A DNA stretch of 64,000 nt, from assembly GCF_947241125.1 (NCBI RefSeq), contig NZ_OX365700.1:992001-1056000 (forward strand). Direction: 5' to 3'. Position 1 is the stretch's first letter; each line of letters begins with the position of its first letter. This DNA is from Nitrospira tepida. Lineage in GTDB: Bacteria > Nitrospirota > Nitrospiria > Nitrospirales > Nitrospiraceae. The position numbers and the translations under genes were made by a program. Under the pieces are notes generated by a model. It saw nothing but the letters and a program-made list of their open reading frames with translations. It was not told the DNA's origin and did no database searches. Below are positions 1 to 64,000 of this stretch, in pieces.

Positions 1-152
1 GCATTACGCTCGACGGGGCCGCCTCGGATACCGTGTGGTTCTTCACCCAGACCAAATTGCAGGATCTCGTGAACTCCGTGCTGAAAGACAGCTATCACAA
101 ACTGATGATGGACACGCGCATCGAGAACCGCGCGTGGCGTCTCCGGGAGTAG
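1..152 (+). CDS. C-terminal fragment of an unknown protein
   Basis: An open frame enters from the left edge (codons in phase with base 3) and ends at TAG 150-152. The 49 visible residues include DTVWFFTQTKLQDLVNSV and end in RAWRLRE. I do not recognise the family. It runs in the same direction as the next gene 45 bp downstream, so the two may share a transcript. The N-terminus and any diagnostic motif lie outside the window. Confidence 0.5.
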   Translation, partial: ITLDGAASDTVWFFTQTKLQDLVNSVLKDSYHKLMMDTRIENRAWRLRE

Positions 153-197
153 CGCGCGAGGCCGTGCGTCGCGGCGCCCGCGGAAGGCAAGGGAACC

Positions 198-1259
198 ATG
201 CGCGAGCGACGATGGGAATCGGCGGCCGGACTGGTGTTCGAGGACATCCTTCACCTCGGCGATCGGCTGGCGAAGCTGGGTTTGAAGCCGGCGGTGCCGG
301 CCAAGGACATCATCGGCTATATCGAAGAGTGGACCGTCGAGGGGCCCGACGATTTCGATAAGCTCGATCCTTGGGCGACCGAGGATGTCACGCTCGTGCA
401 TGTCCGGGACCACTGGCAGGGGGATTTTTTCCTCCTTGCCGGGGGCTACCACACGGTGTATCAGCGGCACCAGGCTGTCGGGACCTATTGTTCCATCAGC
501 CATCCCTGGCGGACGGCCGAGGTGCTGACCCGCCACGACCAGCGGGGGATGCTCTGGTTGGGTTTCCGCCACGCCCATTCCTTCATCAGGGTCCGGCTGA
601 AGACCACCGAGGTGATCACGCCGGGCGAAAGCCGCGCTGATCACGAGCGGGCGCTGTGGCTGGACGAACGGCAGCGCGCCTTCCAGGCGGCGATCCAGAT
701 CCTCGATCTTCCGATCGACGCGGTGCGGGACAAGGACATGGTCGCGTTGCAACCGATCGACGCGACCGTGCCGTTCTTTTGCTCCTGGCCGGACGCGTTC
801 GGTCCCTGCCAATTCGAATACAATTCCTCCGACCCCTTTGAGTTCCTCGTGCCGGCCAGCAAGCTGGCCGCCACCTGCGGCAGCGAACTGGTCACGGTCC
901 GAAACTACCTCACGGGCTTTTCCGAAGAGGCCCTCGCGGAGTTTGCGGATGTGGCGCCGGGCGCCCGGGCCTGTTACCGCTGTTCCGTCCATTGCCCGTT
1001 GGATGAAGTCCCGGAGATTCTGGAAGCCATCCAGCCGGACGGGCGCCTCTATGCGACGCTGTGCGAGTTTCAGACGCAGGAGCTGTTGCCCGCCGGGGAC
1101 GATGCCTCGGCGATCGTGGGATTGGTCGGCTGCCGCGGGACTTATCAGGTCGAAGTTCGGCTCAACCGGGCGCCGCTCCCCGAATCGCAGATGCCGGCCT
1201 GGATCGAGCGGTTGATCGGCCTGCCGGTGACCTATGCGCCGCTCCCGCCCTTTCCGTGA
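198..1259 (+). CDS. Conserved-looking hypothetical protein, 353 aa
   Basis: ATG start with AAGGGAA a few bases upstream. The protein looks soluble: no signal peptide, no membrane segment, and several scattered Cys, Trp and His residues (for example YCSISHPW near residue 95 and CYRCSVHCPLDE near 260). The composition is that of a real folded protein, with no low complexity. I recognise no family and assign no function. The competing frames across the same bases have arginine- and proline-rich, shadow-like composition, which supports this frame. Confidence 0.75.
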   Translation: MRERRWESAAGLVFEDILHLGDRLAKLGLKPAVPAKDIIGYIEEWTVEGPDDFDKLDPWATEDVTLVHVRDHWQGDFFLLAGGYHTVYQRHQAVGTYCSISHPWRTAEVLTRHDQRGMLWLGFRHAHSFIRVRLKTTEVITPGESRADHERALWLDERQRAFQAAIQILDLPIDAVRDKDMVALQPIDATVPFFCSWPDAFGPCQFEYNSSDPFEFLVPASKLAATCGSELVTVRNYLTGFSEEALAEFADVAPGARACYRCSVHCPLDEVPEILEAIQPDGRLYATLCEFQTQELLPAGDDASAIVGLVGCRGTYQVEVRLNRAPLPESQMPAWIERLIGLPVTYAPLPPFP

Positions 1260-1385
1260 CAGGATGCCTCAAAAATGTTTTCCGCTTTGTCAGGGCACCC
1301 CGTTACCGTATTTTTGGGATGCAACGGGCTTACTCCAGTCGGCTCAACCCTGAAACGGCGATCCAAAGAGATCACGAGAGAACCA

Positions 1386-2819
1386 ATGGGATCACGAGAA
1401 AACAAGGCCAGTATTGGAAGATGGTCGGGGGAATGGGTCATCACGGCGGGACTATATCTCATAGAAGTGTTCGTGGTGATCTTGGTGATGAGTTTGTACC
1501 GTGCAGAAGGCAAGTCAAGCCTGTTCCTATTCCTCGTGTCCCGTCCCGGTCTCGTCAGCCTGATGCTGGCGTTCGTGATCGGAGCGTTGATCATCCTGGT
1601 GATTCGACAATGTCGGCACGCAGCCCGAGCAGGATCGAGGAAATGGATCCTCGCGATCGCGATGAATGTCGTAGTGGTCGTCACGGTTCTTCTGGTCTCG
1701 GAGGTCAGCCTCCGAATCCTAGCCGTGCCGAATAATCTTGGAGAGAATCTCGGCGGAAAACTGCTCTATCCAAAACAGTGGGCGCGATTCAAAGAAACCT
1801 ACTCTGCCTTACTGCAGAAGGCCAAAACTCAACCGACCTTTGAGGTGTTCGATGAGATACTGGGCTTTACCGTGGGCCCGAATCGTCGCAGTGAGGATGG
1901 GTTGTATTTTAGCAGTATGGAGGGGCTTCGAAGTGCTCGGGTTGGCGAGTCGTTTCAGGGGGGGGCCAACTGTCGTATCGCCCTGGTGGGAGACTCCTAC
2001 ACTTTCGGCGAGATTGTCCGGTATGAAGACACGTGGGCCTACCTGATGCAACGGAGGCTAGGTTCCAGCTGTCAAGTCTTGAACTTCGGAGTTGGAGGGT
2101 ACGGCGTGGATCAAATGTACCTTCGATACTTGAAGGATGTCCATGCCTGGCATCCTGATCTGGTCATCCTTGCCTTTATTAATCATGACGTGACCCGTAC
2201 GATGGCTATCTACAGTTTCCTCACGTTTCCGGACGGGGGGATGCCGTTCGCGAAGCCTCGGTTTGTCCTCCAGAACGGAGAGTTGGAGGTGCTGAATCGG
2301 CCGCTGCCAAACCTTCGCCAAATGCTGGCCAAGTCCTCAATTCGAGACCTTCCGTTCATCGAATATGACGTGAGTTACAGGGAAACAGAGTGGGACCGCC
2401 CCAATTGGAGATACTTCTATCACTCCTATCTCTTCAGGCTCCTGATCTCGCTCTACCCCCTCCATGAACCGGAAAGGCCCCAGGTTACTGACCGCGAATC
2501 GGCCCGGATTAATCGGAAGATCTTTGAGGAGTTCGTGAAAGTGGTGACCAAGGATGGTGCGGTTCCAGTGATTGTCTATCTTCCGACTGAGGAAGAGGTC
2601 CCTGTTCCCTGGTGGGAGCCGATCGGGCTCAAGATTCTGAGAGAGGCCGGTCTTCCCCATCATGACCTGCGCAAGTGTGTCGAAGAGGCCCATGTATCCG
2701 AGCTGTTCAATCCGGCAGAGATCGGAGGGCATTATTCACCTCGGGGCAATCAGGTGATCAACGACTGCCTTTTTCAGAAGGTACAGCCGCTGAGCGCCCT
2801 GAAGTCTTCGAGGCAATGA
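1386..2819 (+). CDS. Membrane-anchored SGNH/GDSL-hydrolase-like protein
   Basis: About 477 aa. Three hydrophobic segments in the first ~120 residues (LYLIEVFVVILVMSLY, the LMLAFVIGALIILVI region and MNVVVVVTVLLVSEVSL) are followed by an extracytoplasmic-looking domain. That domain has the SGNH block I motif GDSYTFG (candidate nucleophile Ser204), NFGVGGYGVDQ as block II/III-like sequence, and a late GGHYSPRGN with candidate catalytic His449. Proteins of this type act as esterases or O-acyl-transfer partners on cell-surface glycans; the substrate here is unknown. The frame is open further upstream to 1275, but the added 37 residues are not membrane-like, so the ATG at 1386 is preferred. No strong ribosome site is seen. 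Confidence 0.7.
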   Translation: MGSRENKASIGRWSGEWVITAGLYLIEVFVVILVMSLYRAEGKSSLFLFLVSRPGLVSLMLAFVIGALIILVIRQCRHAARAGSRKWILAIAMNVVVVVTVLLVSEVSLRILAVPNNLGENLGGKLLYPKQWARFKETYSALLQKAKTQPTFEVFDEILGFTVGPNRRSEDGLYFSSMEGLRSARVGESFQGGANCRIALVGDSYTFGEIVRYEDTWAYLMQRRLGSSCQVLNFGVGGYGVDQMYLRYLKDVHAWHPDLVILAFINHDVTRTMAIYSFLTFPDGGMPFAKPRFVLQNGELEVLNRPLPNLRQMLAKSSIRDLPFIEYDVSYRETEWDRPNWRYFYHSYLFRLLISLYPLHEPERPQVTDRESARINRKIFEEFVKVVTKDGAVPVIVYLPTEEEVPVPWWEPIGLKILREAGLPHHDLRKCVEEAHVSELFNPAEIGGHYSPRGNQVINDCLFQKVQPLSALKSSRQ

Positions 2820-3167
2820 CCTGTCCATTGATACGGAGCCGTGCTGATGTGAACAGACACGTATCTGCGGGGCGCGCGCCTCGCACCATCGAGGCGCCAT
2901 CTTCGCAATGACGGCCAGCGCCAATCTCACTACAAGAACCTGATCGCCGCCGGCGTCATGGCTGCGTGCCTGCCTCGTATGCTCCGCAATGGGGTCGCAG
3001 ATTCTATCCGTTGGCCTCCCTGTGCTATGCGGTTGCTGCACGCCGAATCGCTCCAGATCGGCGATGTCATGGAGTCCCTGCCGGCTTAGGGGACAGGCGC
3101 CGGCCCGGGAGCGTATTTCCAGAACCGGCTGGACTTCATCCCGGTTATCCGTACCATACAGCCAAGT
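2820..3167 (+). other. Intergenic stretch, about 350 bp
   Basis: No convincing gene, RNA or repeat is visible here. Short open frames in it have arginine-rich, shadow-like composition and no ribosome site. Confidence 0.5.
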
Positions 3168-4268
3168 ATGGTCGCCCGACTCCGTGCCACGTTTTCCAAT
3201 CCTCTTCTCCCGCCGCTGTTCTTCTTCGCCGGGGTGGGCTATGACACGCTCACCCTCACCCGCATCGACCGCCTCCAGGACAATCTTCTCCTGCTCCTCT
3301 ATCTGGTCCTCCTCGGCGTCCTGATCATCCTGACCGGGCGGGAGGAATTCCGGACCGGAGAACAGGAGTTCTGGGAATCACAGCCGGGATGGATCCGCTG
3401 GCTCGGCCGCGCACAGCCCTATTATCCGATGGCCACGCAGTTTCTCTTCGGCGGCCTCTTCAGCGCCTACGCAATCTTCTATTTCCGGAGCGCGTCGCTC
3501 ACCTCGAGCGCGATCTTCCTGTTCCTGTTGGTCGGGCTCCTCGTCGCGAACGAATTCCTGAAAGACCGGCTGACCAACCTGAGCCTGCTGGTCACACTCT
3601 ATGCGCTGGTCTGCTTCAGCTTTTTCACCTTCTTCCTTCCGGTGGTGACGGGATGGATGAACCGGGCGGTCTTTCTGGCGGGAGCCGGGCTAAGCGCCGC
3701 GACGGTCTTTCGCGTGGTCCAGTTGATCGCCGAGGACAATCCCGCCTGGACGAGGCAACACACCGTCAACACCCTCGCCCCCGCGGGCGCCGTGATCGCG
3801 CTGCTCATCGGATTCTATTTCCTCAATTGGATCCCGCCGGTCCCGCTGGCGATGAAATTCGGGGGCATCTACCACGAGGTGCGGAGAGCGGGCGACCGGT
3901 TCGAATTGACCTTTGAGAAGGGATGGTTTGAGCTCCTGAAGCGCTCGGACACGGACTTCCCCGCCGGCGAGCCGGTCTACTGCTTCACGGCCGTCTTTGC
4001 GCCGGTGAACTTGGACACGACCGTCTACCATCATTGGTATTATCGCGCCGGCCGCGGAAGGCCCTCTGTCCATGCCGATCGCATTCCGATCAGGATATCC
4101 GGAGGACGGGAAGGGGGCTACCGGGCCTACAGTTTCAAGCAAGGGTTGGATGCGGGAGAGTGGCGCGTAGACGTGGAAACGGAGGACGGGCGCGTGCTGG
4201 GGCGGGTGACCATTCGCGTCGAGGCCCGGCCGACGGATCTCTCGCGGTTGACCACGATCACCTATTGA
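3168..4268 (+). CDS. Polytopic membrane protein with C-terminal DUF2914 domain
   Basis: 366 aa. The first ~230 residues form about seven hydrophobic segments (for example LLLLLYLVLLGVLIIL, AIFLFLLVGLLVANEF, AGAVIALLIGFYFLNW). The last ~130 residues are a soluble domain with CFTAVFAPVNLDTTVYHHW and a following glycine/arginine-rich strand. That HHW-type signature is what I associate with DUF2914, a beta-rich domain of unknown function usually attached to membrane segments. The gene stands alone, with non-coding DNA on both sides. The start codon is uncertain because there is no clear ribosome site before the ATG. Confidence 0.75.
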   Translation: MVARLRATFSNPLLPPLFFFAGVGYDTLTLTRIDRLQDNLLLLLYLVLLGVLIILTGREEFRTGEQEFWESQPGWIRWLGRAQPYYPMATQFLFGGLFSAYAIFYFRSASLTSSAIFLFLLVGLLVANEFLKDRLTNLSLLVTLYALVCFSFFTFFLPVVTGWMNRAVFLAGAGLSAATVFRVVQLIAEDNPAWTRQHTVNTLAPAGAVIALLIGFYFLNWIPPVPLAMKFGGIYHEVRRAGDRFELTFEKGWFELLKRSDTDFPAGEPVYCFTAVFAPVNLDTTVYHHWYYRAGRGRPSVHADRIPIRISGGREGGYRAYSFKQGLDAGEWRVDVETEDGRVLGRVTIRVEARPTDLSRLTTITY

Positions 4269-4402
4269 ATCGACCCTCGATGGGCGCTTCGCGCGGTCTG
4301 CATTCTTGACGAACCACTGATCGGTCTGCCACAACAAGGGGGGCTTCCCCCTTGCCGTGCAGGCCGGTAGCCCGCATTATTCATGACGGTTCGCCGCGTT
4401 AC

Positions 4403-4481
4403 ACCTGTTGCATCGCGAAGAGCAACGGGTACCCGGCAGTCGCCAAGCGTTGGACCCATTGCATGGAAAAGCGCAATGGGT
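4403..4481. repeat. Two adjacent ACCC(A/T)TTGC-type hairpins
   Basis: Two small hairpins lie side by side. The first has arms at 4403-4411 and 4422-4430 (ACCTGTTGC with GCAACGGGT, one T.G pair). The second has arms at 4454-4462 and 4473-4481 (ACCCATTGC with GCAATGGGT, perfect). The loops differ while the arms stay complementary. A third member of the same pattern is at 32447-32476. Function is unknown. The surrounding 4269-4712 spacer holds no gene that I can support. Confidence 0.45.
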
Positions 4482-4555
4482 ACCCCCAAGCACAGCCGCG
4501 AAGGACCAAGGCGTACTTGAAACAGTACGTCGAGGGACTAAGCGGCGAGCACGAC

Positions 4556-4612
4556 CGCCATACCAAGCTTCGCTTGAGCCGCCGCGTTCGATCACATCGC
4601 GGCGGAGAGGCA
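4556..4612 (-). repeat. Copy of the covarying hairpin element (minus strand)
   Basis: Read on the minus strand: TGCCTCTCC, a stem CCGCCGCG (4598-4605) pairing perfectly with CGCGGCGG (4579-4586), then a CAAGC tract and the conserved end GAAGCTTGGTATGG (4558-4571). It shares layout and 3' end with the copies before yajQ and ftsL but has a different, still fully complementary stem. No gene follows it on the minus strand, so here it looks like a dispersed element and not a leader. Confidence 0.6.
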
Positions 4613-4712
4613 TTTTGCCTTCGACTTCTCATGTTGGCTCTGTCGCAGCGGCGAATGCGCGATTGCAGCAGAAGCGTTCAGGAATAATGCGGGGGAGGAA
4701 CAGGATTGCGCG

Positions 4713-6845
4713 ATGTCCGAGGACACCTCTCCAATCCTTTCAGCGACCGGTAAGCCGTCCGTCGATCTTGCCGCCCCGGCTTTGTATCTCAACCGGGAGC
4801 TGAGCTGGCTCGAATTCAACAGTCGCGTGCTGGAAGAAGCGGAACGGGTCGAGCATCCGCTGCTGGAACGAGCGAAGTTTCTCGCGATCTATTTCAACAA
4901 CCTCGACGAATTTTTCATGATCCGGGTATCGGGCCTGCGGGAGCAGCTCTCGGGGGGCGTGCTCGACACCCCTCCCGACGGGATGACCCCGGCCGATCAA
5001 CTGGCGGCCATCGGCCGGGTATTGCAGCATCAACTGGGCCGCGTGGTCCAGACCTGGGAGAGAGACCTCCGGCCGGCCCTCAGCCAAGCCGGCATCCAGC
5101 TCCTCGAGTTCAACGAGCTATCCCAGCACCAGCGGCTGGCGCTGCGCGAGTATTTCACCAAGGAAATCTTTCCGACGCTCACCCCGCTGGCCTTCGATCC
5201 TGCCCATCCCTTTCCCCATATCTCCAACCTGAGCCTCAATTTGGCTGTGGTGGCGCGCGATCCCGAAAAGGGCACCTGCTTCGCCAGGATCAAGGTGCCG
5301 GACCTGTTCCCTCGCTTGGTCCCCGTTCCGGTCGCGGAGGAGGCGGCGGTCGATCAGGGCGCGGCGCAGTTCGTCTGGCTGGAGGATCTCATCGCAGCCA
5401 ACCTGGATCTGCTCTTTCACGGGCTGGCGATTCAGGCCTGGTATCCCTTTCGTGTAACCAGGGATGCAGACTTGGACCTGGAAGAAGATGAGGCGGCTGA
5501 CCTGCTGGCGACAATCGAGGAACAGGTGGATCTGCGCCATTTCGGCTCGGTCGTGCGGCTGGAGATCGCCGGGCAGACCCCGGATTCGATTCGAGACCTG
5601 TTGGTCCGCAACCTGCAGTTGGCTCCTTATCAGGTCCAGACCTACGAGTTCCGGCTCGGCCTGGCTCAGCTCATGGAACTGACCAAGGTCGACCGCCCGG
5701 ATTTGAAGTTCCCGCCGTTTCAACCGGCCTCGGCGGACTTCTTTGGAAAACGGGACGTGTTTCAGATCATCCGGCGGCGCGATCTGCTGCTGTATCACCC
5801 CTACCAGAGTTTCCTGCCGATTGTGGAGTTCGTGCGACAGGCGGCGGCCGATCCGCGGGTGCTGGCGATCAAGCAAACCCTCTACCGGGTCGGCGTCAAT
5901 TCGCCGATCGTCGAGGCCCTGGTGGAGGCCAGACAGAACGGAAAGCAGGTGGCGGTGCTGCTGGAATTAAAGGCGCGCTTCGACGAAGAGAACAACATCG
6001 AGTGGGCGAGGCGGCTTGAAGACGAGGGGGTGCATGTGGTGTACGGAGTGCTCGGGCTGAAAACGCATGCGAAGCTCTGCATGGTCGTCCGGCGGGATGC
6101 CGATCGCATCCGGCGGTACCTGCATCTGGGAACCGGCAACTACAACCCTGCGACGAGCCGGATCTATACCGATTTCAGCTTTCTCACCTGCGATCACGAG
6201 ATGGGCGAGGATGCGACGGACCTCTTCAACGCGCTGACCGGCTACTCCCGCAAGGCCGCCTATCACAAGCTGTTGGTCGCCCCTTATGGCCTGCGCGGAG
6301 AGATTCTGGCCCGCATCGATCGGGAGATCCTGCGGCACAAGCGGCACGGCGACGGCTATCTGGCCTTCAAGATGAACGCGCTGGTCGATCCGGCCTGCAT
6401 TCGCAAACTCTATGAGGCGTCGCAAGCGGGGGTGACGATCGACCTGCTGGTGCGCGGCATCTGCTGCCTGCGGCCCGGCCTGTCGGGGGTCAGCGGGACG
6501 ATCAGGGTCCGTTCGATCGTCGGCCGGTTTCTGGAACATTCGCGGTTGTTCTATTTCCGCCATGGGGGCGAGGACGAACTGTTCCTCGGCAGCGCGGACC
6601 TCATGCCCAGAAACCTGGATCGGCGGGTCGAGGTCCTGTTCCCGATTCGCGACCGCCGCATGCGGGAGGATATCCTGCATCAGATTTTCGAGGTCAATTG
6701 GCGGGATACGGCGAACGCGCGGGAATTAAGACCGGACGGGACCTATGTCCGGTTGGGCCAGGCTCCGGGCGAAGCCCCGTTCAATTCGCAGGAATCGTTG
6801 CTCCAGACGGCGAGAGACGGGTTGCTGCTTGCCGCTCACCGGTGA
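4713..6845 (+). CDS. ppk1: Polyphosphate kinase, PPK1 family
   Basis: 710 aa, the usual PPK1 length. It catalyses reversible transfer of the ATP gamma-phosphate onto polyphosphate. The N-domain starts with LNRELSWLEFNSRVLEEA. The catalytic half contains LKTHAKLCMV with His452, the expected autophosphorylated histidine, then YLHLGTGNYNP and FLEHSRLFYF with the second active-site histidine, His609, and ADLMPRNLDRRVEVLFP near the end. The ATG at 4713 is preferred: GGGGGAGGA lies upstream, though about 13 bases away. The gene is monocistronic or cotranscribed only from its own upstream region. Confidence 0.96.
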   Translation: MSEDTSPILSATGKPSVDLAAPALYLNRELSWLEFNSRVLEEAERVEHPLLERAKFLAIYFNNLDEFFMIRVSGLREQLSGGVLDTPPDGMTPADQLAAIGRVLQHQLGRVVQTWERDLRPALSQAGIQLLEFNELSQHQRLALREYFTKEIFPTLTPLAFDPAHPFPHISNLSLNLAVVARDPEKGTCFARIKVPDLFPRLVPVPVAEEAAVDQGAAQFVWLEDLIAANLDLLFHGLAIQAWYPFRVTRDADLDLEEDEAADLLATIEEQVDLRHFGSVVRLEIAGQTPDSIRDLLVRNLQLAPYQVQTYEFRLGLAQLMELTKVDRPDLKFPPFQPASADFFGKRDVFQIIRRRDLLLYHPYQSFLPIVEFVRQAAADPRVLAIKQTLYRVGVNSPIVEALVEARQNGKQVAVLLELKARFDEENNIEWARRLEDEGVHVVYGVLGLKTHAKLCMVVRRDADRIRRYLHLGTGNYNPATSRIYTDFSFLTCDHEMGEDATDLFNALTGYSRKAAYHKLLVAPYGLRGEILARIDREILRHKRHGDGYLAFKMNALVDPACIRKLYEASQAGVTIDLLVRGICCLRPGLSGVSGTIRVRSIVGRFLEHSRLFYFRHGGEDELFLGSADLMPRNLDRRVEVLFPIRDRRMREDILHQIFEVNWRDTANARELRPDGTYVRLGQAPGEAPFNSQESLLQTARDGLLLAAHR

Positions 6846-6913
6846 GACGGTGAGCCCCTGCCAAGGTACGGTCCAGACACGGCCGTGGGCGCTTCGTTCT
6901 GAAGGGCTGAGTG

Positions 6914-7180
6914 TCAGATCGACGACTCCGGCCAGGCGCGCCGGATCTTCGCCAAGATCTGCGCCGCGTCGTCCTGGCGCAGGTAGTCCTTTCTCACGGC
7001 CCGCTCGATCAACGCGACCGCCTGTCTCGCATGTTGGCCCGCCGCCTTATGGTCCGCTCGGCGCGTCGCTGTTGAGGCGTGATCAAGCAGCAGAGTGATG
7101 TCATGGCAAAACTGGTTGAGGAATAGGGTTCTATCCGCAGAAGGCATGCACCAGCCAGATCCTTCGTTTGGATTCGTCAT
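6914..7180 (-). CDS. Small hypothetical protein, 88 aa
   Basis: Convergent with ppk1. The protein is mostly helical in look, with a His/Arg/Ala-rich middle (DHASTATRRADHKAAGQHARQ split over two helices) and ends in RRAWPESSI. Composition is natural and not shadow-like, but the ribosome site is weak (GCGGTGG before the ATG). I do not recognise it. Confidence 0.5.
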   Translation of the reverse strand: MTNPNEGSGWCMPSADRTLFLNQFCHDITLLLDHASTATRRADHKAAGQHARQAVALIERAVRKDYLRQDDAAQILAKIRRAWPESSI

Positions 7181-7684
7181 GCCACCGCTTCGTTTCTAGG
7201 CCGCGCATAAGCAACTTCGCGAGTGGCCGTACTCCACACTTGTAGCGCAGCCAAACTGACTGACCTCTTGTCGATGGTCGTCGCTAGCCTGTTTAAAATG
7301 CCTGATTAGCCGGTCCGCATTTCTGCGGAAGTCCATCCCATCATCACTCCCAACAATCTTGTGCGGACCGAAGGCGCTATGGGCCCCTGCCGGACCATGG
7401 ATGATGCTGATCCTTATGGACGTATTTCAAGGAGCGCAGTGCGCCCTTCGTCAAGTGTAAGGTCAAAAGGCTAGAACTTACCTGTACAGAAGGGCGTTTG
7501 AGTATTCATGACGCCCATGACCATACATTGTCAGCAGACGGCGAGACTCGCCAATAGGGAGTGGTTAGCGGCATAAATGGTCCTATTTTGAGAACACGTT
7601 GCTCTTGTGCTTCTCCTTGTGCTTCTCGTGGACGGAGTCGATTTACAAGCGGGCGCTCTGAGGTGCACCCGCACGAAAGAGGTA
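7181..7684. other. Intergenic stretch, about 500 bp, with a tandem 12-mer
   Basis: No gene is supported here. The only regular feature is a perfect tandem duplication of CTTGTGCTTCTC at 7604-7615 and 7616-7627. The stretch is visibly less GC-rich than the flanking genes. Confidence 0.45.
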
Positions 7685-7713
7685 TTTACGCATTAGGGCC
7701 GTAGCTCTATAAG
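7685..7713 (+). promoter_or_regulatory. Candidate sigma-70 promoter for the propeptide-subtilase pair
   Basis: TTTACG (7685-7690), a 17-bp spacer and TATAAG (7708-7713, five of six consensus bases) lie about 58 bp before the ATG at 7771. The predicted start site is near 7720. The -35 box is weak, so this is a sequence-based guess. Confidence 0.4.
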
Positions 7714-7770
7714 TACTACCCCTGCCATTTGGCTGGGAGCGCATGATTGGCCACATTCCAGGAGGTGGCG

Positions 7771-8160
7771 ATGGCATGTCTAGCTGTTCCATCTCGCAGT
7801 GCGGTACAGCTCGTCACGTTCATGATGTGTGTGTCGGGCGTCTGCCTCTCCGCCTCCTGTGACGCGACGAGCCGAGACCCTATCACGATGAGTACCTCGG
7901 GAAACTCGCCCAGATCTTCGGCGCCGCGGTTCGTCCCGCAGGAAGTATTGGTGAAATTCAAGGTTGGGATCTCGCAAGAACAGATTGCGTTCCTGCTGAA
8001 AGACAATCACCTGGAAATGATCGCCGAGATCCAAAAAGGACGCCTCTTTCACGTCAGGATCTTGGACGACCGGTCGGTGGAATCTACGATCAAGCAGCTC
8101 ACTTCATACCAGGAGGTCGAGTATGCGGAGCCCAATTATCTCCATGAAATGCAGAAGTAA
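7771..8160 (+). CDS. Exported stand-alone subtilase-propeptide-like protein
   Basis: 129 aa from the ATG at 7771, which has the strong ribosome site CAGGAGGTGGCG; an ATG-less extension upstream is not needed. There is a hydrophobic export signal (LVTFMMCVSGVCLSASC); Cys at its end could be a lipoprotein site, but the position -3 residue (Ser) is poor. The rest, FVPQEVLVKF through VEYAEPNYLHEMQK, has the layout of the fervidolysin-like / I9-like prodomain of secreted subtilases. It is clearly related to the prodomain of the next gene (FVPGEVLVKF and VEYAEPNYLH). The genes overlap by 38 bp. It may be a trans-acting inhibitor or folding chaperone for the protease; that is inference. Confidence 0.75.
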   Translation: MACLAVPSRSAVQLVTFMMCVSGVCLSASCDATSRDPITMSTSGNSPRSSAPRFVPQEVLVKFKVGISQEQIAFLLKDNHLEMIAEIQKGRLFHVRILDDRSVESTIKQLTSYQEVEYAEPNYLHEMQK

Positions 8161-10462
8161 GCTGCCGGAGAGCCCAGCAAAGCATTGGTGGGTCGTGCTG
8201 GGGCTGGCTAGTATTCTGGCGTTGTTATTCGGGCTTATTCTGGGGGGTGAGGTGATCCAGGCGGGGCAGAAGAAACCTTTGGATGGGATGACGGCCTTAT
8301 CAGGCGAAGCACACCAACCGGCGAAATTTGTGCCCGGAGAAGTGCTTGTTAAGTTCCGGGACGAGGCGTCCTCGTCGGCTATCAAGTCCTTGAATATGGA
8401 TGTGGGTGCCCAAGAAGTCAGCGTGCTATCGGTGAATGCCGGGGTAATTCACCAGTACAAATTGGAAGGAGCCCTGTCAGTTGAGGAAGCTGTCTCGAAG
8501 TACCGAAGTCATCCCGCTGTCGAATATGCCGAACCAAACTATCTGCATTGGTTGAAGGCGATGCCCAACGACGCTCAGTTCGGCACGTTATGGGGCCTTC
8601 ACAACACCGGTCAAGATGTGAATGGAACAGCCGGAACGGCAGATGCGGACATCGACGCGCCGGAAGCCTGGGATATCAACACGGGAAGCCCGAATGTGAC
8701 TGTCGCCGTCATCGATTCGGGTATTGCTTATGATCATCCAGACCTCGGTCCGAATATCTGGACAAACCCAGGAGAAATCCCTGGGAATGGAGTCGATGAC
8801 GATGGAAATGGGCTGGTGGACGACGTTAGGGGCTGGGACTTCTCTATGAACGACAGCGACCCGATGGACCCTGTTGACTTCAATAATCCTGATGGGAACC
8901 CAGGGCATGGTACTCATGTCGCGGGAACCATCGCGGGAGCAGGGAACAATGGAACCGGAGTGACGGGGGTCATGTGGACCGCGAGATTGATGGCCTTGAA
9001 AGCTGGGGGAGTGGGTGGTCTACCCACCTTCGCCATTGTGAGCGCGGTTCAGTACGCCGTCGCCAAAGGTGCGCGGGTGATCAATGCGAGTTACGGTGGA
9101 CCTGATTGCAGTCTTGCTGAATATGATGCAGTTAGTGCCGCGAATGCTGCAGGGGTGCTCTTTGTTGCAGCGGCAGGCAATGACGGAGAGGACAATGACA
9201 GCGTCCCCAGCTTCCCCGCAAATTTCAGCGCTCCCTCCGTGTGTGGCGGGCAGCAGAAGGCCGCCCTGGCAAACGTGATCGCCGTAGCGGCTACGGACCA
9301 GAATGATCAATTGGCGAGCTTTTCTAATTTCGGGTCCACCACGGTCCAGGTGGCAGCGCCGGGAGTCAGAATCAACAGCACGAAGCCCACGTCAAACGTT
9401 ACGAACGTGCTCTTCCATAGCTTTGATTCCAACCCAACCGCGCTCGGCTATACCTCTGGGGGAACCAATAATACCTGGGGCTTCACGAGTGCTGCCTCGT
9501 TCAGCTCCCCAAACAGCTTGGCAGACAGTCCTGCGGGCAACTATCTAAACAACACCAATTCGTTCGTCATCGGGCCTGTGTTCAGCACCGCGGGACAGCG
9601 AGGGTGTCGGTTTGATAGCCGTGTCCGCCTACAAACGGAGCCGGACCTTGACGGTGTTCTAGTGGAGACGTCTCGAAACAGCGGAACGACCTGGCAGACC
9701 ATCAATGCAGTATCGGGAAGTACCAATGCCCAATTTGTTGGATTCACCTGGGGTGATATCGCGGATGGTGTGGTCAGTTCACGATTTCGCCTTCGATTCG
9801 TCTCGGATGAGAGCGTCGTCTTTGACGGCGTGTATGTGGACAATGTCCGCATCGCCTGTGTTGCAGGAGCGCCTTCCGGTTCAACGGACTACCAGTTCCT
9901 ACAGGGTACTTCGATGGCCACCCCGCACGTGGCAGGACTGGCCGGATTGTTACTCTCGGCCAACCCGAATTTGACCGTGACGCAACTGAAGAATGCGATC
10001 CTCAACACAGTGGATCGCAAGGCAGCACTGAGTGGAAAGGTCTCAACCGGTGGGCGGATCAACGCCCGTGCTGCCTTGGCCAGCGTTGTGGCAAATTTCA
10101 CGGTCACGGTCAACAAGGTGGGCACCGGAACCGGCACGGTGACCTCGAATCCATCCGGAATCGATTGTGGCGTGACCTGCAATGGGCAGTTCCCCCAGGG
10201 TGGTACGGTGATACTTAGTGCGGCGCCCAGTCCCGGGTCTGTCTTCGCGGGGTGGAGCGGAAGTTGCGGCGGAGCTGGAGCATGTTCGCTCACGACGAAC
10301 TCGACGGTAACCGCGACCTTTAATATCGCTCCGCCGCCGAGCGATGGCGGCGGGGGTGGTTGCGTGCTTATGCCAGGAGGGACCGGAGACGCCTTATTGC
10401 CAGCATTGTTGATCGCGGCCTTGGCAGCCTGGTTATGGAGAGCGAGGCGCACGAGAAACTGA
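8123..10462 (+). CDS. Secreted subtilisin-like serine protease (S8) with C-terminal sorting tail
   Basis: 779 aa. Order: signal/anchor (WVVLGLASILALLFGLIL), prodomain (~70-145), S8 catalytic domain with Asp198 (VAVIDSG), His262 (GHGTHVAGT) and Ser597 (GTSMATPH). A jelly-roll-like insertion of about 120 residues lies before the Ser motif. Then comes a InlB-type glycine-rich repeat (GTGTVTSNPSGIDCG, GWSGSCGG), and a tail GGGGGC (Cys747), a hydrophobic helix LLPALLIAALAAWLW and RARRTRN. The tail fits the JDVT-CTERM style of sorting signal, in which a Cys lies just before the transmembrane helix and a basic end. AGGAGGTCGAGT just before the ATG at 8123 fixes the start inside the upstream gene. 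Confidence 0.93.
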   Translation: MRSPIISMKCRSKLPESPAKHWWVVLGLASILALLFGLILGGEVIQAGQKKPLDGMTALSGEAHQPAKFVPGEVLVKFRDEASSSAIKSLNMDVGAQEVSVLSVNAGVIHQYKLEGALSVEEAVSKYRSHPAVEYAEPNYLHWLKAMPNDAQFGTLWGLHNTGQDVNGTAGTADADIDAPEAWDINTGSPNVTVAVIDSGIAYDHPDLGPNIWTNPGEIPGNGVDDDGNGLVDDVRGWDFSMNDSDPMDPVDFNNPDGNPGHGTHVAGTIAGAGNNGTGVTGVMWTARLMALKAGGVGGLPTFAIVSAVQYAVAKGARVINASYGGPDCSLAEYDAVSAANAAGVLFVAAAGNDGEDNDSVPSFPANFSAPSVCGGQQKAALANVIAVAATDQNDQLASFSNFGSTTVQVAAPGVRINSTKPTSNVTNVLFHSFDSNPTALGYTSGGTNNTWGFTSAASFSSPNSLADSPAGNYLNNTNSFVIGPVFSTAGQRGCRFDSRVRLQTEPDLDGVLVETSRNSGTTWQTINAVSGSTNAQFVGFTWGDIADGVVSSRFRLRFVSDESVVFDGVYVDNVRIACVAGAPSGSTDYQFLQGTSMATPHVAGLAGLLLSANPNLTVTQLKNAILNTVDRKAALSGKVSTGGRINARAALASVVANFTVTVNKVGTGTGTVTSNPSGIDCGVTCNGQFPQGGTVILSAAPSPGSVFAGWSGSCGGAGACSLTTNSTVTATFNIAPPPSDGGGGGCVLMPGGTGDALLPALLIAALAAWLWRARRTRN

Positions 10463-10494
10463 ACTGACCGGGGGCTCAAGAAGTGCTAGAGTGT

Positions 10495-10541
10495 GGGCTG
10501 TACCTCAACCCGAACGGTTGGGGTGCAGCCCGCTGTCTTTT
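10495..10541 (+). terminator. Strong hairpin with short T-run after the subtilase gene
   Basis: A 16-bp stem (10495-10510 with 10516-10531, two G.T pairs) closes a 5-base loop, followed by GCTGTCTTTT. It looks like an intrinsic terminator or attenuator. It covers a possible GTG start (10491) of the next frame, which argues that the protease gene starts later, at the ATG 10551. Confidence 0.6.
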
Positions 10542-10550
10542 GACAATCTG

Positions 10551-11057
10551 ATGATTCATCCCTCTAGGCAGGCGTCTGCGTTACTAGGTCTTCACACCAA
10601 CGCCACCTTCTACCGGGACTCTCTCTTCTGGTTATTCCTGGCCTTGGGTCCGGTCGTATGGACTCTCATGGCAGGATTCGTCCAGCTTCAACCTCTGCCT
10701 TGGTTCCAAGTATGGTCACCTGCCTTACTCTCGCTCGTCTTCTGGCAGCCTGTGATTGAGGAACTGCTGTTCCGTGGTGTCATCCAGGGTTGCTTGCTTC
10801 ATACCGCGTGGGGACAGAAAAGGTTGGGATATTTGAGCCTCGCCAATCTGGTAACGTCCGTGGCGTTCTCATTGGCCCATATGGCGAGCCATTTACTGGT
10901 TTGGTCCATCCTCGTACTTGCTCCTTCTCTGGCCTTTGGTATTCTCCGAGAGCGCTATGACTCCGTGTATCCTCCAATAGCGCTGCATGTTTTCTATAAT
11001 GTAGGCTATTTTCTTCTCGCCGGTGGCGGTGCGCTCCAGGGTTACTCCATGAAATAG
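10551..11057 (+). CDS. CPBP-type glutamic intramembrane protease, probable MrtJ
   Basis: 168 aa with about four to five membrane segments. The CPBP/Abi (CAAX-protease-like) signature is present: IEELLFRG with the Glu-Glu catalytic pair, SLAHM with a metal/active-site-type His, and LHVFYNVGYFLLAG near the end. Proteases of this type are paired in several lineages with substrates carrying a C-terminal Cys-helix-basic tail, and a subtilase with such a tail lies immediately upstream. By position and type this matches the protease called MrtJ of the JDVT-CTERM system; the name is recalled and was not searched. The frame is open to GTG 10491, but that codon sits in a hairpin. Confidence 0.75.
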   Translation: MIHPSRQASALLGLHTNATFYRDSLFWLFLALGPVVWTLMAGFVQLQPLPWFQVWSPALLSLVFWQPVIEELLFRGVIQGCLLHTAWGQKRLGYLSLANLVTSVAFSLAHMASHLLVWSILVLAPSLAFGILRERYDSVYPPIALHVFYNVGYFLLAGGGALQGYSMK

Positions 11058-11248
11058 TCCCTGTGTGGTCCCTCCGGTGGCCTGATTCTGCAGCGAATGA
11101 ATCAAAGCATCGGGTGCGCGATAGTGGCCGCGGCCTGATTTTCTGGCTTGCATGTGGAGATCGAATGACAGGAAACTAAGCCGGATGCCGGTTCAGCCGT
11201 ATGGCTAAACCAAGAATAGGAGCGGGTCTGTCGGACGAGGTCAACAAT

Positions 11249-11635
11249 ATGGCCGGAACGAATGAATCAAGCCGGGCGCTTCAACGGCTAGCTCCCTGTC
11301 CGAGCAGCCCCAACTGCGTCAGCACACTCAGCACGTCGGATCGCCACCGGATCGAGCCCTATCGCTACCGCGGCAGCCTCGATGAAGCCAGGCGCCGGCT
11401 GAAAGAGGTGATTGTCGCTCAACGAGGGGCGCGGATCGTCAAGGAAGACGAGATCTATCTGCACGTGGAATTTACGAGTCGGATCTTTCGTTTCGTGGAC
11501 GACGTGGAGTTCCTGTTCGACGACGAAACGAAAACGATCCACTTCCGTTCGGCCTCCAGGACCGGCTACAGCGATTTCGGCGTGAACCGGAACCGGATGG
11601 AGGAGATCCGGCGGCTGCTCAACGGAAAGAGATAA
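11249..11635 (+). CDS. DUF1499 family protein
   Basis: 128 aa from the ATG at 11249, with GAGGT seven bases upstream; an in-frame ATG at 11201 is an alternative. The opening LAPCPSSPNCVSTLS and the later FRSASRTGYSDFGVNRNRME are hallmarks of DUF1499 proteins. Their function is not established, and many are exported or linked to stress genes. No clear signal peptide is seen with this start. It lies 11 bp before the chlorite dismutase gene and is probably cotranscribed with it. Confidence 0.85.
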   Translation: MAGTNESSRALQRLAPCPSSPNCVSTLSTSDRHRIEPYRYRGSLDEARRRLKEVIVAQRGARIVKEDEIYLHVEFTSRIFRFVDDVEFLFDDETKTIHFRSASRTGYSDFGVNRNRMEEIRRLLNGKR

Positions 11636-11646
11636 GGGGGAATTGT

Positions 11647-12438
11647 ATGCGGATGCTTCAGGCGACAGGGCTCTCGCTCCTGCTGGTGTTTCTCGTCGGT
11701 CTATCGGCCACGGCGCAGGCGGCGGATCGGGAGAAGCTTCTGTCAGACCCGGGGGTGTTCGGCACCTTCGCGGTCTTTGCGGTTGATGATGCCTGGTGGC
11801 GGCTGGACCGTGAGGCGCGGGCGAAGGTCGGCGAGGAGATCAAGGGGGTGCTCGACAAGCATGGCGAGCAGGTGGTCGCGGATCTGTATCTTTTGCGGGG
11901 CCTGTCCGACCGGGCCGATCTGATGCTGCGCCTGCACTCGACCGATCTTGCCCGCCATCAACACCTGGTGCTGGATTTCCTGGCCACGTCGCTCGGGCGG
12001 TATCTCCATAACGTCTACACATTTCACGGGATCACCAAGCCGGCGAACTATGTGCCCGGTTTCTCCGACGACCTCAAGGCGGCGATGAAGACGCCCCCCG
12101 ATCCGGGACCGAAACCCTACGCAATCGTGGTGCCGATCAGAAAAGACGCGGATTGGTGGAACCAGCCGCAGGCGGCGCGATTGGAGATGATGCAGGAACA
12201 TGCGCAGGTCACGACGCCATACCTCAAGACCGTGAAGCGGAAGCTCTACCATGCGAGCGGGCTCGACGATCTGGACTTCATCACCTATTTCGAGACGGCA
12301 AGGCTGGACGACTTTCACAATCTGATTCTGGCGCTGGAGCGGATCAAGGAGAACCGGCACAACCGGCGGTTCGGCCATCCGATCCTCCTGGGCACCGTTT
12401 GCACGGTCGGGGACCTCGCGGAGGTCTTTGCACGATAG
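11647..12438 (+). CDS. cld: Periplasmic chlorite dismutase (haem b)
   Basis: 263 aa with a cleavable signal peptide (LLLVFLVGLSATAQA, residues ~9-26). Cld converts chlorite to chloride and O2 and is found in nitrite-oxidising Nitrospira, where its natural role is still debated. The key region is MQEHAQVTTPYLKTVKRKLY. It has the proximal haem ligand His185 and, 13 residues later, the distal catalytic Arg198, the exact spacing of the Nitrospira and Dechloromonas enzymes. GLDDLDFITYFET follows. The length fits the large, oligomeric clade 1. It is a lineage marker for this window. AAGGGGGAATTGT precedes the ATG. Confidence 0.95.
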   Translation: MRMLQATGLSLLLVFLVGLSATAQAADREKLLSDPGVFGTFAVFAVDDAWWRLDREARAKVGEEIKGVLDKHGEQVVADLYLLRGLSDRADLMLRLHSTDLARHQHLVLDFLATSLGRYLHNVYTFHGITKPANYVPGFSDDLKAAMKTPPDPGPKPYAIVVPIRKDADWWNQPQAARLEMMQEHAQVTTPYLKTVKRKLYHASGLDDLDFITYFETARLDDFHNLILALERIKENRHNRRFGHPILLGTVCTVGDLAEVFAR

Positions 12439-12450
12439 GGAGCATGAGCC

Positions 12451-13107
12451 ATGGTAGGCGGAGAGGAGACAGTTTCGATGTTGCCGGCGAAACCGGCGGA
12501 GACCACGTTCCCCGTTCATGAGCTGATTCGGAGACGGTGGAGTCCCCGCGCCTTTGCCGACCGTCCCGTGGAGCCAGAGAAAGTCGGCAGTCTTTTCGAA
12601 GCGGCGCGCTGGGCCGCCTCCTCGAACAACGAGCAGCCGTGGCGCTTTATCCTGGCGACCCGTGAGCACCCGGATGACCTTGCGCGGTTGCTGGGTTGTC
12701 TGAAGGAATCGAACCAGGCGTGGGCGAGACGGGCTCCCGTGCTCATGCTGTCGGTGGCGAGGCTGACCTTCTCGGATGACGGCGAGCCCAACCGGCATGC
12801 CCTCTATGACGTCGGACAGGCCGTGGCCGGCATGGCGATCCAAGCCACGGCGCTGGGTCTCGTGATCCATCAAATGGCGGGATTTTTCCCGGACAAGGCG
12901 AGGACCGAGTTCGGCATTCCCGACGGCTTCGAGCCGGTGACAGCCATCGCGATCGGCTATCAAGGGGACCCTGCGACGTTGCCGGACCGGCAGCGCCTGC
13001 GCGAGCTGGCGCCTCGCGAGCGCGAACCGCTCAGCCGGCTGGTCTTCGCCGGACGATGGGGCGAGCCGGCGGCGGTGGCGTCGGAGGCGGTGCCGATGGT
13101 ACGGTGA
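12451..13107 (+). CDS. Nitroreductase-family flavoprotein
   Basis: 218 aa. The N-terminus VHELIRRRWSPRAFADRPV and the AARWAASSNNEQPWRFI stretch are the FMN-binding hallmarks of the nitroreductase fold. GQAVAGMAIQATALGLVIHQMAG is the core helix, and AIAIGYQGDP is the terminal strand. The family reduces nitro compounds, quinones or other acceptors with NAD(P)H; the substrate here is not predictable. It starts 12 bp after cld with GGGAG eight bases before the ATG. An alternative ATG at 12478 has GAGGAG upstream. Likely one transcript with cld and the flavin reductase. Confidence 0.9.
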   Translation: MVGGEETVSMLPAKPAETTFPVHELIRRRWSPRAFADRPVEPEKVGSLFEAARWAASSNNEQPWRFILATREHPDDLARLLGCLKESNQAWARRAPVLMLSVARLTFSDDGEPNRHALYDVGQAVAGMAIQATALGLVIHQMAGFFPDKARTEFGIPDGFEPVTAIAIGYQGDPATLPDRQRLRELAPREREPLSRLVFAGRWGEPAAVASEAVPMVR

Positions 13108-13131
13108 GGAATCTTATGGAGTGTGTTGCAT

Positions 13132-13857
13132 ATGCAAACGTTTGTCGCAGAAGTGGATCGCATCACCAACCTCACGCATGACGTGCGGGAGATCGAGTTG
13201 CGGTTGCTGGAACCGACCGCCATCGACTTTCAGCCGGGTCAGTTCATCTCCTTTGATATCGCGGTCGAGGGCAAGCCCAGGCCGGTCACGAGGGCCTATT
13301 CGATCGCGTCTCCGCCCAGCCGGCCCGATCGCATCACCTTGGTGTTCAACCGTGTCGACCATGGCCCAGGGTCGACCTATCTGTTCTCGTTGAAGGGAGG
13401 AGATCGGGTGCATTTCAAGGGCCCGGCCGGCACCTTCCGCCTGAAGGACGACGGCACGCGCGACCTCTTGTTTGTCGCCACGGGCACGGGCATCGCGCCG
13501 CTGCGCGCGATGATCTGGACGAAGTTGGAGCAGGGGAGCCCCCGCGCCATCACGCTCTTCTGGGGATTGCGGAGCCAGCGGGATCTGTACTATCAGCAGG
13601 AGTTGGCCGATCTCTCCAAGACCTATAGCCACTTCCGGTTCGTGACGACCCTCTCCAAGCCCGAACCGGGCTGGACCGGATCGGTCGGGCGGGTCACCGG
13701 CCTCGTCACCGAGCAGATTCAGTCGGTGGCCAACCTGGCCGTATATCTCTGCGGCAACGGGGGCATGATCAAGGAGGTGACGGCGGCGCTGAACGCCAAG
13801 GGCCTATGCCCCATCTACCGCGAGAAGTGGTACGACGGGGAGCCGGATGCGGGTTAG
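13132..13857 (+). CDS. FAD/NAD(P)-binding oxidoreductase, ferredoxin-NADP reductase type
   Basis: About 241 aa from the ATG at 13132; GGAG lies ten bases upstream and the GTG at 13123 is too close to it. The FAD-domain motif RAYSIASPP is followed by the NAD(P)-domain motifs GTGIAPLRAM and YLCGNGGMI. There is no iron-sulphur domain, so it is a simple flavin reductase of the Fpr/ferredoxin-NADP reductase type. It probably feeds electrons to a partner such as the neighbouring nitroreductase, but that is inferred only from adjacency. Confidence 0.88.
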   Translation: MQTFVAEVDRITNLTHDVREIELRLLEPTAIDFQPGQFISFDIAVEGKPRPVTRAYSIASPPSRPDRITLVFNRVDHGPGSTYLFSLKGGDRVHFKGPAGTFRLKDDGTRDLLFVATGTGIAPLRAMIWTKLEQGSPRAITLFWGLRSQRDLYYQQELADLSKTYSHFRFVTTLSKPEPGWTGSVGRVTGLVTEQIQSVANLAVYLCGNGGMIKEVTAALNAKGLCPIYREKWYDGEPDAG

Positions 13858-14075
13858 TGCCCTGTTCCTGTCTGGGGAGGATGGCTTCCAGGTTCCGGTT
13901 GCGACCACGCGACGGTATGTTGGAAGACGCATTTCGGGCAGGTGTAGTGGAGGAACTTGCCGCCCGCGACCAGGCGCTTGCGCATCGGCACCTTGCACCA
14001 GGTGCAGAGCCGGTCGGGCAGCGAGGCGTCGGTGGAGGGGGAGGCTTGAGGCTGTTGCGTGGGGGCTTGCGACAT
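13854..14075 (-). CDS. Small zinc-ribbon protein, 73 aa
   Basis: The core LCTWCKVPM and YTCPKCVFQHT give two CxxC pairs about 20 residues apart, which form a treble-clef/zinc-ribbon site. The N-terminus is a flexible Gln/Pro/Ser stretch. It is convergent with the flavin reductase gene and overlaps its last 4 bp. The role is unknown; proteins like this often bind nucleic acid or other proteins. Confidence 0.65.
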   Translation of the reverse strand: MSQAPTQQPQASPSTDASLPDRLCTWCKVPMRKRLVAGGKFLHYTCPKCVFQHTVAWSQPEPGSHPPQTGTGH

Positions 14076-14174
14076 GGGCTGTATTGTCCCTGAGCGTCCG
14101 GAAGTTTGTCAACGAAGCCGGTTCAACATCGCGCTGGACAGAGCGGCGGGTCTCGCGTAAAGTGCCGAGCCATT

Positions 14175-14510
14175 GTGCCGCAAACCATCCGGGATATTCT
14201 GAACCAACTCCCCGGCAAGCTCGATGCCGAGGCGGCGGAAGGCGTCACGGCCGTCTATCAATTTGATCTCAGCGACCCGGGCGGCGGCCGCTATTATCTG
14301 ATGATTGACGACGGGACCTGTTCCGTGGCGGAAGGGAGCCACCCGGATCCGCACGTGACCTTGGCCATGAGCGGCGCCGATGCCCTGGGATTGTTGAACG
14401 GAAACTTATCCGGCCAGGCGATGGCCATGAGCGGCCGGCTGAGCGTCAGCGGCGACATCGGATTGGCCCTTCAATTGAAAGCCCTGTTCCCCTCCGTCAA
14501 GACATCGTGA
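14175..14510 (+). CDS. SCP2 sterol-binding-domain-like protein
   Basis: 111 aa from the GTG at 14175; an upstream TTG (14106) would add residues unlike the family. The fold markers are VYQFDLSDPGGGRYYLMIDDG, HPDPHVTLAMSGADALGLLNG and a long terminal strand/helix MSGRLSVSGDIGLALQLKALF. Stand-alone SCP2 domains bind hydrophobic ligands such as lipids; no enzyme activity is expected. It lies divergent from the zinc-ribbon gene and convergent with the efflux operon. Confidence 0.8.
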   Translation: MPQTIRDILNQLPGKLDAEAAEGVTAVYQFDLSDPGGGRYYLMIDDGTCSVAEGSHPDPHVTLAMSGADALGLLNGNLSGQAMAMSGRLSVSGDIGLALQLKALFPSVKTS

Positions 14511-14544
14511 GCCATCGGATATCCGCCGGTCTCCGGCCGTTGAT

Positions 14545-17500
14545 TCACTGGATGTCCCCGGCCGGCGACGGCTGCGGAATCGGCTGTTGATCCGGCCGCC
14601 TGGCTGTTCCTCCGGCATCCGTTTCCTCTCCGGGCTCTTCCCGCATCCGGCGGGGGAACCGTTCTTCCAAGATCAAATAAAGCAGCGGAATCAAGAACAA
14701 CGTCAGGACCGTCGAGACGCTGAGGCCGCCGATCACGGAACGGGCCAGCGGCGCGTTGGTTTCGCCGCCCGTGCCCCATACGAGCGCCATCGGCAGCAGC
14801 CCGAAGACCGTGGCGAGCGACGTCATCAGGATCGGCCGCAGCCTGGTGCGGGCGGCGCAGACCACGGCCTCGCGCAGGGCCGTCCCTCGCCGGCGGAGCA
14901 CGTTCGTGTAGTCCACCAGCAGGACGCCGTTGGAAACCACGATCCCAAGCATCATGATCACGCCCATGAACGAAGTCGTGGAGATCGTGGTCTTGGTGAG
15001 GAACAGCATGAGGATCACGCCGGGAAACCCCATCGGCACCGAGAACATGATGATGAACGGGTCGATCAGCGATTTGAACTGCGCGGCCATGACCATGTAC
15101 ACGAGCAGGAGCGCCAGGATCGACGCGAACCACAGGCCCGCGAAGGTTTCGCGCTGCTGCTGAATCTGGCCCGCCAATCTCACGGTAAAGCCGGGCGGCA
15201 GTTGCAGCTCGACGAATTTCTCTTCCAAGGCCTGCGCGATGGCTCCCAGGTCCTGATGGATCGGGTTGGCGGTGATGTGGATGACCCGCTGGAAGTACTT
15301 GCGCTCGATCTTCACCGGGCCGGAGTTGAACCGGATCGAGGCAAGGTTCTTGAGCAGCACGGGTTCCCCTGCCTTGGTGGTCAGCAGCAGGTTCTCCAGA
15401 TCGGCGAGGTCTGCGCGGAACCGCTCGTCCAGCCAGGCGCTGATGTAGTACTCGTTGCCGGTCTCCGGGTCGGTGAAGATGATCGGGTCCGTCTGGCCGT
15501 TGCCGTTCAAGGAATAGAGCACGGTATTGGCCACGTCGGCCTCGCTGATGCCGAGCAACGCCGCCTTTTCCCGATCCACGTCGATATCCAGTTCCGGGTA
15601 GTTCTCTTCCCGGCTGACTTCGATGTCCGCCAGCCACCGCCCGTCGCCGATCTCGTGCATGATCGACTCGACCTGCTTGATGACCTTTCGAGCCTTGTCG
15701 AATTCGTAGCCGTAGACCTCGACATCCACCGCCTTCTGCGAGCCGAAGCTGGTCACGCGTTTGACGATTCCGCCCGGGTCGAAGAACATCGCGACGCCGG
15801 GAAAGAGCTTCAGCACCTTCGGACGGACGTCGTTCATGATCTGGACCTGCGAGCGGGCGCGGCGGTCCGGCGGGACGAGATAGACCTGGATCAAGGAGGT
15901 ATGGGGGCCGGTATTGGGGTTGAAGAGGGAGGCGCGCCCCTGTTGGAGGATGCCCGTGCTCGATACGATCGTCTCCAGTTCGCCGGGCCGGATCTGCTCG
16001 CGGAGGACCCGCTCGATTTCCGCGACCTGCTGTTCCGTCTTTTCCACCCGTTGGCCGACCGGCGCGCGCACGACGATGCGGAACTGGCTTTCATCCGTCA
16101 CCGAGATGAATTCCGAGCCGATGAGGGGCACCAACAATAGGGACGCGCAGAAGAACGCGACGACCGCCAGCAGAACCGGCGTCCTGTGGCGGAGGACCCA
16201 CGTCAGACTGGCCTGGTAACCGGCGTCCAGCGACTCATACTTGCGCCGGGACCAGTCCTTGAAGCGTACCCATGAGCCAGCGGGCCCTCCGGCTCCGGGG
16301 CCTTCAGGCTTCAGGAATTTGTAGCAGAGGGCGGGCGTGATGGTCCGGGAGACGAAGAAGGAGGTGAACAGCGAGATTGCAATGGTGACGGTCAGGGGCA
16401 CGAGCAGCAGCTTGGCGATCCCGACCACGAAGAAGATCGGGAGGAAGACCACGACGGTCGTGACGGTCGAGGCGAAGATCGGCATGGCCACTTCGCGGGC
16501 GGCTTCGAGGATCGCCATCCAGCGGTTCGGGGTCTGGTTCAAATGCCGTTGGATGTTTTCCAACTCCACGATCGAGTCGTCCACCAGCCGGCCGATCCCC
16601 AGAGCCAACCCGCCCAGCGTGAAGATGTTCAGGGTCTGGCCCGAGAAGTACATGACGACGAACGTCACCATGATCGAGAGGGGAATCGCCACCGACACAA
16701 TGAGGGTCGCCGTCAGGTTGCGCAGGAAGACCAGGATGACGGCCGCCGCCAAGACCGAGCCGTGCAGCGCCTGCTCGGCCAGGTTCGCGATGGATTGGCG
16801 GATGTAGACGGATTGGTCGAAGGAGATCCCGAGTTGCACCCCGGGGGGAATGCCGATCATCTTGGTCAACTGGGCGCGGAGGCTGTCCACGACCTCGACC
16901 GTGTTGGCGATCGGCTGCTTGTTGACGCGGAGGTACACGGCGCGGTTCCCGTCGGTCCGGACGACATTGGTTTGAATGTCGGAAGAGTCGGTGACGGTCC
17001 CCAGGTCCCGCACCCGCACGGGATTGCCGCGAGGATCGAGCTTGACGATCACGTCGTTGATCGGCTCCGCCGACTTGAACTGGTTGTTGGTGAAGACGTT
17101 GTAATCAAGGTTGCCAGCTTTGAGATCGCCCGAGGGCAGGATCAAATTCGACGCCTTGACCGCGTTGACGACGTCCAAGATCGAGAGGCCGCGCGCGTGG
17201 AGGAGGCCGGGGTCGAGGTTGATGTTAAGCTGGCGGATCTTGCCCCCTTCGACCGTCGCCGCCGCGACGTTGTTGATCTGCTCGATCTGTGGCGCGATGG
17301 TGTTGAACGCCAGGTCGTAGAGCGCGCGCTCGTCGAGGTTGTCGCTGGAGACCGTCACGAACGCCACGGGAATGTTGGAGACGTCGAACTTGACGACGAA
17401 GGGTTGCAGCACGCCAGGCGGCAACTGGTTCAGGATCTGGGTGATCCGCTGCATGACCTCCATCTGGCCGACGTTAATGTCGGCGCCCCAGTTGAACCAG

Positions 17501-17778
17501 ACCTGCACGGCGCCGATCCCATACTTGGCGAAGGACTCCACGTGCTCGACGTTGGAGGCGGAGCTGACCGCCTTTTCAATCTGGTAGACGACGCTCTTTT
17601 CGATGTCGATCGGCGGCGCACCTTTATAGACCACGCCCACGAACACGACCGGCACCTGGATGTTCGGGAACAGATCGACCGGGAGGCGCTGAAGCGACAC
17701 GGCGCCGAGCACGACCATGGCCAGCGAGAGCATCAGGAAGCCGATGCGGTTGCGGAGGGCGAGGAGGGTCAGCCACAT
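14545..17778 (-). CDS. RND-superfamily efflux pump (inner-membrane transporter)
   Basis: 1077 aa, full RND length, with the duplicated layout of twelve membrane helices and two large periplasmic domains. Visible motifs are the start MWLTLLALRNRIGFLMLSLAM, the porter region PVDLFPNIQVPVV, and the proton-relay helix GIGRLVDDSIVELENI with the Asp-Asp pair. The second half contains IMMLGIVVSNGVLLVDYTN. The type is HAE1/AcrB-like and not the heavy-metal type as far as I can see. It is the last gene of a leftward tetR-adaptor-pump operon. No outer-membrane channel gene is in the window, so a shared TolC-type protein is presumed. Confidence 0.93.
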   Translation of the reverse strand: MWLTLLALRNRIGFLMLSLAMVVLGAVSLQRLPVDLFPNIQVPVVFVGVVYKGAPPIDIEKSVVYQIEKAVSSASNVEHVESFAKYGIGAVQVWFNWGADINVGQMEVMQRITQILNQLPPGVLQPFVVKFDVSNIPVAFVTVSSDNLDERALYDLAFNTIAPQIEQINNVAAATVEGGKIRQLNINLDPGLLHARGLSILDVVNAVKASNLILPSGDLKAGNLDYNVFTNNQFKSAEPINDVIVKLDPRGNPVRVRDLGTVTDSSDIQTNVVRTDGNRAVYLRVNKQPIANTVEVVDSLRAQLTKMIGIPPGVQLGISFDQSVYIRQSIANLAEQALHGSVLAAAVILVFLRNLTATLIVSVAIPLSIMVTFVVMYFSGQTLNIFTLGGLALGIGRLVDDSIVELENIQRHLNQTPNRWMAILEAAREVAMPIFASTVTTVVVFLPIFFVVGIAKLLLVPLTVTIAISLFTSFFVSRTITPALCYKFLKPEGPGAGGPAGSWVRFKDWSRRKYESLDAGYQASLTWVLRHRTPVLLAVVAFFCASLLLVPLIGSEFISVTDESQFRIVVRAPVGQRVEKTEQQVAEIERVLREQIRPGELETIVSSTGILQQGRASLFNPNTGPHTSLIQVYLVPPDRRARSQVQIMNDVRPKVLKLFPGVAMFFDPGGIVKRVTSFGSQKAVDVEVYGYEFDKARKVIKQVESIMHEIGDGRWLADIEVSREENYPELDIDVDREKAALLGISEADVANTVLYSLNGNGQTDPIIFTDPETGNEYYISAWLDERFRADLADLENLLLTTKAGEPVLLKNLASIRFNSGPVKIERKYFQRVIHITANPIHQDLGAIAQALEEKFVELQLPPGFTVRLAGQIQQQRETFAGLWFASILALLLVYMVMAAQFKSLIDPFIIMFSVPMGFPGVILMLFLTKTTISTTSFMGVIMMLGIVVSNGVLLVDYTNVLRRRGTALREAVVCAARTRLRPILMTSLATVFGLLPMALVWGTGGETNAPLARSVIGGLSVSTVLTLFLIPLLYLILEERFPRRMREEPGEETDAGGTARRPDQQPIPQPSPAGDIQ

Positions 17779-17788
17779 AGCTGCAAGT

Positions 17789-17887
17789 CGTGATTCGTCA
17801 TGCGTCAGGCGTCAAGCGATTTTGATCCAGCCGAATCCGTTTCGAGGGCGCGTTCACGATTGACGAGTTAGCGATTGACGATTGACG
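17789..17887. repeat. About 100-bp heptamer inverted element (copy 1)
   Basis: The left arm is a row of CGTCAxx-type heptamers (CGTGATT CGTCATG). The right arm, from about 17853 to 17887, is the same pattern inverted (GATTGACG units). It fills the spacer between the adaptor and pump genes. Its right arm lies inside the adaptor frame and encodes that protein's last ~10 residues and stop codon. Confidence 0.65.
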
Positions 17888-19056
17888 TCCTCAAGCGGTT
17901 GCGCCTGCACCGGCGTGTCCTCGTGGACGAGATCCTTCCCCGAGACGATGACCTCTTCGTCGCCGGCCAGGCCCTTGGTAATTTCGATCCGGTTGCCGTT
18001 CCGGGCGCCCAACTCGACCGTGATCCGATGGGCCTTGCTGCCCTGGACGACGTAGACATATTGCAACTCCTCCAACCTAGTGACCGCGTCGAGCGGGATC
18101 TGGATCGCATCGGCATGCTGCCCCACGATCACCTCCACCCGCGCGAACATCCCGCCCTTGAGGGCGAGGTCGGGGTTGGGCAGGTCCACCTCCACTGTCA
18201 TCGTGCGGGTGTTGCGGTTCAGCGCCTGGACCACGCGGGTCACGGTGCCGTGGAAGACCCGGTCGGGGTAGGCCTCCGCCCTGACTTCGGCCGGCTGGCC
18301 GATCTTGATCAACGGCACGTCCTTCTCGACGACCTCGATCATCGTGCGGACCGTGGCGATCTCATGCAGGCTGAGGATGCCCCGCGACATGGTCGAGGTA
18401 CTGGCGGTCGAGCCGGTCACGTAGGCGCCCGGGTCGAGGTTCCGTTCGGCCACATAGCCGGCAAAGGGCGCGCGGATATAGGAATAGGCCAGGTTGGTCT
18501 CCGCCTGCTGCAAGGCCACCTCCATCTGTTTGACCTGCGCCTCCAACGATTCCATCAGCGCAATGGCGGCGTCGTAATTGACCTGGGCCGTGTCCAAGTC
18601 CTGCTGAGACACGAATTGATCCCTAATGAGCGCATTCATGCGGTCCAGAGTCAGCTTCGCATTGTGCACCGAAGCCCGCTGCTGGGTCACCTTGGCGCGC
18701 GCGGCGGCCAGGTTGGCCTTGGCTTGGTTGACAGCATGGACGTAATCCGTATGGTCGATCTCGATCAGCAACTGGTTGGCTTTGACGAAGTCGCCCTTGT
18801 CCACATGCAGCTTGGCGATATACCCGTCGACGCGGGAGAAGATCTGTACGGTCTGGTTCGGAGTGATGTCCGCGGTATAACTCAGTCGGAGATCGACGGC
18901 GCCTCTGGTCGGGGTGGTCGTCCCCACCGTGATGGTCCGGCCCTTGCGCGGGTCCGGCTTGGCCCCGGTGCTGAGCCTGAACACGACCAGGCCCAGGACC
19001 GTGACGAAGATGATCACCCCGAGCACGACGATGGGATGGCGCGTGAGGCGGCTCAT
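17854..19056 (-). CDS. RND periplasmic adaptor (membrane fusion protein)
   Basis: 400 aa. An N-terminal signal anchor (VVLGVIIFVTVLGLVVF) is followed by the biotinyl-lipoyl-like half motif SRVDGYIAKLHVDKGDFVKANQ, a long helical hairpin (~100-160), the second lipoyl half YIRAPFAGYVAERNLDPGAYV, a beta-barrel and the membrane-proximal domain. The adaptor links the inner-membrane pump to an outer-membrane channel. Its start overlaps the tetR stop by 4 bp. The C-terminal tail NRQSLTRQS is unusual because it is translated from the right arm of the heptamer element, which suggests that insertion replaced the original end. Confidence 0.9.
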   Translation of the reverse strand: MSRLTRHPIVVLGVIIFVTVLGLVVFRLSTGAKPDPRKGRTITVGTTTPTRGAVDLRLSYTADITPNQTVQIFSRVDGYIAKLHVDKGDFVKANQLLIEIDHTDYVHAVNQAKANLAAARAKVTQQRASVHNAKLTLDRMNALIRDQFVSQQDLDTAQVNYDAAIALMESLEAQVKQMEVALQQAETNLAYSYIRAPFAGYVAERNLDPGAYVTGSTASTSTMSRGILSLHEIATVRTMIEVVEKDVPLIKIGQPAEVRAEAYPDRVFHGTVTRVVQALNRNTRTMTVEVDLPNPDLALKGGMFARVEVIVGQHADAIQIPLDAVTRLEELQYVYVVQGSKAHRITVELGARNGNRIEITKGLAGDEEVIVSGKDLVHEDTPVQAQPLEDVNRQSLTRQS

Positions 19057-19748
19057 GGGGAGGGAACGGCATTCCTTTCAGCGGTGCTCTTTTCACGCGC
19101 GGGCCTGTCGCGCGCGAGACCGCTCAGAAACAACAAGACATATTCCCGCACGACCTCTTCATGCGTCAGGTGCAGCGGGATGCCGAGGATATCGTGCAGG
19201 AACCGGTGATGCACGATGATGCCGAAGAAGGCCCGGGCGGTTAGTTGGGGGTCGACGGCACGGAAGGCGCCGTCGGCAATCCGCCGGCTGATGTATCCGG
19301 CGAGGAGATCGTAGAACACGCGGTACTGTTGCCGGAAAAACATGGAAGACAGTTCGTGGCCTTCCAGGGCGCTGAACAGGAGCAGGCGCAACATCGTAGG
19401 GTCCGCCCCCTTGCGGATGCGAAAACCGGCCAGCAGGGTGAAGAGGCGCTCGTCGTCCCGGTCCGCCACGGCCTGCTCCAGCGCGGCGCGCAATTCCGAA
19501 TACTGGGCCTTCTCGGCGAGGATCGCGCTGTAGAGCGCCCGCTTGGTGGGAAAATGTTTGAAGAGGAGCGCTTCGCTGACCCCCGCCGCCCTGGCAATAT
19601 CCTTAGTAGTGGTTCCGCTGAAGCCTTTGGCGGCGAACAGGGAGGCTGCCGCGCCGATCAGACTGGCCTGCCGGTCTTGCGCCGACGCACGGCCGTTGCC
19701 GTTGTCGCGAGCCGGTGCCTTGCGAGGTCTGGTGGCGGTCCTGGTCAC
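19053..19748 (-). CDS. TetR-family transcriptional regulator of the efflux operon
   Basis: About 231 aa from the GTG at 19748. The N-terminal helix-turn-helix is clear (GTTTKDIARAAGVSEALLFKHF), followed by a helical ligand-binding domain. A perfect 7-bp palindrome sits 6 bp before this start and is the probable operator, so autorepression of tetR-adaptor-pump by an efflux substrate is likely. It is first in the operon and overlaps the adaptor gene by 4 bp. The frame is open far upstream to 19967, but those residues are not TetR-like. An alternative GTG within the palindrome (19769) cannot be excluded. Confidence 0.88.
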   Translation of the reverse strand: MTRTATRPRKAPARDNGNGRASAQDRQASLIGAAASLFAAKGFSGTTTKDIARAAGVSEALLFKHFPTKRALYSAILAEKAQYSELRAALEQAVADRDDERLFTLLAGFRIRKGADPTMLRLLLFSALEGHELSSMFFRQQYRVFYDLLAGYISRRIADGAFRAVDPQLTARAFFGIIVHHRFLHDILGIPLHLTHEEVVREYVLLFLSGLARDRPAREKSTAERNAVPSP

Positions 19749-19753
19749 GGTAA

Positions 19754-19769
19754 GTGAGTGCTCACTCAC
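19754..19769. promoter_or_regulatory. Palindromic operator for the TetR regulator
   Basis: GTGAGTG, CT, CACTCAC: a perfect inverted repeat immediately upstream of the tetR start. TetR-family dimers bind palindromes of this size, and the position suits autorepression. Confidence 0.7.
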
Positions 19770-20001
19770 CTGAAAGCCTAGCACGCGGTCCTGTCCCGCG
19801 ACAAGATTTGGCGGAAAGGGGGGAGCGCCATCGAAACTGCGGGATGCACCGATGACGGGAGCCCTTTCTCCGGCCCCGTGATCGTCAGACCGGCATTGAC
19901 AGTTGCGGAGACAGTCTGTAGTTTTACGTCGGCCATCATGTGGAGCGTCACAAGCGATCCCGTTCACATTTCAGGTCGTAAGATCACACAAGGAGATGCC
20001 T

Positions 20002-20592
20002 ATGTCGAGCAGGATGCTCATCGGTCTGTTGGCCTGCGTGCTTCTGTTGCCGGTTTCGGCTTTTGCCAAAGAGAAGGGGAAGGGTAAAGAGAAAGAGAAA
20101 AGCGGGTTCACGCTGACCAGCCTCGACATCGTGCCGAACACGAAGATCAGCCTGAAACATGTCTACAGGGGATTCGGCTGCGAGGGAGGGAATCTTTCAC
20201 CCGCCTTAAGCTGGACCGGGGCTCCGGAGGGGACCAAGAGTTTCGCGATCACGGCCTATGATCCGGACGCGCCGACCGGGAGCGGCTGGTGGCATTGGGT
20301 GGTCTACAACATTCCAGCCGATGTCACGGAGCTGAAGACCGGTGCGGGCAGCGCCGACTCGCCGCAACTCCCGCCCGGCGCCGTCCAAGGCAGGACGGAT
20401 TTCGGGACGGTCGGATACGGAGGTCCCTGCCCGCCGGTTGGGCATGGCAAGCACCGGTACATCTTCACGGTCCACGCGCTCAAGGTCGACAAGCTGGATG
20501 TGCCGGCCGATGCCACCGCGGCGCTGGTCGGGTTCATGATCAACGCGAACCGATTGGGCAAGGCGACCCTGACCGGGATCTATGCTCGATAG
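20002..20592 (+). CDS. Exported YbhB/YbcL (PEBP, Raf-kinase-inhibitor-like) protein
   Basis: 196 aa from the ATG at 20002, which has AAGGAG six bases upstream. A signal peptide (MLIGLLACVLLLPVSAFA) is followed by a lysine/glutamate/glycine-rich linker. Then come the PEBP motifs: AYDPDAPTGSGWWHWVVYN and GPCPPVGHGKHRYIFTVHAL. These form the conserved anion-binding pocket. Bacterial PEBP proteins have no agreed function. The gene stands alone between the tetR and pepM transcripts. Confidence 0.92.
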   Translation: MSSRMLIGLLACVLLLPVSAFAKEKGKGKEKEKSGFTLTSLDIVPNTKISLKHVYRGFGCEGGNLSPALSWTGAPEGTKSFAITAYDPDAPTGSGWWHWVVYNIPADVTELKTGAGSADSPQLPPGAVQGRTDFGTVGYGGPCPPVGHGKHRYIFTVHALKVDKLDVPADATAALVGFMINANRLGKATLTGIYAR

Positions 20593-20682
20593 CCTGGAGG
20601 AAGAATTGGCCGCGGCGTGAAGAGGATGCTGCTGGCGAATCGGAAATAAGCGGCGAGGGCGGGCCTTTTCAACAGCCTGTTG

Positions 20683-22362
20683 CTACTGGCGCAGGTTGGC
20701 CCAGGCCTTCTGGTACTCCTCGAAGGAATCGACCTCCATCCAGCCTTTGAAGATCGGCACGGCCTGGACACTGTGGCCCGCGTCGATGAGTTCCTGAATC
20801 ATATCCGTGAAGGAGGCTTTGGCCAGACTCGGCGCTTCATGGAACGGCCGGTCGGCGCGGGATGCCAACAGGCCGCGGTACAAACCGGTCATCGCCTGAA
20901 CGCCCTTCTCCGAAAACATCGCCATGCCGATAAACTCCGCATGGGCCTGTTCATGCGACACATGCTGTCCGATTTTGACGATCCGGTGGTCTTCTTCCGG
21001 CATCACGAAGCGCGACAGGTAGCTGCGGCCTGGCGCCTGCTCGAACGTCACGAGGTCGGGATTGAGGTGCGGCGCCCTGGCCCCCTGCTGTTGGTGATCG
21101 TACCAGGCCAAGTCCACCACCAGCGAAATATCCGCGGGGCTCTTGAGCAACTTTTCCAGGATCGCCCGGTCGAAGATGATGTCGCCGTACAGGACGATGG
21201 TCCGCCCGCGCATTTCGTGCTCGGCGCAGAAGAGCGAGAAAAGCTCCCCCGTTTCCTCGTAACGGTCGTTGTCGTAGTAACGGATGTTCGGGAGCGCGAT
21301 CGCTTCTTTTTTGTAGCCCCGGATCAGCGCGATCTCCTTGATGTCGCAGTCGTTCAAGGCTGCGACCTGCCGCTCCAGGATCGTCTTGCCCTTGATGTCC
21401 AGCAGGCACTTGGGCCGGTCCTCGATCAGCGGCAGCAGGTGTTTCTCGAACCCGGCCGCGGGGATGATCGCCGTGATCTTTTCGCTGCCCACCGGGAGGA
21501 ACTTCTTTTCGTCTTCCTCCATTTGCGGGACGCCGACGATCTCGTAGACTTCCTTCAGCTTGACGATTCGGTCGTTGACCGAGCCCGGGCGCGTGTCCTG
21601 CTTGATCACGTCAAGCGCGTCGCACATGGCCCTGATGCTGGCCCGCACCATCTGATTCGCATAGATCACGATCTTGAACCCCGCCTCTTCCAACTCCGCC
21701 GCCGTGACGCCGTCGAAGATCGTCGGGACCACCACGAGCGGGACCTTCCCCGACCAGCGTTTCGCGACCGTCCGGAGCTCGTCGAACGTGGGGGATTTGG
21801 AATGGATCAGCACGGCGTCGGCGCCGGCGTCGGCGTAGGCTTGTGCGCGCTTCAAGGCCTCATCCTGTCCCCACCCCGCAATGAGCGCTTCGGTTCTCGC
21901 AATGACGACGAATTCCGGGACCGTCTGGGCGGCCTTGGCGGCCTGAATCTTTCCGCAATGTTCTTCGATCGGGATGAGTTCCCGCCGGACCCCCGCGTAG
22001 AAACTGCAACGTTTGGGATAGACGTTGTCTTCGATGCAGATGGCGGCGACGCCCGCCCGCTCCCGGTCGTTCACCGTGCGCATCACGTTCAAGGCGTTGC
22101 CGTAGCCCGTGTCGCAGTCGGCGATGATCGGAATCGAGACGGCCTCGGCGATGTTGCGCTCCACCTCAAGCTGTTCGCTCGACGTGATGAAGCTCGCGTC
22201 GGGAATGCATTTCAAGGACGCGGAGATCGCGAAGCCGCTGGCCCAGATGGCGTCGAAGCCGGCGCGTTCGATCAATTTGGCGCTCAGCGCGTCTTGAGCG
22301 CCGACGGCCTTGATGATGCCGGGTTGTTTGAGCAGAGCGCGTAGTTTCGCTGCGGGGTGCAT
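20683..22362 (-). CDS. pepM: Phosphoenolpyruvate mutase fused to a nucleotidyltransferase
   Basis: 559 aa. Residues ~1-285 are an isocitrate-lyase/PEP-mutase barrel: Asp82 and Asp84 (ADCDTGYGN), Arg156 and His187. Residues ~295-559 are a GT-A nucleotidyltransferase (IIPAAGFEKHLLPLIEDRPKCL is its signature stretch; DRPKCLLDIKGKTILERQ continues it). PEP mutase makes phosphonopyruvate; the fused domain would activate a phosphonate as its CMP derivative, as in known PepM- or transaminase-linked cytidylyltransferases. The gating loop reads EDNVYPKRCS (111-120). Typical mutases have EDKx5NS; here Asn-113 and Cys-119 replace the Lys and Asn, and Cys is the lyase base. Context (decarboxylase, transaminase) still favours a mutase. 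Confidence 0.85.
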   Translation of the reverse strand: MHPAAKLRALLKQPGIIKAVGAQDALSAKLIERAGFDAIWASGFAISASLKCIPDASFITSSEQLEVERNIAEAVSIPIIADCDTGYGNALNVMRTVNDRERAGVAAICIEDNVYPKRCSFYAGVRRELIPIEEHCGKIQAAKAAQTVPEFVVIARTEALIAGWGQDEALKRAQAYADAGADAVLIHSKSPTFDELRTVAKRWSGKVPLVVVPTIFDGVTAAELEEAGFKIVIYANQMVRASIRAMCDALDVIKQDTRPGSVNDRIVKLKEVYEIVGVPQMEEDEKKFLPVGSEKITAIIPAAGFEKHLLPLIEDRPKCLLDIKGKTILERQVAALNDCDIKEIALIRGYKKEAIALPNIRYYDNDRYEETGELFSLFCAEHEMRGRTIVLYGDIIFDRAILEKLLKSPADISLVVDLAWYDHQQQGARAPHLNPDLVTFEQAPGRSYLSRFVMPEEDHRIVKIGQHVSHEQAHAEFIGMAMFSEKGVQAMTGLYRGLLASRADRPFHEAPSLAKASFTDMIQELIDAGHSVQAVPIFKGWMEVDSFEEYQKAWANLRQ

Positions 22363-22371
22363 GGAGCTGCA

Positions 22372-22400
22372 CTATTACGGAAGACGCGGGGCATTGTCAA
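22372..22400 (-). promoter_or_regulatory. Candidate sigma-70 promoter for pepM, nearly leaderless
   Basis: On the minus strand, a perfect TTGACA (22395-22400), a 17-bp spacer and TAATAG (22372-22377). The predicted start site is only a few bases before the ATG at 22362, and no ribosome site is visible, so the mRNA may be leaderless or nearly so. The -10 box is poor. Confidence 0.4.
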
Positions 22401-22447
22401 TATCCATGACAGCTCGCGGGGACGCAAGCCGGTCGACCTCGAGGCCG

Positions 22448-23008
22448 TCAATTGCGGGGCGCGGAGTCGCTTCCCCGCTCGACGGGATAGAACCGTTGGG
22501 CCAAGCTCTGGCTTTCGTAAAAGATGATGCCCTGCTGGGTCTGCGGGTTATAGGTCAGCATGATGTCGGTCTCCGGCCCCTTCCAGTTGAGCGTCTGGAT
22601 CGAGATGTTCGCGATCTGTCCCGGCGTCCGGTCCAATGCGCCGAACCGCGCTTCGAGATAGGCGACGATGCCCCTGTGCGCCTCCAGGCTCTGATACCGG
22701 ATGGTGACGCGGGCGAATTTTCCGTCGATGGCGACGAACTTCATCGACTCGACGATTTGCCCGCCGAACGGAGGCGGCCCGGGTTTCCTTTCGTAGGTCA
22801 CCATGCGGGGCGAGCGATCGACGGCTTGGAAATCGTCCGATTCCTTCAACTCGGCGCCCCAGGGGATGCCCTCGAAATCACGAGGGTCGTTGGTCATGGG
22901 GACCGCATGCGCGGTGGAGCAGGAAAGCCAGGCGGCCAGCGCCGCGCCCACGCCCGCGCCCATGCACCATAGGCGGGACGATCGCGGATGGACGTTGCGG
23001 TGCAGCAC
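22448..23008 (-). CDS. Exported hypothetical protein, paralogue of the next gene
   Basis: 186 aa from the GTG at 23008, which has a perfect AAGGAGGT ribosome site. A signal peptide (GVGAALAAWLSCSTAHA) is followed by MTNDPRDFEGIPWG and later YLEARFGALDRTPGQ and a beta-rich end (GIIFYESQSLAQRF). The motifs MTNDPxxFxGIxWG and YGALDRTPGQ recur in the neighbouring gene, so the two are tandem paralogues. I recognise no named family. It lies between pepM and the phosphonate operon but points away from the latter. Confidence 0.8.
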   Translation of the reverse strand: MLHRNVHPRSSRLWCMGAGVGAALAAWLSCSTAHAVPMTNDPRDFEGIPWGAELKESDDFQAVDRSPRMVTYERKPGPPPFGGQIVESMKFVAIDGKFARVTIRYQSLEAHRGIVAYLEARFGALDRTPGQIANISIQTLNWKGPETDIMLTYNPQTQQGIIFYESQSLAQRFYPVERGSDSAPRN

Positions 23009-23031
23009 GCCGACCTCCTTCGACAGGCGGG

Positions 23032-23559
23032 TTACTCGGCCGAATCGGTCAACGCATCGTTGAATCGGGGAGACAGGACGCGGCTTTCGATGAAGACGAA
23101 CCCGCGCCCGCTCTGCGCTTCGTAGGTGACGTTGATCTCCGTCTGCGGCCCTCTCCAATTGAATTGCTGGTTGAGTCCGCGGATCATCTGCCCCGGAGTC
23201 CTGTCCAGGGCGCCATATTGCTCCTGCAGGTAGGCCATCACCTGTTTATGAGTGTCGTCTCCCCGGTAGCGGATGGTCGCACGGGCGAACTGATCTTGCC
23301 AGGTGGTCAACGTGATGCTGCCGACCGGGATGGCTCCCAACTTGGCGGGACCGTTCGTGAGTTGATAATCCGCGACGTCCTTGCCCGAATAGGTCTGTTG
23401 CAGATCCAATCGGCTGGCCAGCGAATCGCCCCACCGGATGCCGAGAAAGCTGCCGGGGTCGTTGGTCATCTCCGAGGCGGCGGCGGGCTGGCCGGCGAGC
23501 AGGATGAAGCCCGCGAGAGCCACCGTTCCCCGGACCCATGTGCGCGGAGCCTGTGGCAT
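23032..23559 (-). CDS. Exported hypothetical protein, tandem paralogue
   Basis: About 175 aa. Signal peptide (GTVALAGFILLAGQPAAA), then MTNDPGSFLGIRWGDSL, a middle IRYRGDDTHKQVMAYLQEQ and YGALDRTPGQMIRG, and a beta-rich end (GFVFIESRVLSPRF). It is the upstream member of a two-gene set with the 22448-23008 gene, separated by 23 bp. The start codon is not fixed by a ribosome site; the ATG before the signal peptide was taken. Function unknown. Confidence 0.75.
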   Translation of the reverse strand: MPQAPRTWVRGTVALAGFILLAGQPAAASEMTNDPGSFLGIRWGDSLASRLDLQQTYSGKDVADYQLTNGPAKLGAIPVGSITLTTWQDQFARATIRYRGDDTHKQVMAYLQEQYGALDRTPGQMIRGLNQQFNWRGPQTEINVTYEAQSGRGFVFIESRVLSPRFNDALTDSAE

Positions 23560-23645
23560 GGCGAACGCTAGCACGGTCGGCCCGATCGGCGCAACGGACC
23601 GCCATGGCGCATGGAAAGTCTGTGATGGGCCGGCGCGCTTAACGA

Positions 23646-23675
23646 TTGAGAATCGTGAAAGGGCTTGGCTATAAT
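23646..23675 (+). promoter_or_regulatory. Strong sigma-70 promoter of the phosphonate operon
   Basis: TTGAGA (23646-23651), an 18-bp spacer and a perfect TATAAT (23670-23675), with a predicted start site near 23682, 22 bp before the ATG at 23704. It also excludes the longer frame start at 23665. Confidence 0.65.
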
Positions 23676-23703
23676 CCGGTTTCTTTACCGACGGCGAGGG
23701 GAT

Positions 23704-24219
23704 ATGAGCGACGGCAATCAGATGATCGAGAGCGATGTCTTCGTCGAGGCGCTCCAAGAAATCGGGATCGACTTTTTCACCGGCGTGCCGGACTCCATTC
23801 TCGGCGGGATCATCGAAACCTTGATGGAGCGGCGCCTGTACGTGCCGGCCACGCGGGAGGACGAAGCCCTGGCGATGGCGGCGGGGGCCTATATGGCGGG
23901 GAAGGTCCCGGCGGTCCTGATGCAGAATTCCGGGCTCGGGACCTCGCTCAATACGCTGATCTCGTTGAATCTTATTTATCAGCAGCCCTGCGTGTTGATC
24001 GTGTCGTGGCGCGGCTTTCAGGGGAAGGATGCCCCGGAGCATCTCGTGATGGGGCAAACGATGCCGCAGTTGTTGGATTTGATGAAGATTCCCCACCGCA
24101 CGCTGTCGGCCGGCACCATCAAAGAAGATCTCCGCTGGACGGCCGAGACGTTCATGAAGCAGCGAATTCCCCTGGCCCTGATCATCAAGAAGGGCGTGAT
24201 CAAGAGTTTGCATCCGTGA
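23704..24219 (+). CDS. Phosphonopyruvate decarboxylase, alpha (Pyr-domain) subunit
   Basis: 171 aa; ATG after GAGGGGAT. This is the N-terminal half of a thiamine-diphosphate decarboxylase: FTGVPDSILGGIIETL, then the TREDEALAMAAGAYMAGK stretch with the activating Glu, and QNSGLGTSLNTLISLN. It converts phosphonopyruvate to phosphonoacetaldehyde, the step that pulls the unfavourable mutase reaction forward. The enzyme is split into two genes, as in sulfopyruvate decarboxylase ComD/ComE of coenzyme M synthesis. The neighbouring mutase and transaminase favour the phosphonate reaction. First gene of the operon. Confidence 0.88.
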   Translation: MSDGNQMIESDVFVEALQEIGIDFFTGVPDSILGGIIETLMERRLYVPATREDEALAMAAGAYMAGKVPAVLMQNSGLGTSLNTLISLNLIYQQPCVLIVSWRGFQGKDAPEHLVMGQTMPQLLDLMKIPHRTLSAGTIKEDLRWTAETFMKQRIPLALIIKKGVIKSLHP

Positions 24220-24230
24220 GCGGGTGAAAC

Positions 24231-24329
24231 CGTCATTCGTCACCCGTCAATCGTCAATTGCATCGGAGTGTAACAAAAGCAGAAGGTCTACGGTTGACGT
24301 TTGGCGAATGGCGATTGACGCTTGACGAG
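24231..24329. repeat. About 100-bp heptamer inverted element (copy 2)
   Basis: Left arm CGTCATT CGTCACC CGTCAAT CGTCAAT; central spacer; right arm TTGACG, GGCGAAT, GGCGATTGACG, CTTGACGAG, the inverse pattern. It occupies almost all of the spacer between the two decarboxylase subunit genes. Confidence 0.65.
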
Positions 24330-24350
24330 TACTGATGGGGAGACAGTGAC

Positions 24351-24929
24351 ATGAAACCTGAAGAAGGGACGATGCAGAGCCGGGCGCGGGCGATGGAGGC
24401 CTTGCTGGGGCTGCTGACCGATCAGCCCGTCATCATCTGTAACGGCTTCCCCTCGCGGGAGGCGTTCAAGATCGCCGACCGGCCCACGCATTTCTATATG
24501 ATCGGATCGATGGGCGTGGCGGCGGCCATCGGGCTGGGCGTGGCGCTCTCGAAGCCTCAGAAGAAGGTCGTTGTGTTCGACGGCGACGGCAACGTCCTGA
24601 TGGGCATGGGGACGCTCGCGACGGTGGGCGCGACCAAGCCCAAGAATTTCCTCCATGTCGTGTTCGACAATGAAGTCTACGGCAGCACGGGCAACCAGCC
24701 GACCTATTCGCGGGTGGTCCGGCTGGATCAGGTGGCCAAGGCCGCGGGCTATGTCAACGTCGAGCGGGTGATCGAGCGCGAAGATCTGGTGTACGAGTTC
24801 AAGGAGATGCTCGCCAAGGACGGGCCCAGCTTCTTGTTGGTGAAGGTCAACGAATGGGTGGAGGACGTCGGGCGGGTCATGCACGACCCGCCCGTCATTA
24901 CGCAACGGTTCAAGAAAGCCATCGAGTAA
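24351..24929 (+). CDS. Phosphonopyruvate decarboxylase, beta (TPP-binding) subunit
   Basis: 192 aa; ATG with GGGGAG eight bases upstream. It is the C-terminal half of the same enzyme: GSMGVAAAIGLGVALSKPQK, then the thiamine-diphosphate/Mg motif GDGNVLMGMGTLATVG and a downstream NEVYGSTGNQPT. The GDG...N spacing of about 27 residues is normal. It pairs with the alpha subunit 131 bp upstream; the gap is filled by a heptamer element, whereas such subunits are usually nearly adjacent. The stop codon is directly followed by another heptamer element. Confidence 0.9.
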   Translation: MKPEEGTMQSRARAMEALLGLLTDQPVIICNGFPSREAFKIADRPTHFYMIGSMGVAAAIGLGVALSKPQKKVVVFDGDGNVLMGMGTLATVGATKPKNFLHVVFDNEVYGSTGNQPTYSRVVRLDQVAKAAGYVNVERVIEREDLVYEFKEMLAKDGPSFLLVKVNEWVEDVGRVMHDPPVITQRFKKAIE

Positions 24930-25041
24930 CGTACGACGTACATCGTTATTCGTGAAACGTGAATCGTTGTGCGGAAAAAATGCGGCGGAACGGGTTGGCC
25001 GTTCTTGATTCGGTTCACGATTCACGAATAACGCTTCACGA
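24930..25041. repeat. About 110-bp heptamer inverted element (copy 3)
   Basis: Left arm CGTACGA CGTACAT CGTTATT CGTGAAA CGTGAAT; a ~35-bp centre; right arm GGTTCACG ATTCACG AATAACG CTTCACG. It begins at the base after the beta-subunit stop codon and ends six bases before the transaminase ATG, so it fills the spacer exactly. Confidence 0.65.
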
Positions 25042-25047
25042 GGTCCA

Positions 25048-26142
25048 ATGATTCTACTCAATCCCGGTCCAGTCAACGTGTCCGAACGGGTCCGGCAGGC
25101 CTTGCATCGGCCGGATATCTGCCACCGCGAACGCGAGTTCGCCGACCTGCTGCATCGCATTCAAGACAAGCTGTTGAAGGCCTTTGTGCCCGGCGCGGAA
25201 CAGGACTACACCGCGGCCGTCATCACGGGGTCCGGGACCTCGGCGGTGGAGGCGGCGTTGATGTCGTCCCTGCCGCAGGGGAAGCGCTCCCTGGTCATCA
25301 ACAACGGCGTCTACGGCGAGCGCATGTCGCAGATGACGCTCACCCACCGGATGGGCATCCCGGATTTGAAGCTCGAGTGGGGGAAGCGCCCCGATCCTGA
25401 AGTCGTGCGGCTCGCCCTTCGCCAGCATCAGGAAGTCCACCTGGTGGGGATGGTGCATCATGAAACGACGCTGGGACTGATCAATCCGGCGAAGGAAATC
25501 GCCGACGTGGTGGACAGCCAGAACCGCGTGTTCATGCTGGACGCCGTCAGCAGCCTGGCCGGCGATCCGCTGGATATCGCCGGCTCCCACATCTATCTGG
25601 TGGCCGGGACCTCGGGGAAGTGCATCCAAGGGTTCCCGGGCGTGTCGTTCGTTCTCATCCGGCGCGGCTTTTTGCAGCGGATGCGGAGCTACCCCCGGAA
25701 ATCCTGGTACCTGCACCTGCCCCATTATTTGGACGAGGAAGGGCGGGCGACGGTGCCCTTCACCCCCGCCGTGCAGGTTTATTACGCGTTCGATGAGGCC
25801 TTATCCGAACTGTTGGAGGAAGGGGTGGCAAAACGGATCGAGCGGTATAAGCGGGCCGCCAAACTGATTCGCGACCGGATGAAGACGCTGGGCCTCAAGC
25901 CGGTCGTGCCGGCGGAGTTTCAGTCGAATACGCTCACCGCCTATTACCTGCCGGAGGGCCTCAGCTACGAGCTGTTGCACGACCGCCTCAAAGAGCGGGG
26001 CTACGTGATCTATGCCGGTCAGGGGCAGCTCGAGTCCAAGATTTTCCGCGTGGCCAACATGGGGGCCTTGTCGGCGCAGGATTTGGAAGGGTTTTTGGCT
26101 GCCTTTCAAGAGGTACTGGAACAGGCGGCGGTGTCTCGTTGA
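25048..26142 (+). CDS. 2-aminoethylphosphonate-type transaminase (class V, PLP)
   Basis: 364 aa, the PhnW length. It starts ILLNPGPVNVSERVRQAL, the usual class V opening, and has TGSGTSAVEAALMSSL for phosphate binding, FMLDAVSSLAGDPLDI with the PLP-ring Asp, and GTSGKCIQGFPG with the Schiff-base Lys191. In synthesis the enzyme aminates phosphonoacetaldehyde to 2-aminoethylphosphonate; PhnW catalyses the reverse in degradation. No phosphonatase (phnX) gene is nearby and a mutase and decarboxylase are, so synthesis is preferred. The next gene overlaps its stop by 4 bp. Confidence 0.88.
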   Translation: MILLNPGPVNVSERVRQALHRPDICHREREFADLLHRIQDKLLKAFVPGAEQDYTAAVITGSGTSAVEAALMSSLPQGKRSLVINNGVYGERMSQMTLTHRMGIPDLKLEWGKRPDPEVVRLALRQHQEVHLVGMVHHETTLGLINPAKEIADVVDSQNRVFMLDAVSSLAGDPLDIAGSHIYLVAGTSGKCIQGFPGVSFVLIRRGFLQRMRSYPRKSWYLHLPHYLDEEGRATVPFTPAVQVYYAFDEALSELLEEGVAKRIERYKRAAKLIRDRMKTLGLKPVVPAEFQSNTLTAYYLPEGLSYELLHDRLKERGYVIYAGQGQLESKIFRVANMGALSAQDLEGFLAAFQEVLEQAAVSR

Positions 26143-26861
26143 AGGCCATCATCCTCGCCGCCGGCATCGGCAAGCGGCTCTGGGACCTCACGCAGCACCG
26201 GCCCAAATGCCTGATCGAGTTCGGCGGCAAAAGCCTCCTGGTTCGGCACCTGGAGCACCTGGCTTCCCAGGGGGTGCAGCGGGCCGCGCTGGTGGTCGGC
26301 TACAAGCAGGACATGATCCGAAACGCGGTCGGCACGACCTATGCCGGCGTCGATCTGACCTACCTCGTCAACGACCAGTATCACCGCGGGAGCATCTCCT
26401 CTCTGTGGCTCGCGCGAGGGGAGTTCGACGACGATGCGGTGGTGATGGATGCAGACGTGCTGTATCATCGGGAGATCATGAAGCGGCTGATCCGCTCTCC
26501 CCACCAGAACTGCCTGCTGATGGACGAGACGGTCGTTCAGCGGGGGGAGGAGTGCATGGTGGTGGTGCGGGGCGGGCGGGTGGTCGCGCTGACGAAACGG
26601 ATGCCCTCCGTCTATGATTATGCCGGAGAAGGCGTCGGCTTTCTCAAAGTCGGCCGGCCGGACGCGGAGCGCCTGGTGGGCTCGCTGCGGGCTCATATTG
26701 ACCGGGGAGCCTGGGACATGGAATATGAAGACGGGCTGCTCGAATTTTTTGATCAGGTCCGCGTGGGCCATGAAAAAATAGGCGGGTTGCCCTGGACCGA
26801 GATCGATTTCCCGGAGGACGTAACTCGCGCCGAACGGGAAATCCTCCCGAAGCTGGACTAA
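26139..26861 (+). CDS. Stand-alone GT-A nucleotidyltransferase
   Basis: 240 aa, starting at TTG within the transaminase stop (TTGA overlap). It has the classic N-terminal signature KAIILAAGIGKRL with HRPKCLIEFGGKSLL, and DADVLYHREIMKRL for metal binding. Such enzymes (phosphocholine or polyol cytidylyltransferases, LicC-like) make CDP/CMP-activated head groups. Together with the domain fused to PepM, the locus holds two nucleotidyltransferases. One may activate the phosphonate and the other a polyol or a different head group. Which is which cannot be told from sequence alone. Confidence 0.85.
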   Translation: MKAIILAAGIGKRLWDLTQHRPKCLIEFGGKSLLVRHLEHLASQGVQRAALVVGYKQDMIRNAVGTTYAGVDLTYLVNDQYHRGSISSLWLARGEFDDDAVVMDADVLYHREIMKRLIRSPHQNCLLMDETVVQRGEECMVVVRGGRVVALTKRMPSVYDYAGEGVGFLKVGRPDAERLVGSLRAHIDRGAWDMEYEDGLLEFFDQVRVGHEKIGGLPWTEIDFPEDVTRAEREILPKLD

Positions 26862-26915
26862 CCCATTCGGTCGCGCTAGAGTGCCGACAGACAGGCCGAC
26901 CTCGGGTACGGAACG

Positions 26916-28424
26916 ATGAGTCAGAGTGCGCTGCAACGATTTGCCCAGACCCGCGAGCTGACCTCCGCGATCCTGCTGACGGCGCGCAACGTCTTCACGC
27001 CCACGCCCGTTTCGGTGCACACCGGAATCAGCCCGCTCACCAGGATCGCCGGCGTGACGATCTTTCAGCGCGGCCTCCTGACCCTCCAGCGGGCCGGCGT
27101 AAACCAGATTTTCGTGTTGGCGGGAGACGAAGCGGAGACGCTCAAGGCCGTCGTGCGCGACGGGCCGCCGATCACGGCGGGAATCCGCTGGATTCCGGTC
27201 AGGGAGTTTCCCCTCGACGACCCGCGGACGTGGGAGACGCTCGCGGCCGACGCCAAGGGCGCCTGTCTCGTGATCGGGCCGCAAGCCGCATTCTCCCGAA
27301 ACCTCATCGAAACGTTGCGCGGCCAGGGGCCGATCGAGGACCTCACGCTCGTGTTGCAGCCGGAGGACCGTCGTCGGATCGGGCCCGGTCAATCGGATCG
27401 CGCCGGTCGCGTTGATCGCGCGGTGCCGACCAAGCGGGATCGGCTCGCTCGATTGGCGGCCATCGGGTTGGGAGGGGAACGGGGGGCGCAGGAGGGTTTC
27501 ACCGGCCGCCTTGCGGCGGAGTTGATGGTCCTGCCGGCCGGCCTGTTCTCCAAGGGCCAGCCGCTCGCGGATTCCCTGCTCGCGCAATCCGGAGAGGAGC
27601 AGCGGGCGGAGGGCGACCCGCTCCTGTCGCGGCTTGTCGAGCTCGCTGCGGCGGAACGGCGCATCCGGATCGTTGAAGCGGCCCCGGACGCGAACCTCTG
27701 GGCCAGGGACGTTCATGACGCCGGAGACGCCTCGGCGGTCGAGCGGGATCTCTATCGCTCCCTCAAGGGTCATTTCGAAGGGATCGTCGATCGATACTTC
27801 AACCGGAAACTGTCGCCGTTCTTCACCAAGCTCTTCTTGAAACTGAAACTGAGCCCCAACGCCATCACGGTGGCGGCGACCCTGATCGGGCTGGCCGGCG
27901 CGGCCTGCTTCGGGATGGGAACATACGCAGCCGGGTTGCTGGGGGCGCTGTTGTTTCAGTTGGCTGCCGTGATCGACTGTTGCGACGGCGAGGTGGCGAG
28001 GCTGACCTTCACCGAGTCGCCGTTGGGCGCCAAGCTGGATCTCGTGCTGGACAACGTCGTGCACATGGCGGTCTTTGCCGGCATCGCCTACGGCGCCTAC
28101 CAAGCGCATGCCGCGAGCGAGCAGGCGTGGCTGTACCTGGCGCTCGGCGCAGTGGCGGTGATCTTCAACGCGCTGGCCTGCTGGTTGGTCACGAGGCTGG
28201 CGGCGCATCCTGGGGCGCCGGCCGGGGCCTCGACCGCCCGTTGGAAATGGACAGATTTTCTCCTCAAGAACATCGCGACGCGCGATTTTTCGATGGTCGT
28301 GCTGCTCTTTGCCGCGATCGGCCGGCTGGATTGGTTCCTTCTCCTCGCGGTGATCGGATCAACCCTCTTCGGTCTGGTGCTCATCTGGCTGGTCTTCTCG
28401 GCCCGCTCCCCTCGTGTGGCTTAA
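26916..28424 (+). CDS. CDP-alcohol phosphotransferase with degenerate nucleotidyltransferase-like N-half
   Basis: 502 aa. The C-terminal half is polytopic and has the complete CDP-OH-P signature D354xxD357GxxAR x8 G371xxxD375xxxD379, which binds the metals and CDP-alcohol in the membrane. The N-terminal ~270 residues resemble a GT-A-type fold but lack the LAAGxGxRL motif. The layout recalls the bifunctional inositol-1-phosphate cytidylyltransferase / DIPP synthase, with the first activity apparently lost. Predicted to transfer the activated phosphonate (or polyol phosphate) to a lipid or alcohol acceptor. The flippase-like gene starts inside its last codons. Confidence 0.85.
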   Translation: MSQSALQRFAQTRELTSAILLTARNVFTPTPVSVHTGISPLTRIAGVTIFQRGLLTLQRAGVNQIFVLAGDEAETLKAVVRDGPPITAGIRWIPVREFPLDDPRTWETLAADAKGACLVIGPQAAFSRNLIETLRGQGPIEDLTLVLQPEDRRRIGPGQSDRAGRVDRAVPTKRDRLARLAAIGLGGERGAQEGFTGRLAAELMVLPAGLFSKGQPLADSLLAQSGEEQRAEGDPLLSRLVELAAAERRIRIVEAAPDANLWARDVHDAGDASAVERDLYRSLKGHFEGIVDRYFNRKLSPFFTKLFLKLKLSPNAITVAATLIGLAGAACFGMGTYAAGLLGALLFQLAAVIDCCDGEVARLTFTESPLGAKLDLVLDNVVHMAVFAGIAYGAYQAHAASEQAWLYLALGAVAVIFNALACWLVTRLAAHPGAPAGASTARWKWTDFLLKNIATRDFSMVVLLFAAIGRLDWFLLLAVIGSTLFGLVLIWLVFSARSPRVA

Positions 28425-29418
28425 GATTCTCCTCCTCGCCGTCGGGGCCCTCACCCTGACGGCCCTCGTCTGGCACATCGGGCCGGCTCGCATTCTGGAT
28501 GCCGCTTCGCAGGTCGGGCCGTTCGGCCTTCTGCTGGTGCTGATCCCGTCACTGGTCATGTACCTGCTCGAGGCCTACGGCTGGAAACTGACGATGGGGG
28601 CCTATGCCGGCGCCGTCTCGTTTCCGCGCCTGCTGGCCATCCGGACGGCCGGCGAAGTCGTCAACATGACCACCCCGACCGCCTATATCGGCGGCGAGCC
28701 GCTCAAGGCCTACCTGCTTAAACGTGCGCAGGTGCCGCTCGTCGACGGCCTGGCGTCGGTCGTGCTGGCCAAAACCTTCATGACGATTGCTCAGGTGCTG
28801 TTCATCCTGCTGGGGTTGGTGGTTGCGTTCTGGTTACTCGGATCGGAAGGGTCCTCCGGGCAGATGGTAATGGCGTCCATCGTCAGCGCCGGCGTGCTGG
28901 CGTTCGGCGTCGCCGGCTTCGTGGCGGTGCAGCGCTGGGGCCTGTTCACCGGCGCGCTCGGCTTGCTGCGGCGCGCGAATCTTCGGGTGGCCTATCTCGA
29001 AGCGCGGGAGAGCAAGCTCCAGGAGCTGGACCGGACGATCCTGAATTTCTATGGTCAGGACCGCCGGAACTTTCTGCTCTCCACCGGACTCTATTTCGGC
29101 GGCTGGCTTGCCGAGGCCTTGGAGGTGTACGTGATGCTGGTCTGCCTGGGGGTGCCGGTGACGGCGCTCGCCTCGTTGGCGATCGGCGCCCTGTCGGCCT
29201 TTATCAAAGGTGGCACCTTCTTCATCCCCGGAAGCCTGGGAGCGCAGGACGGCGGGAACCTATTGTTGGTTACTGCGTTCGGCTACAGCGACGTGGCCGG
29301 CATCACCTTCGCGTTGTTGCGGCGGTTCCGCGAGATCGTCTGGATCGGCATCGGGCTCCTCTGTCTGGCCCTGTTGGATGGACGGGCCGCTGTCCCCCAA
29401 GGTGAACAGCCGCGTTGA
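28414..29418 (+). CDS. LPG-synthase-TM / UPF0104 flippase-like membrane protein
   Basis: 334 aa from a GTG that overlaps the previous gene by 11 bp, so translation is coupled. About eight membrane segments, with the family motifs RTAGEVVNMTTPTAYIGGEPLKAY and the late PGSLGAQDGGNLLL. The family includes the flippase half of MprF and AglD-like polyprenyl-lipid proteins. As the last gene of the phosphonate operon it is a natural candidate to move a phosphonolipid or a glycan-lipid product across the membrane; that is inference from position. Confidence 0.85.
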   Translation: MWLKILLLAVGALTLTALVWHIGPARILDAASQVGPFGLLLVLIPSLVMYLLEAYGWKLTMGAYAGAVSFPRLLAIRTAGEVVNMTTPTAYIGGEPLKAYLLKRAQVPLVDGLASVVLAKTFMTIAQVLFILLGLVVAFWLLGSEGSSGQMVMASIVSAGVLAFGVAGFVAVQRWGLFTGALGLLRRANLRVAYLEARESKLQELDRTILNFYGQDRRNFLLSTGLYFGGWLAEALEVYVMLVCLGVPVTALASLAIGALSAFIKGGTFFIPGSLGAQDGGNLLLVTAFGYSDVAGITFALLRRFREIVWIGIGLLCLALLDGRAAVPQGEQPR

Positions 29419-29527
29419 TGCTGGTTGGGAGAATCGGTGGTCTGAGGTTCGGTGGGAATCCATGTGCGAAATATTGCCAAATTCTCAATATCTTAGAGTG
29501 CTCACCAGGCCACGAGCGGTCTCCCTC

Positions 29528-29555
29528 TTGACTTCCAAGCGGACCGATTTATTTA
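29528..29555 (+). promoter_or_regulatory. Possible promoter before the small heat-shock gene
   Basis: TTGACT (29528-29533), a 16-bp spacer and TATTTA (29550-29555) in the otherwise empty 29419-29719 spacer. The boxes are only partly consensus. No CIRCE-type inverted repeat is seen. Confidence 0.3.
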
Positions 29556-29719
29556 CCGGGTCGATGCTGATGCTGGACCAGATGGAGAGGGACCGGGTAG
29601 GAATCTGGAAGAGCAGCGGCGGCCGGTGCGGCCCCGGCTCGTCCCAGGCCTAGCCCCCAATCCATCACCGTCAACCTTAACCTATCGATGACCTCTCTGG
29701 TGAGAGGAGGAGGAGAGCT

Positions 29720-30157
29720 ATGACCACGTATCTGCCCGCATTGATGTCGTCGATCGGTCAGGAATCCTTCGATCGGCAAATCGACCGGATGTTCGATGAA
29801 GCGGTACGCTCCTTCGGCATGGCACGGACTGCCTGGGCGCCGGCATGCAATGCCTGGGAGGACGATCACGGGTTCTATGTGCAGGTGGCGCTGCCGGGGT
29901 GGGAGGCCAAGGACGTGTCGATCGAAGTCGAAAACCGGGTGCTCACCGTGAAGGGCGAGCGGAAGGACGAGGAGACGCCGGGCCGGACCGTGCATGTGTG
30001 GGAAGTCACCGGCGATCAGTTCGTGCGGAGTTTCCGGCTGCCGACCTTTATCGATCACAACAAGGCGTCAGCCTCTCATAAGAACGGATTGTTGACGATC
30101 ACGTTCCCCAAGCTGGAAGAGGCCAAGCCCAGGCGCATTGCGATCGCGGCCGAGTAA
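29720..30157 (+). CDS. Small heat-shock protein, Hsp20 family
   Basis: 145 aa, the usual length; GAGGAGGAGAG lies just before the ATG. An N-terminal arm precedes the alpha-crystallin domain (YVQVALPGWEAKDVSIEV to NGLLTITFPK), and the C-terminal tail carries the I-x-I type anchor IAI used for oligomer assembly. It acts as an ATP-independent holdase that keeps unfolding proteins soluble. The gene stands alone with a hairpin after it. Confidence 0.93.
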   Translation: MTTYLPALMSSIGQESFDRQIDRMFDEAVRSFGMARTAWAPACNAWEDDHGFYVQVALPGWEAKDVSIEVENRVLTVKGERKDEETPGRTVHVWEVTGDQFVRSFRLPTFIDHNKASASHKNGLLTITFPKLEEAKPRRIAIAAE

Positions 30158-30258
30158 GGGCCGCCCGGTTCGGTGACTCGATCGCAAGGTGCCGAACGGG
30201 TGACCTCAGGTTCTTATGCGCCCTCGCCCTCCCGCCTCTGGGTGACCGGTCTTCCGTG

Positions 30259-30291
30259 AGGCCTCATCGATTTCCACCGTCGGTGAGGCCT
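30259..30291 (+). terminator. Hairpin after hsp20
   Basis: AGGCCTCA (30259-30266) pairs with TGAGGCCT (30284-30291), followed by TCTTACC. The stem is only 8 bp and the T-run is short, so this is a weak candidate terminator. No other feature is seen in 30158-30497. Confidence 0.35.
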
Positions 30292-30497
30292 TCTTACCCG
30301 CGGGGCGAGTCGAGAGGGTGATTTCCGATCAACCAAGACAAGCCGATCAACTCCATATGCCTGATCGGCGGTTCGGCGTGTCGGGGCGACCGGCTCCGCT
30401 TTCCGAACGAGGAAGGCGCGACGGGTCCGCCTATGCCGCGCTCCGGCATCGGCATTGCGGCCGGAGCCGTATTGAGTCGAGTGGGAAGGGGAGCACG

Positions 30498-30719
30498 ATG
30501 AACGGTGCGAAATGGACAGAACGGATCAAAACGTGGAAGAGCTGGTCCACTGGCGCCGGCAACCAAGCGCAGGGAGATCCGAAGGTGTTGCAAGAAGCCC
30601 TGTCATTGGCCTGTCTGAAAAAACTATGGCCGGCCGGAGCAGAGGGGCCTTCGGCCCAAGGGCACGTTCGCGACGAACTGGATCAAGCGGCTAGACCGTG
30701 GGCCCACGGATTGTTTTGA
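30498..30719 (+). CDS. Small hypothetical protein, 73 aa
   Basis: ATG with GAAGGGGAG upstream. The sequence (MNGAKWTERIKTWKSW, then KVLQEALSLACLKKLWP) looks helical and amphipathic. I do not recognise it. Short length leaves real doubt that it is a gene. Confidence 0.4.
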   Translation: MNGAKWTERIKTWKSWSTGAGNQAQGDPKVLQEALSLACLKKLWPAGAEGPSAQGHVRDELDQAARPWAHGLF

Positions 30720-30910
30720 AGTCGGCCCAGCGAGGCGAGCGAGGCAGGGCATCAGGGCAACCTTCTTGTTCCGTGGCCGCCGCGATGTCCGGTCGCCTCC
30801 GGTCGTCGGGTTGGCACCCACGCGGCACAGGCTGCGATGTGCCGGTCTATGCGCAGGCGCCGGCGACTTTCATGGGACGTTGGGGTTTCTCGAGAAAGGA
30901 GGTGAACACG

Positions 30911-31096
30911 ATGATGGATATGAGTTCGGTCATTGATGCGGGTCTTGTCCTGATGGGGTGTCTGGCGGTGCTGATGACGGGAGTGGGGTTGTTATCCTCG
31001 GAGTCCGTCTCCGGGTCCAGCACCGTGTCCACCTCTCATGAGTCATCCCACCGTCAGTCAGCGCCGGCTGACATCCCGGTGCGCAAGGCGGCGTGA
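30911..31096 (+). CDS. Small membrane protein, 61 aa
   Basis: An excellent ribosome site (AAAGGAGGTGAACACG) precedes the ATG. One hydrophobic segment (AGLVLMGCLAVLMTGVGLL) is followed by a Ser/His-rich tail and a basic end. A 17-bp stem terminator starts 22 bp after its stop. Ribosome site, ORF and terminator together make a real gene likely. Function unknown. Confidence 0.6.
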   Translation: MMDMSSVIDAGLVLMGCLAVLMTGVGLLSSESVSGSSTVSTSHESSHRQSAPADIPVRKAA

Positions 31097-31118
31097 GGCC
31101 GTTTCATCGGCTGATCAG

Positions 31119-31160
31119 GGCAAGGGGGCGGGCCGTCTGAAGGCGGCCCGCCCCCTTGCC
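31119..31160. terminator. 17-bp perfect stem, probable bidirectional terminator
   Basis: Arms 31119-31135 and 31144-31160 are perfectly complementary and GC-rich, with an 8-base loop and GTTTCC after. It lies between two convergent genes, so it can serve both. Confidence 0.7.
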
Positions 31161-31183
31161 GTTTCCGGCGCCCTTTTCCGCGA

Positions 31184-32194
31184 TCACGTATTCCCTGCAG
31201 GCTTTTGAGGAAGGCGCTCGACCATCTCACGGACGGCGCCAACGACGAGCTCCGGTTGGTCGAAGTTGATGAAGTGGCTGCTCTGGTCGGCGAAGACGTG
31301 CCGGCTGTTGGTCGAGAGCTTGGTCAGATCGGTCTGCCATTGGAGCCACATGCGGCGGAACTTGACCTGGTCGAGGTCAGACGGCATGTCGGGCCACCAG
31401 GTCGGTCCGGTGGCGGTCAGAATAGTCAGCGGCAGATCGCCGAGCGGGTCGGCACGACGGACTTGGAGGCAGGTCTCTTCCAAGGCCGCGGCCTCGTCGG
31501 CCATCGTCGCGAAGTAGCGCGTCTGCGCCCATCCGGCGCGCAGCATGGGCCGAATGTCGGACGCCATCTTATCTTCCTGCTGCGCGAAGAGCGGCGGCAA
31601 CAGGTCGAATGCCATCAAGAGGCGGGTGACGCCCAGCGATGTCACCGCGCCGACGATCGGGAAGGCGATCTTGCCGGGAGCGACGAATTTGCGGAATTCC
31701 TCCTGTTCGAATTGGCGTTCGTGGCCCGCATCGACCAACACCATGCCTGCGACATCCGCCGGATGAGTCTGCCGATAGAGCCGGATGATGAAGCCGCCGA
31801 GCGAGTGGCCGACGAGGACATAAGGACCGGCGATGCCGGCGCGGGCGAGCAGCGTATGGAGTTCGCGGGCTATCCGTTGCCCGGTTCGCGGGGAGGGGCC
31901 GGACTCGCTCCAGCCCAGTCCGGCCCGATCATAGGAACAGACACGCGTGACCTTCGCCAGATCCGGTTGAACGCGATTCCAATAGAGCGACCAGCCGAGA
32001 CCCGCCGCCTCCAAGATGACAGTGGGACTGCCCTCGCCGAGGCAGTAGAGGTGGAGCTGATGTCCGCCGACGTTGATCAGATCGCCCGGAGGGGGATATC
32101 GCGCCTGGTCGATCGCCGTCCCGACAGATTGATATCCTGCGCCGATCATGACGAGCAGCAAGACCAGACCGGCGAGCCGAATCAGCCAGCGCAT
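31184..32194 (-). CDS. Membrane-anchored alpha/beta-fold hydrolase
   Basis: 336 aa. An N-terminal anchor or uncleaved signal (LIRLAGLVLLLVMIGAGY) is followed by the hydrolase core: GEGSPTVILEAAGLG as the oxyanion-hole region, SYDRAGLGWS, and the nucleophile elbow GHSLGG. A late SSHFINFDQPE supplies the catalytic His. The acid residue is not placed. It acts outside the inner membrane. Substrate unknown; the family includes esterases and haloperoxidase-like enzymes. Confidence 0.85.
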   Translation of the reverse strand: MRWLIRLAGLVLLLVMIGAGYQSVGTAIDQARYPPPGDLINVGGHQLHLYCLGEGSPTVILEAAGLGWSLYWNRVQPDLAKVTRVCSYDRAGLGWSESGPSPRTGQRIARELHTLLARAGIAGPYVLVGHSLGGFIIRLYRQTHPADVAGMVLVDAGHERQFEQEEFRKFVAPGKIAFPIVGAVTSLGVTRLLMAFDLLPPLFAQQEDKMASDIRPMLRAGWAQTRYFATMADEAAALEETCLQVRRADPLGDLPLTILTATGPTWWPDMPSDLDQVKFRRMWLQWQTDLTKLSTNSRHVFADQSSHFINFDQPELVVGAVREMVERLPQKPAGNT

Positions 32195-32303
32195 GGGGGC
32201 TATTTTCTACTTGCGTGAGAAGGGAATCAAACGGGGATTATGAAGAGGGGACCAGCGGCCGTATTGGTCCTGTGCTCCCGGAACGCGCAGACCTAAGGAG
32301 GAT

Positions 32304-32401
32304 GGCAAGGCAACTGGCAGGGCCTCTGTGCTCGCAGAGCCCGCACGATCAGAATGTGCTCGCTCCATGCGCGCAGTAGAGCCCCTACCAGTTGCCTTGC
32401 C
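32304..32401. repeat. About 98-bp inverted-repeat element
   Basis: The ends (GGCAAGGCAACTGGCAGGGC and, inverted, GCCCCTACCAGTTGCCTTGCC less its first base) are nearly perfect complements over ~22 bp. The centre holds further short complementary pieces. It could be a small non-autonomous element or a structured RNA. It sits in the empty 32195-32670 spacer. Confidence 0.5.
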
Positions 32402-32446
32402 AGAGAAAAGAAATAACTCGAAGATTCATAAGGGCGGTGCCGGGGC

Positions 32447-32476
32447 ACCCGTTGCGTTGTCCGACGTGCAACGGGT
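32447..32476. repeat. ACCCGTTGC hairpin, third copy
   Basis: ACCCGTTGC (32447-32455) and GCAACGGGT (32468-32476) are perfect complements with a 12-base loop. It matches the pattern of the two hairpins at 4403-4481; the fifth arm position changes from A-T to G-C while pairing is kept. Confidence 0.45.
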
Positions 32477-32670
32477 CGGGACGGCCGCAGTTGGACCAAT
32501 CACGGGCGTCGCTGTTAGAGAAAGGGAACGAGGAAATTGGCAAAAATCAATTTTGTTGTATAGTCACTGGCAAGTTGTGAAGGTCTGGAGATCTGAGCAG
32601 TGAACGCAATCATGTCATCTCAATAAGACCCTGAAAAGTCTCGGTTTGCTAAAAATGTGGTGCGTGCCGC

Positions 32671-33549
32671 ATGGATTCATTTTTTCAAATAGGTCCCGCC
32701 TCAGCCTCCTATGAAACAGTTCGAGACGCTAGTGATCTTGCTCACGTGAGGATACTCATTGATCAACTGTGGGCCAAGTATCGGCCCCCGGCTGATCCTC
32801 ACTTCCTGGAAGATGCCAAGAAACATTTCCATCAGCGTACGTGGGAGTTGTATTTGTGGCATGTGTTGAACTTTTGTTGCCATTCTCCTCAGAAAGATGG
32901 TCCGGTAGGACCAGACCTATTCTTCATGTCGGGAGGGCAGAGGACCTGGGTCGAAGCTGTTGCACCGAGTAGGGGAACTGGGCCAGATGCTGTTCCGATG
33001 CTTGAAGTTGGAGAGACACCGATTGCGCAGGATGTTCCAGAAGAAGCGATCATCCTTCGTTTCACCAATGCCTTGCAAGACAAGTTGAGGAAGTATGGTG
33101 AGTATCGGTCTAAAGGGATTGTCCAAAGCAAGGACAGATTCATCATCGCAATCAATGGATGCGAGGCGAAGGATTATCGTGGCGAGCCACAAGTTCCATA
33201 TGTCATTAAGGCAACAATCGCTCTTGGGGACCTGCAAGTTTCGTTTGATCCCACTGGGGTGCAGCCTTCGAGGAGCCGTTATCAGCGGAGAGCAGTAGTC
33301 AGAAAGCAAAGCCAGCAATCAGTATCGACAGACCTCTTCATGAAGGATGAGTATCGTCCGGTGAGCGCCATTCTGTACTCACCGAAGGATATCTGCAATG
33401 TCCCTGAGCGAATAGGATCGGAGATGTATTACTTCCATAATCCTTTAGCCGAAAATCCAATCCCTCGGGGGATCTTCCGGTTCTGTCGGGAATATTGGGT
33501 CGACCTTGACCATGAAAGTCTCAAGTTCAGAGATTGGCATTTGGAGTAG
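32671..33549 (+). CDS. Hypothetical protein, AT-richer than its neighbours
   Basis: 292 aa, ATG after a weak ribosome region. It is soluble, with WELYLWHVLNFCCH near residue 55 and GPDLFF...TWVEAVAPSR (~85-105). That PD...ExV arrangement is loosely like a PD-(D/E)xK nuclease core, but the Lys is missing, so I do not assign the family. Base composition is clearly less GC-rich than the surrounding genes, which suggests recent transfer. It sits at the left edge of a patch of broken genes. Confidence 0.65.
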   Translation: MDSFFQIGPASASYETVRDASDLAHVRILIDQLWAKYRPPADPHFLEDAKKHFHQRTWELYLWHVLNFCCHSPQKDGPVGPDLFFMSGGQRTWVEAVAPSRGTGPDAVPMLEVGETPIAQDVPEEAIILRFTNALQDKLRKYGEYRSKGIVQSKDRFIIAINGCEAKDYRGEPQVPYVIKATIALGDLQVSFDPTGVQPSRSRYQRRAVVRKQSQQSVSTDLFMKDEYRPVSAILYSPKDICNVPERIGSEMYYFHNPLAENPIPRGIFRFCREYWVDLDHESLKFRDWHLE

Positions 33550-33914
33550 GGCGAGAGAAAACCCAGGCTAACCGATGTCGGTTTTGGTAGAGCAGCGGCA
33601 ACGCCAAGCGGAACCTCGATGGCGTTGGTTTCCGTCCTGAATTGACACCCGAGTTGGTCCACCTGCGACGTCGAATGGAATAGGATGCTCCTTCCAAGCT
33701 CGCTGGTTGTTCTTCTCCTGGGAGGGCACTTGTGTTGGTCCAACTGCGGCGGTGGAGGCGGCGCTTTCTCAAGTGCGGCCTCCGGGAGCAAGGGATTGGC
33801 ACAAGTGTCCTTCTACCCCTTCTGATCCTACGGCCTCTGCGAGCACAAGGGATACCCAGGTTGCTCATCCTTCCTCGGCGGATTTGCTGCCGATGCAGCA
33901 AAGGACGCTTAGCC
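33550..33914. other. Intergenic stretch, about 365 bp
   Basis: No gene is supported. It contains the left copy (33832-33868) of a direct repeat whose other copy lies beyond the ATPase pseudogene. Confidence 0.45.
33832..33868. repeat. Direct repeat flanking the ATPase pseudogene, left copy
   Basis: GGCCTCTGCGA, five partly changed bases, AGGGAT and GCTCAT are shared with 35149-35184: 30 of 37 positions agree by my count. Confidence 0.45.
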
Positions 33915-35054
33915 CTATTCCCCGTCCCATAAGTTGTTTAGAAATTCCTTCACCGGCAGGATCGTCACCGCGCCGACCTGTCGCCTCCGTGCTTCGAGAC
34001 TGACGCAGAGGTAGCGCTTCAGCTTCCGTTCTTCCGCCAGGGCTACAAGCGATTTCAGGTCATTGCTCGACACATTCTCCCGTCTCTTGACCTCGATGGC
34101 CGTGTGGTCGCCGAGGATGAAATCCACCTCGAATCCCGATTTGGCCTTCCAGAAAGCCAACGGTTCCCCTGAGACATAGTCGGCGTAACTCTTCAGTTCG
34201 TGCATGACATACGTTTCCACCGCCTCGCCGAATTCCGGGGTGCCGCGTCGGTAGCGGCGGCCTTGAACGGCCGCCGCGACGCCGATGTCGAAGAAATAGT
34301 ACTTCGAGGAGGCGAGGGGCTTGCGCTTTTTCGTCTCGCGCCACCCGGGGAGTTCATACAGGACGAGGGTGTCTTTCAGGATTTCGAAGTATTCGTACAC
34401 GGTCGTGCGAGGGACTTGGGCATCCGTGGCCACATTCGTGAAATTGACGATCGTGGCGTTGCAAAAGGCCGCGACCTTCAGGAGGCGGCTGAAGGCGGCA
34501 ATGTTTCTTGTCGCCCCTTCCGCCACGATCTCCTGCTGGAGGTAGGAGCCGGCATAGGCTTCGAGATCCGCCGGAGGGTCATCCGAAAAGTAGATCGAGG
34601 GCAACCCGCCGCGGGCAATAAACTGCTCCAGGTCGAAGTGATCGCCCAACTCTCGATAGGTGAGGGGATGTAAATATTTGGTTCTGGCCCGCCCGCCCAG
34701 CAGGTTCACCCCGCCCTGGCGAAGCTTCCTGGCGCTCGACCCGGTAAGGAGAAATCGGATTCCCCGTTGCTCAATGAGGCGATGGACTTCGTTGAGCAGT
34801 GCCGGCAGCCGTTGAATTTCGTCGATGACGACGATGCGATCCTTCGGGGTGAGCTCTTCGGCCAGGCGCTACGGACGTTGACTGAGCCCAAGGTAGACAG
34901 ACGTATCCAGGAGGTCGTAGATCCGGGACCCCTTGAAGCTCTGGGCGATCAGGAAGCTCTTTCCTGTTTGGCGCGGACCCAAGAGGAAGTGAGACTTCTT
35001 CTCCAGGAGGCGCTCCAGGCTCAACAGGCGAGGGATAACCGGCGGGGGATTCAT
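33915..35054 (-). pseudogene. DUF4143-type AAA ATPase interrupted by one amber codon
   Basis: Read continuously on the minus strand, 35054-33915 encodes a ~379-residue protein, the normal length of this family. It has Walker A LGPRQTGKSFL (~25-35), Walker B RIVVIDEIQRLP, the sensor-like FLLTGSSARKLRQGG and the C-terminal DUF4143 part (YYFFDIGVAAAV, GFEVDFILGDHTAIEVKR). A single in-frame TAG at 34869-34871 separates SQRP from RLAEEL with no frame change. The usual role of these ATPases is unknown, though they are common in mobile regions. The downstream half could start at the GTG 34709, but would lack the ATP site. Confidence 0.85.
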
Positions 35055-35148
35055 GCGGGGAGGCTAGCATGCGTCGCCTCTGTCGTCAAATGACATGCCA
35101 AATGACGACTCTAGCGACATCGAACGGTATGCGCCCAAAGTCGGTGAT

Positions 35149-35184
35149 GGCCTCTGCGAACGCGAGGGATGCCCACCTGCTCAT
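35149..35184. repeat. Direct repeat flanking the ATPase pseudogene, right copy
   Basis: Partner of 33832-33868; same orientation, about 1.3 kb away, with the broken ATPase gene between them. Confidence 0.45.
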
Positions 35185-35217
35185 GTAGGTGTCAAGTCGG
35201 TGCTGTGAGCTTGTCCG

Positions 35218-35537
35218 TTACAGACTCACCCAGGCGACTTCACCCTTCGGAGTTGTGAAAAGTACCTGCTGAAGTCTCGGCAGAAGTGGGCGAAGGTCTT
35301 TTAATCGGTTGGTTGGAGCTTGCAGCACGATGACGGCGATGGTGAACCGCGGGATGTTTTGCTGAAAGGCCAGATGGCGGTCCACCGTTACGAAGGCGTC
35401 GAATTGCGTTTGGGCTCGTGCCAATAGCTCGCCATTCTTGATTCCCGCCCATCCGCCTCAGGAACGGTGACCACCTCATGGCCTTCTATGTCTTTTGCGA
35501 GCCGTCTGTCGATGCACTTGTCGAAGAGGATTCTCAC
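35218..35537 (-). pseudogene. DUF5615 PIN-like toxin with a one-base frameshift
   Basis: From the GTG at 35537 the frame encodes RILFDKCIDRRLAKDIEGHEVVTVPEA, a classic DUF5615 start with the early acidic residue. Near 35448-35458 the reading continues in another frame: WAGIKNGELLARAQTQFDAF and VTVDRHLAFQQNIPRF, the rest of the same domain. GCGGATGGGCGGGA would restore the frame with one extra G. DUF5615 proteins are PIN-like nucleases paired with DUF433 antitoxins, and such a partner lies upstream with overlapping stop and start codons. Confidence 0.75.
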
Positions 35538-35785
35538 GAGGCTTTGGCGAGCATGCATGCCTTGGCTTCTTCGAGGAAGGCAATCACTTGGTCACGAGTC
35601 ACTGTCGGGAACCCTTGCAGGAAGTCGTCGATTGTTTCGCCTCCTTCCAAGTATTCAATCAGCGTTTGGACTGGCACGCGGGTCCCTGCGAAAACAGGTG
35701 TTCCACAGAGGATGTCAGGCGAGGAAGTGATGAGCGGTGGTTTGCCGTTGTCATGGGTGATCAGGATAGCGAGGCCACGCTTGAT
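35534..35785 (-). pseudogene. DUF433 antitoxin remnant lacking a start codon
   Basis: The minus-strand frame reads ITHDNGKPPLITSSPDILCG, then PVFAGTRVPVQTLIEYLEGG and TIDDFLQGFPTVTRDQVIAF, the DUF433 core of antitoxins that bind promoter DNA. It is preceded by an in-frame TAA and no ATG, GTG or TTG lies before the conserved part, so the N-terminus is lost. Its TGA overlaps the toxin GTG, the normal operon arrangement of this pair. Confidence 0.75.
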
Positions 35786-35811
35786 TTACAAGCAACCGGC
35801 GGGTTGTTAGG

Positions 35812-37833
35812 ATGCGTCGCGTGAAACACCTTCTGGTCCTGATCTGGGGCCTGGTCGGCATCCTTGGGGCTGTTGCGTTGGCCCATGTGGCTGGCCTCCT
35901 CAATCCCCATGAAAAAGTGAACGGGCTCTGGCTCGTTGTCGCGGCGGCCTGCATCTATGTGCTGGCCTTCCGCTTCTACGGCCGGTGGATCGCCCGGCGA
36001 GTGGTCGAGCTGGACGATCGGCGGATCACCCCTGCCATCCGCCTGAACGACGGGGTCAATTACCATCCCACGAATAAGGCCGTCCTGTTTGGCCATCACT
36101 TCGCGGCCATTGCCGGAGCCGGCCCGCTGCTCGGGCCGGTCCTGGCGGCGCAGTTCGGCTTCTTGCCGGGCTTTCTCTGGTTGGTCATCGGGGCGGTGCT
36201 GGCGGGGGCTGTGCAAGATTTCATCATCCTGGTCGCATCGATGCGACGCAACGGCCGGTCGCTTCCGGAAATCGCCCGCGACGAACTGGGTCTGGTCACG
36301 GGGACCGCCACGGCGGTCGCGGTCCTCTTTATCGTGGTGGTGGCGCTCGCCGGCCTGGGATTCGCGGTCGTCAATGCGCTCTATCGGAATGCCTGGGGCA
36401 CCTTCACGATCGCGATGACGATTCCCATCGGCTTCCTGATGGGGTTTTATCTCCAGCGGTTCCGTCCCGGCCGGATCGCCGAAGTCTCGCTGCTCGGCGT
36501 AGTGCTGTTGATCACGGCGGTGCTGTGTGGCCGAGTCGTCGCGCAATCGTCCTATGCCTGGCTGTTTGAGTTCGAGCGGCCGAGCCTCGTCTGGTTGCTG
36601 GCCGGCTATGGGTTCTTGGCCTCGGTCTTGCCGGGCTGGATGTTGCTGGTGCCGCGCGGCTACCTCTCGACATTTATGAAACTGGGCGTGGTGTTGCTCC
36701 TGGGCATTGGCGTGATCCTGATGGCGCCGACCATCGAGATGCCGCGTGTGACGGCCTTTGCCTCCGGCGGCGGGCCGATCATCCCCGGAACCCTCTTTCC
36801 ATTCCTCTTTATTACGATTGCCTGCGGGGCCGTCTCCGGTTTCCATGCGCTGGTCTCCTCCGGCACCACGCCGAAGATGATCGAGCAGGAATCCCAGGCG
36901 ACGGTCGGCTACGGCGCGATGTTGCTGGAAAGCTTCGTCGGCGTCATGGCGCTGATCGCCGCATCTGTCCTGATTCCGGGCGACTATCTTGCGATCAACA
37001 CGATGTTGCCGGCCGAATCATTGGCCGCGATGGGGTTTCCCGTGTCGCGGGTCCAGGAACTCTCGCAGTTGGTGGAGGTGGATGTGACCGGACGGCCTGG
37101 CGGGGCCGTTTCGCTGGCGGTCGGGATGGCCTCGATCTTTGCGGCGCTCCCCGGCATGGCGGGCTTGATGGCCTATTGGTATCAGTTCGCGTTGGTATTC
37201 GAGGCCCTGTTCATCCTGACGACGATCGATACTGGCACCCGCGTGGCCCGTTACCTGATTCAGGAAATGGCCGGACGGCTCTACCAGCCCTTCCGGCGGA
37301 TCAACTGGTGGCCCGGCGTGTGGCTGAGCAGCGGTCTGGTGGTGGGGGGCTGGGGCTATCTGATCGGGACCGGGAGTATTTCCACCATCTGGCCGATGTT
37401 CGGCGCAGCCAATCAATTGCTCGGCACCTTGGCCCTTTGCATTGGGACCACGGTCTTGATCAAAATGTGGAAGTCGCGCTACCTCTGGGTGACGGCGACG
37501 CCGATGCTGTTCGTGGGGGCCATCACATTAACCGGCTCTTATGAGATGTTTGGGCTGTTCCTATCGAAGGCGGGGACGCTGGGGGCCGGGAGTCAGGCCT
37601 TTGCCCTCTACCTGGATGCCGTGTTGGTGGCGGCGGTGGCGATCCTGGGCGTGATTGTCCTGGGCGACAGTTTGAGACAGTGGTACGGCTATGTGATTTT
37701 GAAGCGGCCCTTCACGAGCAGCGAGGTGGCGGCCGCGGCCGGTGCGGGATCGGCCGGTCGCGTGCAAACGGCGATTCACGACCAGGACGAGAGAAACGGG
37801 TTTCGACTGCCGAGTGGCGGGGGCTGTTGTTAG
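35812..37833 (+). CDS. cstA: CstA-family carbon-starvation carrier
   Basis: 673 aa, about 16-18 membrane helices. The N-terminal HPTNKAVLFGHHFAAIAGAGPLLGP is split here as the NYHPTNKAVLFGHHF and GAGPLLGPVLAAQ motifs; later FHALVSSGTTPKM is also conserved in CstA. The family imports peptides or pyruvate at the expense of an ion gradient. A short in-frame ATG at the start of an unremarkable leader was taken. The C-terminus ends in GGGCC, an unusual double Cys. The element before yajQ begins 18 bp after the stop. Confidence 0.92.
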   Translation: MRRVKHLLVLIWGLVGILGAVALAHVAGLLNPHEKVNGLWLVVAAACIYVLAFRFYGRWIARRVVELDDRRITPAIRLNDGVNYHPTNKAVLFGHHFAAIAGAGPLLGPVLAAQFGFLPGFLWLVIGAVLAGAVQDFIILVASMRRNGRSLPEIARDELGLVTGTATAVAVLFIVVVALAGLGFAVVNALYRNAWGTFTIAMTIPIGFLMGFYLQRFRPGRIAEVSLLGVVLLITAVLCGRVVAQSSYAWLFEFERPSLVWLLAGYGFLASVLPGWMLLVPRGYLSTFMKLGVVLLLGIGVILMAPTIEMPRVTAFASGGGPIIPGTLFPFLFITIACGAVSGFHALVSSGTTPKMIEQESQATVGYGAMLLESFVGVMALIAASVLIPGDYLAINTMLPAESLAAMGFPVSRVQELSQLVEVDVTGRPGGAVSLAVGMASIFAALPGMAGLMAYWYQFALVFEALFILTTIDTGTRVARYLIQEMAGRLYQPFRRINWWPGVWLSSGLVVGGWGYLIGTGSISTIWPMFGAANQLLGTLALCIGTTVLIKMWKSRYLWVTATPMLFVGAITLTGSYEMFGLFLSKAGTLGAGSQAFALYLDAVLVAAVAILGVIVLGDSLRQWYGYVILKRPFTSSEVAAAAGAGSAGRVQTAIHDQDERNGFRLPSGGGCC

Positions 37834-37850
37834 AGCGGGCGAAGCAGCAT

Positions 37851-37950
37851 CGTCAAGCGTCAATCGACACACGTCAATCACGCGGAACAAGGTATGGGTC
37901 GATTGCATACGGGTTTGTCACGCTTGACGAATGACGATTGACGAATGATG
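37851..37950. repeat. About 100-bp heptamer inverted element (copy 4)
   Basis: Left arm CGTCAAG CGTCAAT CGACACA CGTCAAT; right arm GTCACG CTTGACG AATGACG ATTGACG AATGATG, the inverse. It lies between cstA and yajQ, which run in the same direction. Confidence 0.65.
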
Positions 37951-37984
37951 AACTACAGGAGGAGAAAGGCGAGAGAAAAGCACG

Positions 37985-38062
37985 GGAGGAGTCTCTCCGG
38001 CGCCGTCATATTCGATAAGACGAAACAGAGGCGCCGGTTCTAGCAAAGCTTGGTATGGAGGG
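37985..38062 (+). repeat. Covarying hairpin element in the yajQ leader
   Basis: GGAGGAGTCTCTCC, then the stem CCGGCGCC (37997-38004) with GGCGCCGG (38030-38037), then GGTTCTAGCAAAGC and TTGGTATGGAGG. The final GGAGG is the ribosome-binding site of yajQ. The stem is fully complementary yet differs from the stems of the other copies. Confidence 0.7.
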
Positions 38063-38067
38063 CGGCG

Positions 38068-38565
38068 ATGGCGGATCAATTTTCATTCGATGTCGTATCG
38101 GAAGTGAACATGCAGGAGATGAAAAACGTCGTCGATCAGGCGACCAAGGAGATCAAACAGCGGTTCGACTTCAAGGACTCCAAAACGGAGATCACGCTCA
38201 AGGAAAAGGAAAAAGAATTGGTGGTGATCTCCGACGACGACTACAAGCTGAACGCGGTGAACGAGATCATCAAGGCCAAGTGCGTGAAGCGGGGCGTGTC
38301 GCTCAAGGCTCTGACCTACGGCGCGATCGAGCAGGCATTGGGGGGGACGGTCCGCCAGGTCGTCAAGATTCAGAGCGGCATCGCCGCGGACAAGGCCAAG
38401 GAGATCACCAAATCCGTGAAGGACTCCAAGCTCAAGGTGCAGGCTCAGATCCAAGGCGAACAGCTCCGCATCGTGAGCAAGAGCAAAGACGAGCTGCAGG
38501 CGGCGATTGCGTTCTTGAAGCAGAAAGATTTCGGCATCGATTTGCAGTTTACCAACTACCGCTGA
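38068..38565 (+). CDS. yajQ: YajQ-family nucleotide-binding protein
   Basis: 165 aa; the ATG at 38068 lies just after GGAGGGCGGCG. The whole length matches YajQ (DFDVVSEVNMQE-type start SFDVVSEVNMQEMKNVVDQA, then FDFKDSKTEI and the end FGIDLQFTNYR). YajQ proteins bind small nucleotides; in Xanthomonas a member binds cyclic di-GMP and acts as a regulator. The next gene overlaps by one base, so the two are coupled. Confidence 0.95.
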   Translation: MADQFSFDVVSEVNMQEMKNVVDQATKEIKQRFDFKDSKTEITLKEKEKELVVISDDDYKLNAVNEIIKAKCVKRGVSLKALTYGAIEQALGGTVRQVVKIQSGIAADKAKEITKSVKDSKLKVQAQIQGEQLRIVSKSKDELQAAIAFLKQKDFGIDLQFTNYR

Positions 38566-39611
38566 TGCGCGACCTATCCCGCGGCCTGCCCTGGGCAGCC
38601 GCCTCCTGCCTTGTGCTGACCTTCCTGCTTCTGCTGGCGGGATGCGGAAGCAGCGACGCCATTGTCGTCATCGCCGCCCACCCCCAGAATCCGAACATCC
38701 TCTACGTCGCCACCAACGACTACATCTACAAGACGCGCGACGGCGGACAGACCTGGGAGAACATCTCCCGAGGGATGACGCACTCGCGCGTGATTGCGAT
38801 GGCCATCGATCCCGCCTATTCGGCCACGGTCTATGCCGGCACCAAGGGCGATGCGATCTTCAAGAGCCATAACGGCGGGCAGACCTGGGTGTCGAAACGC
38901 GCCGGGCTGGACGACGTGACGATCAGCTCCGTGGTGAACCAATTCGTGTTCGACCCTCAGGACGCCAACCACCTCTATGTCGCGACGACGATGGGGGTCT
39001 CCGAATCCAAGGACGGCGGCGAGACCTGGCGAAAACGGATGGAGGGGATGAAGGAAGTGCTGATGGTCGTCACGCTCTGCTTGGACCCCACCAGGCCGAA
39101 CATCATGTATGCGGGCACGAGCGGCGGCGTGTACCGCAGCTTTTCCGGGGCCGAGATTTGGGAAAAGGCCAACGAGGGGCTTGTGCCGCCGGAGCTGGTG
39201 AAGTCCAGCCGCGCGCTTGGAGTGACGATGATTGAGGTGGATCGTTTTGAGCCGGACACGGTCTATGCCGCGACGCTCAACGGCCTCTACAAATCGGTGG
39301 ACAAGGGAGCGGCGTGGAAACGGATCGGCGAGAAGCTGGCCGATCCCATCATTCCCGTGATGGTGCTGGATCGGACCAGGAAGGGCGTCCTCTATATCGG
39401 CGGGCGATTTGGGGTGTTGCGCAGCGAGGATGGGGGTGACACCTGGCAGACGTTGAACCAGGGGCTGGCGACGTTGAATGTGCGCTCGCTCGTGCAGAGC
39501 CCGATCGATCCGAAGGTGTTTTACCTCGGCACGAATGGCAGCGGCATGTATCGGAGCGAGGATGCGGGCGAAAGCTGGCATGCGATGCCGCCGGTCAAAT
39601 CCAAAACCTGA
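38565..39611 (+). CDS. BNR/sortilin-repeat beta-propeller lipoprotein
   Basis: 348 aa. The ATG shares its A with the yajQ stop codon (TGATG), so translation is coupled and no ribosome site is seen. A type II signal (LLLLAGC, Cys27) is followed by repeated Asp-box-type units such as YKTRDGGQTWENIS, FKSHNGGQTWVS, SESKDGGETWRK, RSEDGGDTWQTL and RSEDAGESWHAM, which build a beta-propeller on the periplasmic side of a membrane. Propellers of this type occur in photosystem-assembly and sialidase-like proteins; the partner is unknown here. Confidence 0.88.
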   Translation: MRDLSRGLPWAAASCLVLTFLLLLAGCGSSDAIVVIAAHPQNPNILYVATNDYIYKTRDGGQTWENISRGMTHSRVIAMAIDPAYSATVYAGTKGDAIFKSHNGGQTWVSKRAGLDDVTISSVVNQFVFDPQDANHLYVATTMGVSESKDGGETWRKRMEGMKEVLMVVTLCLDPTRPNIMYAGTSGGVYRSFSGAEIWEKANEGLVPPELVKSSRALGVTMIEVDRFEPDTVYAATLNGLYKSVDKGAAWKRIGEKLADPIIPVMVLDRTRKGVLYIGGRFGVLRSEDGGDTWQTLNQGLATLNVRSLVQSPIDPKVFYLGTNGSGMYRSEDAGESWHAMPPVKSKT

Positions 39612-39658
39612 TTTCGGCAATGTGGCGAGGGAATGATGAGAGGGTGGGCGGTGTGCCG

Positions 39659-40657
39659 TTAACGATTAAGATCGGAGTCGCCGATCTCTCCACCCACCCG
39701 GGACGGCAATGAGGAAGCTGGTCTGTTGCCGCCGCCGATTTGACTGCCGTAGCGAGGGTCGAGGCTGGTGTCTTGGAGGTCCTGGCCAGGTCTGATGGGG
39801 AGTGTGCTGTCTTGCGTGTTGAGCCCGGCCTTGGGACGAAGGACGCCGGATGAATCGCTATAGGGAGAGACGACGCCGCCGATCTCGGAGCCGGAGGCGT
39901 TCGGCAGGGTGGAGGATTCGATCGTGGGGCCGATGCGGGCGGGAAGGGAACTGTCGGAAATCTCGTTGCCGGTGCGGGCCCGTGGCGGTATGCCGGAGGG
40001 GCGGAACTCTTGTTGAAGGGTTTCCCGTTCCTGATCGAGGACGCGGGCTCTGGTTCCGGCTTCTTCGTAGTCGAGTTGATCGAGTTGGGTCTGCGCATCT
40101 CCCATCTTGCCCAGTCGTTGTTTGATCGTCTGTAGATTCCGTCGCGCGGCCGCCACTTGGACGATCATCCCATTAATCAATTGAGGCGTGGTGTAGGTGG
40201 TCAAATTGAGCGCCCCGGATCGCTGAATTTCGCTCAACAGATGGGACGCTCGCTCTTCCAAGTCGATCACCTGCCCCAGTTGGCCCACGTCTCCGGCACA
40301 GCAGGCGAGAAAGGCGCGGTAGTCGCTCAAGAAGCGGGACGATACTGTTTCGAGGTCCTCGATCTTGATCGCGGGGCGAGCGGCCGGCGGTGTTGAGGTT
40401 CCGGCGGCCTTCCGATCCGGCGAAACCAATGGATTGCATCCGGTCTCGGGTTTGGCGATGATTTGCTGGCCCTCCGGTCTATCGGGGCACCAGTAGATCA
40501 CGGTGGGCCGGTTGTCGGTCGAACGCTGGCTCTGTCCCGCCGGGTGCGCCGGCTGCGCCGCGATGATCACGAGGATGGTCGGTCCGACGAACAGCCGAGC
40601 CATCATCGGCGCCTGGACGGCTGAGCATAAGGACCGAATTGGCCGTTGACCGATCAT
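39659..40657 (-). CDS. Exported coiled-coil protein with degenerate C-terminal repeats
   Basis: 332 aa, start uncertain (40657 or the MMARLF start at 40606, which begins a better signal peptide). A hydrophobic export signal leads into a helical, probably coiled-coil region (~115-215, rich in Gln, Leu, Arg). The C-terminal ~110 residues are low in helix and carry repeats of the type R-x-G-x-EIxDSSLPxR and STLP. I recognise no family. Convergent with the BNR lipoprotein gene. Confidence 0.7.
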   Translation of the reverse strand: MIGQRPIRSLCSAVQAPMMARLFVGPTILVIIAAQPAHPAGQSQRSTDNRPTVIYWCPDRPEGQQIIAKPETGCNPLVSPDRKAAGTSTPPAARPAIKIEDLETVSSRFLSDYRAFLACCAGDVGQLGQVIDLEERASHLLSEIQRSGALNLTTYTTPQLINGMIVQVAAARRNLQTIKQRLGKMGDAQTQLDQLDYEEAGTRARVLDQERETLQQEFRPSGIPPRARTGNEISDSSLPARIGPTIESSTLPNASGSEIGGVVSPYSDSSGVLRPKAGLNTQDSTLPIRPGQDLQDTSLDPRYGSQIGGGNRPASSLPSRVGGEIGDSDLNR

Positions 40658-40821
40658 GGAATGATTGTCCGGTCGAAGCCCTGATCCGTCAAGGTTGATC
40701 AGATTTCCCGCAGAGGCCGATCAGGGCGGGCGACGGATCCCGTCCGGTTCGCCACGTCGGCTGTGGCAGAATCCACGGAACGAGGATGGACCGAACTCAA
40801 TCACCAGAGGAGTGCCTGCGA

Positions 40822-42114
40822 ATGACGACAGCCTACATCGAACAGATCGGCCGGTATGCCGGAGAAGAGGTGACGGTTCAAGGCTGGCTCCGGAGCCGCC
40901 GCGACAGCGGCAAGCTCCACTTTCTTACCTTGCGGGACGGAACGGGCGATCTCCAAGCCGTGGTCAGCAAGGCGGCGGTAGGGGATGAGCAGTTCGCGCT
41001 GTCGGCCCGGCTGACGCAAGAGTCCTCGCTGAAGGTTCGGGGTAAGGTGCGCGCGGAAAAGCGGGCGCCGGGAGGATATGAGCTGGAAGTGATCGCCATT
41101 GAATTGGTGCAACTGGCCGAGCCGTTCCCGATTCAACCCAAGGAACACGGGACCGGATTCTTGATGGAGCATCGCCACCTGTGGCTGCGCTCCCATCGGC
41201 AACATGCGATCCTGCGCATCCGTCATGAAATCATTCGTGCCTGCCGGAATTTTTTCGACGACCGTGGATTCGTCTTGCTGGATGCGCCGATCTTCACCCC
41301 GAACGCCTGCGAAGGCACGACCACCCTGTTCCAGACCCAGTACTTCGACGAGACGGCCTATCTGACTCAGAGCGGACAACTCTACAGCGAGGCCACGGCC
41401 GCGGCCTTCGGCAAGGTCTACTGTTTTGGTCCGACCTTTCGCGCCGAGAAATCAAAGACGCGCCGCCATTTGATGGAATTCTGGATGGTGGAGCCGGAGG
41501 TCGCCTGGGCAGAGCTGGCGGACGTCATGGATCTGGCCGAAGAGTTCATCTGCGCCATCGTCGAACGGGTGCTGGAAAACCGGCGTGCGGATCTTCAGGC
41601 GCTGGAGCGCGATATCGCCAAACTGGAGCGGATTCGCCCGCCCTTCCCGCGCATGACCTATCATGAGGCGGTGGCGGTGCTGCGGAAGAAAGGCAATCCC
41701 ATTCAACCGGGGGATGACTTTGGGGGCGACGAAGAAACGCTCTTGTCGAATGAGGCCGATCGGCCGCTGATCGTGCACCGCTACCCCTCCGCACTTAAGG
41801 CCTTTTACATGCAAAGCGATCCGGCTCATTCGGACCTGGCCCTCTGCATGGATGTGTTGGCGCCGGAAGGGTACGGCGAGATCATCGGCGGCGGACAACG
41901 CATCCATGAATATGACAAGCTGCTGAATCGGATTAAGGAACATCATCTGCCGGAAGAGGCTTTCCGTTGGTACCTCGACCTTCGCCGCTTCGGCTCCGTG
42001 CCGCACGCCGGCTTCGGGATGGGAATCGAACGGGCCGTGGCCTGGATCTGCGGGCTCGAGCACGTGCGTGAGACGATTCCGTTCCCCCGCATGCTCTACA
42101 AACTCTATCCTTAG
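40822..42114 (+). CDS. asnS: Asparaginyl-tRNA synthetase
   Basis: 430 aa. ATG at 40822 with GAGGAG about nine bases upstream; a 12-residue extension from 40786 is possible. N-terminal OB fold ([21 protein letters not shown]), then class II motif 2 ([25 protein letters not shown], given here as [16 protein letters not shown] and MEFWMVEPE) and motif 3 ([15 protein letters not shown]). It charges tRNA-Asn, which means direct charging and not only Asp amidation. The length fits AsnRS and not AspRS. Confidence 0.95.
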
Positions 42115-42315
42115 ACAGGCTGTTGAGAAGCTTGCCAGCCGGACCAGCTCGGTCTACTCCGAGCCCGTTAAAATTGACCCCCTCCGGCCTGCTACTTCCT
42201 CCATTCCGGTCGCCGAAAGTATCCTCTGTAATGGTCCGATTTCGGGCCTTTTAGCCCTATGAATCCTCAGCCTGGGCGGCAATCGTAAGAATTTGATGAA
42301 ACATTGAAAAATCTG

Positions 42316-42343
42316 TTGACTGTCCATTCCATGGGTGTATACT
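42316..42343 (+). promoter_or_regulatory. Strong sigma-70 promoter of the division/cell-wall cluster
   Basis: TTGACT (42316-42321), a 16-bp spacer and TATACT (42338-42343); each box matches consensus at five of six bases. The predicted start is near 42350, so translation of rsmH must begin downstream of that and the leader is very short. Confidence 0.7.
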
Positions 42344-42366
42344 TCGCCACCGAGTGGGAGAAAGTG

Positions 42367-43290
42367 GTGGGAAATGGTGAGTTGGTAAATGCAGAGGAAT
42401 CGCATGCTCCGGTCCTTGCGGATGAAGTGATTACATGGCTGCAACCCAGGAGCGGCGGGCGTTATCTCGATTGCACGGTGGGATACGGCGGGTTGGCAGA
42501 GCGGCTGTTGTCTCGGACTCCTGGCGATTCTATGGTGATTGGGATCGATCAAGATGCATTGGCCCTTGAGGCCAGTCGGAATCGCCTCCGTCCCTTCGGA
42601 AACCGGGTGCAATTGATCCAAGGAAATTTTCGCGACGTGAAGCAGCATCTTGCCCAAGTAGGGATTTTGAACGTGGATGGAGCGGTGCTGGACTTGGGCG
42701 TCTCGACCCCGCAACTGTCTCGGCCGGAGCGGGGCTTCAGCTTCTCCGAGAACGGGCCGCTCGACATGAGGATGGATCAAACCGGTTCCCTGACGGCGGC
42801 CGATATCGTGAACCGCTGGAGCGAGTCCGATCTGGCCTGGGTGATGTTTCATTATGGCGAGGAACGGTATGCCAGGCGGATTGCGCGGGCTCTCGTGGCC
42901 GCCAGAAAGGAAGCCCCACTTCGCACCACCTTCGATCTTGTCGAGGTGATCCGGCGCGCGATTCCGGTCCGCGCCCGGCACGGGAGAATCCATTTTGCGA
43001 CGCGAACGTTTCAGGCGATCAGAATCGCAGTGAACCGCGAGCTTGAGGTCCTCGAAGCGGCGCTTCCACAATTGATCGATGTCCTGACCGTCGGAGGGCG
43101 GTTATGCGTGATCTCGTTTCATTCGCTGGAAGATCGAATCGTCAAGCAGGCCTTTCGCGCGCGGGAGGCAGGCCCGAGTCCGGACGTGAAAATTTTGACC
43201 AAGAAGCCGCAAGTCGCGACGGCGCAGGAATTGGAACGCAATCCGCGGGCGCGGAGCGCCAAGCTGCGCGTCCTTGAGCGAGCCGCATAG
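42367..43290 (+). CDS. rsmH: 16S rRNA (cytosine-1402-N4)-methyltransferase
   Basis: About 307 aa. The frame is open from 42304, but the promoter lies within that part, so a later start is needed. GTG at 42367 has GGGAG six bases upstream; GTG 42364 and TTG 42382 are alternatives. SAM-binding core: LDCTVGYGGLAERLL and IGIDQDALALEASRNRL. Further conserved motifs are VLDLGVSTPQLSRPERGFSF, MRMDQTG and a C-terminal ISFHSLEDRIVKQAF. It methylates C1402 in the ribosomal P-site region. First gene of the cluster; mraZ, often before it, is absent. Confidence 0.92.
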   Translation: MGNGELVNAEESHAPVLADEVITWLQPRSGGRYLDCTVGYGGLAERLLSRTPGDSMVIGIDQDALALEASRNRLRPFGNRVQLIQGNFRDVKQHLAQVGILNVDGAVLDLGVSTPQLSRPERGFSFSENGPLDMRMDQTGSLTAADIVNRWSESDLAWVMFHYGEERYARRIARALVAARKEAPLRTTFDLVEVIRRAIPVRARHGRIHFATRTFQAIRIAVNRELEVLEAALPQLIDVLTVGGRLCVISFHSLEDRIVKQAFRAREAGPSPDVKILTKKPQVATAQELERNPRARSAKLRVLERAA

Positions 43291-43315
43291 GGAAAGAAAG
43301 AGAAAAAGGGTTCCC

Positions 43316-43393
43316 GGTGGTATCTCTCCGGCGGCTGTCAAGGAAGAAGGGCGTCGCCCGATGAGCCGCCGGGTCTAGCAAGCTTGGTATGGA
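43316..43393 (+). repeat. Covarying hairpin element, array copy 1 of 3
   Basis: CTCTCC, stem CCGGCGGC (43328-43335) with GCCGCCGG (43365-43372), loop containing GGGCGTCGCCC, then GTCTAGCAAGC and TTGGTATGGA. Confidence 0.65.
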
Positions 43394-43411
43394 AAAGATG
43401 GGGAGAGCCTT

Positions 43412-43480
43412 GGAGGTGTTTTCTCGGGCCGCCAAGAGCAATCAAGTGGGGCGGCCGGTTCTAGCGAAGCTTGGTATGAA
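43412..43480 (+). repeat. Covarying hairpin element, array copy 2 of 3
   Basis: GGAGGTGTTTTCTC, stem GGCCGCC (43427-43433) with GGCGGCC (43450-43456), then GGTTCTAGCGAAGC and TTGGTATGAA. The stem has a new sequence but remains complementary; its loop is shorter than in the other copies. Confidence 0.6.
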
Positions 43481-43486
43481 ACCACT

Positions 43487-43565
43487 GGAGGAGTTTCTCC
43501 GGCGGCGTCAAGGAAGAGGGGCGTCGCCCGATGAGCCGCCGGGTCTAGCAAGCTTGGTATGGAGG
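43487..43565 (+). repeat. Covarying hairpin element, array copy 3 of 3, in the ftsL leader
   Basis: GGAGGAGTTTCTCC, stem CCGGCGGC (43499-43506) with GCCGCCGG (43535-43542), then GTCTAGCAAGC and TTGGTATGGAGG. Its terminal GGAGG is five bases before the ftsL ATG and is that gene's ribosome-binding site. Confidence 0.7.
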
Positions 43566-43570
43566 ATGAT

Positions 43571-43891
43571 ATGAGGCCCCTGTTGATTCTCGGCGTACTC
43601 CTTTTCTTGCTTGGGTATGTCTGGGAACGGGTCGATGTGGTGCGGGTCGGCTACCGCGTCGAGCAGTTGAAGGCTCAGAAGGTGCTGCTCGAGCGGGAAC
43701 GGGACGAATTGAGCGTGAAGCTGGCTTCGCTCAGCGCCCCGGACCGCGTCGCGCGACTGGCGAAGGAGAAATTGGGGATGATGCCGGCCCAGCCCGGACA
43801 GGTCGTCGTCGTGCATCGCGCGGAGCCCAAGCCGCAGCCTGAGGGTCCTTCCGTGCAAGAGGTCCGCGTCGCGAAGCGCGAGGTGCGCTAG
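43571..43891 (+). CDS. ftsL: Cell-division protein FtsL
   Basis: 106 aa from the ATG at 43571; the in-frame ATG at 43559 lies inside the hairpin element's conserved end and has no ribosome site. A single membrane helix (LLILGVLLFLLGYVW) is followed by a heptad-like coiled coil (VEQLKAQKVLLERERDELSVKLASL) ending near LAKEKLGM, typical of FtsL. FtsL, FtsB and FtsQ form the divisome trimer that activates FtsI/FtsW; no ftsB was found here. The tail is Pro/Gln/Val-rich. It abuts ftsI. Confidence 0.85.
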   Translation: MRPLLILGVLLFLLGYVWERVDVVRVGYRVEQLKAQKVLLERERDELSVKLASLSAPDRVARLAKEKLGMMPAQPGQVVVVHRAEPKPQPEGPSVQEVRVAKREVR

Positions 43892-45610
43892 GTGAAGCCA
43901 GTGCGACCTCCCTACGCCGCCCGTCGAACGGCTACCCTGGTAGGGCTGTTGGCTGGCTTTGCCGTCGTGTTGATCCGCTTGCTCAACCTCCAAGTGTTGC
44001 AGGCCGCGGAGCTGACTCAGCGCGCGGACCGTCAACATTGGAAATCGGTTTCGCTGGAAGGGCCACGGGGCACGATTTACGATCGGAACGGAAAGGTCCT
44101 GGCGATCAATGTGGAAGTGCCGTCGGCATTCGGGGTGCCCGCCGCGCTGGAAGATCTTCGGGGAGCGGCAAGGCGGCTCGCTCCGGTATTGAATGTGCGG
44201 CAGACCGAGTTGGAAAGGAAGCTGCGTCAGGACCGGTCGTTTGTCTGGCTGGCCCGAAAATTGGACCCGGAACAGGGGCGTCGATTGAAGGCCCTATCGC
44301 TTGAGGGAATCGGAGTCGTCATGGAGGGACGGCGGTTCTATCCCAAGGGTCCGTTGCTGTCCCATGTGCTCGGGTTCGCCGGCATGGACGGGGAAGGGTT
44401 GGAGGGCATCGAGCGTCGCTATGACCGGTATCTGCACGGGGACAAGCAGGTCATGATGCTGGAGCGGGATGCGCTCGGGCGGACGGTGTTCCCGCGGGGG
44501 TTGCGGGAGCAGGGTCCCGATGGCGGCCGTCACGTGGTCCTGACGATCGACGAGGTCGTGCAGTACATCGCGGAGAAGGAACTCGAAGAAGCGGTGACCA
44601 GCACGCGAGCCAAAGGCGGCATGGCCATCGTTATGGATCCCCATACCGGCGCCGTCCTGGGCATGGCGGTGAATCCGCGGTTCGATCCCAATATCGTGAA
44701 ATCGCTGACGCCGGACCGATGGCGCAACCGGGCGATCGCCGACGTCTTCGAGCCGGGCAGCACCATGAAGATGTTCATCGCGGCGGCGGCGTTGGAGGAA
44801 CAGTTGATCACGCCGACCACCATGCTATACGGCGAGAACGGTCACATGACGGTGGCGAACACCGTGATTCATGACCACGAGAAAATGGGCTGGATGAGCT
44901 TTTCAGAGGTGATTCAGAAATCGAGCAATATCGGGGCGGCGAAAGTAGCCATGCGGCTCGGCGAGCGCCGCACCTACGACTATTTGAGGCGGTTCGGCTT
45001 CGGCGAGCGCACCGACGTGGATCTTCCGGGAGAAGTCGCCGGCCTTCTGAAGTCGCCCCGCGAGTGGGGCAGGCGGACCCTGGCCTCCATGGCCATGGGG
45101 CAGGAGATCGGGGTGACGGGGCTGCAAATGGCGAGCGCGGTTTCGGCGATCGCGAACGGCGGGGTCCTGATGAAGCCCTATGTCGTCGCCGAGGTGCGGG
45201 ACGCCAAGGGGCGGGTGTTGGCGGAGATGGGCCCCCAACAACGTCGGCAGGTCGTCTCCCAGGAGACGGCGAGGACCTTGAGCGAGATGCTGGAGAAGGT
45301 GGTGTCCAGCGGTACAGGGACGAAGGCGGCGCTCTCGGGCATCCGCGTCGCGGGCAAGACCGGAACCGCGCAGAAGATCGACCCACGGACCGGAGCCTAT
45401 TCTTCCACGCTTGTCGTGGGGTCCTTCGTCGGCTACCTCCCGGCCGACGATCCGAAAATCGTGATCGCCGTCATGGTGGACGAACCGCAAGTGGATGCCT
45501 GGGGCGGCGCGGTGGCGGCGCCGGCGTTCCGCCGGATCGCCGAGCAGGTGCTGCCGTACCTGGGCGTGACGCCGAATTCAGCGGTCAATCTCGCGATGGC
45601 CGTGGGGTAG
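43892..45610 (+). CDS. ftsI: Septal transpeptidase FtsI / PBP2b-type
   Basis: 572 aa; GTG directly after the ftsL stop. A membrane helix (ATLVGLLAGFAVVLIRLL) precedes the pedestal domain and the transpeptidase domain. Active-site motifs are STMK with Ser290, the SSN motif in KSSNIGAAK, and KTGT with Lys489. It cross-links septal peptidoglycan together with FtsW. Penicillin-binding class B architecture, without a glycosyltransferase domain. No PASTA domains are present. Confidence 0.95.
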   Translation: MKPVRPPYAARRTATLVGLLAGFAVVLIRLLNLQVLQAAELTQRADRQHWKSVSLEGPRGTIYDRNGKVLAINVEVPSAFGVPAALEDLRGAARRLAPVLNVRQTELERKLRQDRSFVWLARKLDPEQGRRLKALSLEGIGVVMEGRRFYPKGPLLSHVLGFAGMDGEGLEGIERRYDRYLHGDKQVMMLERDALGRTVFPRGLREQGPDGGRHVVLTIDEVVQYIAEKELEEAVTSTRAKGGMAIVMDPHTGAVLGMAVNPRFDPNIVKSLTPDRWRNRAIADVFEPGSTMKMFIAAAALEEQLITPTTMLYGENGHMTVANTVIHDHEKMGWMSFSEVIQKSSNIGAAKVAMRLGERRTYDYLRRFGFGERTDVDLPGEVAGLLKSPREWGRRTLASMAMGQEIGVTGLQMASAVSAIANGGVLMKPYVVAEVRDAKGRVLAEMGPQQRRQVVSQETARTLSEMLEKVVSSGTGTKAALSGIRVAGKTGTAQKIDPRTGAYSSTLVVGSFVGYLPADDPKIVIAVMVDEPQVDAWGGAVAAPAFRRIAEQVLPYLGVTPNSAVNLAMAVG

Positions 45611-45637
45611 GACATCGAAACGACCCAAGCCGATGGT

Positions 45638-47146
45638 GTGCAGGTGACCTTGGCCGACATGCTCGACTCGCCGGTCATCCGATCGGAAATCCTAGAACAG
45701 CGGGGCGACCTTGCCCTGTCCGTGACCGGGATTACCGACGATTCACGCCAAGTGAAGCCGGGGGCACTATTCGTCGCCGTCAAAGGCGAGCGGGTGGACG
45801 GCCATCAGTTCCTTCCGCAGGTCCTTCAGGCGGGAGCCGCAGCCCTGGTCGTCCAACAACCGCAGGCGCAGGGGACTGTTCCAGTCATCCTGGTCAAGGA
45901 CTCGCGCAGGACATTAGGGCTCCTCGGCAGCCGCTTCTACGGCGATCCTTCGTCACGCCTTCGGATGGTGGGCGTGACCGGCACCAACGGGAAGACGACG
46001 ATTACCTATTTGACGAAAGCCGTTCTCGAATCGGCCGAACGAAAGGTCGGATTGATCGGAACCGTGGCCTATCAGATCGGCGAGGAGCTGGTGCCGGCCG
46101 CTCATACGACGCCGGGCGCCCTCGAGTTCCAGGCGTTGTTGAGCCGGATGGTCTCGGCCGGCATGGATACAGCCGTGATGGAAGTCTCTTCGCATGCGCT
46201 GGCGCTGGATCGGACGGTCGGCTGCGAATATGACGTGGCGGTCTTCACCAACCTCACGCAGGACCATCTCGACTTTCACCGGGACATGGACGACTACTTT
46301 TCGGCCAAGCTCAAGCTCTTTACCGGACTCGCCGAGGGGAAGCGAAAACCGTCCAAGCGGGCGATCGTCAACCTGGACGATCCCTGGAGCGAGCGCATCC
46401 GGAAAGCAACCGCCGTCCCGCTCTGGACCTACGGGATCAAGGGGGCGGCCGATCTCCGCGCGGAGGACCTGAGGCTCTCGGCATCGGGGACGACCTTTTC
46501 CGTCGCGACCCCGCACGGGCGGGCCAAGGTGGAAAGCCGGCTGGTCGGCGAGCACAATGTGTATAACGCGCTGGCCGCAGTGGGGGTCGGTTTGCAGGAA
46601 GGGTTGTCGCTGGATTTGGTCTGCCAAGGGATCGCCTCCGTCCGCAACGTGCCGGGGCGATTCGAGCGGGTCGAGGCGGGCCAGCCGTTTACCGTCGTCG
46701 TGGATTATGCCCACACCGAAGATGCGTTGGTGCGGCTGTTGTCCGCCGCGCAGGCGCTCAGGCCTGGACGCATCATCACGGTCTTCGGCTGCGGGGGCGA
46801 TCGGGATCGGACGAAGCGCCCCAAGATGGGACGGGCGGCGGTGGAGCGCAGCGATGTGGTCGTGCTGACCTCCGACAACCCTCGAACCGAACAGCCGCAG
46901 GCCATCCTGCAGGAGGTGGAGGTCGGCGTGAAGGACGCGCTCCGTCATCGGCCTCAGGTGCGGTGCCACGTGATCGCCGACCGTCGCGCAGCCATCAAGG
47001 CCGCGGTGCGGGAGGCGCGTCCGGGCGACATGGTGGTGATCGCCGGCAAGGGGCACGAAGACTATCAGATCATCGGCACGACCAAGCACCACTTTGACGA
47101 CCGCGAGGTGGCCCGGGAGGCCATCCTCAGCCTGCAATCCGTGTGA
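45638..47146 (+). CDS. murE: UDP-MurNAc-tripeptide synthetase (meso-DAP-adding)
   Basis: 502 aa from GTG 45638 (GTG 45644 is possible). Mur-ligase ATP loop GTNGKTTITYL, the central domain, and the specificity loop TSDNPRTEQ. DNPR is the signature of meso-diaminopimelate addition (the Lys-adding enzymes differ), so the peptidoglycan here should contain meso-DAP. ATP-dependent cytoplasmic ligase. Confidence 0.95.
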   Translation: MQVTLADMLDSPVIRSEILEQRGDLALSVTGITDDSRQVKPGALFVAVKGERVDGHQFLPQVLQAGAAALVVQQPQAQGTVPVILVKDSRRTLGLLGSRFYGDPSSRLRMVGVTGTNGKTTITYLTKAVLESAERKVGLIGTVAYQIGEELVPAAHTTPGALEFQALLSRMVSAGMDTAVMEVSSHALALDRTVGCEYDVAVFTNLTQDHLDFHRDMDDYFSAKLKLFTGLAEGKRKPSKRAIVNLDDPWSERIRKATAVPLWTYGIKGAADLRAEDLRLSASGTTFSVATPHGRAKVESRLVGEHNVYNALAAVGVGLQEGLSLDLVCQGIASVRNVPGRFERVEAGQPFTVVVDYAHTEDALVRLLSAAQALRPGRIITVFGCGGDRDRTKRPKMGRAAVERSDVVVLTSDNPRTEQPQAILQEVEVGVKDALRHRPQVRCHVIADRRAAIKAAVREARPGDMVVIAGKGHEDYQIIGTTKHHFDDREVAREAILSLQSV

Positions 47147-47192
47147 GCGTGGGCATCATTGGACGGTACGCGGCACGGTGCGGGTATCAGAT

Positions 47193-48656
47193 ATGGATCA
47201 GGTGATGGCAGGGTCCCTCTATACCGTAGAAGAAGTGCTCGAGGTTGTCGGCGCCAGGCTTCTGGCTGGTGACCCGTCAATGGCGCCGAAGGCAGCGATC
47301 AAGCGCCTCTGGACCGACTCCCGGACCGTGCGACCCGGCGACTGCTTTGTCGCGTTGCGGGGCGATCGGTTCGACGGCCATGCCTTCGTTCCGGAGACCT
47401 TCCGGAAGGGGGCGGTGGCGGCGTTGGTCGAAGATTCCTACCGAGTGCCGGCCGATCCCCTCATGCGCGGCCCCGCGCGTCGGCCGGCCATCATTTTAGG
47501 CGTGCGGGACTCGCTGCTCGCGTTTCAGCAATTGGCCACGCACCATCGCAACCGGTTCGCCATTCCGGTGGTGGCGGTGACCGGGAGCAACGGGAAAACG
47601 ACCACGAAGGACATGGTGGCCGCGGTCCTGGCCGCGCGCTGGACGACCCTCAAGACCGAAGGCAACCTCAACAACCGAATCGGCGTGCCGCAGACCCTGT
47701 TGCGACTGACCGCCCGGCACAAGGCCGCGGTGATCGAGATGGGGGTGGATGCGCGCGGCCAGACGACGCGCCTGTGCGAGATCGTGCGTCCCACGGTCGG
47801 GATCATCACCAATATCGGCGCGGACCATCTGGAATTCTTCGGCGACCTGGAAGGGTCGGCTCAAGCCAAGGCCGAGCTGTTGGATCAGATGCCGGCCGAT
47901 GGAGTGGTCGTGCTGAACGCCGACGATCCCTATTTCGATTATCTGGCGGCGCGGGCGACTTGCCGCGTGGTGTCGTTCGGACTCTCCGAGCGGGCCGATG
48001 TGCGGGCCACGGACGCCGACCACCACGGCAAGTTGGGCGCCACATTCAAATTACATTTGCCGGGACGCCATCGTGCTCCTGTCATCGCGCTGCGGGTCCA
48101 CGGCGACCATAATGTGCTGAACGCCTTGGCCGCCGCGGCGGTCGGCTATGCGCTGGGGCTGAGCGGGGTGTTGGTCGGCAAAGGCTTAGCCGCATTTCGC
48201 CCGGCTCAGATGCGGTCCCAAGTCGTGATGGTGCGCGGCGCGCGGGTGATCAACGACTGTTACAACGCGAATCCCTCCTCGATGAAGGCGGCGCTGCGGT
48301 TGCTGGCCGAGATGGGGCGAGGCGGGCGGACGATCGCCGTGGTGGGCGACATGTTGGAGCTGGGCGCGAACGCGGATGAGTTGCACCGGGAGGCGGGCGC
48401 CGTGGCCGCCGAGTTGGGCATTCAGCGGCTGATCACCTGCGGACTGCTGGGGCAGCGGATCGCCGCAGGCGCGAGACGGGCCGGCATGTCCCAGGATCAG
48501 GTGTTGGCGGTCAATGACGCGGTGGAAGCGGCGGCGGTCTTGAAGAATCTGCTCCAGCCTGGTGATACGGTGCTGGTCAAGGCCTCGCGCGGCATGAAAC
48601 TGGAACGGGTGCTGGAAGCCTTACAGGGACGGGTCCGGATGGCCGCCGGCGCCTAG
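47193..48656 (+). CDS. murF: UDP-MurNAc-tripeptide-D-Ala-D-Ala ligase
   Basis: About 487 aa. N-terminal domain RLWTDSRTVRPGDCFVALRG, ATP loop TGSNGKTTTKDMVAAVL, and a C-domain with VINDCYNANPSSMKAAL, the MurF hallmark. It adds the D-Ala-D-Ala dipeptide that ddl makes. Start: ATG 47193 or 47205; neither has a strong ribosome site. The gene follows murE by 46 bp in the same transcript. Confidence 0.95.
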   Translation: MDQVMAGSLYTVEEVLEVVGARLLAGDPSMAPKAAIKRLWTDSRTVRPGDCFVALRGDRFDGHAFVPETFRKGAVAALVEDSYRVPADPLMRGPARRPAIILGVRDSLLAFQQLATHHRNRFAIPVVAVTGSNGKTTTKDMVAAVLAARWTTLKTEGNLNNRIGVPQTLLRLTARHKAAVIEMGVDARGQTTRLCEIVRPTVGIITNIGADHLEFFGDLEGSAQAKAELLDQMPADGVVVLNADDPYFDYLAARATCRVVSFGLSERADVRATDADHHGKLGATFKLHLPGRHRAPVIALRVHGDHNVLNALAAAAVGYALGLSGVLVGKGLAAFRPAQMRSQVVMVRGARVINDCYNANPSSMKAALRLLAEMGRGGRTIAVVGDMLELGANADELHREAGAVAAELGIQRLITCGLLGQRIAAGARRAGMSQDQVLAVNDAVEAAAVLKNLLQPGDTVLVKASRGMKLERVLEALQGRVRMAAGA

Positions 48657-48699
48657 CTGAACAAACCTCCTCGCACGGAAGTGGGCGGGCTGAATCGGT

Positions 48700-49779
48700 A
48701 TGCTCTACAACTGGTTGTATCCTCTTCACACCGAGTTCTCCATTCTCAATGTCTTCCGATACCTGAGTTTTCGGATCATCTACGCCTCGGTCACGGCCTT
48801 TCTGATCGCCTTCGTCCTGGCCCCGTGGCTGATCAAGAAACTTCAGGAGATCAAGCTGGGGCAACAGGTGCGGGACGACGGGCCGAAGCGACATCTGGCC
48901 AAGAGCGGCACTCCGACGATGGGCGGGCTGCTGATCATCTTTGCCGTAGTGCTGGCCACCCTGCTCTGGGCCGACCTCACGAACAAGTACGTCTGGCTCG
49001 TCATCCTCTCGACCTTGGGCTTCGGACTGATCGGATTTGTGGACGACTATCTGAAGTTCATCAAGGCTCAATCGAAGGGCTTAACGGCCTCGCAAAAGTT
49101 TGCGGGGCAGGTGGCGATCGCGCTGGCGATCGGCCTGATTCTGTACTTCTTTCTCCCGGGGTACTCCACCAAGTTGAGCGTGCCGTTCTTCAAGAATTTC
49201 ACCCCGGAACTGGGATGGCTCTACATCCCGTTCGTCGTGCTGGTGATCGTGGGCAGTTCCAATGCGGTCAATCTCACGGACGGTCTGGACGGGTTGGCCG
49301 TCGGGCCGGTCATGATCGCCTCGATGGCCTACACGATCGTGGCCTATGCAGCGGGGCACCGTCTGTTCGCCGACTACCTGCTGATCCCCCATATCGAGGG
49401 GGCCGGGGAAGTCGGGGTCTTCACCGCGGCGATCTTCGGGGCGAGCCTGGGCTTCCTCTGGTTCAACACCTATCCGGCGACGGTCTTCATGGGCGACGTG
49501 GGCTCGCTGCCCTTGGGCGCCGCGCTCGGGACCGTGGCGGTGATCAGCAAGCATGAGTTGCTGCTCCTGCTGGTTGGGGGCGTGTTCGTGATCGAGGCCG
49601 TTTCGGTGATCTTTCAGGTGCTGTCCTTCAAGTCGCGCGGCAAGCGGATCTTTCTCATGGCCCCGATCCATCACCATTTCGAGATGAAGGGCTGGGAGGA
49701 ACCGAAGGTGGTGGTCCGCCTGTGGATCATCGCGATTCTCCTGGCGCTGCTGAGCCTCAGCACATTGAAGCTGCGATGA
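48700..49779 (+). CDS. mraY: Phospho-MurNAc-pentapeptide translocase
   Basis: 359 aa, ten membrane helices, the normal MraY length. Conserved: [25 protein letters not shown] with the Asp-Asp pair, [13 protein letters not shown] with the catalytic aspartate, and MAPIHHHFE with the His-His-His stretch. It makes lipid I from UDP-MurNAc-pentapeptide and undecaprenyl phosphate. It overlaps murD by 4 bp. Confidence 0.96.
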
Positions 49780-51203
49780 TGACCATGCCGGTCCATTCAC
49801 CCATGGGAGAGGAGTTGGCCGGGAAGGCCGTCATCGTGGTGGGATTGGCCAGGAGCGGGGTGGCGGCGGCCACGTTGCTCGCGCGAATCGGGGCCCGCGT
49901 CACGGTGGCGGATCGCAAGGATGAGCGGGAGTTGCAAGGGGTTCTGGGGAAGCTGGATGTGGAACGGGTCGGGCTGGCCCTGGGGGCGCAGTACGAGCGC
50001 GCCTTTCAGCATGCCGATCTCGTGGTCATCAGTCCCGGCGTGCCGACCCACGCGCCCGTGCTCGACACCGTCCGCCGCCGCGGCATCCGGGTGATCGGGG
50101 AGCTGGAGCTGGCCTCCCGCTTTTTGTCGGCTCCCATCGTTGCCGTGACCGGCACCAACGGCAAGAGCACGACCGTGACCCTGATCGGAAAGTTTCTGCA
50201 GGAAAGCGGGAAACAGGCGTTCGTGGGAGGCAACCTGGGGACGGCCGTCTCCGAAGCGGCCCTGGCGAGCCTCGACGCGGAGGAGCAGGGAGGCGTCGGC
50301 CGATCGCCCTACGAGGTCATCGTTGCGGAAGTGTCGAGCTTTCAACTGGAAACGATCGAGCGATTCCAACCCTGGATCGCGGCGCTGCTGAATATCACGA
50401 CCGACCACATGGACCGGTACGAGTCGATCAACGACTATGTGCGGGCGAAGAGCCGGATCTTCGAGAACCAGACGGCGACGGACTATGCGGTCATCAACCT
50501 GGACGACCCCAGAGTGGCGGCAATCGGCCGGACCGTTCGGGCCCGCTGCGTGGGGTTTACCCGCCGCCAGACCATACCTCCGGCTTCAACCGGCGGGGCC
50601 TTTCTCGACGGCGAAGACCTCGTGGTGCTGCTTGACGGGCAGCGACGGACGATCGCGTCCCGCCGGGACATCCGGCTCTTGGGGTCGCATAACGTGGAGA
50701 ATGTGCTGGCCGCCGCGACGATCGGCCTGTTGTGTAGCTGTGATCTGGACGCCATGCGTCGGGTCCTCCGCTCCTTTCCCGGACTTGAACATGCGCTGGA
50801 ACTCGTCCGGGAGCGCAACGGAGTCCGGTTCGTGAACGATTCCAAGGGCACGAATGTCGATGCCACGGTCAAGGCGCTGGACAGTCTGGACCAGCCGATC
50901 TGGTTGATCGCGGGAGGGAAGGACAAGGGCGGAGACCTCGCCCGGCTCAAAGAGCCGATTGCGCGCAAGGTGAAGGGTGTCGTGCTGATCGGGGAAGCGG
51001 CGCCGCTTATCAAGGCGGCCATTCAACCCTACGATCGAATCAAGCAGGCGGCGTCGTTGCAGGAGGCGGTGCGGCTGGCGGCCGAACAGGCGGAAGCGGG
51101 CGACATCGTGCTCCTGTCTCCGGCCTGCGCCAGTTTCGACATGTTCGCGGATTATCAGGATCGGGGACGGCAATTCAAGGCGGCGGTATCGGCGCTGCCG
51201 TAG
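49776..51203 (+). CDS. murD: UDP-MurNAc-L-Ala:D-Glu ligase
   Basis: 475 aa. ATGATGACCATG: the first ATG overlaps the mraY stop by 4 bp. N-terminal Rossmann-like part ([18 protein letters not shown]), ATP loop [14 protein letters not shown], and late [15 protein letters not shown] and [19 protein letters not shown], both typical of MurD. It adds D-glutamate to UDP-MurNAc-L-alanine. Confidence 0.95.
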
Positions 51204-51233
51204 CACGTTGCCGGATCCATCGGCAGGAGACTC

Positions 51234-52406
51234 ATGGCCGGGAAAACAGCGGGGACCCTGGTGCTTCCATGGCCGAGTTCGAGCCAACGGGCCCGTAAGC
51301 TCGTGGCGTTGGACCATACGCTCGTCGTGATCACGCTCGCCCTCTCCTTGGTCGGGCTGGTGATGGTCTTCAGCGCGAGCGCTGTGGTGGCAGGCAACCG
51401 GTTTCAGGACCCTTGGTATTTCCTCAAGCGGCAGCTCGCGTGGCTGGTGTTGGGATTGGCCCTCATGCATATCACCTCGCGCATCGACTATGCCGTGTGG
51501 AAGAAACTCGCCGTCCCCCTATTGGCGGTCACGGGCGGCCTGTTGCTGTTGGTGCTGATCCCGTCCATCGGGGTGCTGGCCAAGGGCGCGCGGCGCTGGT
51601 TGCGGGCCGGACCCATCCTGCTTCAGCCGACGGAAATCGCGAAGGTGGTGGCTGTGATCTACCTCGCGGCCTATCTGGCGGCCAAGCAAGAACGGCTCCT
51701 CTCGTTTCAGAAGGGGGTCCTACCGCCGCTCATTTTGGTCGGCGCCGTCTGCGGCCTCATCTTTCTCCAGCCTGACTTGGGGAGCGTGGTCGTCATCGGG
51801 TTGGTGATGTTCAGCCTGTTGTTTCTGGCGGGGGCCAAGCTGAGTCATCTCTTTGGGCTGGTGCTCTGCGCCGTCCCGGCGGTCCTGGCGCTGGTGGTCA
51901 GCTCGCCCTACCGGTGGAAGCGAGTGGTGGCCTTTCTCTTCCCGGAAAAAGACGCGTCGGGCGCCGGGTTTCAAGTCACGCAATCGTTCCTCGCATTGGG
52001 CAGCGGAGGGCCGTTCGGCGTCGGCTTGGGGGAGGGCAAGCAGAAGCTGTTCTTCCTACCCGAAGCGCATACGGATTTTGTGCTGGCCCTGGTAGGTGAG
52101 GAACTCGGCTTTTTCGGGACCGCCGCCCTCATGATGCTCTTTCTGGCCTTCATGATCCGGGGCTTCTCGATCGCCGCGCGTGCGCGCATGCCGTTCGGCT
52201 ATTTCCTGGGCATGGGGATTACGCTCTTGATCGCGACCCAAACGCTCATCAATGCCGGCGTCGTCACCGGGTTGTTGCCGACCAAGGGATTGACGCTGCC
52301 CTTCGTGAGCTACGGCGGATCGTCGTTGGTCATCAGTTTGATCGGAGTCGGGATCCTATTGAGCATCTCGCGCGACCGGTACGGGGGACAGGAGCGCAAC
52401 GGGTGA
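51234..52406 (+). CDS. ftsW: Septal peptidoglycan polymerase FtsW (SEDS family)
   Basis: 390 aa, about ten membrane helices; GGAGA before the ATG. SEDS motifs: GARRWL, LQPTEIAKV, LQPDLGS, and the late FVSYGGSSL. The enzyme polymerises lipid II at the septum with FtsI. The gene lies between murD and murG, its usual place. Confidence 0.95.
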   Translation: MAGKTAGTLVLPWPSSSQRARKLVALDHTLVVITLALSLVGLVMVFSASAVVAGNRFQDPWYFLKRQLAWLVLGLALMHITSRIDYAVWKKLAVPLLAVTGGLLLLVLIPSIGVLAKGARRWLRAGPILLQPTEIAKVVAVIYLAAYLAAKQERLLSFQKGVLPPLILVGAVCGLIFLQPDLGSVVVIGLVMFSLLFLAGAKLSHLFGLVLCAVPAVLALVVSSPYRWKRVVAFLFPEKDASGAGFQVTQSFLALGSGGPFGVGLGEGKQKLFFLPEAHTDFVLALVGEELGFFGTAALMMLFLAFMIRGFSIAARARMPFGYFLGMGITLLIATQTLINAGVVTGLLPTKGLTLPFVSYGGSSLVISLIGVGILLSISRDRYGGQERNG

Positions 52407-52435
52407 CGTGACCGACCGGGTGAACGGGCCGGTGA

Positions 52436-53560
52436 ATGAACATTGTAATTGCGGCAGGGGGAACCGGCGGGCATCTGTATCCGGCGATCGCGCTTGCCAG
52501 GGAGTTTCAGCGGGTCAGGCCCGGCGCCTCCGCGCTCTTCGTCGGGACGACCCGCGGACTGGAATCCCGCGTGGTGCCGCGCGAAGGGTTTCCGCTCCGA
52601 TTGATCACCGCCAAGCCCTTCATGGGCGTGGGACGACTCGGCGCGGCGAAGGCGCTGGCGGCGCTTCCAGCGGGCATTTGGGAGTCGATGCGGTTGCTGA
52701 AAGCGCAGCGCGCCGATCTGGTGATCGGGGTGGGAGGCTACACCTCTCCGGCGGTGCTGCTGGCGGCAGCGCTCTTGCGGAAGCCGCGGGTGATCCTGGA
52801 GCCCAATTCCTATCCGGGATTGGCCAACAAGCTGTTGGGGCCGCTAGTCCAGTTGGTGTTTCTGGCCTTCGGCTCGGCGGCCGAATTTTTCCCACGGGTC
52901 AAGGTGCGGGTCGTCGGGACTCCCCTTCGTCAGGAATTTCTGGAACCGGTTCAGGCGCGGACACAAGGAAGTGAGGATGGGCGTATGCATCTGGTGATTT
53001 TCGGCGGCAGTCAGGGCGCCAAGGCCATCAACGGCGCGATGGTCGATGCGCTCCCCTATCTGACGGACCTGCGGGACCGTCTGTTGATCACCCACCAAAC
53101 CGGCGAGCAGGACCGGGAATCCGTCGCACAGGGCTATGCAAAACACAAGGTGCGCGCGGACGTCCGGCCGTTTCTCTACGACATGCCGTTGGTGCTCCGG
53201 TCGGCCGATTTGGTCGTCTCGCGGGCCGGCGCGATGACGATCGCCGAATTGGCCGCCTGCGGCTGTCCGGCCATTCTCGTGCCGCTGCCCCAGGCCATCT
53301 ACAACCATCAGGCGAAGAACGCCGCGGTGATGGAATCGGCAGGCGCCGCGATCGTCCTGCCGCAGTATGAACTGTCGGGAGAGCGGTTGGCGTCCACCAT
53401 TCGCAGCGTCCTCACCGATTCACAGCGCCTGCAGGACATGCGAGCCCGGAGCCTGTCGTTGCGGCGCGTCGATGCCGCCGGGCGCATCGTGGAGGAATGC
53501 CTGTCGCTGCTAGGGAGGTCTCATGAAGCCGATGAGTCTGTTGGAGTCACGGGATCGTGA
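52436..53560 (+). CDS. murG: UDP-GlcNAc:lipid I N-acetylglucosaminyltransferase
   Basis: 374 aa. Glycine-rich AAGGTGGHLYPAIALA at the N-terminus, GVGGYTSPAVLLAA, GGSQGAKAING, and the donor-binding SRAGAMTIAELAACG. It converts lipid I to lipid II on the inner face of the membrane. Its 3' end overlaps a possible early start of murC (53523). Confidence 0.96.
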   Translation: MNIVIAAGGTGGHLYPAIALAREFQRVRPGASALFVGTTRGLESRVVPREGFPLRLITAKPFMGVGRLGAAKALAALPAGIWESMRLLKAQRADLVIGVGGYTSPAVLLAAALLRKPRVILEPNSYPGLANKLLGPLVQLVFLAFGSAAEFFPRVKVRVVGTPLRQEFLEPVQARTQGSEDGRMHLVIFGGSQGAKAINGAMVDALPYLTDLRDRLLITHQTGEQDRESVAQGYAKHKVRADVRPFLYDMPLVLRSADLVVSRAGAMTIAELAACGCPAILVPLPQAIYNHQAKNAAVMESAGAAIVLPQYELSGERLASTIRSVLTDSQRLQDMRARSLSLRRVDAAGRIVEECLSLLGRSHEADESVGVTGS

Positions 53561-53621
53561 TGGAGTCGAGGCGCGCGAGCCGGGCAACGGCCGGCAGGTA
53601 AGACGGGGAGTCCGAACGTCA

Positions 53622-55007
53622 ATGTTTCGCAAAATCCAACATATCCACCTCGTCGGGATCGGCGGCTCCGGGATGAGCGGGATCGCCGAAGTCCTGTTGA
53701 CGCTCGGGTACCAGGTGACCGGTTCGGACCTGAGCGCGTCGGACACGACCAGGCGGCTGGAGGAACTCGGCGGGCGGATCTTCATCGGCCACCAGGAATC
53801 GAACATCGGCCAGGCGCAGGTCGTGGTGGTCTCTTCCGCGGTCTCGCCGTCCAATCCGGAGGTCGTGGCGGCTAAGGCCAAGCCGATTCCGGTGATTCCG
53901 CGGGCCGAAATGCTGGCCGAATTGATGCGGCTCAAGTACGGCATCGCGATCGCGGGCGCGCACGGCAAGACCACCACGACCTCGATGGTGGCGAGCGTGC
54001 TGGCCGAAGGCGGGCTCGATCCGACGGTGGTGATCGGCGGCAAGGTCAATGCCTTGGGCAGCCATGCGAGGCTCGGGCGCGGCGAGCTGCTGGTGGCCGA
54101 GGCCGACGAAAGCGACGGGTCCTTCCTGCGGCTCGCTCCCTCGATCGTCGCCGTGACGAATCTCGATCGCGAGCACCTTGACCACTACGGATCGATGGAG
54201 CGGCTCACCGGGAGCTTTTCGGAGTTCATCAACCGGATTCCGTTCTACGGACTGGCGGTCTTGTGTTTGGATGACGAACGGCTCCGCGGCCTGCTGGGCG
54301 GCGTGGTCAAGCGCTATCAAACCTACGGCCTCAAGGAGCACGAGGGATTTGCCCCGCCCGATTACCGGGCCACCGATATCGTGCTTAAACAATGGGGGGC
54401 TGAATTTCGCGCCCACTTCCGGTCCAAGAATCTCGGGCCGTTCCGGTTGTGCATCCCCGGGATTCACAACGTGTCGAACGCGCTGGCAGCGATCGCGATC
54501 GGGGCCGAATTGGATGTGCCGGTGGACTTGATCCGACGGGGATTGGCCGCCTTCACGGGCGTCGAGCGGCGCTTCCACCTGCGCGGTGAAAAACAGGGCG
54601 TGATGGTCGTAGACGACTATGGGCACCACCCGACCGAGATCAAGGCCACGCTCGCGGCTGCCAAGCAGGGATGGAACCGGCGCCTGGTCGTGCTGTTCCA
54701 GCCGCATCGGTACACGAGGACGCGCGATTTGCTGAACGAGTTTGCGGGCGCCTTCGGCGATGCCGATCTGCTGCTGGTCACGGACATCTATCCGGCGAGC
54801 GAACAGCCGATCCAGGGAGTCAGCGGCGAACGGTTGGCGGAGGCGATCCGGGCCGCCGGCCATCCGAACGTCACCTATGTGCCGGTGAAGCAGGACTTGC
54901 CGGACCGTACCATGCCGCTCCTTCAACCCGGCGATATGGTGCTGACTTTGGGGGCGGGCGACATCTGGAAGGCCGGACTGGGAATCTTGGATCGTTTGCC
55001 GTCGTGA
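53622..55007 (+). CDS. murC: UDP-MurNAc:L-Ala ligase
   Basis: About 461 aa from the ATG at 53622 (MFRKIQHIHLVGIGGSG is the family's normal start). An in-frame ATG at 53523 has a GGGAGGT ribosome site and would add 33 residues and overlap murG by 38 bp; the choice is open. ATP loop GAHGKTTTTSMVASVL, GELLVAEADESDGSFL and DDYGHHPTEI. Commits UDP-MurNAc to pentapeptide synthesis. Confidence 0.94.
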   Translation: MFRKIQHIHLVGIGGSGMSGIAEVLLTLGYQVTGSDLSASDTTRRLEELGGRIFIGHQESNIGQAQVVVVSSAVSPSNPEVVAAKAKPIPVIPRAEMLAELMRLKYGIAIAGAHGKTTTTSMVASVLAEGGLDPTVVIGGKVNALGSHARLGRGELLVAEADESDGSFLRLAPSIVAVTNLDREHLDHYGSMERLTGSFSEFINRIPFYGLAVLCLDDERLRGLLGGVVKRYQTYGLKEHEGFAPPDYRATDIVLKQWGAEFRAHFRSKNLGPFRLCIPGIHNVSNALAAIAIGAELDVPVDLIRRGLAAFTGVERRFHLRGEKQGVMVVDDYGHHPTEIKATLAAAKQGWNRRLVVLFQPHRYTRTRDLLNEFAGAFGDADLLLVTDIYPASEQPIQGVSGERLAEAIRAAGHPNVTYVPVKQDLPDRTMPLLQPGDMVLTLGAGDIWKAGLGILDRLPS

Positions 55008-55016
55008 GACACTTTC

Positions 55017-55970
55017 ATGAAACAAGGTTTTGGAAGGACGCGTTCACGCAAGTCGACAGGGCAGGGTCTGTCGCGGTCGGCTTTGAAAGAGGCGCTCGAC
55101 GGGGTGCGAGGGGAGGCGCGGTTCAATCTCCCGCTGAGCACGTTCACGTCGTTCCAGATCGGAGGACCGGCCGATGTGTTCGTGACGCCGGCGGACGAGG
55201 AGGACGCGGCGCGGCTCTTCCGTCAGGCGCATCGGTTGCGGATTCCGGTCTTCGTATTGGGCGGCACCAACGTGCTGATTCAGGACCGGGGGATTCGCGG
55301 CATCGTGATCGGGCTCTCGCATCTCAAAGCCGTTCGCGTCGAAGCCGGCCATGTGCTCTATGCGGAGGCTGGAGTCGGCATGCCGACTCTGATCAAGCGG
55401 GCCATCACGCTGGGATTGAGCGGGTTGGAGTGGGCTGCGGGGATTCCCGGAACCGTCGGAGGCTGTGTCGTGATGAATGCCGGCACCAGGCTCGGTGAGA
55501 TGAAGGATGCGCTGTCCGGCGTGCGAATGGCGTTCCCGGACGGCAGCCTCCGCGATTTGGCCCGAGCGGACATCGGCTTCGAGTATCGGCGCGCGCTCTT
55601 GCCGGAGGGAATCGTCGTGGGAGCCAGGCTTCAGTTGAAACCGGCCTCGAAGGGGGAGATCGAACGTGTGGTGAAGGACTACCTGCGCTATCGGAAGGCC
55701 ACGCAGCCGCTGACCGAGCCCAATGCCGGCTGCGTGTTCAAGAACCCCGGTCCTCGGACGGCCGGTCAATTGGTCGAAGCGGCCGGCCTCAAGGGCGAAA
55801 AAGTCGGAGGGGCGCAGGTCTCCGCGAAACATGCGAACTTCATCGTCAACACAGGCCGGGCCTCCGCATCGGATGTGCTGGCGCTGATCCGGCTGGTGCA
55901 GGACCGCGTCAAGGCAGTCAGCGGAGTGGAGCTGCAACTCGAGTTGAAGGTCGTGGGAGAAGCCTCATGA
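55017..55970 (+). CDS. murB: UDP-N-acetylenolpyruvoylglucosamine reductase
   Basis: 317 aa; ten bases after murC. FAD-binding: FQIGGPADVFVTPADEED, LGGTNVLIQDRGIRG, and WAAGIPGTVGGCVVMNAGT. The catalytic motif reads NAGCVFKNP: a Cys sits where many MurB enzymes have Ser, a known alternative. The extra loop of E. coli-type MurB appears to be missing, so type II. It reduces the enolpyruvyl group to make UDP-MurNAc. Confidence 0.93.
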   Translation: MKQGFGRTRSRKSTGQGLSRSALKEALDGVRGEARFNLPLSTFTSFQIGGPADVFVTPADEEDAARLFRQAHRLRIPVFVLGGTNVLIQDRGIRGIVIGLSHLKAVRVEAGHVLYAEAGVGMPTLIKRAITLGLSGLEWAAGIPGTVGGCVVMNAGTRLGEMKDALSGVRMAFPDGSLRDLARADIGFEYRRALLPEGIVVGARLQLKPASKGEIERVVKDYLRYRKATQPLTEPNAGCVFKNPGPRTAGQLVEAAGLKGEKVGGAQVSAKHANFIVNTGRASASDVLALIRLVQDRVKAVSGVELQLELKVVGEAS

Positions 55971-56007
55971 GGCTTCCTCAACCATCGTCTGATATGAGAA
56001 GGGCTTC

Positions 56008-56955
56008 ATGCCGTTGACCACCGCGCGAGTCGGCGTGCTCATGGGCGGCCGGTCCGCCGAGCGGGACGTGTCCCTGCGCACCGGGCAGGCCGTACACCAG
56101 GCGCTGGCCCGCCGCGGCTACGATTCGGTCGCCATCGACGTCGGTCCGAACATCGCGCGGGATTTGCACGAGTTGAAGGTGGGGCTGGCCTTCATCGCCC
56201 TCCATGGACCTGGCGGCGAAGACGGCACCATGCAGGGGCTGCTCGAAACCTTGGGCATCCCCTACACGGGCTCCGGGGTGCGCGCGAGCGCGGTGGCCAT
56301 GCACAAGGTATTGACGAAGGTCGTATTGGTTTCCCAGGGAATTCCTGTTCCGCCGGGAGGGGTAATCGTCAAAGGCAAAGCCAAGGGGAAACGGCCTCCG
56401 CTGCCGCGCGGGTTGAAATGGCCCGTGGTCGTGAAGCCGGCTACTCAGGGGTCCACGATCGGGGTCAGCATCGTCCGCAAGCCGGCCGCATGGATGGACG
56501 CGTTGGAACTGGCCCATCGCTACGACGACGAGGCGGTGGTCGAAGCCTTCATCCCCGGCCATGAGATCACGGTCGGAGTGCTTCGATCGGGCTCGACCCT
56601 CCAAGCCTTGCCAGCCGTGGAGATCGCCGCGCCGGAGGGGTTCTATGATTTTTCAGCCAAGTACCAAAAGGGGCAGACCCGATATCTCTGCCCGGCGCCA
56701 CTTTCAGGAAAGGTCGCGCGCCTGCTGCGCGATCTGGCCGTTCGATCCTACGAGGTGATCGGCTGCGAAGGGGCCGCGCGCGTGGACTTCCGCGTCACTC
56801 CCAAGGGAAAACCCTCTGTCCTGGAGGTCAACACGGTCCCGGGGATGACCGAGACGAGCCTGTTGCCGATGGCGGCGGCGCAGGCGGGGATCGACTACGA
56901 CCGGTTGACGGAACGGATTCTGGAGTCGGCGCTCGCGCGCATCAAGCGGGCGTGA
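56008..56955 (+). CDS. ddl: D-alanine-D-alanine ligase
   Basis: 315 aa. VGVLMGGRSAERDVSLRTG at the N-terminus, ALHGPGGEDGTMQGLLE, YTGSGVRASAVAMHKV, and the ATP-grasp tail ARVDFRV and LEVNTVPGMTETSLLPMAA. It makes the D-Ala-D-Ala dipeptide used by murF. Type: SGVRASA follows the usual DdlB-like pattern, with no vancomycin-resistance-like changes noticed. Confidence 0.95.
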   Translation: MPLTTARVGVLMGGRSAERDVSLRTGQAVHQALARRGYDSVAIDVGPNIARDLHELKVGLAFIALHGPGGEDGTMQGLLETLGIPYTGSGVRASAVAMHKVLTKVVLVSQGIPVPPGGVIVKGKAKGKRPPLPRGLKWPVVVKPATQGSTIGVSIVRKPAAWMDALELAHRYDDEAVVEAFIPGHEITVGVLRSGSTLQALPAVEIAAPEGFYDFSAKYQKGQTRYLCPAPLSGKVARLLRDLAVRSYEVIGCEGAARVDFRVTPKGKPSVLEVNTVPGMTETSLLPMAAAQAGIDYDRLTERILESALARIKRA

Positions 56956-56974
56956 CGGGAACGGAGCAGAGCCT

Positions 56975-57829
56975 GTGTTTGGAAGGCGCAAACAGAAACG
57001 ACCGGCGGGCCCGCGGGAAAACCTGAAGCGGGGCTTGCGCGGTCAGGAGGGCCGGCTGAGGGCGGGAACCCGTTCGCTGGTCCGGTTCGTCGTTGGCACG
57101 GCGAAGTTGGCGGCGGTGCTCGGGGTTCTTGTGCTGGCCGGCTGGGGCGGGTCGCTCCTGTGGCACAATGCCGGCCCCTGGATGGCCGAGCTGTTCCGTG
57201 TGCGGGAGGTCACGGTTGTCGGTCTTCAACAGGTCACGCGCGCCGAAGTCCTGACGAGACTCCGGCTCGACAAACAGGCGGTTCTCTATGACATCGATCC
57301 GGACAAACTCGTCGAACGGCTGCGCACGCATCCGTGGATCAAGGATGCGGAACTGACCAGGCTGCCCTTTCATCAGTTGCAGGTGACGATCATGGAACGC
57401 CGGCCGGCCGCCGTCGTGCAACGATCCGACATCAACGTGTTGGTGGATGAAGAGGGACAGATCCTCAAATGGTTGGGCCGTGTCGATGAACCTTCGCTGC
57501 CGCTCTGCGTCGGGGTCGAGCCGAGGCATCTTGCGCAGGGGGCGAGCCGCGAGCGCCGGACGATCAAGGCGGCGGTGACGCTGGCCGGGATTCTCGCCGA
57601 GACCACAAGCGAGCGGATCGTCATCGATGCGACGAATCCGGCGAATCTGGTTGCGACGGTGAAGGAGACGCGCCTGTCGTTCGGCCATTCAGGTTTCCAA
57701 GAAAAATGGGGTCTCTACGCTCGGCTCAGGCCGAACCTGGCAACCGAACATCGCCTTGTGGGCGATCCGTCGCCGATCGATGTGGATCTCCGGTTCGCCG
57801 GGCGCGTGATCGTGCGAGAAAGGGGGTAA
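56975..57829 (+). CDS. ftsQ: Divisome protein FtsQ
   Basis: 284 aa from GTG 56975. A basic cytoplasmic tail, one membrane helix (LAAVLGVLVLAGWGGSLLW), a POTRA domain (VREVTVVGLQQVTRAEVLTRL to HPWIKDAELTRLPFHQLQ) and the beta domain. FtsQ binds FtsL/FtsB. Sequence is diverged, as usual; position between ddl and ftsA confirms it. Confidence 0.93.
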   Translation: MFGRRKQKRPAGPRENLKRGLRGQEGRLRAGTRSLVRFVVGTAKLAAVLGVLVLAGWGGSLLWHNAGPWMAELFRVREVTVVGLQQVTRAEVLTRLRLDKQAVLYDIDPDKLVERLRTHPWIKDAELTRLPFHQLQVTIMERRPAAVVQRSDINVLVDEEGQILKWLGRVDEPSLPLCVGVEPRHLAQGASRERRTIKAAVTLAGILAETTSERIVIDATNPANLVATVKETRLSFGHSGFQEKWGLYARLRPNLATEHRLVGDPSPIDVDLRFAGRVIVRERG

Positions 57830-57832
57830 GGC

Positions 57833-59074
57833 GTGCCCAAACGAGAACAAATCCTAGTGGGGCTTGATATCGGCACCACCAAGATCTGCGCGATTGTGGC
57901 GGAGATTACGGAAACCGGCGCGCTGAACATCATCGGGGTGGGATCGAGCCCATCGCGCGGCCTCCGCAAAGGGGTGGTGGTCAATATCGAGAGCACGGTG
58001 GAATCGATCAAGAAGGCCGTGGACGACGCGGAGCTGATGGCGGGGGTCGAGATCCATTCGGTCTATACCGGCATCGCGGGCGGCCATATCGCCGGCGAAA
58101 ACTGTAAGGGCGTGGTCGTGCTGAAGAAGCAGGAAGTGACAAGGGAGGACGTGCAGCGGGCGGTGGACAGCGCCAGGACCATGGCGGTGATCCCCCAAGA
58201 GCGGCGCGTGCTCCATGTCCTGCCGCGTGAATTCATGGTGGACGATCAGGACGGCATCCGCGATCCGGTCGGACTGTTGGGGACCAGGCTGGAAGTCAAC
58301 GTGCACATCATCACGGGCGCCGTCACGTCCGCCCAGAACCTCATCAAGGGAGTCAACCGAGCCGGTCTCGATGTCGTGGACATCGTGCTTCAGCCCTTGG
58401 CCTCCAGCGAAGCGGTGTTGAGTCCCGAGGAAAAGGAACTGGGCGTGGCCATGGTGGACTTCGGCGGCGGGACGACCGATCTGGCCATCTTCCTGGACGG
58501 GAGCGTCCGCCATACGGCGGTGCTGCCGCTCGGCGGCCAGAATCTCACCAAGGATCTGGCGATCGGCCTGCTGACCTCGCAGAGCGAAGCGGAAAAGATC
58601 AAGCTCCAATACGGCATCGCCAGGGCGGATCTGCTCCAGGGACACCAGATGGTCGAGGTGCCGTCGGTCGGCGAGCGCCCGGCGCGCATGTTCACGCGGC
58701 GCGACATCGCCGACATCCTGGAGCCTCGGGTCGAGGAGATGTTCGAACTGGTCCGGCGCGAAATCGCGCGCGCGGGCTATGAAGGCATGTTGGGCGCCGG
58801 CGTCGTGTTGACCGGCGGGACGTCCCTGCTGGAGGGCATGCTGGACGCGGCGGAAAAATTGCTCAACCTGCCGGCCCGGCGGGGGGTACCGGGCGGCGTG
58901 GGGGGACTCAGGGACATCGTCAGCAATCCAATCTATTCGACCGGGGTGGGACTGTTGCTGCATGCCCGCCAGCATGCGGAGGCGCAGGAACTCGCCGGGA
59001 TCGGTAGCGGAGGGCCGATCAAGGGGGCGCTCAGCAGATTAGTGGGGAAGCTGACCGACATCTTCTTAACGTAG
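57833..59074 (+). CDS. ftsA: Cell-division actin homologue FtsA
   Basis: 413 aa from GTG 57833, three bases after ftsQ. Actin-fold ATP motifs: [30 protein letters not shown], and [14 protein letters not shown]. Domain 1C replaces the actin 1B domain ([18 protein letters not shown] region). A C-terminal amphipathic helix ([11 protein letters not shown]) should tether it to the membrane, where it anchors FtsZ. Confidence 0.96.
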
Positions 59075-59123
59075 CCACCAGCGGGAGCGGAAGCCCGGGA
59101 TGCTTCCGAGAGGAGGGAGCCAC

Positions 59124-60314
59124 ATGTTTTCATTTCAAGAAGATCTTCTGTCCCCGGTCCACATCAAGGTCTTCGGCGTCGGCGGAGCCGGCTGCAATGC
59201 GGTCAACACGATGATCCACTCAGGCTTGAGCCGGGTGGAGTTCATCGCCGCCAACACGGACGTGCAGGCGCTGGAACGGTCGCAGGCGGCCTTCAAGATC
59301 CAGTTGGGGCCGGAGCGGACGCGCGGGCTGGGCGCCGGCGCGAGACCGGAAATCGGCAAGGACGCGGCATTGGAAAGCAAGGACCAGATCCGCGAAGCCA
59401 TGCAGGGCGCGGACATGGTCTTCGTCACGGCCGGCATGGGCGGCGGCACCGGCACCGGGGCGGCTCCCATCGTGGCGAGCGTCGCCCGCGAGCTGGGCAT
59501 CCTGACCGTGGGCGTCGTCACGAAACCGTTCCAGTTCGAAGGGCATCGGCGGATGAGCCATGCGGAGGAAGGGCTGCGGGACCTGCGCCGCCACGTGGAT
59601 ACGCTGCTGATCATTCCGAATCAGCGGCTGCTGGCCATCGTGGACAAGGCGACGCCGCTCTTGGACGCCTTCAAGGTGGCGGACGACGTGCTGCGGCAGG
59701 CCATCCAAGGCATCGCCGACGTGATCACGACCACCGGCCATGTCAACGTGGACTTTGCCGACGTGCGAACCGTCATGGCCCATACAGGCCGGGCGGTGAT
59801 GGGGATGGGACGGGCGCGCGGAGCTAATCGTGCGGTGGAAGCGGCCCATAAGGCGATCAACAGCCCGCTGCTCGAAGACGGGACGGTGGAGGGAGCCAGG
59901 GGCGTGCTGCTGAATATCACCGGCGGCGCCGATCTCTCTCTGCACGAGGTGGACGAAGCCGCCTCGATCATCAAGGAGGCCGCCGACGCGGAAGCCAACA
60001 TTATCGTCGGTCAGGTCATCAACCAGGAGATGGGAGATGAGCTGGTGGTGACGGTGATCGCGACGGGCTTCGAGCATGGGGAGGACGGAGCCAAGAATCC
60101 GGTTGCGGCCGATCGGGCGGCGCGTCCCGCCCGGGCGGGACAGCAGATCCTGGCAGCGGTCTCCGCCGGCGTCAGTGAGAAGCCGGCCCGGGATCTGGAT
60201 CGCCCGGCCTTCCTCCGGAAGCTGAGCGAGCAGCGGGATCTTAAAGAGCGAGTCGGGTTGCTGCCGGATGACGAGTGGGATGTGCCGACGTTCCTGCGGA
60301 AGCAGGCCGATTAG
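59124..60314 (+). CDS. ftsZ: Cell-division tubulin homologue FtsZ
   Basis: 396 aa from ATG 59124 after AGGAGGGAG; a further eight-residue extension is unlikely. GTP-binding: [15 protein letters not shown], the tubulin signature [15 protein letters not shown], and the catalytic-loop [12 protein letters not shown] variable linker (~325-355) precedes the C-terminal peptide [11 protein letters not shown] that binds FtsA. A related sequence, [12 protein letters not shown], lies about 30 residues before it, like a second copy of the same peptide. Confidence 0.97.
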
Positions 60315-60362
60315 GATTGGGATTGGGTTGGCGGGCGTTCTCTGGCATGGCACAATGAGGCG

Positions 60363-61151
60363 GTGAACCGCACGTCGATCATTACCCTGTCCTCCTTCGC
60401 CTCGAACGGGGACGGCCTGCATCATTTCTTCGGCACGCGCCATGCCGCGCAGCTTCCTCCGGGAGAGCACGGCAATCGTGATGTGGAGCGCACGGGCCAG
60501 TATTTGGCGCAGGAGGCTCAATCGAGGCCGGACGGTGTTGTGGCCGATCTCGCCGGCGAGTGCCGGTTCGTGGCCGCCAGGCAGGTTCACGGGACGGATG
60601 TGCTGGTGGTCGGAGAACTGGTTCCGAGCCGCGAGCTGCTGGAGCAGGGGTGGGATGCCCTGATCACCGACGAACCGGGGCTCTGTCTCACGATCAAGAC
60701 GGCCGATTGTGTACCGGTGCTGCTGTTCGACCCGGTCCGGCGCGTCATCGCCGCCATCCATGCAGGCTGGCGCGGAACCCTCGCGCAGATTGTTCCCAAG
60801 ACGATCGGCGCCATGCGCGAGCAGTACGGAAGCCGAGTTGACGTTATAAGGGTAGCGATCGGACCGTCCGCCGCCTCCTGCTGCTACGAAGTCGATGAGC
60901 CGGTCTTGAGCCGGCTTCGCGAGGTTTTTCCCGCTTGGTCCTTGGTCCTGCGCGAGGTCGGCGACAACCGAGCCAAACTCGATTTGCGGCAGGTGATCCG
61001 GCGCCAGGCCGAAGGGGCCGGCGTGCGGGTGGAATCGATTTCCGCCGCAGACCACTGCACGATCTGCGAGCCGGACCTCTTCTATTCGTATCGACGGGAA
61101 GGGAGCGTCCGGGGTACGATGATCAGCGGAATCGCCCTCACAGCACGGTAA
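60363..61151 (+). CDS. pgeF: Purine-nucleoside phosphorylase / polyphenol-oxidase-like YfiH
   Basis: 262 aa from GTG 60363. Conserved metal-site residues: RQVHGTDV (His), KTADCVPVLLFD (Cys) and IHAGWRGTLAQI (His), then GPSAASCCYEV. The family (YfiH/LACC1) was first called laccase-like; it has been shown to act on purine nucleosides and, in E. coli, on peptidoglycan precursors (PgeF). Its place next to ftsZ fits the latter. Starts 48 bp after ftsZ. Confidence 0.9.
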   Translation: MNRTSIITLSSFASNGDGLHHFFGTRHAAQLPPGEHGNRDVERTGQYLAQEAQSRPDGVVADLAGECRFVAARQVHGTDVLVVGELVPSRELLEQGWDALITDEPGLCLTIKTADCVPVLLFDPVRRVIAAIHAGWRGTLAQIVPKTIGAMREQYGSRVDVIRVAIGPSAASCCYEVDEPVLSRLREVFPAWSLVLREVGDNRAKLDLRQVIRRQAEGAGVRVESISAADHCTICEPDLFYSYRREGSVRGTMISGIALTAR

Positions 61152-61218
61152 GAGGGGGACGGAAAAGGGGCGCGTCCCGCGGTCGAGAGCCGGCCGATGG
61201 AGTCGCCAGAGAGAGGCC

Positions 61219-61947
61219 GTGGTCACCGCTGAGTCCGGATCTGGTGCTCGATCCATCGCCGACAATCTCCATCAGATCAGACGGACGATGGAAGCCGCGG
61301 CGTTGCGGGTCGGACGAGCCCCTGCGACGATCCGCCTGCTCGGCGCCACGAAATCGGTGGACATAGCCAGAATCCGGACGGCGATCCAGGCTGGCTTGGC
61401 CCTCTGCGGCGAAAATCGGCTCCAGGAGGCCCTGCCGAAAATCGAATCGCTCAAGGGCCTGCCTGTTGAATGGCATTTCATCGGGCGGCTCCAAAGGCGA
61501 AAGGTCAAGGCCGTCGTCGGTCGCTTCAGGATGATCCAGTCGGTTGAAGACTTGGAGCTGGCCGAAGAAATCCAGCGGCGGAGCGAGGAGGCCGGGATCG
61601 ATCAGCCGGTGTTGCTCGAAGTCAATATCGGGAGCGAAGCCAGCAAGGGAGGTTTTGAGCCCCATGCGCTTGAGCGGGCCATGCCGGAGCTGCTGGCGAT
61701 GCGGCGGCTGCGTATTCAAGGACTCATGACGATTCCCCCGCCCGAGGATGATCCGGAACGCGCCCGGCCTCATTTTCGACGGTTGCGTGAACTGGCTCAA
61801 TCGCTGGCTCGTCGTGACTTGCCCGGGCTGAGCATGGCGGAGCTTTCCATGGGCATGTCCCATGACTATGCCGTGGCAATTGAAGAAGGGGCGACGATTG
61901 TGCGGATCGGCACGGCCCTGTTCGGGACGAGATCGGAGCACCCATGA
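61219..61947 (+). CDS. yggS: PLP-homeostasis protein YggS
   Basis: 242 aa from GTG 61219. The PLP-lysine segment is LLGATKSVDIARIRTAI, then LCGENRLQEAL and WHFIGRLQRRKVKAVV. It binds pyridoxal phosphate and buffers its supply, without known enzyme activity. It overlaps proC by 4 bp. Confidence 0.93.
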   Translation: MVTAESGSGARSIADNLHQIRRTMEAAALRVGRAPATIRLLGATKSVDIARIRTAIQAGLALCGENRLQEALPKIESLKGLPVEWHFIGRLQRRKVKAVVGRFRMIQSVEDLELAEEIQRRSEEAGIDQPVLLEVNIGSEASKGGFEPHALERAMPELLAMRRLRIQGLMTIPPPEDDPERARPHFRRLRELAQSLARRDLPGLSMAELSMGMSHDYAVAIEEGATIVRIGTALFGTRSEHP

Positions 61948-62762
61948 GCAACACGAACCGAAGCGGACGCCTGTCGGTGATCGGCGGCGGCCAAATGGCC
62001 GAGGCCTTGATCGGTGGGCTGCTGGCGGCCGGGAGGTGGACGCCGGAGCAGATCACGGCGACCGATCTCAGCCAAGGCCGCCGGGATGTGCTCCACGACC
62101 GGTTCGGCGTGGGAGTGGGGGCGGACAACCGGGAGGCGGTCGCAGGCACAGAAACGGTGATCCTGGCGGTCAAGCCTCAAGTTGTGGCAGACGTGCTGGA
62201 GGAGCTTCGATCTTGTTGGAACCACCACTTGGTGATCTCCATTGCGGCCGGCATCCGGCTCGCATGGCTCAGGGAACGGGTGCCGGCTGATGTTCGGCTC
62301 ATCCGCGTGATGCCCAATGCGCCGGCCCTGGTCGGAGCCGGCATGTCCGTACTGGCCTCGCACGAGAGCGCCACGGTGGATGACGAACGGCTGGCCCTCG
62401 GTTTGTTCGAATCGGTGGGCCGCGCCGTGGTTCTTGAAGAAGAACTCTTGGATGCGGTGACGGGATTGAGCGGCAGCGGGCCTGCCTACGTGTGTGTGGC
62501 GCTGGAAGCGCTGTCCGACGGAGGGGTCAAGATGGGGCTGCCGAGAGCGTCGGCGCAGCGGTTGGCCGCACAGACGGCCGTTGGGGCAGCTTCTTTGCTG
62601 CTCGCGTCCGGTTCGTCGCCTTCCCGTTGGCAGGAAACCGTCCTCGCCGATTGCCCTCCTGCGGCGCGAGGGATCGATGCGTTGCTCAGGGCGCAGGCCG
62701 GATCGGCGTTGATCAATGCGGTCTCGGCGGCGACCCGCCGTTCGCGGGAATTGGGGGCCTGA
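61944..62762 (+). CDS. proC: Pyrroline-5-carboxylate reductase
   Basis: 272 aa. Rossmann motif VIGGGQMAEALIGGLLAAG, ILAVKPQVVADVL, and the family hallmark TGLSGSGPAYVCVALEALSDGGVKMGLPRA (given as TGLSGSGPAYV and GVKMGLPRA). Last step of proline synthesis. Between yggS and yggT as in many Gram-negative genomes. Confidence 0.95.
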   Translation: MSNTNRSGRLSVIGGGQMAEALIGGLLAAGRWTPEQITATDLSQGRRDVLHDRFGVGVGADNREAVAGTETVILAVKPQVVADVLEELRSCWNHHLVISIAAGIRLAWLRERVPADVRLIRVMPNAPALVGAGMSVLASHESATVDDERLALGLFESVGRAVVLEEELLDAVTGLSGSGPAYVCVALEALSDGGVKMGLPRASAQRLAAQTAVGAASLLLASGSSPSRWQETVLADCPPAARGIDALLRAQAGSALINAVSAATRRSRELGA

Positions 62763-63058
62763 TGTTTGTCCTCGGCAACGTCTTGCAGGGGCTCGCGACG
62801 ATTCTGAGCTGGGTGTTGACGATGTATCAGTGGATCATCATCGCGCGCGCCTTGATCTCATGGGTGAATCCCGATCCCTGGAATCCGATCGTGCAGTTTC
62901 TCGAACGGGCCACCGAGCCGGTCCTGGCGCCCATTCGCCGCCTGTTGGGCTGGCGCATGGGGATCGATATTTCTCCGCTGGTTGCGATCTTCGTGATTAT
63001 CTTCCTACAATACGCACTCGTCGCCACGCTGCATGATGTGGCCGTCCGACTTCGTTGA
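62762..63058 (+). CDS. yggT: YggT-family membrane protein
   Basis: 98 aa; the ATG shares its A with the proC stop. Two membrane helices around the motif ALISWVNPDPWNPIVQFLER, then PVLAPIRRLLGW. Family members affect osmotic tolerance and cell envelope in several bacteria; exact function unknown. Confidence 0.92.
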   Translation: MFVLGNVLQGLATILSWVLTMYQWIIIARALISWVNPDPWNPIVQFLERATEPVLAPIRRLLGWRMGIDISPLVAIFVIIFLQYALVATLHDVAVRLR

Positions 63059-63081
63059 TCACCGGCGTATGAGGTAGATCC

Positions 63082-63597
63082 ATGAAACTGACACCGCTCG
63101 AAATTCAGCAGATGGTCTTTCAGGTGCGCCTGCGGGGATACGACAGGGAGGAGGTCAACCGCTTCCTGGAGGAGGTGGCGCAAACCCTCGAATCCGCCAA
63201 TCGCGAAAATGCCACGCTGCGGGAGCGGGTCTCCTATATGGAGCAGCAACTGGCCGATATGAAGCGGAACGAGGCCACCCTGTCCAACACCCTGCTCTCC
63301 GCCCAATCGCTGGCGGATGACGTGAAGCGGGCGGCCCAGCGCGACGCCGAACTGGCCATGAAGGAGGCGGAACTGAAAGCCTCCGAGTTGCTGAGGGAAG
63401 CGCGGGTCGAGCTCGCCGAAACCCAGCGGGATATCTCGGAACTCCGCAAGCAGCGACTGCTGATGATCGAGCGGTTGCGCGCGACGATCCGCACGTTCGA
63501 GCGGATGCTGGAAATCGAAGACGAAGACGAGGATTCTTCCGAACCGGCCGCGCCGAGCAACAAGCTCACCGGCGAGTCCCCCCGGTATCACCAATAA
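63082..63597 (+). CDS. divIVA: DivIVA-domain coiled-coil protein
   Basis: 171 aa. N-terminal lipid-binding domain (KLTPLEIQQMVFQVRLRGYDREEVNRFLEEVA split as TPLEIQQMVFQVRLRGY and REEVNRFLEEVA) with the FxxRxxGYDxxEV pattern, then a long coiled coil to residue ~145 and an acidic tail. DivIVA binds curved membrane and organises polar growth or septum placement. Outside Firmicutes and Actinobacteria it is also found in Nitrospira. It ends the gene group that begins at rsmH. Confidence 0.9.
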   Translation: MKLTPLEIQQMVFQVRLRGYDREEVNRFLEEVAQTLESANRENATLRERVSYMEQQLADMKRNEATLSNTLLSAQSLADDVKRAAQRDAELAMKEAELKASELLREARVELAETQRDISELRKQRLLMIERLRATIRTFERMLEIEDEDEDSSEPAAPSNKLTGESPRYHQ

Positions 63598-63605
63598 GTA
63601 AAGAT

Positions 63606-63633
63606 GTGCAGGCTGTTTTCCAGCCTTCCGCAC
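63606..63633 (+). terminator. Hairpin after divIVA
   Basis: GTGC-AGGCTG pairs with CAGCCT-TCC-GCAC around TTTTC (outer 63606-63609 with 63630-63633). There is no T-run after it, so this is only a weak candidate terminator. Confidence 0.35.
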
Positions 63634-63734
63634 CGTCCCAATCCATTCAAGGGGCGATTCCGTAGGGGGGCCGGTTGGGGCGGTACTGCTCGGCTTCCTG
63701 CCCTGTGATGACGTTCGATCGGCCGTCACGATAA

Positions 63735-64000
63735 ATGGAATCTCTCGATCGGGTCAGGGCGACCCTGCTAGCCGCGATCGATGTCGGAGTGTTTCCCGGC
63801 GCGGTGCTCCATGTGCGGCGCCGGGGGCAGGTCTGGCGCGAAGCGGCGGTCGGGCGCACGGCCTCCTCTGTAATCGGCAAGCCGGTTACTCCTCACACTC
63901 TGTATGACCTGGCCTCACTCACCAAACCGCTCGCGACGACCAGCGCGATCCTGCAACTGGTTCAGGACAAAATGCTGCAACTGGAGGATCCGGTCGCGCG
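63735..64000 (+). CDS. Serine hydrolase (beta-lactamase class C type), truncated by window edge
   Basis: ATG at 63735; 88 codons are visible and the frame is still open at the edge. MESLDRVRATLLAAIDVGVFPGAVLHVRR is the family opening (split: MESLDRVRATLLAAID and VGVFPGAVLHVRR), followed by the active-site SxxK in YDLASLTKPLATT. The family includes class C beta-lactamase-like esterases and D-aminopeptidases. It is probably a separate unit from divIVA, 137 bp away. Confidence 0.85.
   Translation, partial: MESLDRVRATLLAAIDVGVFPGAVLHVRRRGQVWREAAVGRTASSVIGKPVTPHTLYDLASLTKPLATTSAILQLVQDKMLQLEDPVA

Follow-up and report, generated by a model that had tools for sequence, protein, structure and literature searches.

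Palindromic repeats are already known in bacteria. The REP/BIME/REPIN sequences, with their RAYT (TnpA_REP), are short, dispersed intergenic palindromes of high copy number; they are non-autonomous and form hairpins as DNA. In REP sequences with a RAYT, the tetranucleotide GTAG or GTGG lies 0–2 nt from the hairpin foot on its 5′ side (PMC6006769, PMC3733652). The repeat also flanks the RAYT (Y1) gene of the genome. The ends of IS200/IS605 and the PATEs derived from them show a subterminal hairpin, a fixed 3′ end and a strand-specific target beside that end. In the attC sites of integrons the shape of the folded strand is conserved over its sequence, and arrays grow serially from one end; the integron integrase recombines these sites on their folded bottom strand. 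Tyrosine-integrase islands use tRNA and tmRNA 3′ ends as targets. The terIS ends of IS91 and other rolling-circle elements have a 3′ hairpin near a fixed terminus, and they occur in head-to-tail arrays, one end of which adjoins the target.

Here a hairpin repeat of the Nitrospiraceae is described. By analogy, it resembles the small repeats that are recognized as folded single strands, i.e. REP, IS200/IS605 ends and attC. It forms a family of dispersed copies with two covarying hairpins, a fixed 3′ junction and two classes of target.

The repeat also departs from each of these systems. Unlike REP/BIME/REPIN sequences, it lacks the GTAG/GTGG tag at the hairpin foot: the foot is T-C/A-T before CC, and on the other strand GAA-type before CC. 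Its stems covary freely within one genome, there are two linked hairpins, and its arrays are same-strand and are not inverted pairs. It is placed exactly at Shine-Dalgarno, tRNA and tmRNA sites, and no Y1 distribution matches it. Unlike IS200/IS605 and PATEs, it contains a single pair of hairpins in each 94-bp unit, and Y1_Tnp is missing in several copy-rich genomes; a left-end hairpin or guide tetranucleotide pairing, both features of IS200/IS605, was not recognized by eye. Its arrays differ from those of attC in that the copies are not separated by gene cassettes, R box motifs were not seen, and the targets are ordinary genes. The tyrosine-integrase islands are unlike these units, which are 94 bp long and without genes, have a junction exactly at CCA, and use a second target class, the Shine-Dalgarno sequence. 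As to IS91 and the rolling-circle elements, Y2_Tnp is found in only one of 60 Nitrospiraceae genomes.

The free but covarying stems, the two linked hairpins, the base-exact placement and arrays that look polar are unusual, and among the small mobile palindromic repeats the family is provisionally considered new. The open-licence papers on Nitrospira repeats and on repeats at tRNA ends gave no description of it.

Hairpin Copies in the 64-kb Window

The window is the whole stretch of DNA that was analyzed, 64 kb (contig C1, positions 992001–1056000) of a Nitrospira tepida genome (G000) that consists of a single contig of 4.73 Mb. Three copies, read from the sequence, form an array on the plus strand before ftsL. 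Copy 1 (positions 43316–43393; covariance model score 66.6 bits) has the stem CCGGCGGC/GCCGCCGG at positions 43328–43335/43365–43372 and a mini-hairpin, TAGC-AA-GCTT, at 43376–43385. Copy 2 (positions 43413–43480; 49.4 bits) has the stem GGCCGCC/GGCGGCC at 43427–43433/43450–43456 and the mini-hairpin TAGC-GAA-GCTT at 43462–43472; a single change relative to its own subfamily (CTCGGG for CTCCGG) breaks one outer pair. Copy 3 (positions 43487–43563; 74.4 bits) is gene-proximal. It displays the same stem as copy 1 at 43499–43506/43535–43542, a mini-hairpin at 43546–43555 and the terminus GGTAT. The target adjoining the array is the ftsL Shine-Dalgarno sequence GGAGG (positions 43561–43565, plus strand), with the ATG at 43571.

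A single copy on the plus strand (positions 37985–38059; 81 bits) precedes yajQ. Its stem is CCGGCGCC/GGCGCCGG; GGAGG is at 38057–38061 and the ATG at 38068.

A further copy is found on the minus strand at positions 4557–4617 (stem CCGCCGCG/CGCGGCGG; 61 bits). It lies in a MITE at about 4369–4696 with terminal inverted repeats of the CCCGCATTATTCATGA type, as delimited by an alignment of 18 genomic copies with the left end read. The first-pass annotation had listed the array before ftsL, the yajQ copy and a copy at 4579–4605, and a reading of the sequence finds all of them as described. The stem at 4579–4605 is present, but this copy is a passenger inside a MITE, unlike the other four.

Copy Number and Distribution

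The first-pass annotation had also proposed a covariance-model search of Nitrospira genomes for further copies. In this genome there are 58 occurrences of a 12-nt sequence from the 3′ region of the repeat, AAGCTTGGTATG, far more than chance would give, and none of its reversed control; pairing is kept in the extra copies. A covariance model (termed R1) was built from hairpin copies and used for genome searches. It matches 141 copies in the Nitrospira tepida genome, i.e. about 123 free-standing copies (class A) and 18 copies in a MITE (class B). The class A copies make up 54 arrays of 1–5 copies each, and all arrays are same-strand.

The class B copies, which include that at window positions 4557–4617, have the hairpin within a MITE of ~300–480 bp with CCCGCATTATTCATGA terminal repeats. 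This MITE (window positions 4369–4696 and 17 other sites) also has internal GGGTACCCATTGC...GCAATGGGT hairpins beside the element. A different MITE-like element is present in genus g19 (loci L263–L287), with ends near GGATGTTGAAAAAG / CTTTTTGAACATCC and the hairpin in mid-element. Thus several unrelated MITEs carry the hairpin.

The covariance-model search that had been proposed yields many further copies in the Nitrospiraceae: R1 matches are present in 51 of 60 genomes and in 19 of the 22 genera sampled, with 0 to 80 or more copies per genome. A search of 246 genomes of the phylum shows no match outside the Nitrospiraceae. No real copy was found in viral contigs, plasmids and phages; two viral 19-mer matches reach only 14–17 bits and are taken as chance.

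Structure and Covariation of the Two Hairpins

The repeat unit is ~94 bp in length. Its 5′ part is purine-rich; there follow an 8-bp GC-rich stem, a 3-nt linker, a mini-hairpin of 3–4 bp with a GAA-type triloop closed by C-G, and the terminus GGTAT. The outer CC/GG of the stem is almost invariant, and the inner six pairs vary freely in compensating fashion. A set of 39 diverse copies, drawn from this genome and from related ones, has as its constant parts TCC at the stem foot, the outer CC/GG and a 3′ tail ending in GCTTGGTAT. All eight stem pairs show 100% pairing there, and at six of these both sides have changed, but the rows had been picked for pairing. The pairing test was therefore redone on copies chosen by the 3′ 12-mer alone. 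A stem of at least seven Watson-Crick pairs is found at the expected place in 79% of 57 distinct copies, compared with 2.1% of random sites.

Two large alignments, both model-derived and fitted to the structure of the covariance model, give two-hairpin covariation scores of 0.461 (116 distinct copies; shuffled mean 0.102) and 0.292 (134 distinct copies; shuffled mean 0.075), and in each case none of 500 shuffles reaches the score. The signal is lost when the partner is slid by 1–3 columns.

The arms of the mini-hairpin also covary, e.g. AAGC/GCTT, AACC/GGTT, AAAC/GTTT, ACAC/GTGT and others. The loops in 208 copies are GAA (154), AAA (34), CAA (13) and GTA (5). The closing C-G pair was a search requirement and hence is no evidence in itself.

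Probable Insertion Targets

In 32 of the 54 arrays, the 3′ end is followed a few bases on by the start codon of a reading frame in the same direction, nearly always directly via GGAGG. Eight arrays adjoin an intact tRNA gene that is encoded on the other strand, with the final TGG of the array complementary to the tRNA CCA. The same TGG/CCA junction is found once at the tmRNA gene, and one array adjoins a tRNA-Ser gene at its 5′ end. The remaining 12 arrays are of other types; four adjoin apparent tRNA 3′ fragments, and in several a partial copy, read by eye, appears to lead on to GGTATGGAGG and an ATG. The four arrays at apparent tRNA fragments are at genome positions 668295, 1649476, 2798530 and 4000312, and these fragments look like remnants of islands integrated into tRNA genes.

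The same target classes recur in other genera, i.e. several tRNA species, tmRNA and Shine-Dalgarno sites. By a gene-density estimate, about one in 100 random strand-specific positions would have a start codon at such a distance, and an exact tRNA end would be far rarer. GG or TGG by itself is too frequent to explain why Shine-Dalgarno and CCA sites are so exactly chosen. The genes beside the arrays have unrelated functions.

Two observations concern particular sites. A copy lies beside an apparent 5S rRNA terminator at G000:C1:4249304 and at L149 (G053), seemingly in the same place in two genera, which is unlike other copies. Upstream of yajQ in other genera (L238, L248 and L250), other short repeats, e.g. 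AGCTGAAAGGCTGAAAGCTGACC types, are present before some of the same start codons.

Filled and Empty Sites and the Growth of Arrays

There are empty orthologous sites, the members of an array are mutually independent, and gene-proximal copies are better kept. The orthologs of yajQ, Grx4, flgC, the citramalate-synthase-like and the sugar-dehydrogenase genes, five genes that carry the hairpin in Nitrospira tepida, are mostly without it elsewhere, and the Shine-Dalgarno sequence is in its usual place. The absence at most of these orthologs rules out a conserved orthologous regulator. The Grx4 gene has the hairpin in genome G004; in G023, of the same genus, the site is empty and the target is intact. 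In genus g19, genomes G018 and G038 carry the hairpin at one Shine-Dalgarno site and at one tRNA-Ala site that are both vacant in G030, where GGAGG and CCA are undisturbed. The genomes compared in this way are diverged and are not sister strains. Dispersed copies together with filled and empty orthologous sites are a general mark of small mobile DNA repeats, and both are found here.

Array neighbors have 73% identity and random pairs 70%, and near-identical neighbors make up only 6 of 56 pairs. Since neighbors are about as different as random copies, the arrays appear to have grown mainly by independent insertion of different members at one place; tandem duplication is ruled out as the main source of arrays, the six pairs excepted. 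The spacing within arrays clusters at 93–99 bp. Model scores are higher for the gene-proximal copy in 32 of 35 arrays, a polarity that is partly due to the terminal GGTATGG, retained by the last copy only. The full stem is kept in 86% of gene-proximal copies and in 57%–64% of those at the next two ranks. The exact left boundary of the element and a target duplication were sought, and neither was pinned down.

Search for an Enzyme

Y1 genes are present in 36 of the 60 Nitrospiraceae genomes, including that of Nitrospira tepida. There is no Y1_Tnp match in the copy-rich genomes G004, G023, G018 and G038, and the distribution does not follow copy number. The flanks of the Y1 transposase genes in the Nitrospira tepida genome contain none of the element motifs searched. 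The single genome with Y2_Tnp likewise gives a distribution that does not follow the hairpin family. A cluster of copies at 2259000–2263300 was inspected by eye for an autonomous partner; only an apparent IS3-type transposase pair and a MazF-like gene are present, and this candidate was rejected.

The copies could be relics of a REP or IS200/IS605-like system whose Y1 (HuH) transposase has since been lost from many genomes. Such an origin would fit a hairpin with a fixed 3′ terminus behind it, the strand specificity of insertion, the many dispersed copies and the Y1 genes themselves. It is nevertheless judged unlikely, given the copy-rich genomes that have no Y1_Tnp match, the Y1 genes of Nitrospira tepida, which have no element motif alongside, and a hairpin foot that is without the GTAG/GTGG tag on both strands.

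DNA or RNA as the Folded Form

Selection at the RNA level would tolerate G-U pairs, and G-U would then exceed A-C. In the 8-bp stem, the two large alignments together contain 1870 Watson-Crick cells, 21 G-T and 23 A-C. G-T is thus no more common than A-C, and the pairing looks DNA-like and not RNA-like. As DNA, a GAA triloop closed by C-G makes a mini-hairpin of exceptional stability (d(GCGAAGC)).

Folding as DNA recovers the conserved stem for each of the four window copies, and nearly all shuffles of the yajQ copy fold less well than the copy itself (z −2.9). When folded as RNA, no window copy beats its own shuffles, and the minimum-energy fold of the yajQ copy differs from the conserved hairpin. 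The evidence favors a folded DNA strand as the conserved form, on small mismatch counts and on alignments that lean on the model.

An Rfam scan of the window gave no family match above the gathering score, in agreement with the first-pass annotation, which had recognized no riboswitch or leader family of this kind. The same annotation had proposed selection on a folded RNA or a cruciform DNA. Selection on a folded strand is upheld by the covariation score (0.461, with a shuffled mean of 0.102) and by the paired extra copies; the RNA part of the proposal is disfavored by the missing G-T excess and the weak RNA folds.

A regulatory RNA was considered, i.e. a 5′ leader hairpin pair that stabilizes the mRNA or controls Shine-Dalgarno access and is kept where it is useful. 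The hairpins covary, and the 32 arrays directly before a Shine-Dalgarno sequence run in the gene's own direction, as a leader would. A leader function is quite improbable, however: adjoining genes have unrelated functions, the stem shows no G-U preference, RNA folding is weak, most orthologous genes lack the hairpin, and the position at tRNA and tmRNA 3′ ends is antisense. These antisense copies and the mostly empty orthologous sites are better explained by a mobile DNA element than by a leader RNA.

A non-mobile functional DNA site (for a nucleoid protein or gyrase, or an insulator) at the boundaries of transcribed units would suit the location of copies at such boundaries and the copy after the apparent 5S rRNA terminator that is seemingly retained in two genera, but it is very improbable because such a role needs no base-exact GGAGG/CCA junctions, occupancy at orthologous genes is patchy, and array members are as unlike as random copies.

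Proposed Mechanism

The repeat is probably a family of ~94 bp non-autonomous mobile DNA hairpins that are inserted serially and site-specifically. A recombinase would recognize the folded single strand of DNA by its shape. The 3′ terminus of the element (GGTAT) would then be joined to one of two chromosomal targets. The first is just 5′ of the Shine-Dalgarno GGAGG; the second is flush with TGG, which on the other strand reads as the CCA at the 3′ end of tRNA and tmRNA genes. Later copies would enter the same target and displace older copies away from the gene, and same-strand arrays would result.

A more specific proposal is offered tentatively, as a possibility that is not the probable outcome: an undescribed site-specific system of the Nitrospiraceae may add the 94-bp hairpins, recognized as single strands, serially at Shine-Dalgarno sequences and at the CCA of tRNA and tmRNA genes, by means of a recombinase whose class has so far no known connection with elements of this kind. 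Such a system would leave polar arrays, comparable to integron and CRISPR arrays in their growth from one end.

Significance of the Hairpin Family

The Nitrospira family includes the main nitrite-oxidizing and comammox bacteria. In the open-licence literature, no described family was found that combines free stem sequence, DNA-type pairing and base-exact landing. Occupancy varies between genomes, which makes the mechanism open to comparison of sister strains. Insertion of the repeat represents a natural route by which structured DNA is placed between a promoter and a start codon, with the Shine-Dalgarno sequence and the start codon left in place. The hairpin family points to a putative DNA-processing enzyme in the Nitrospira family.
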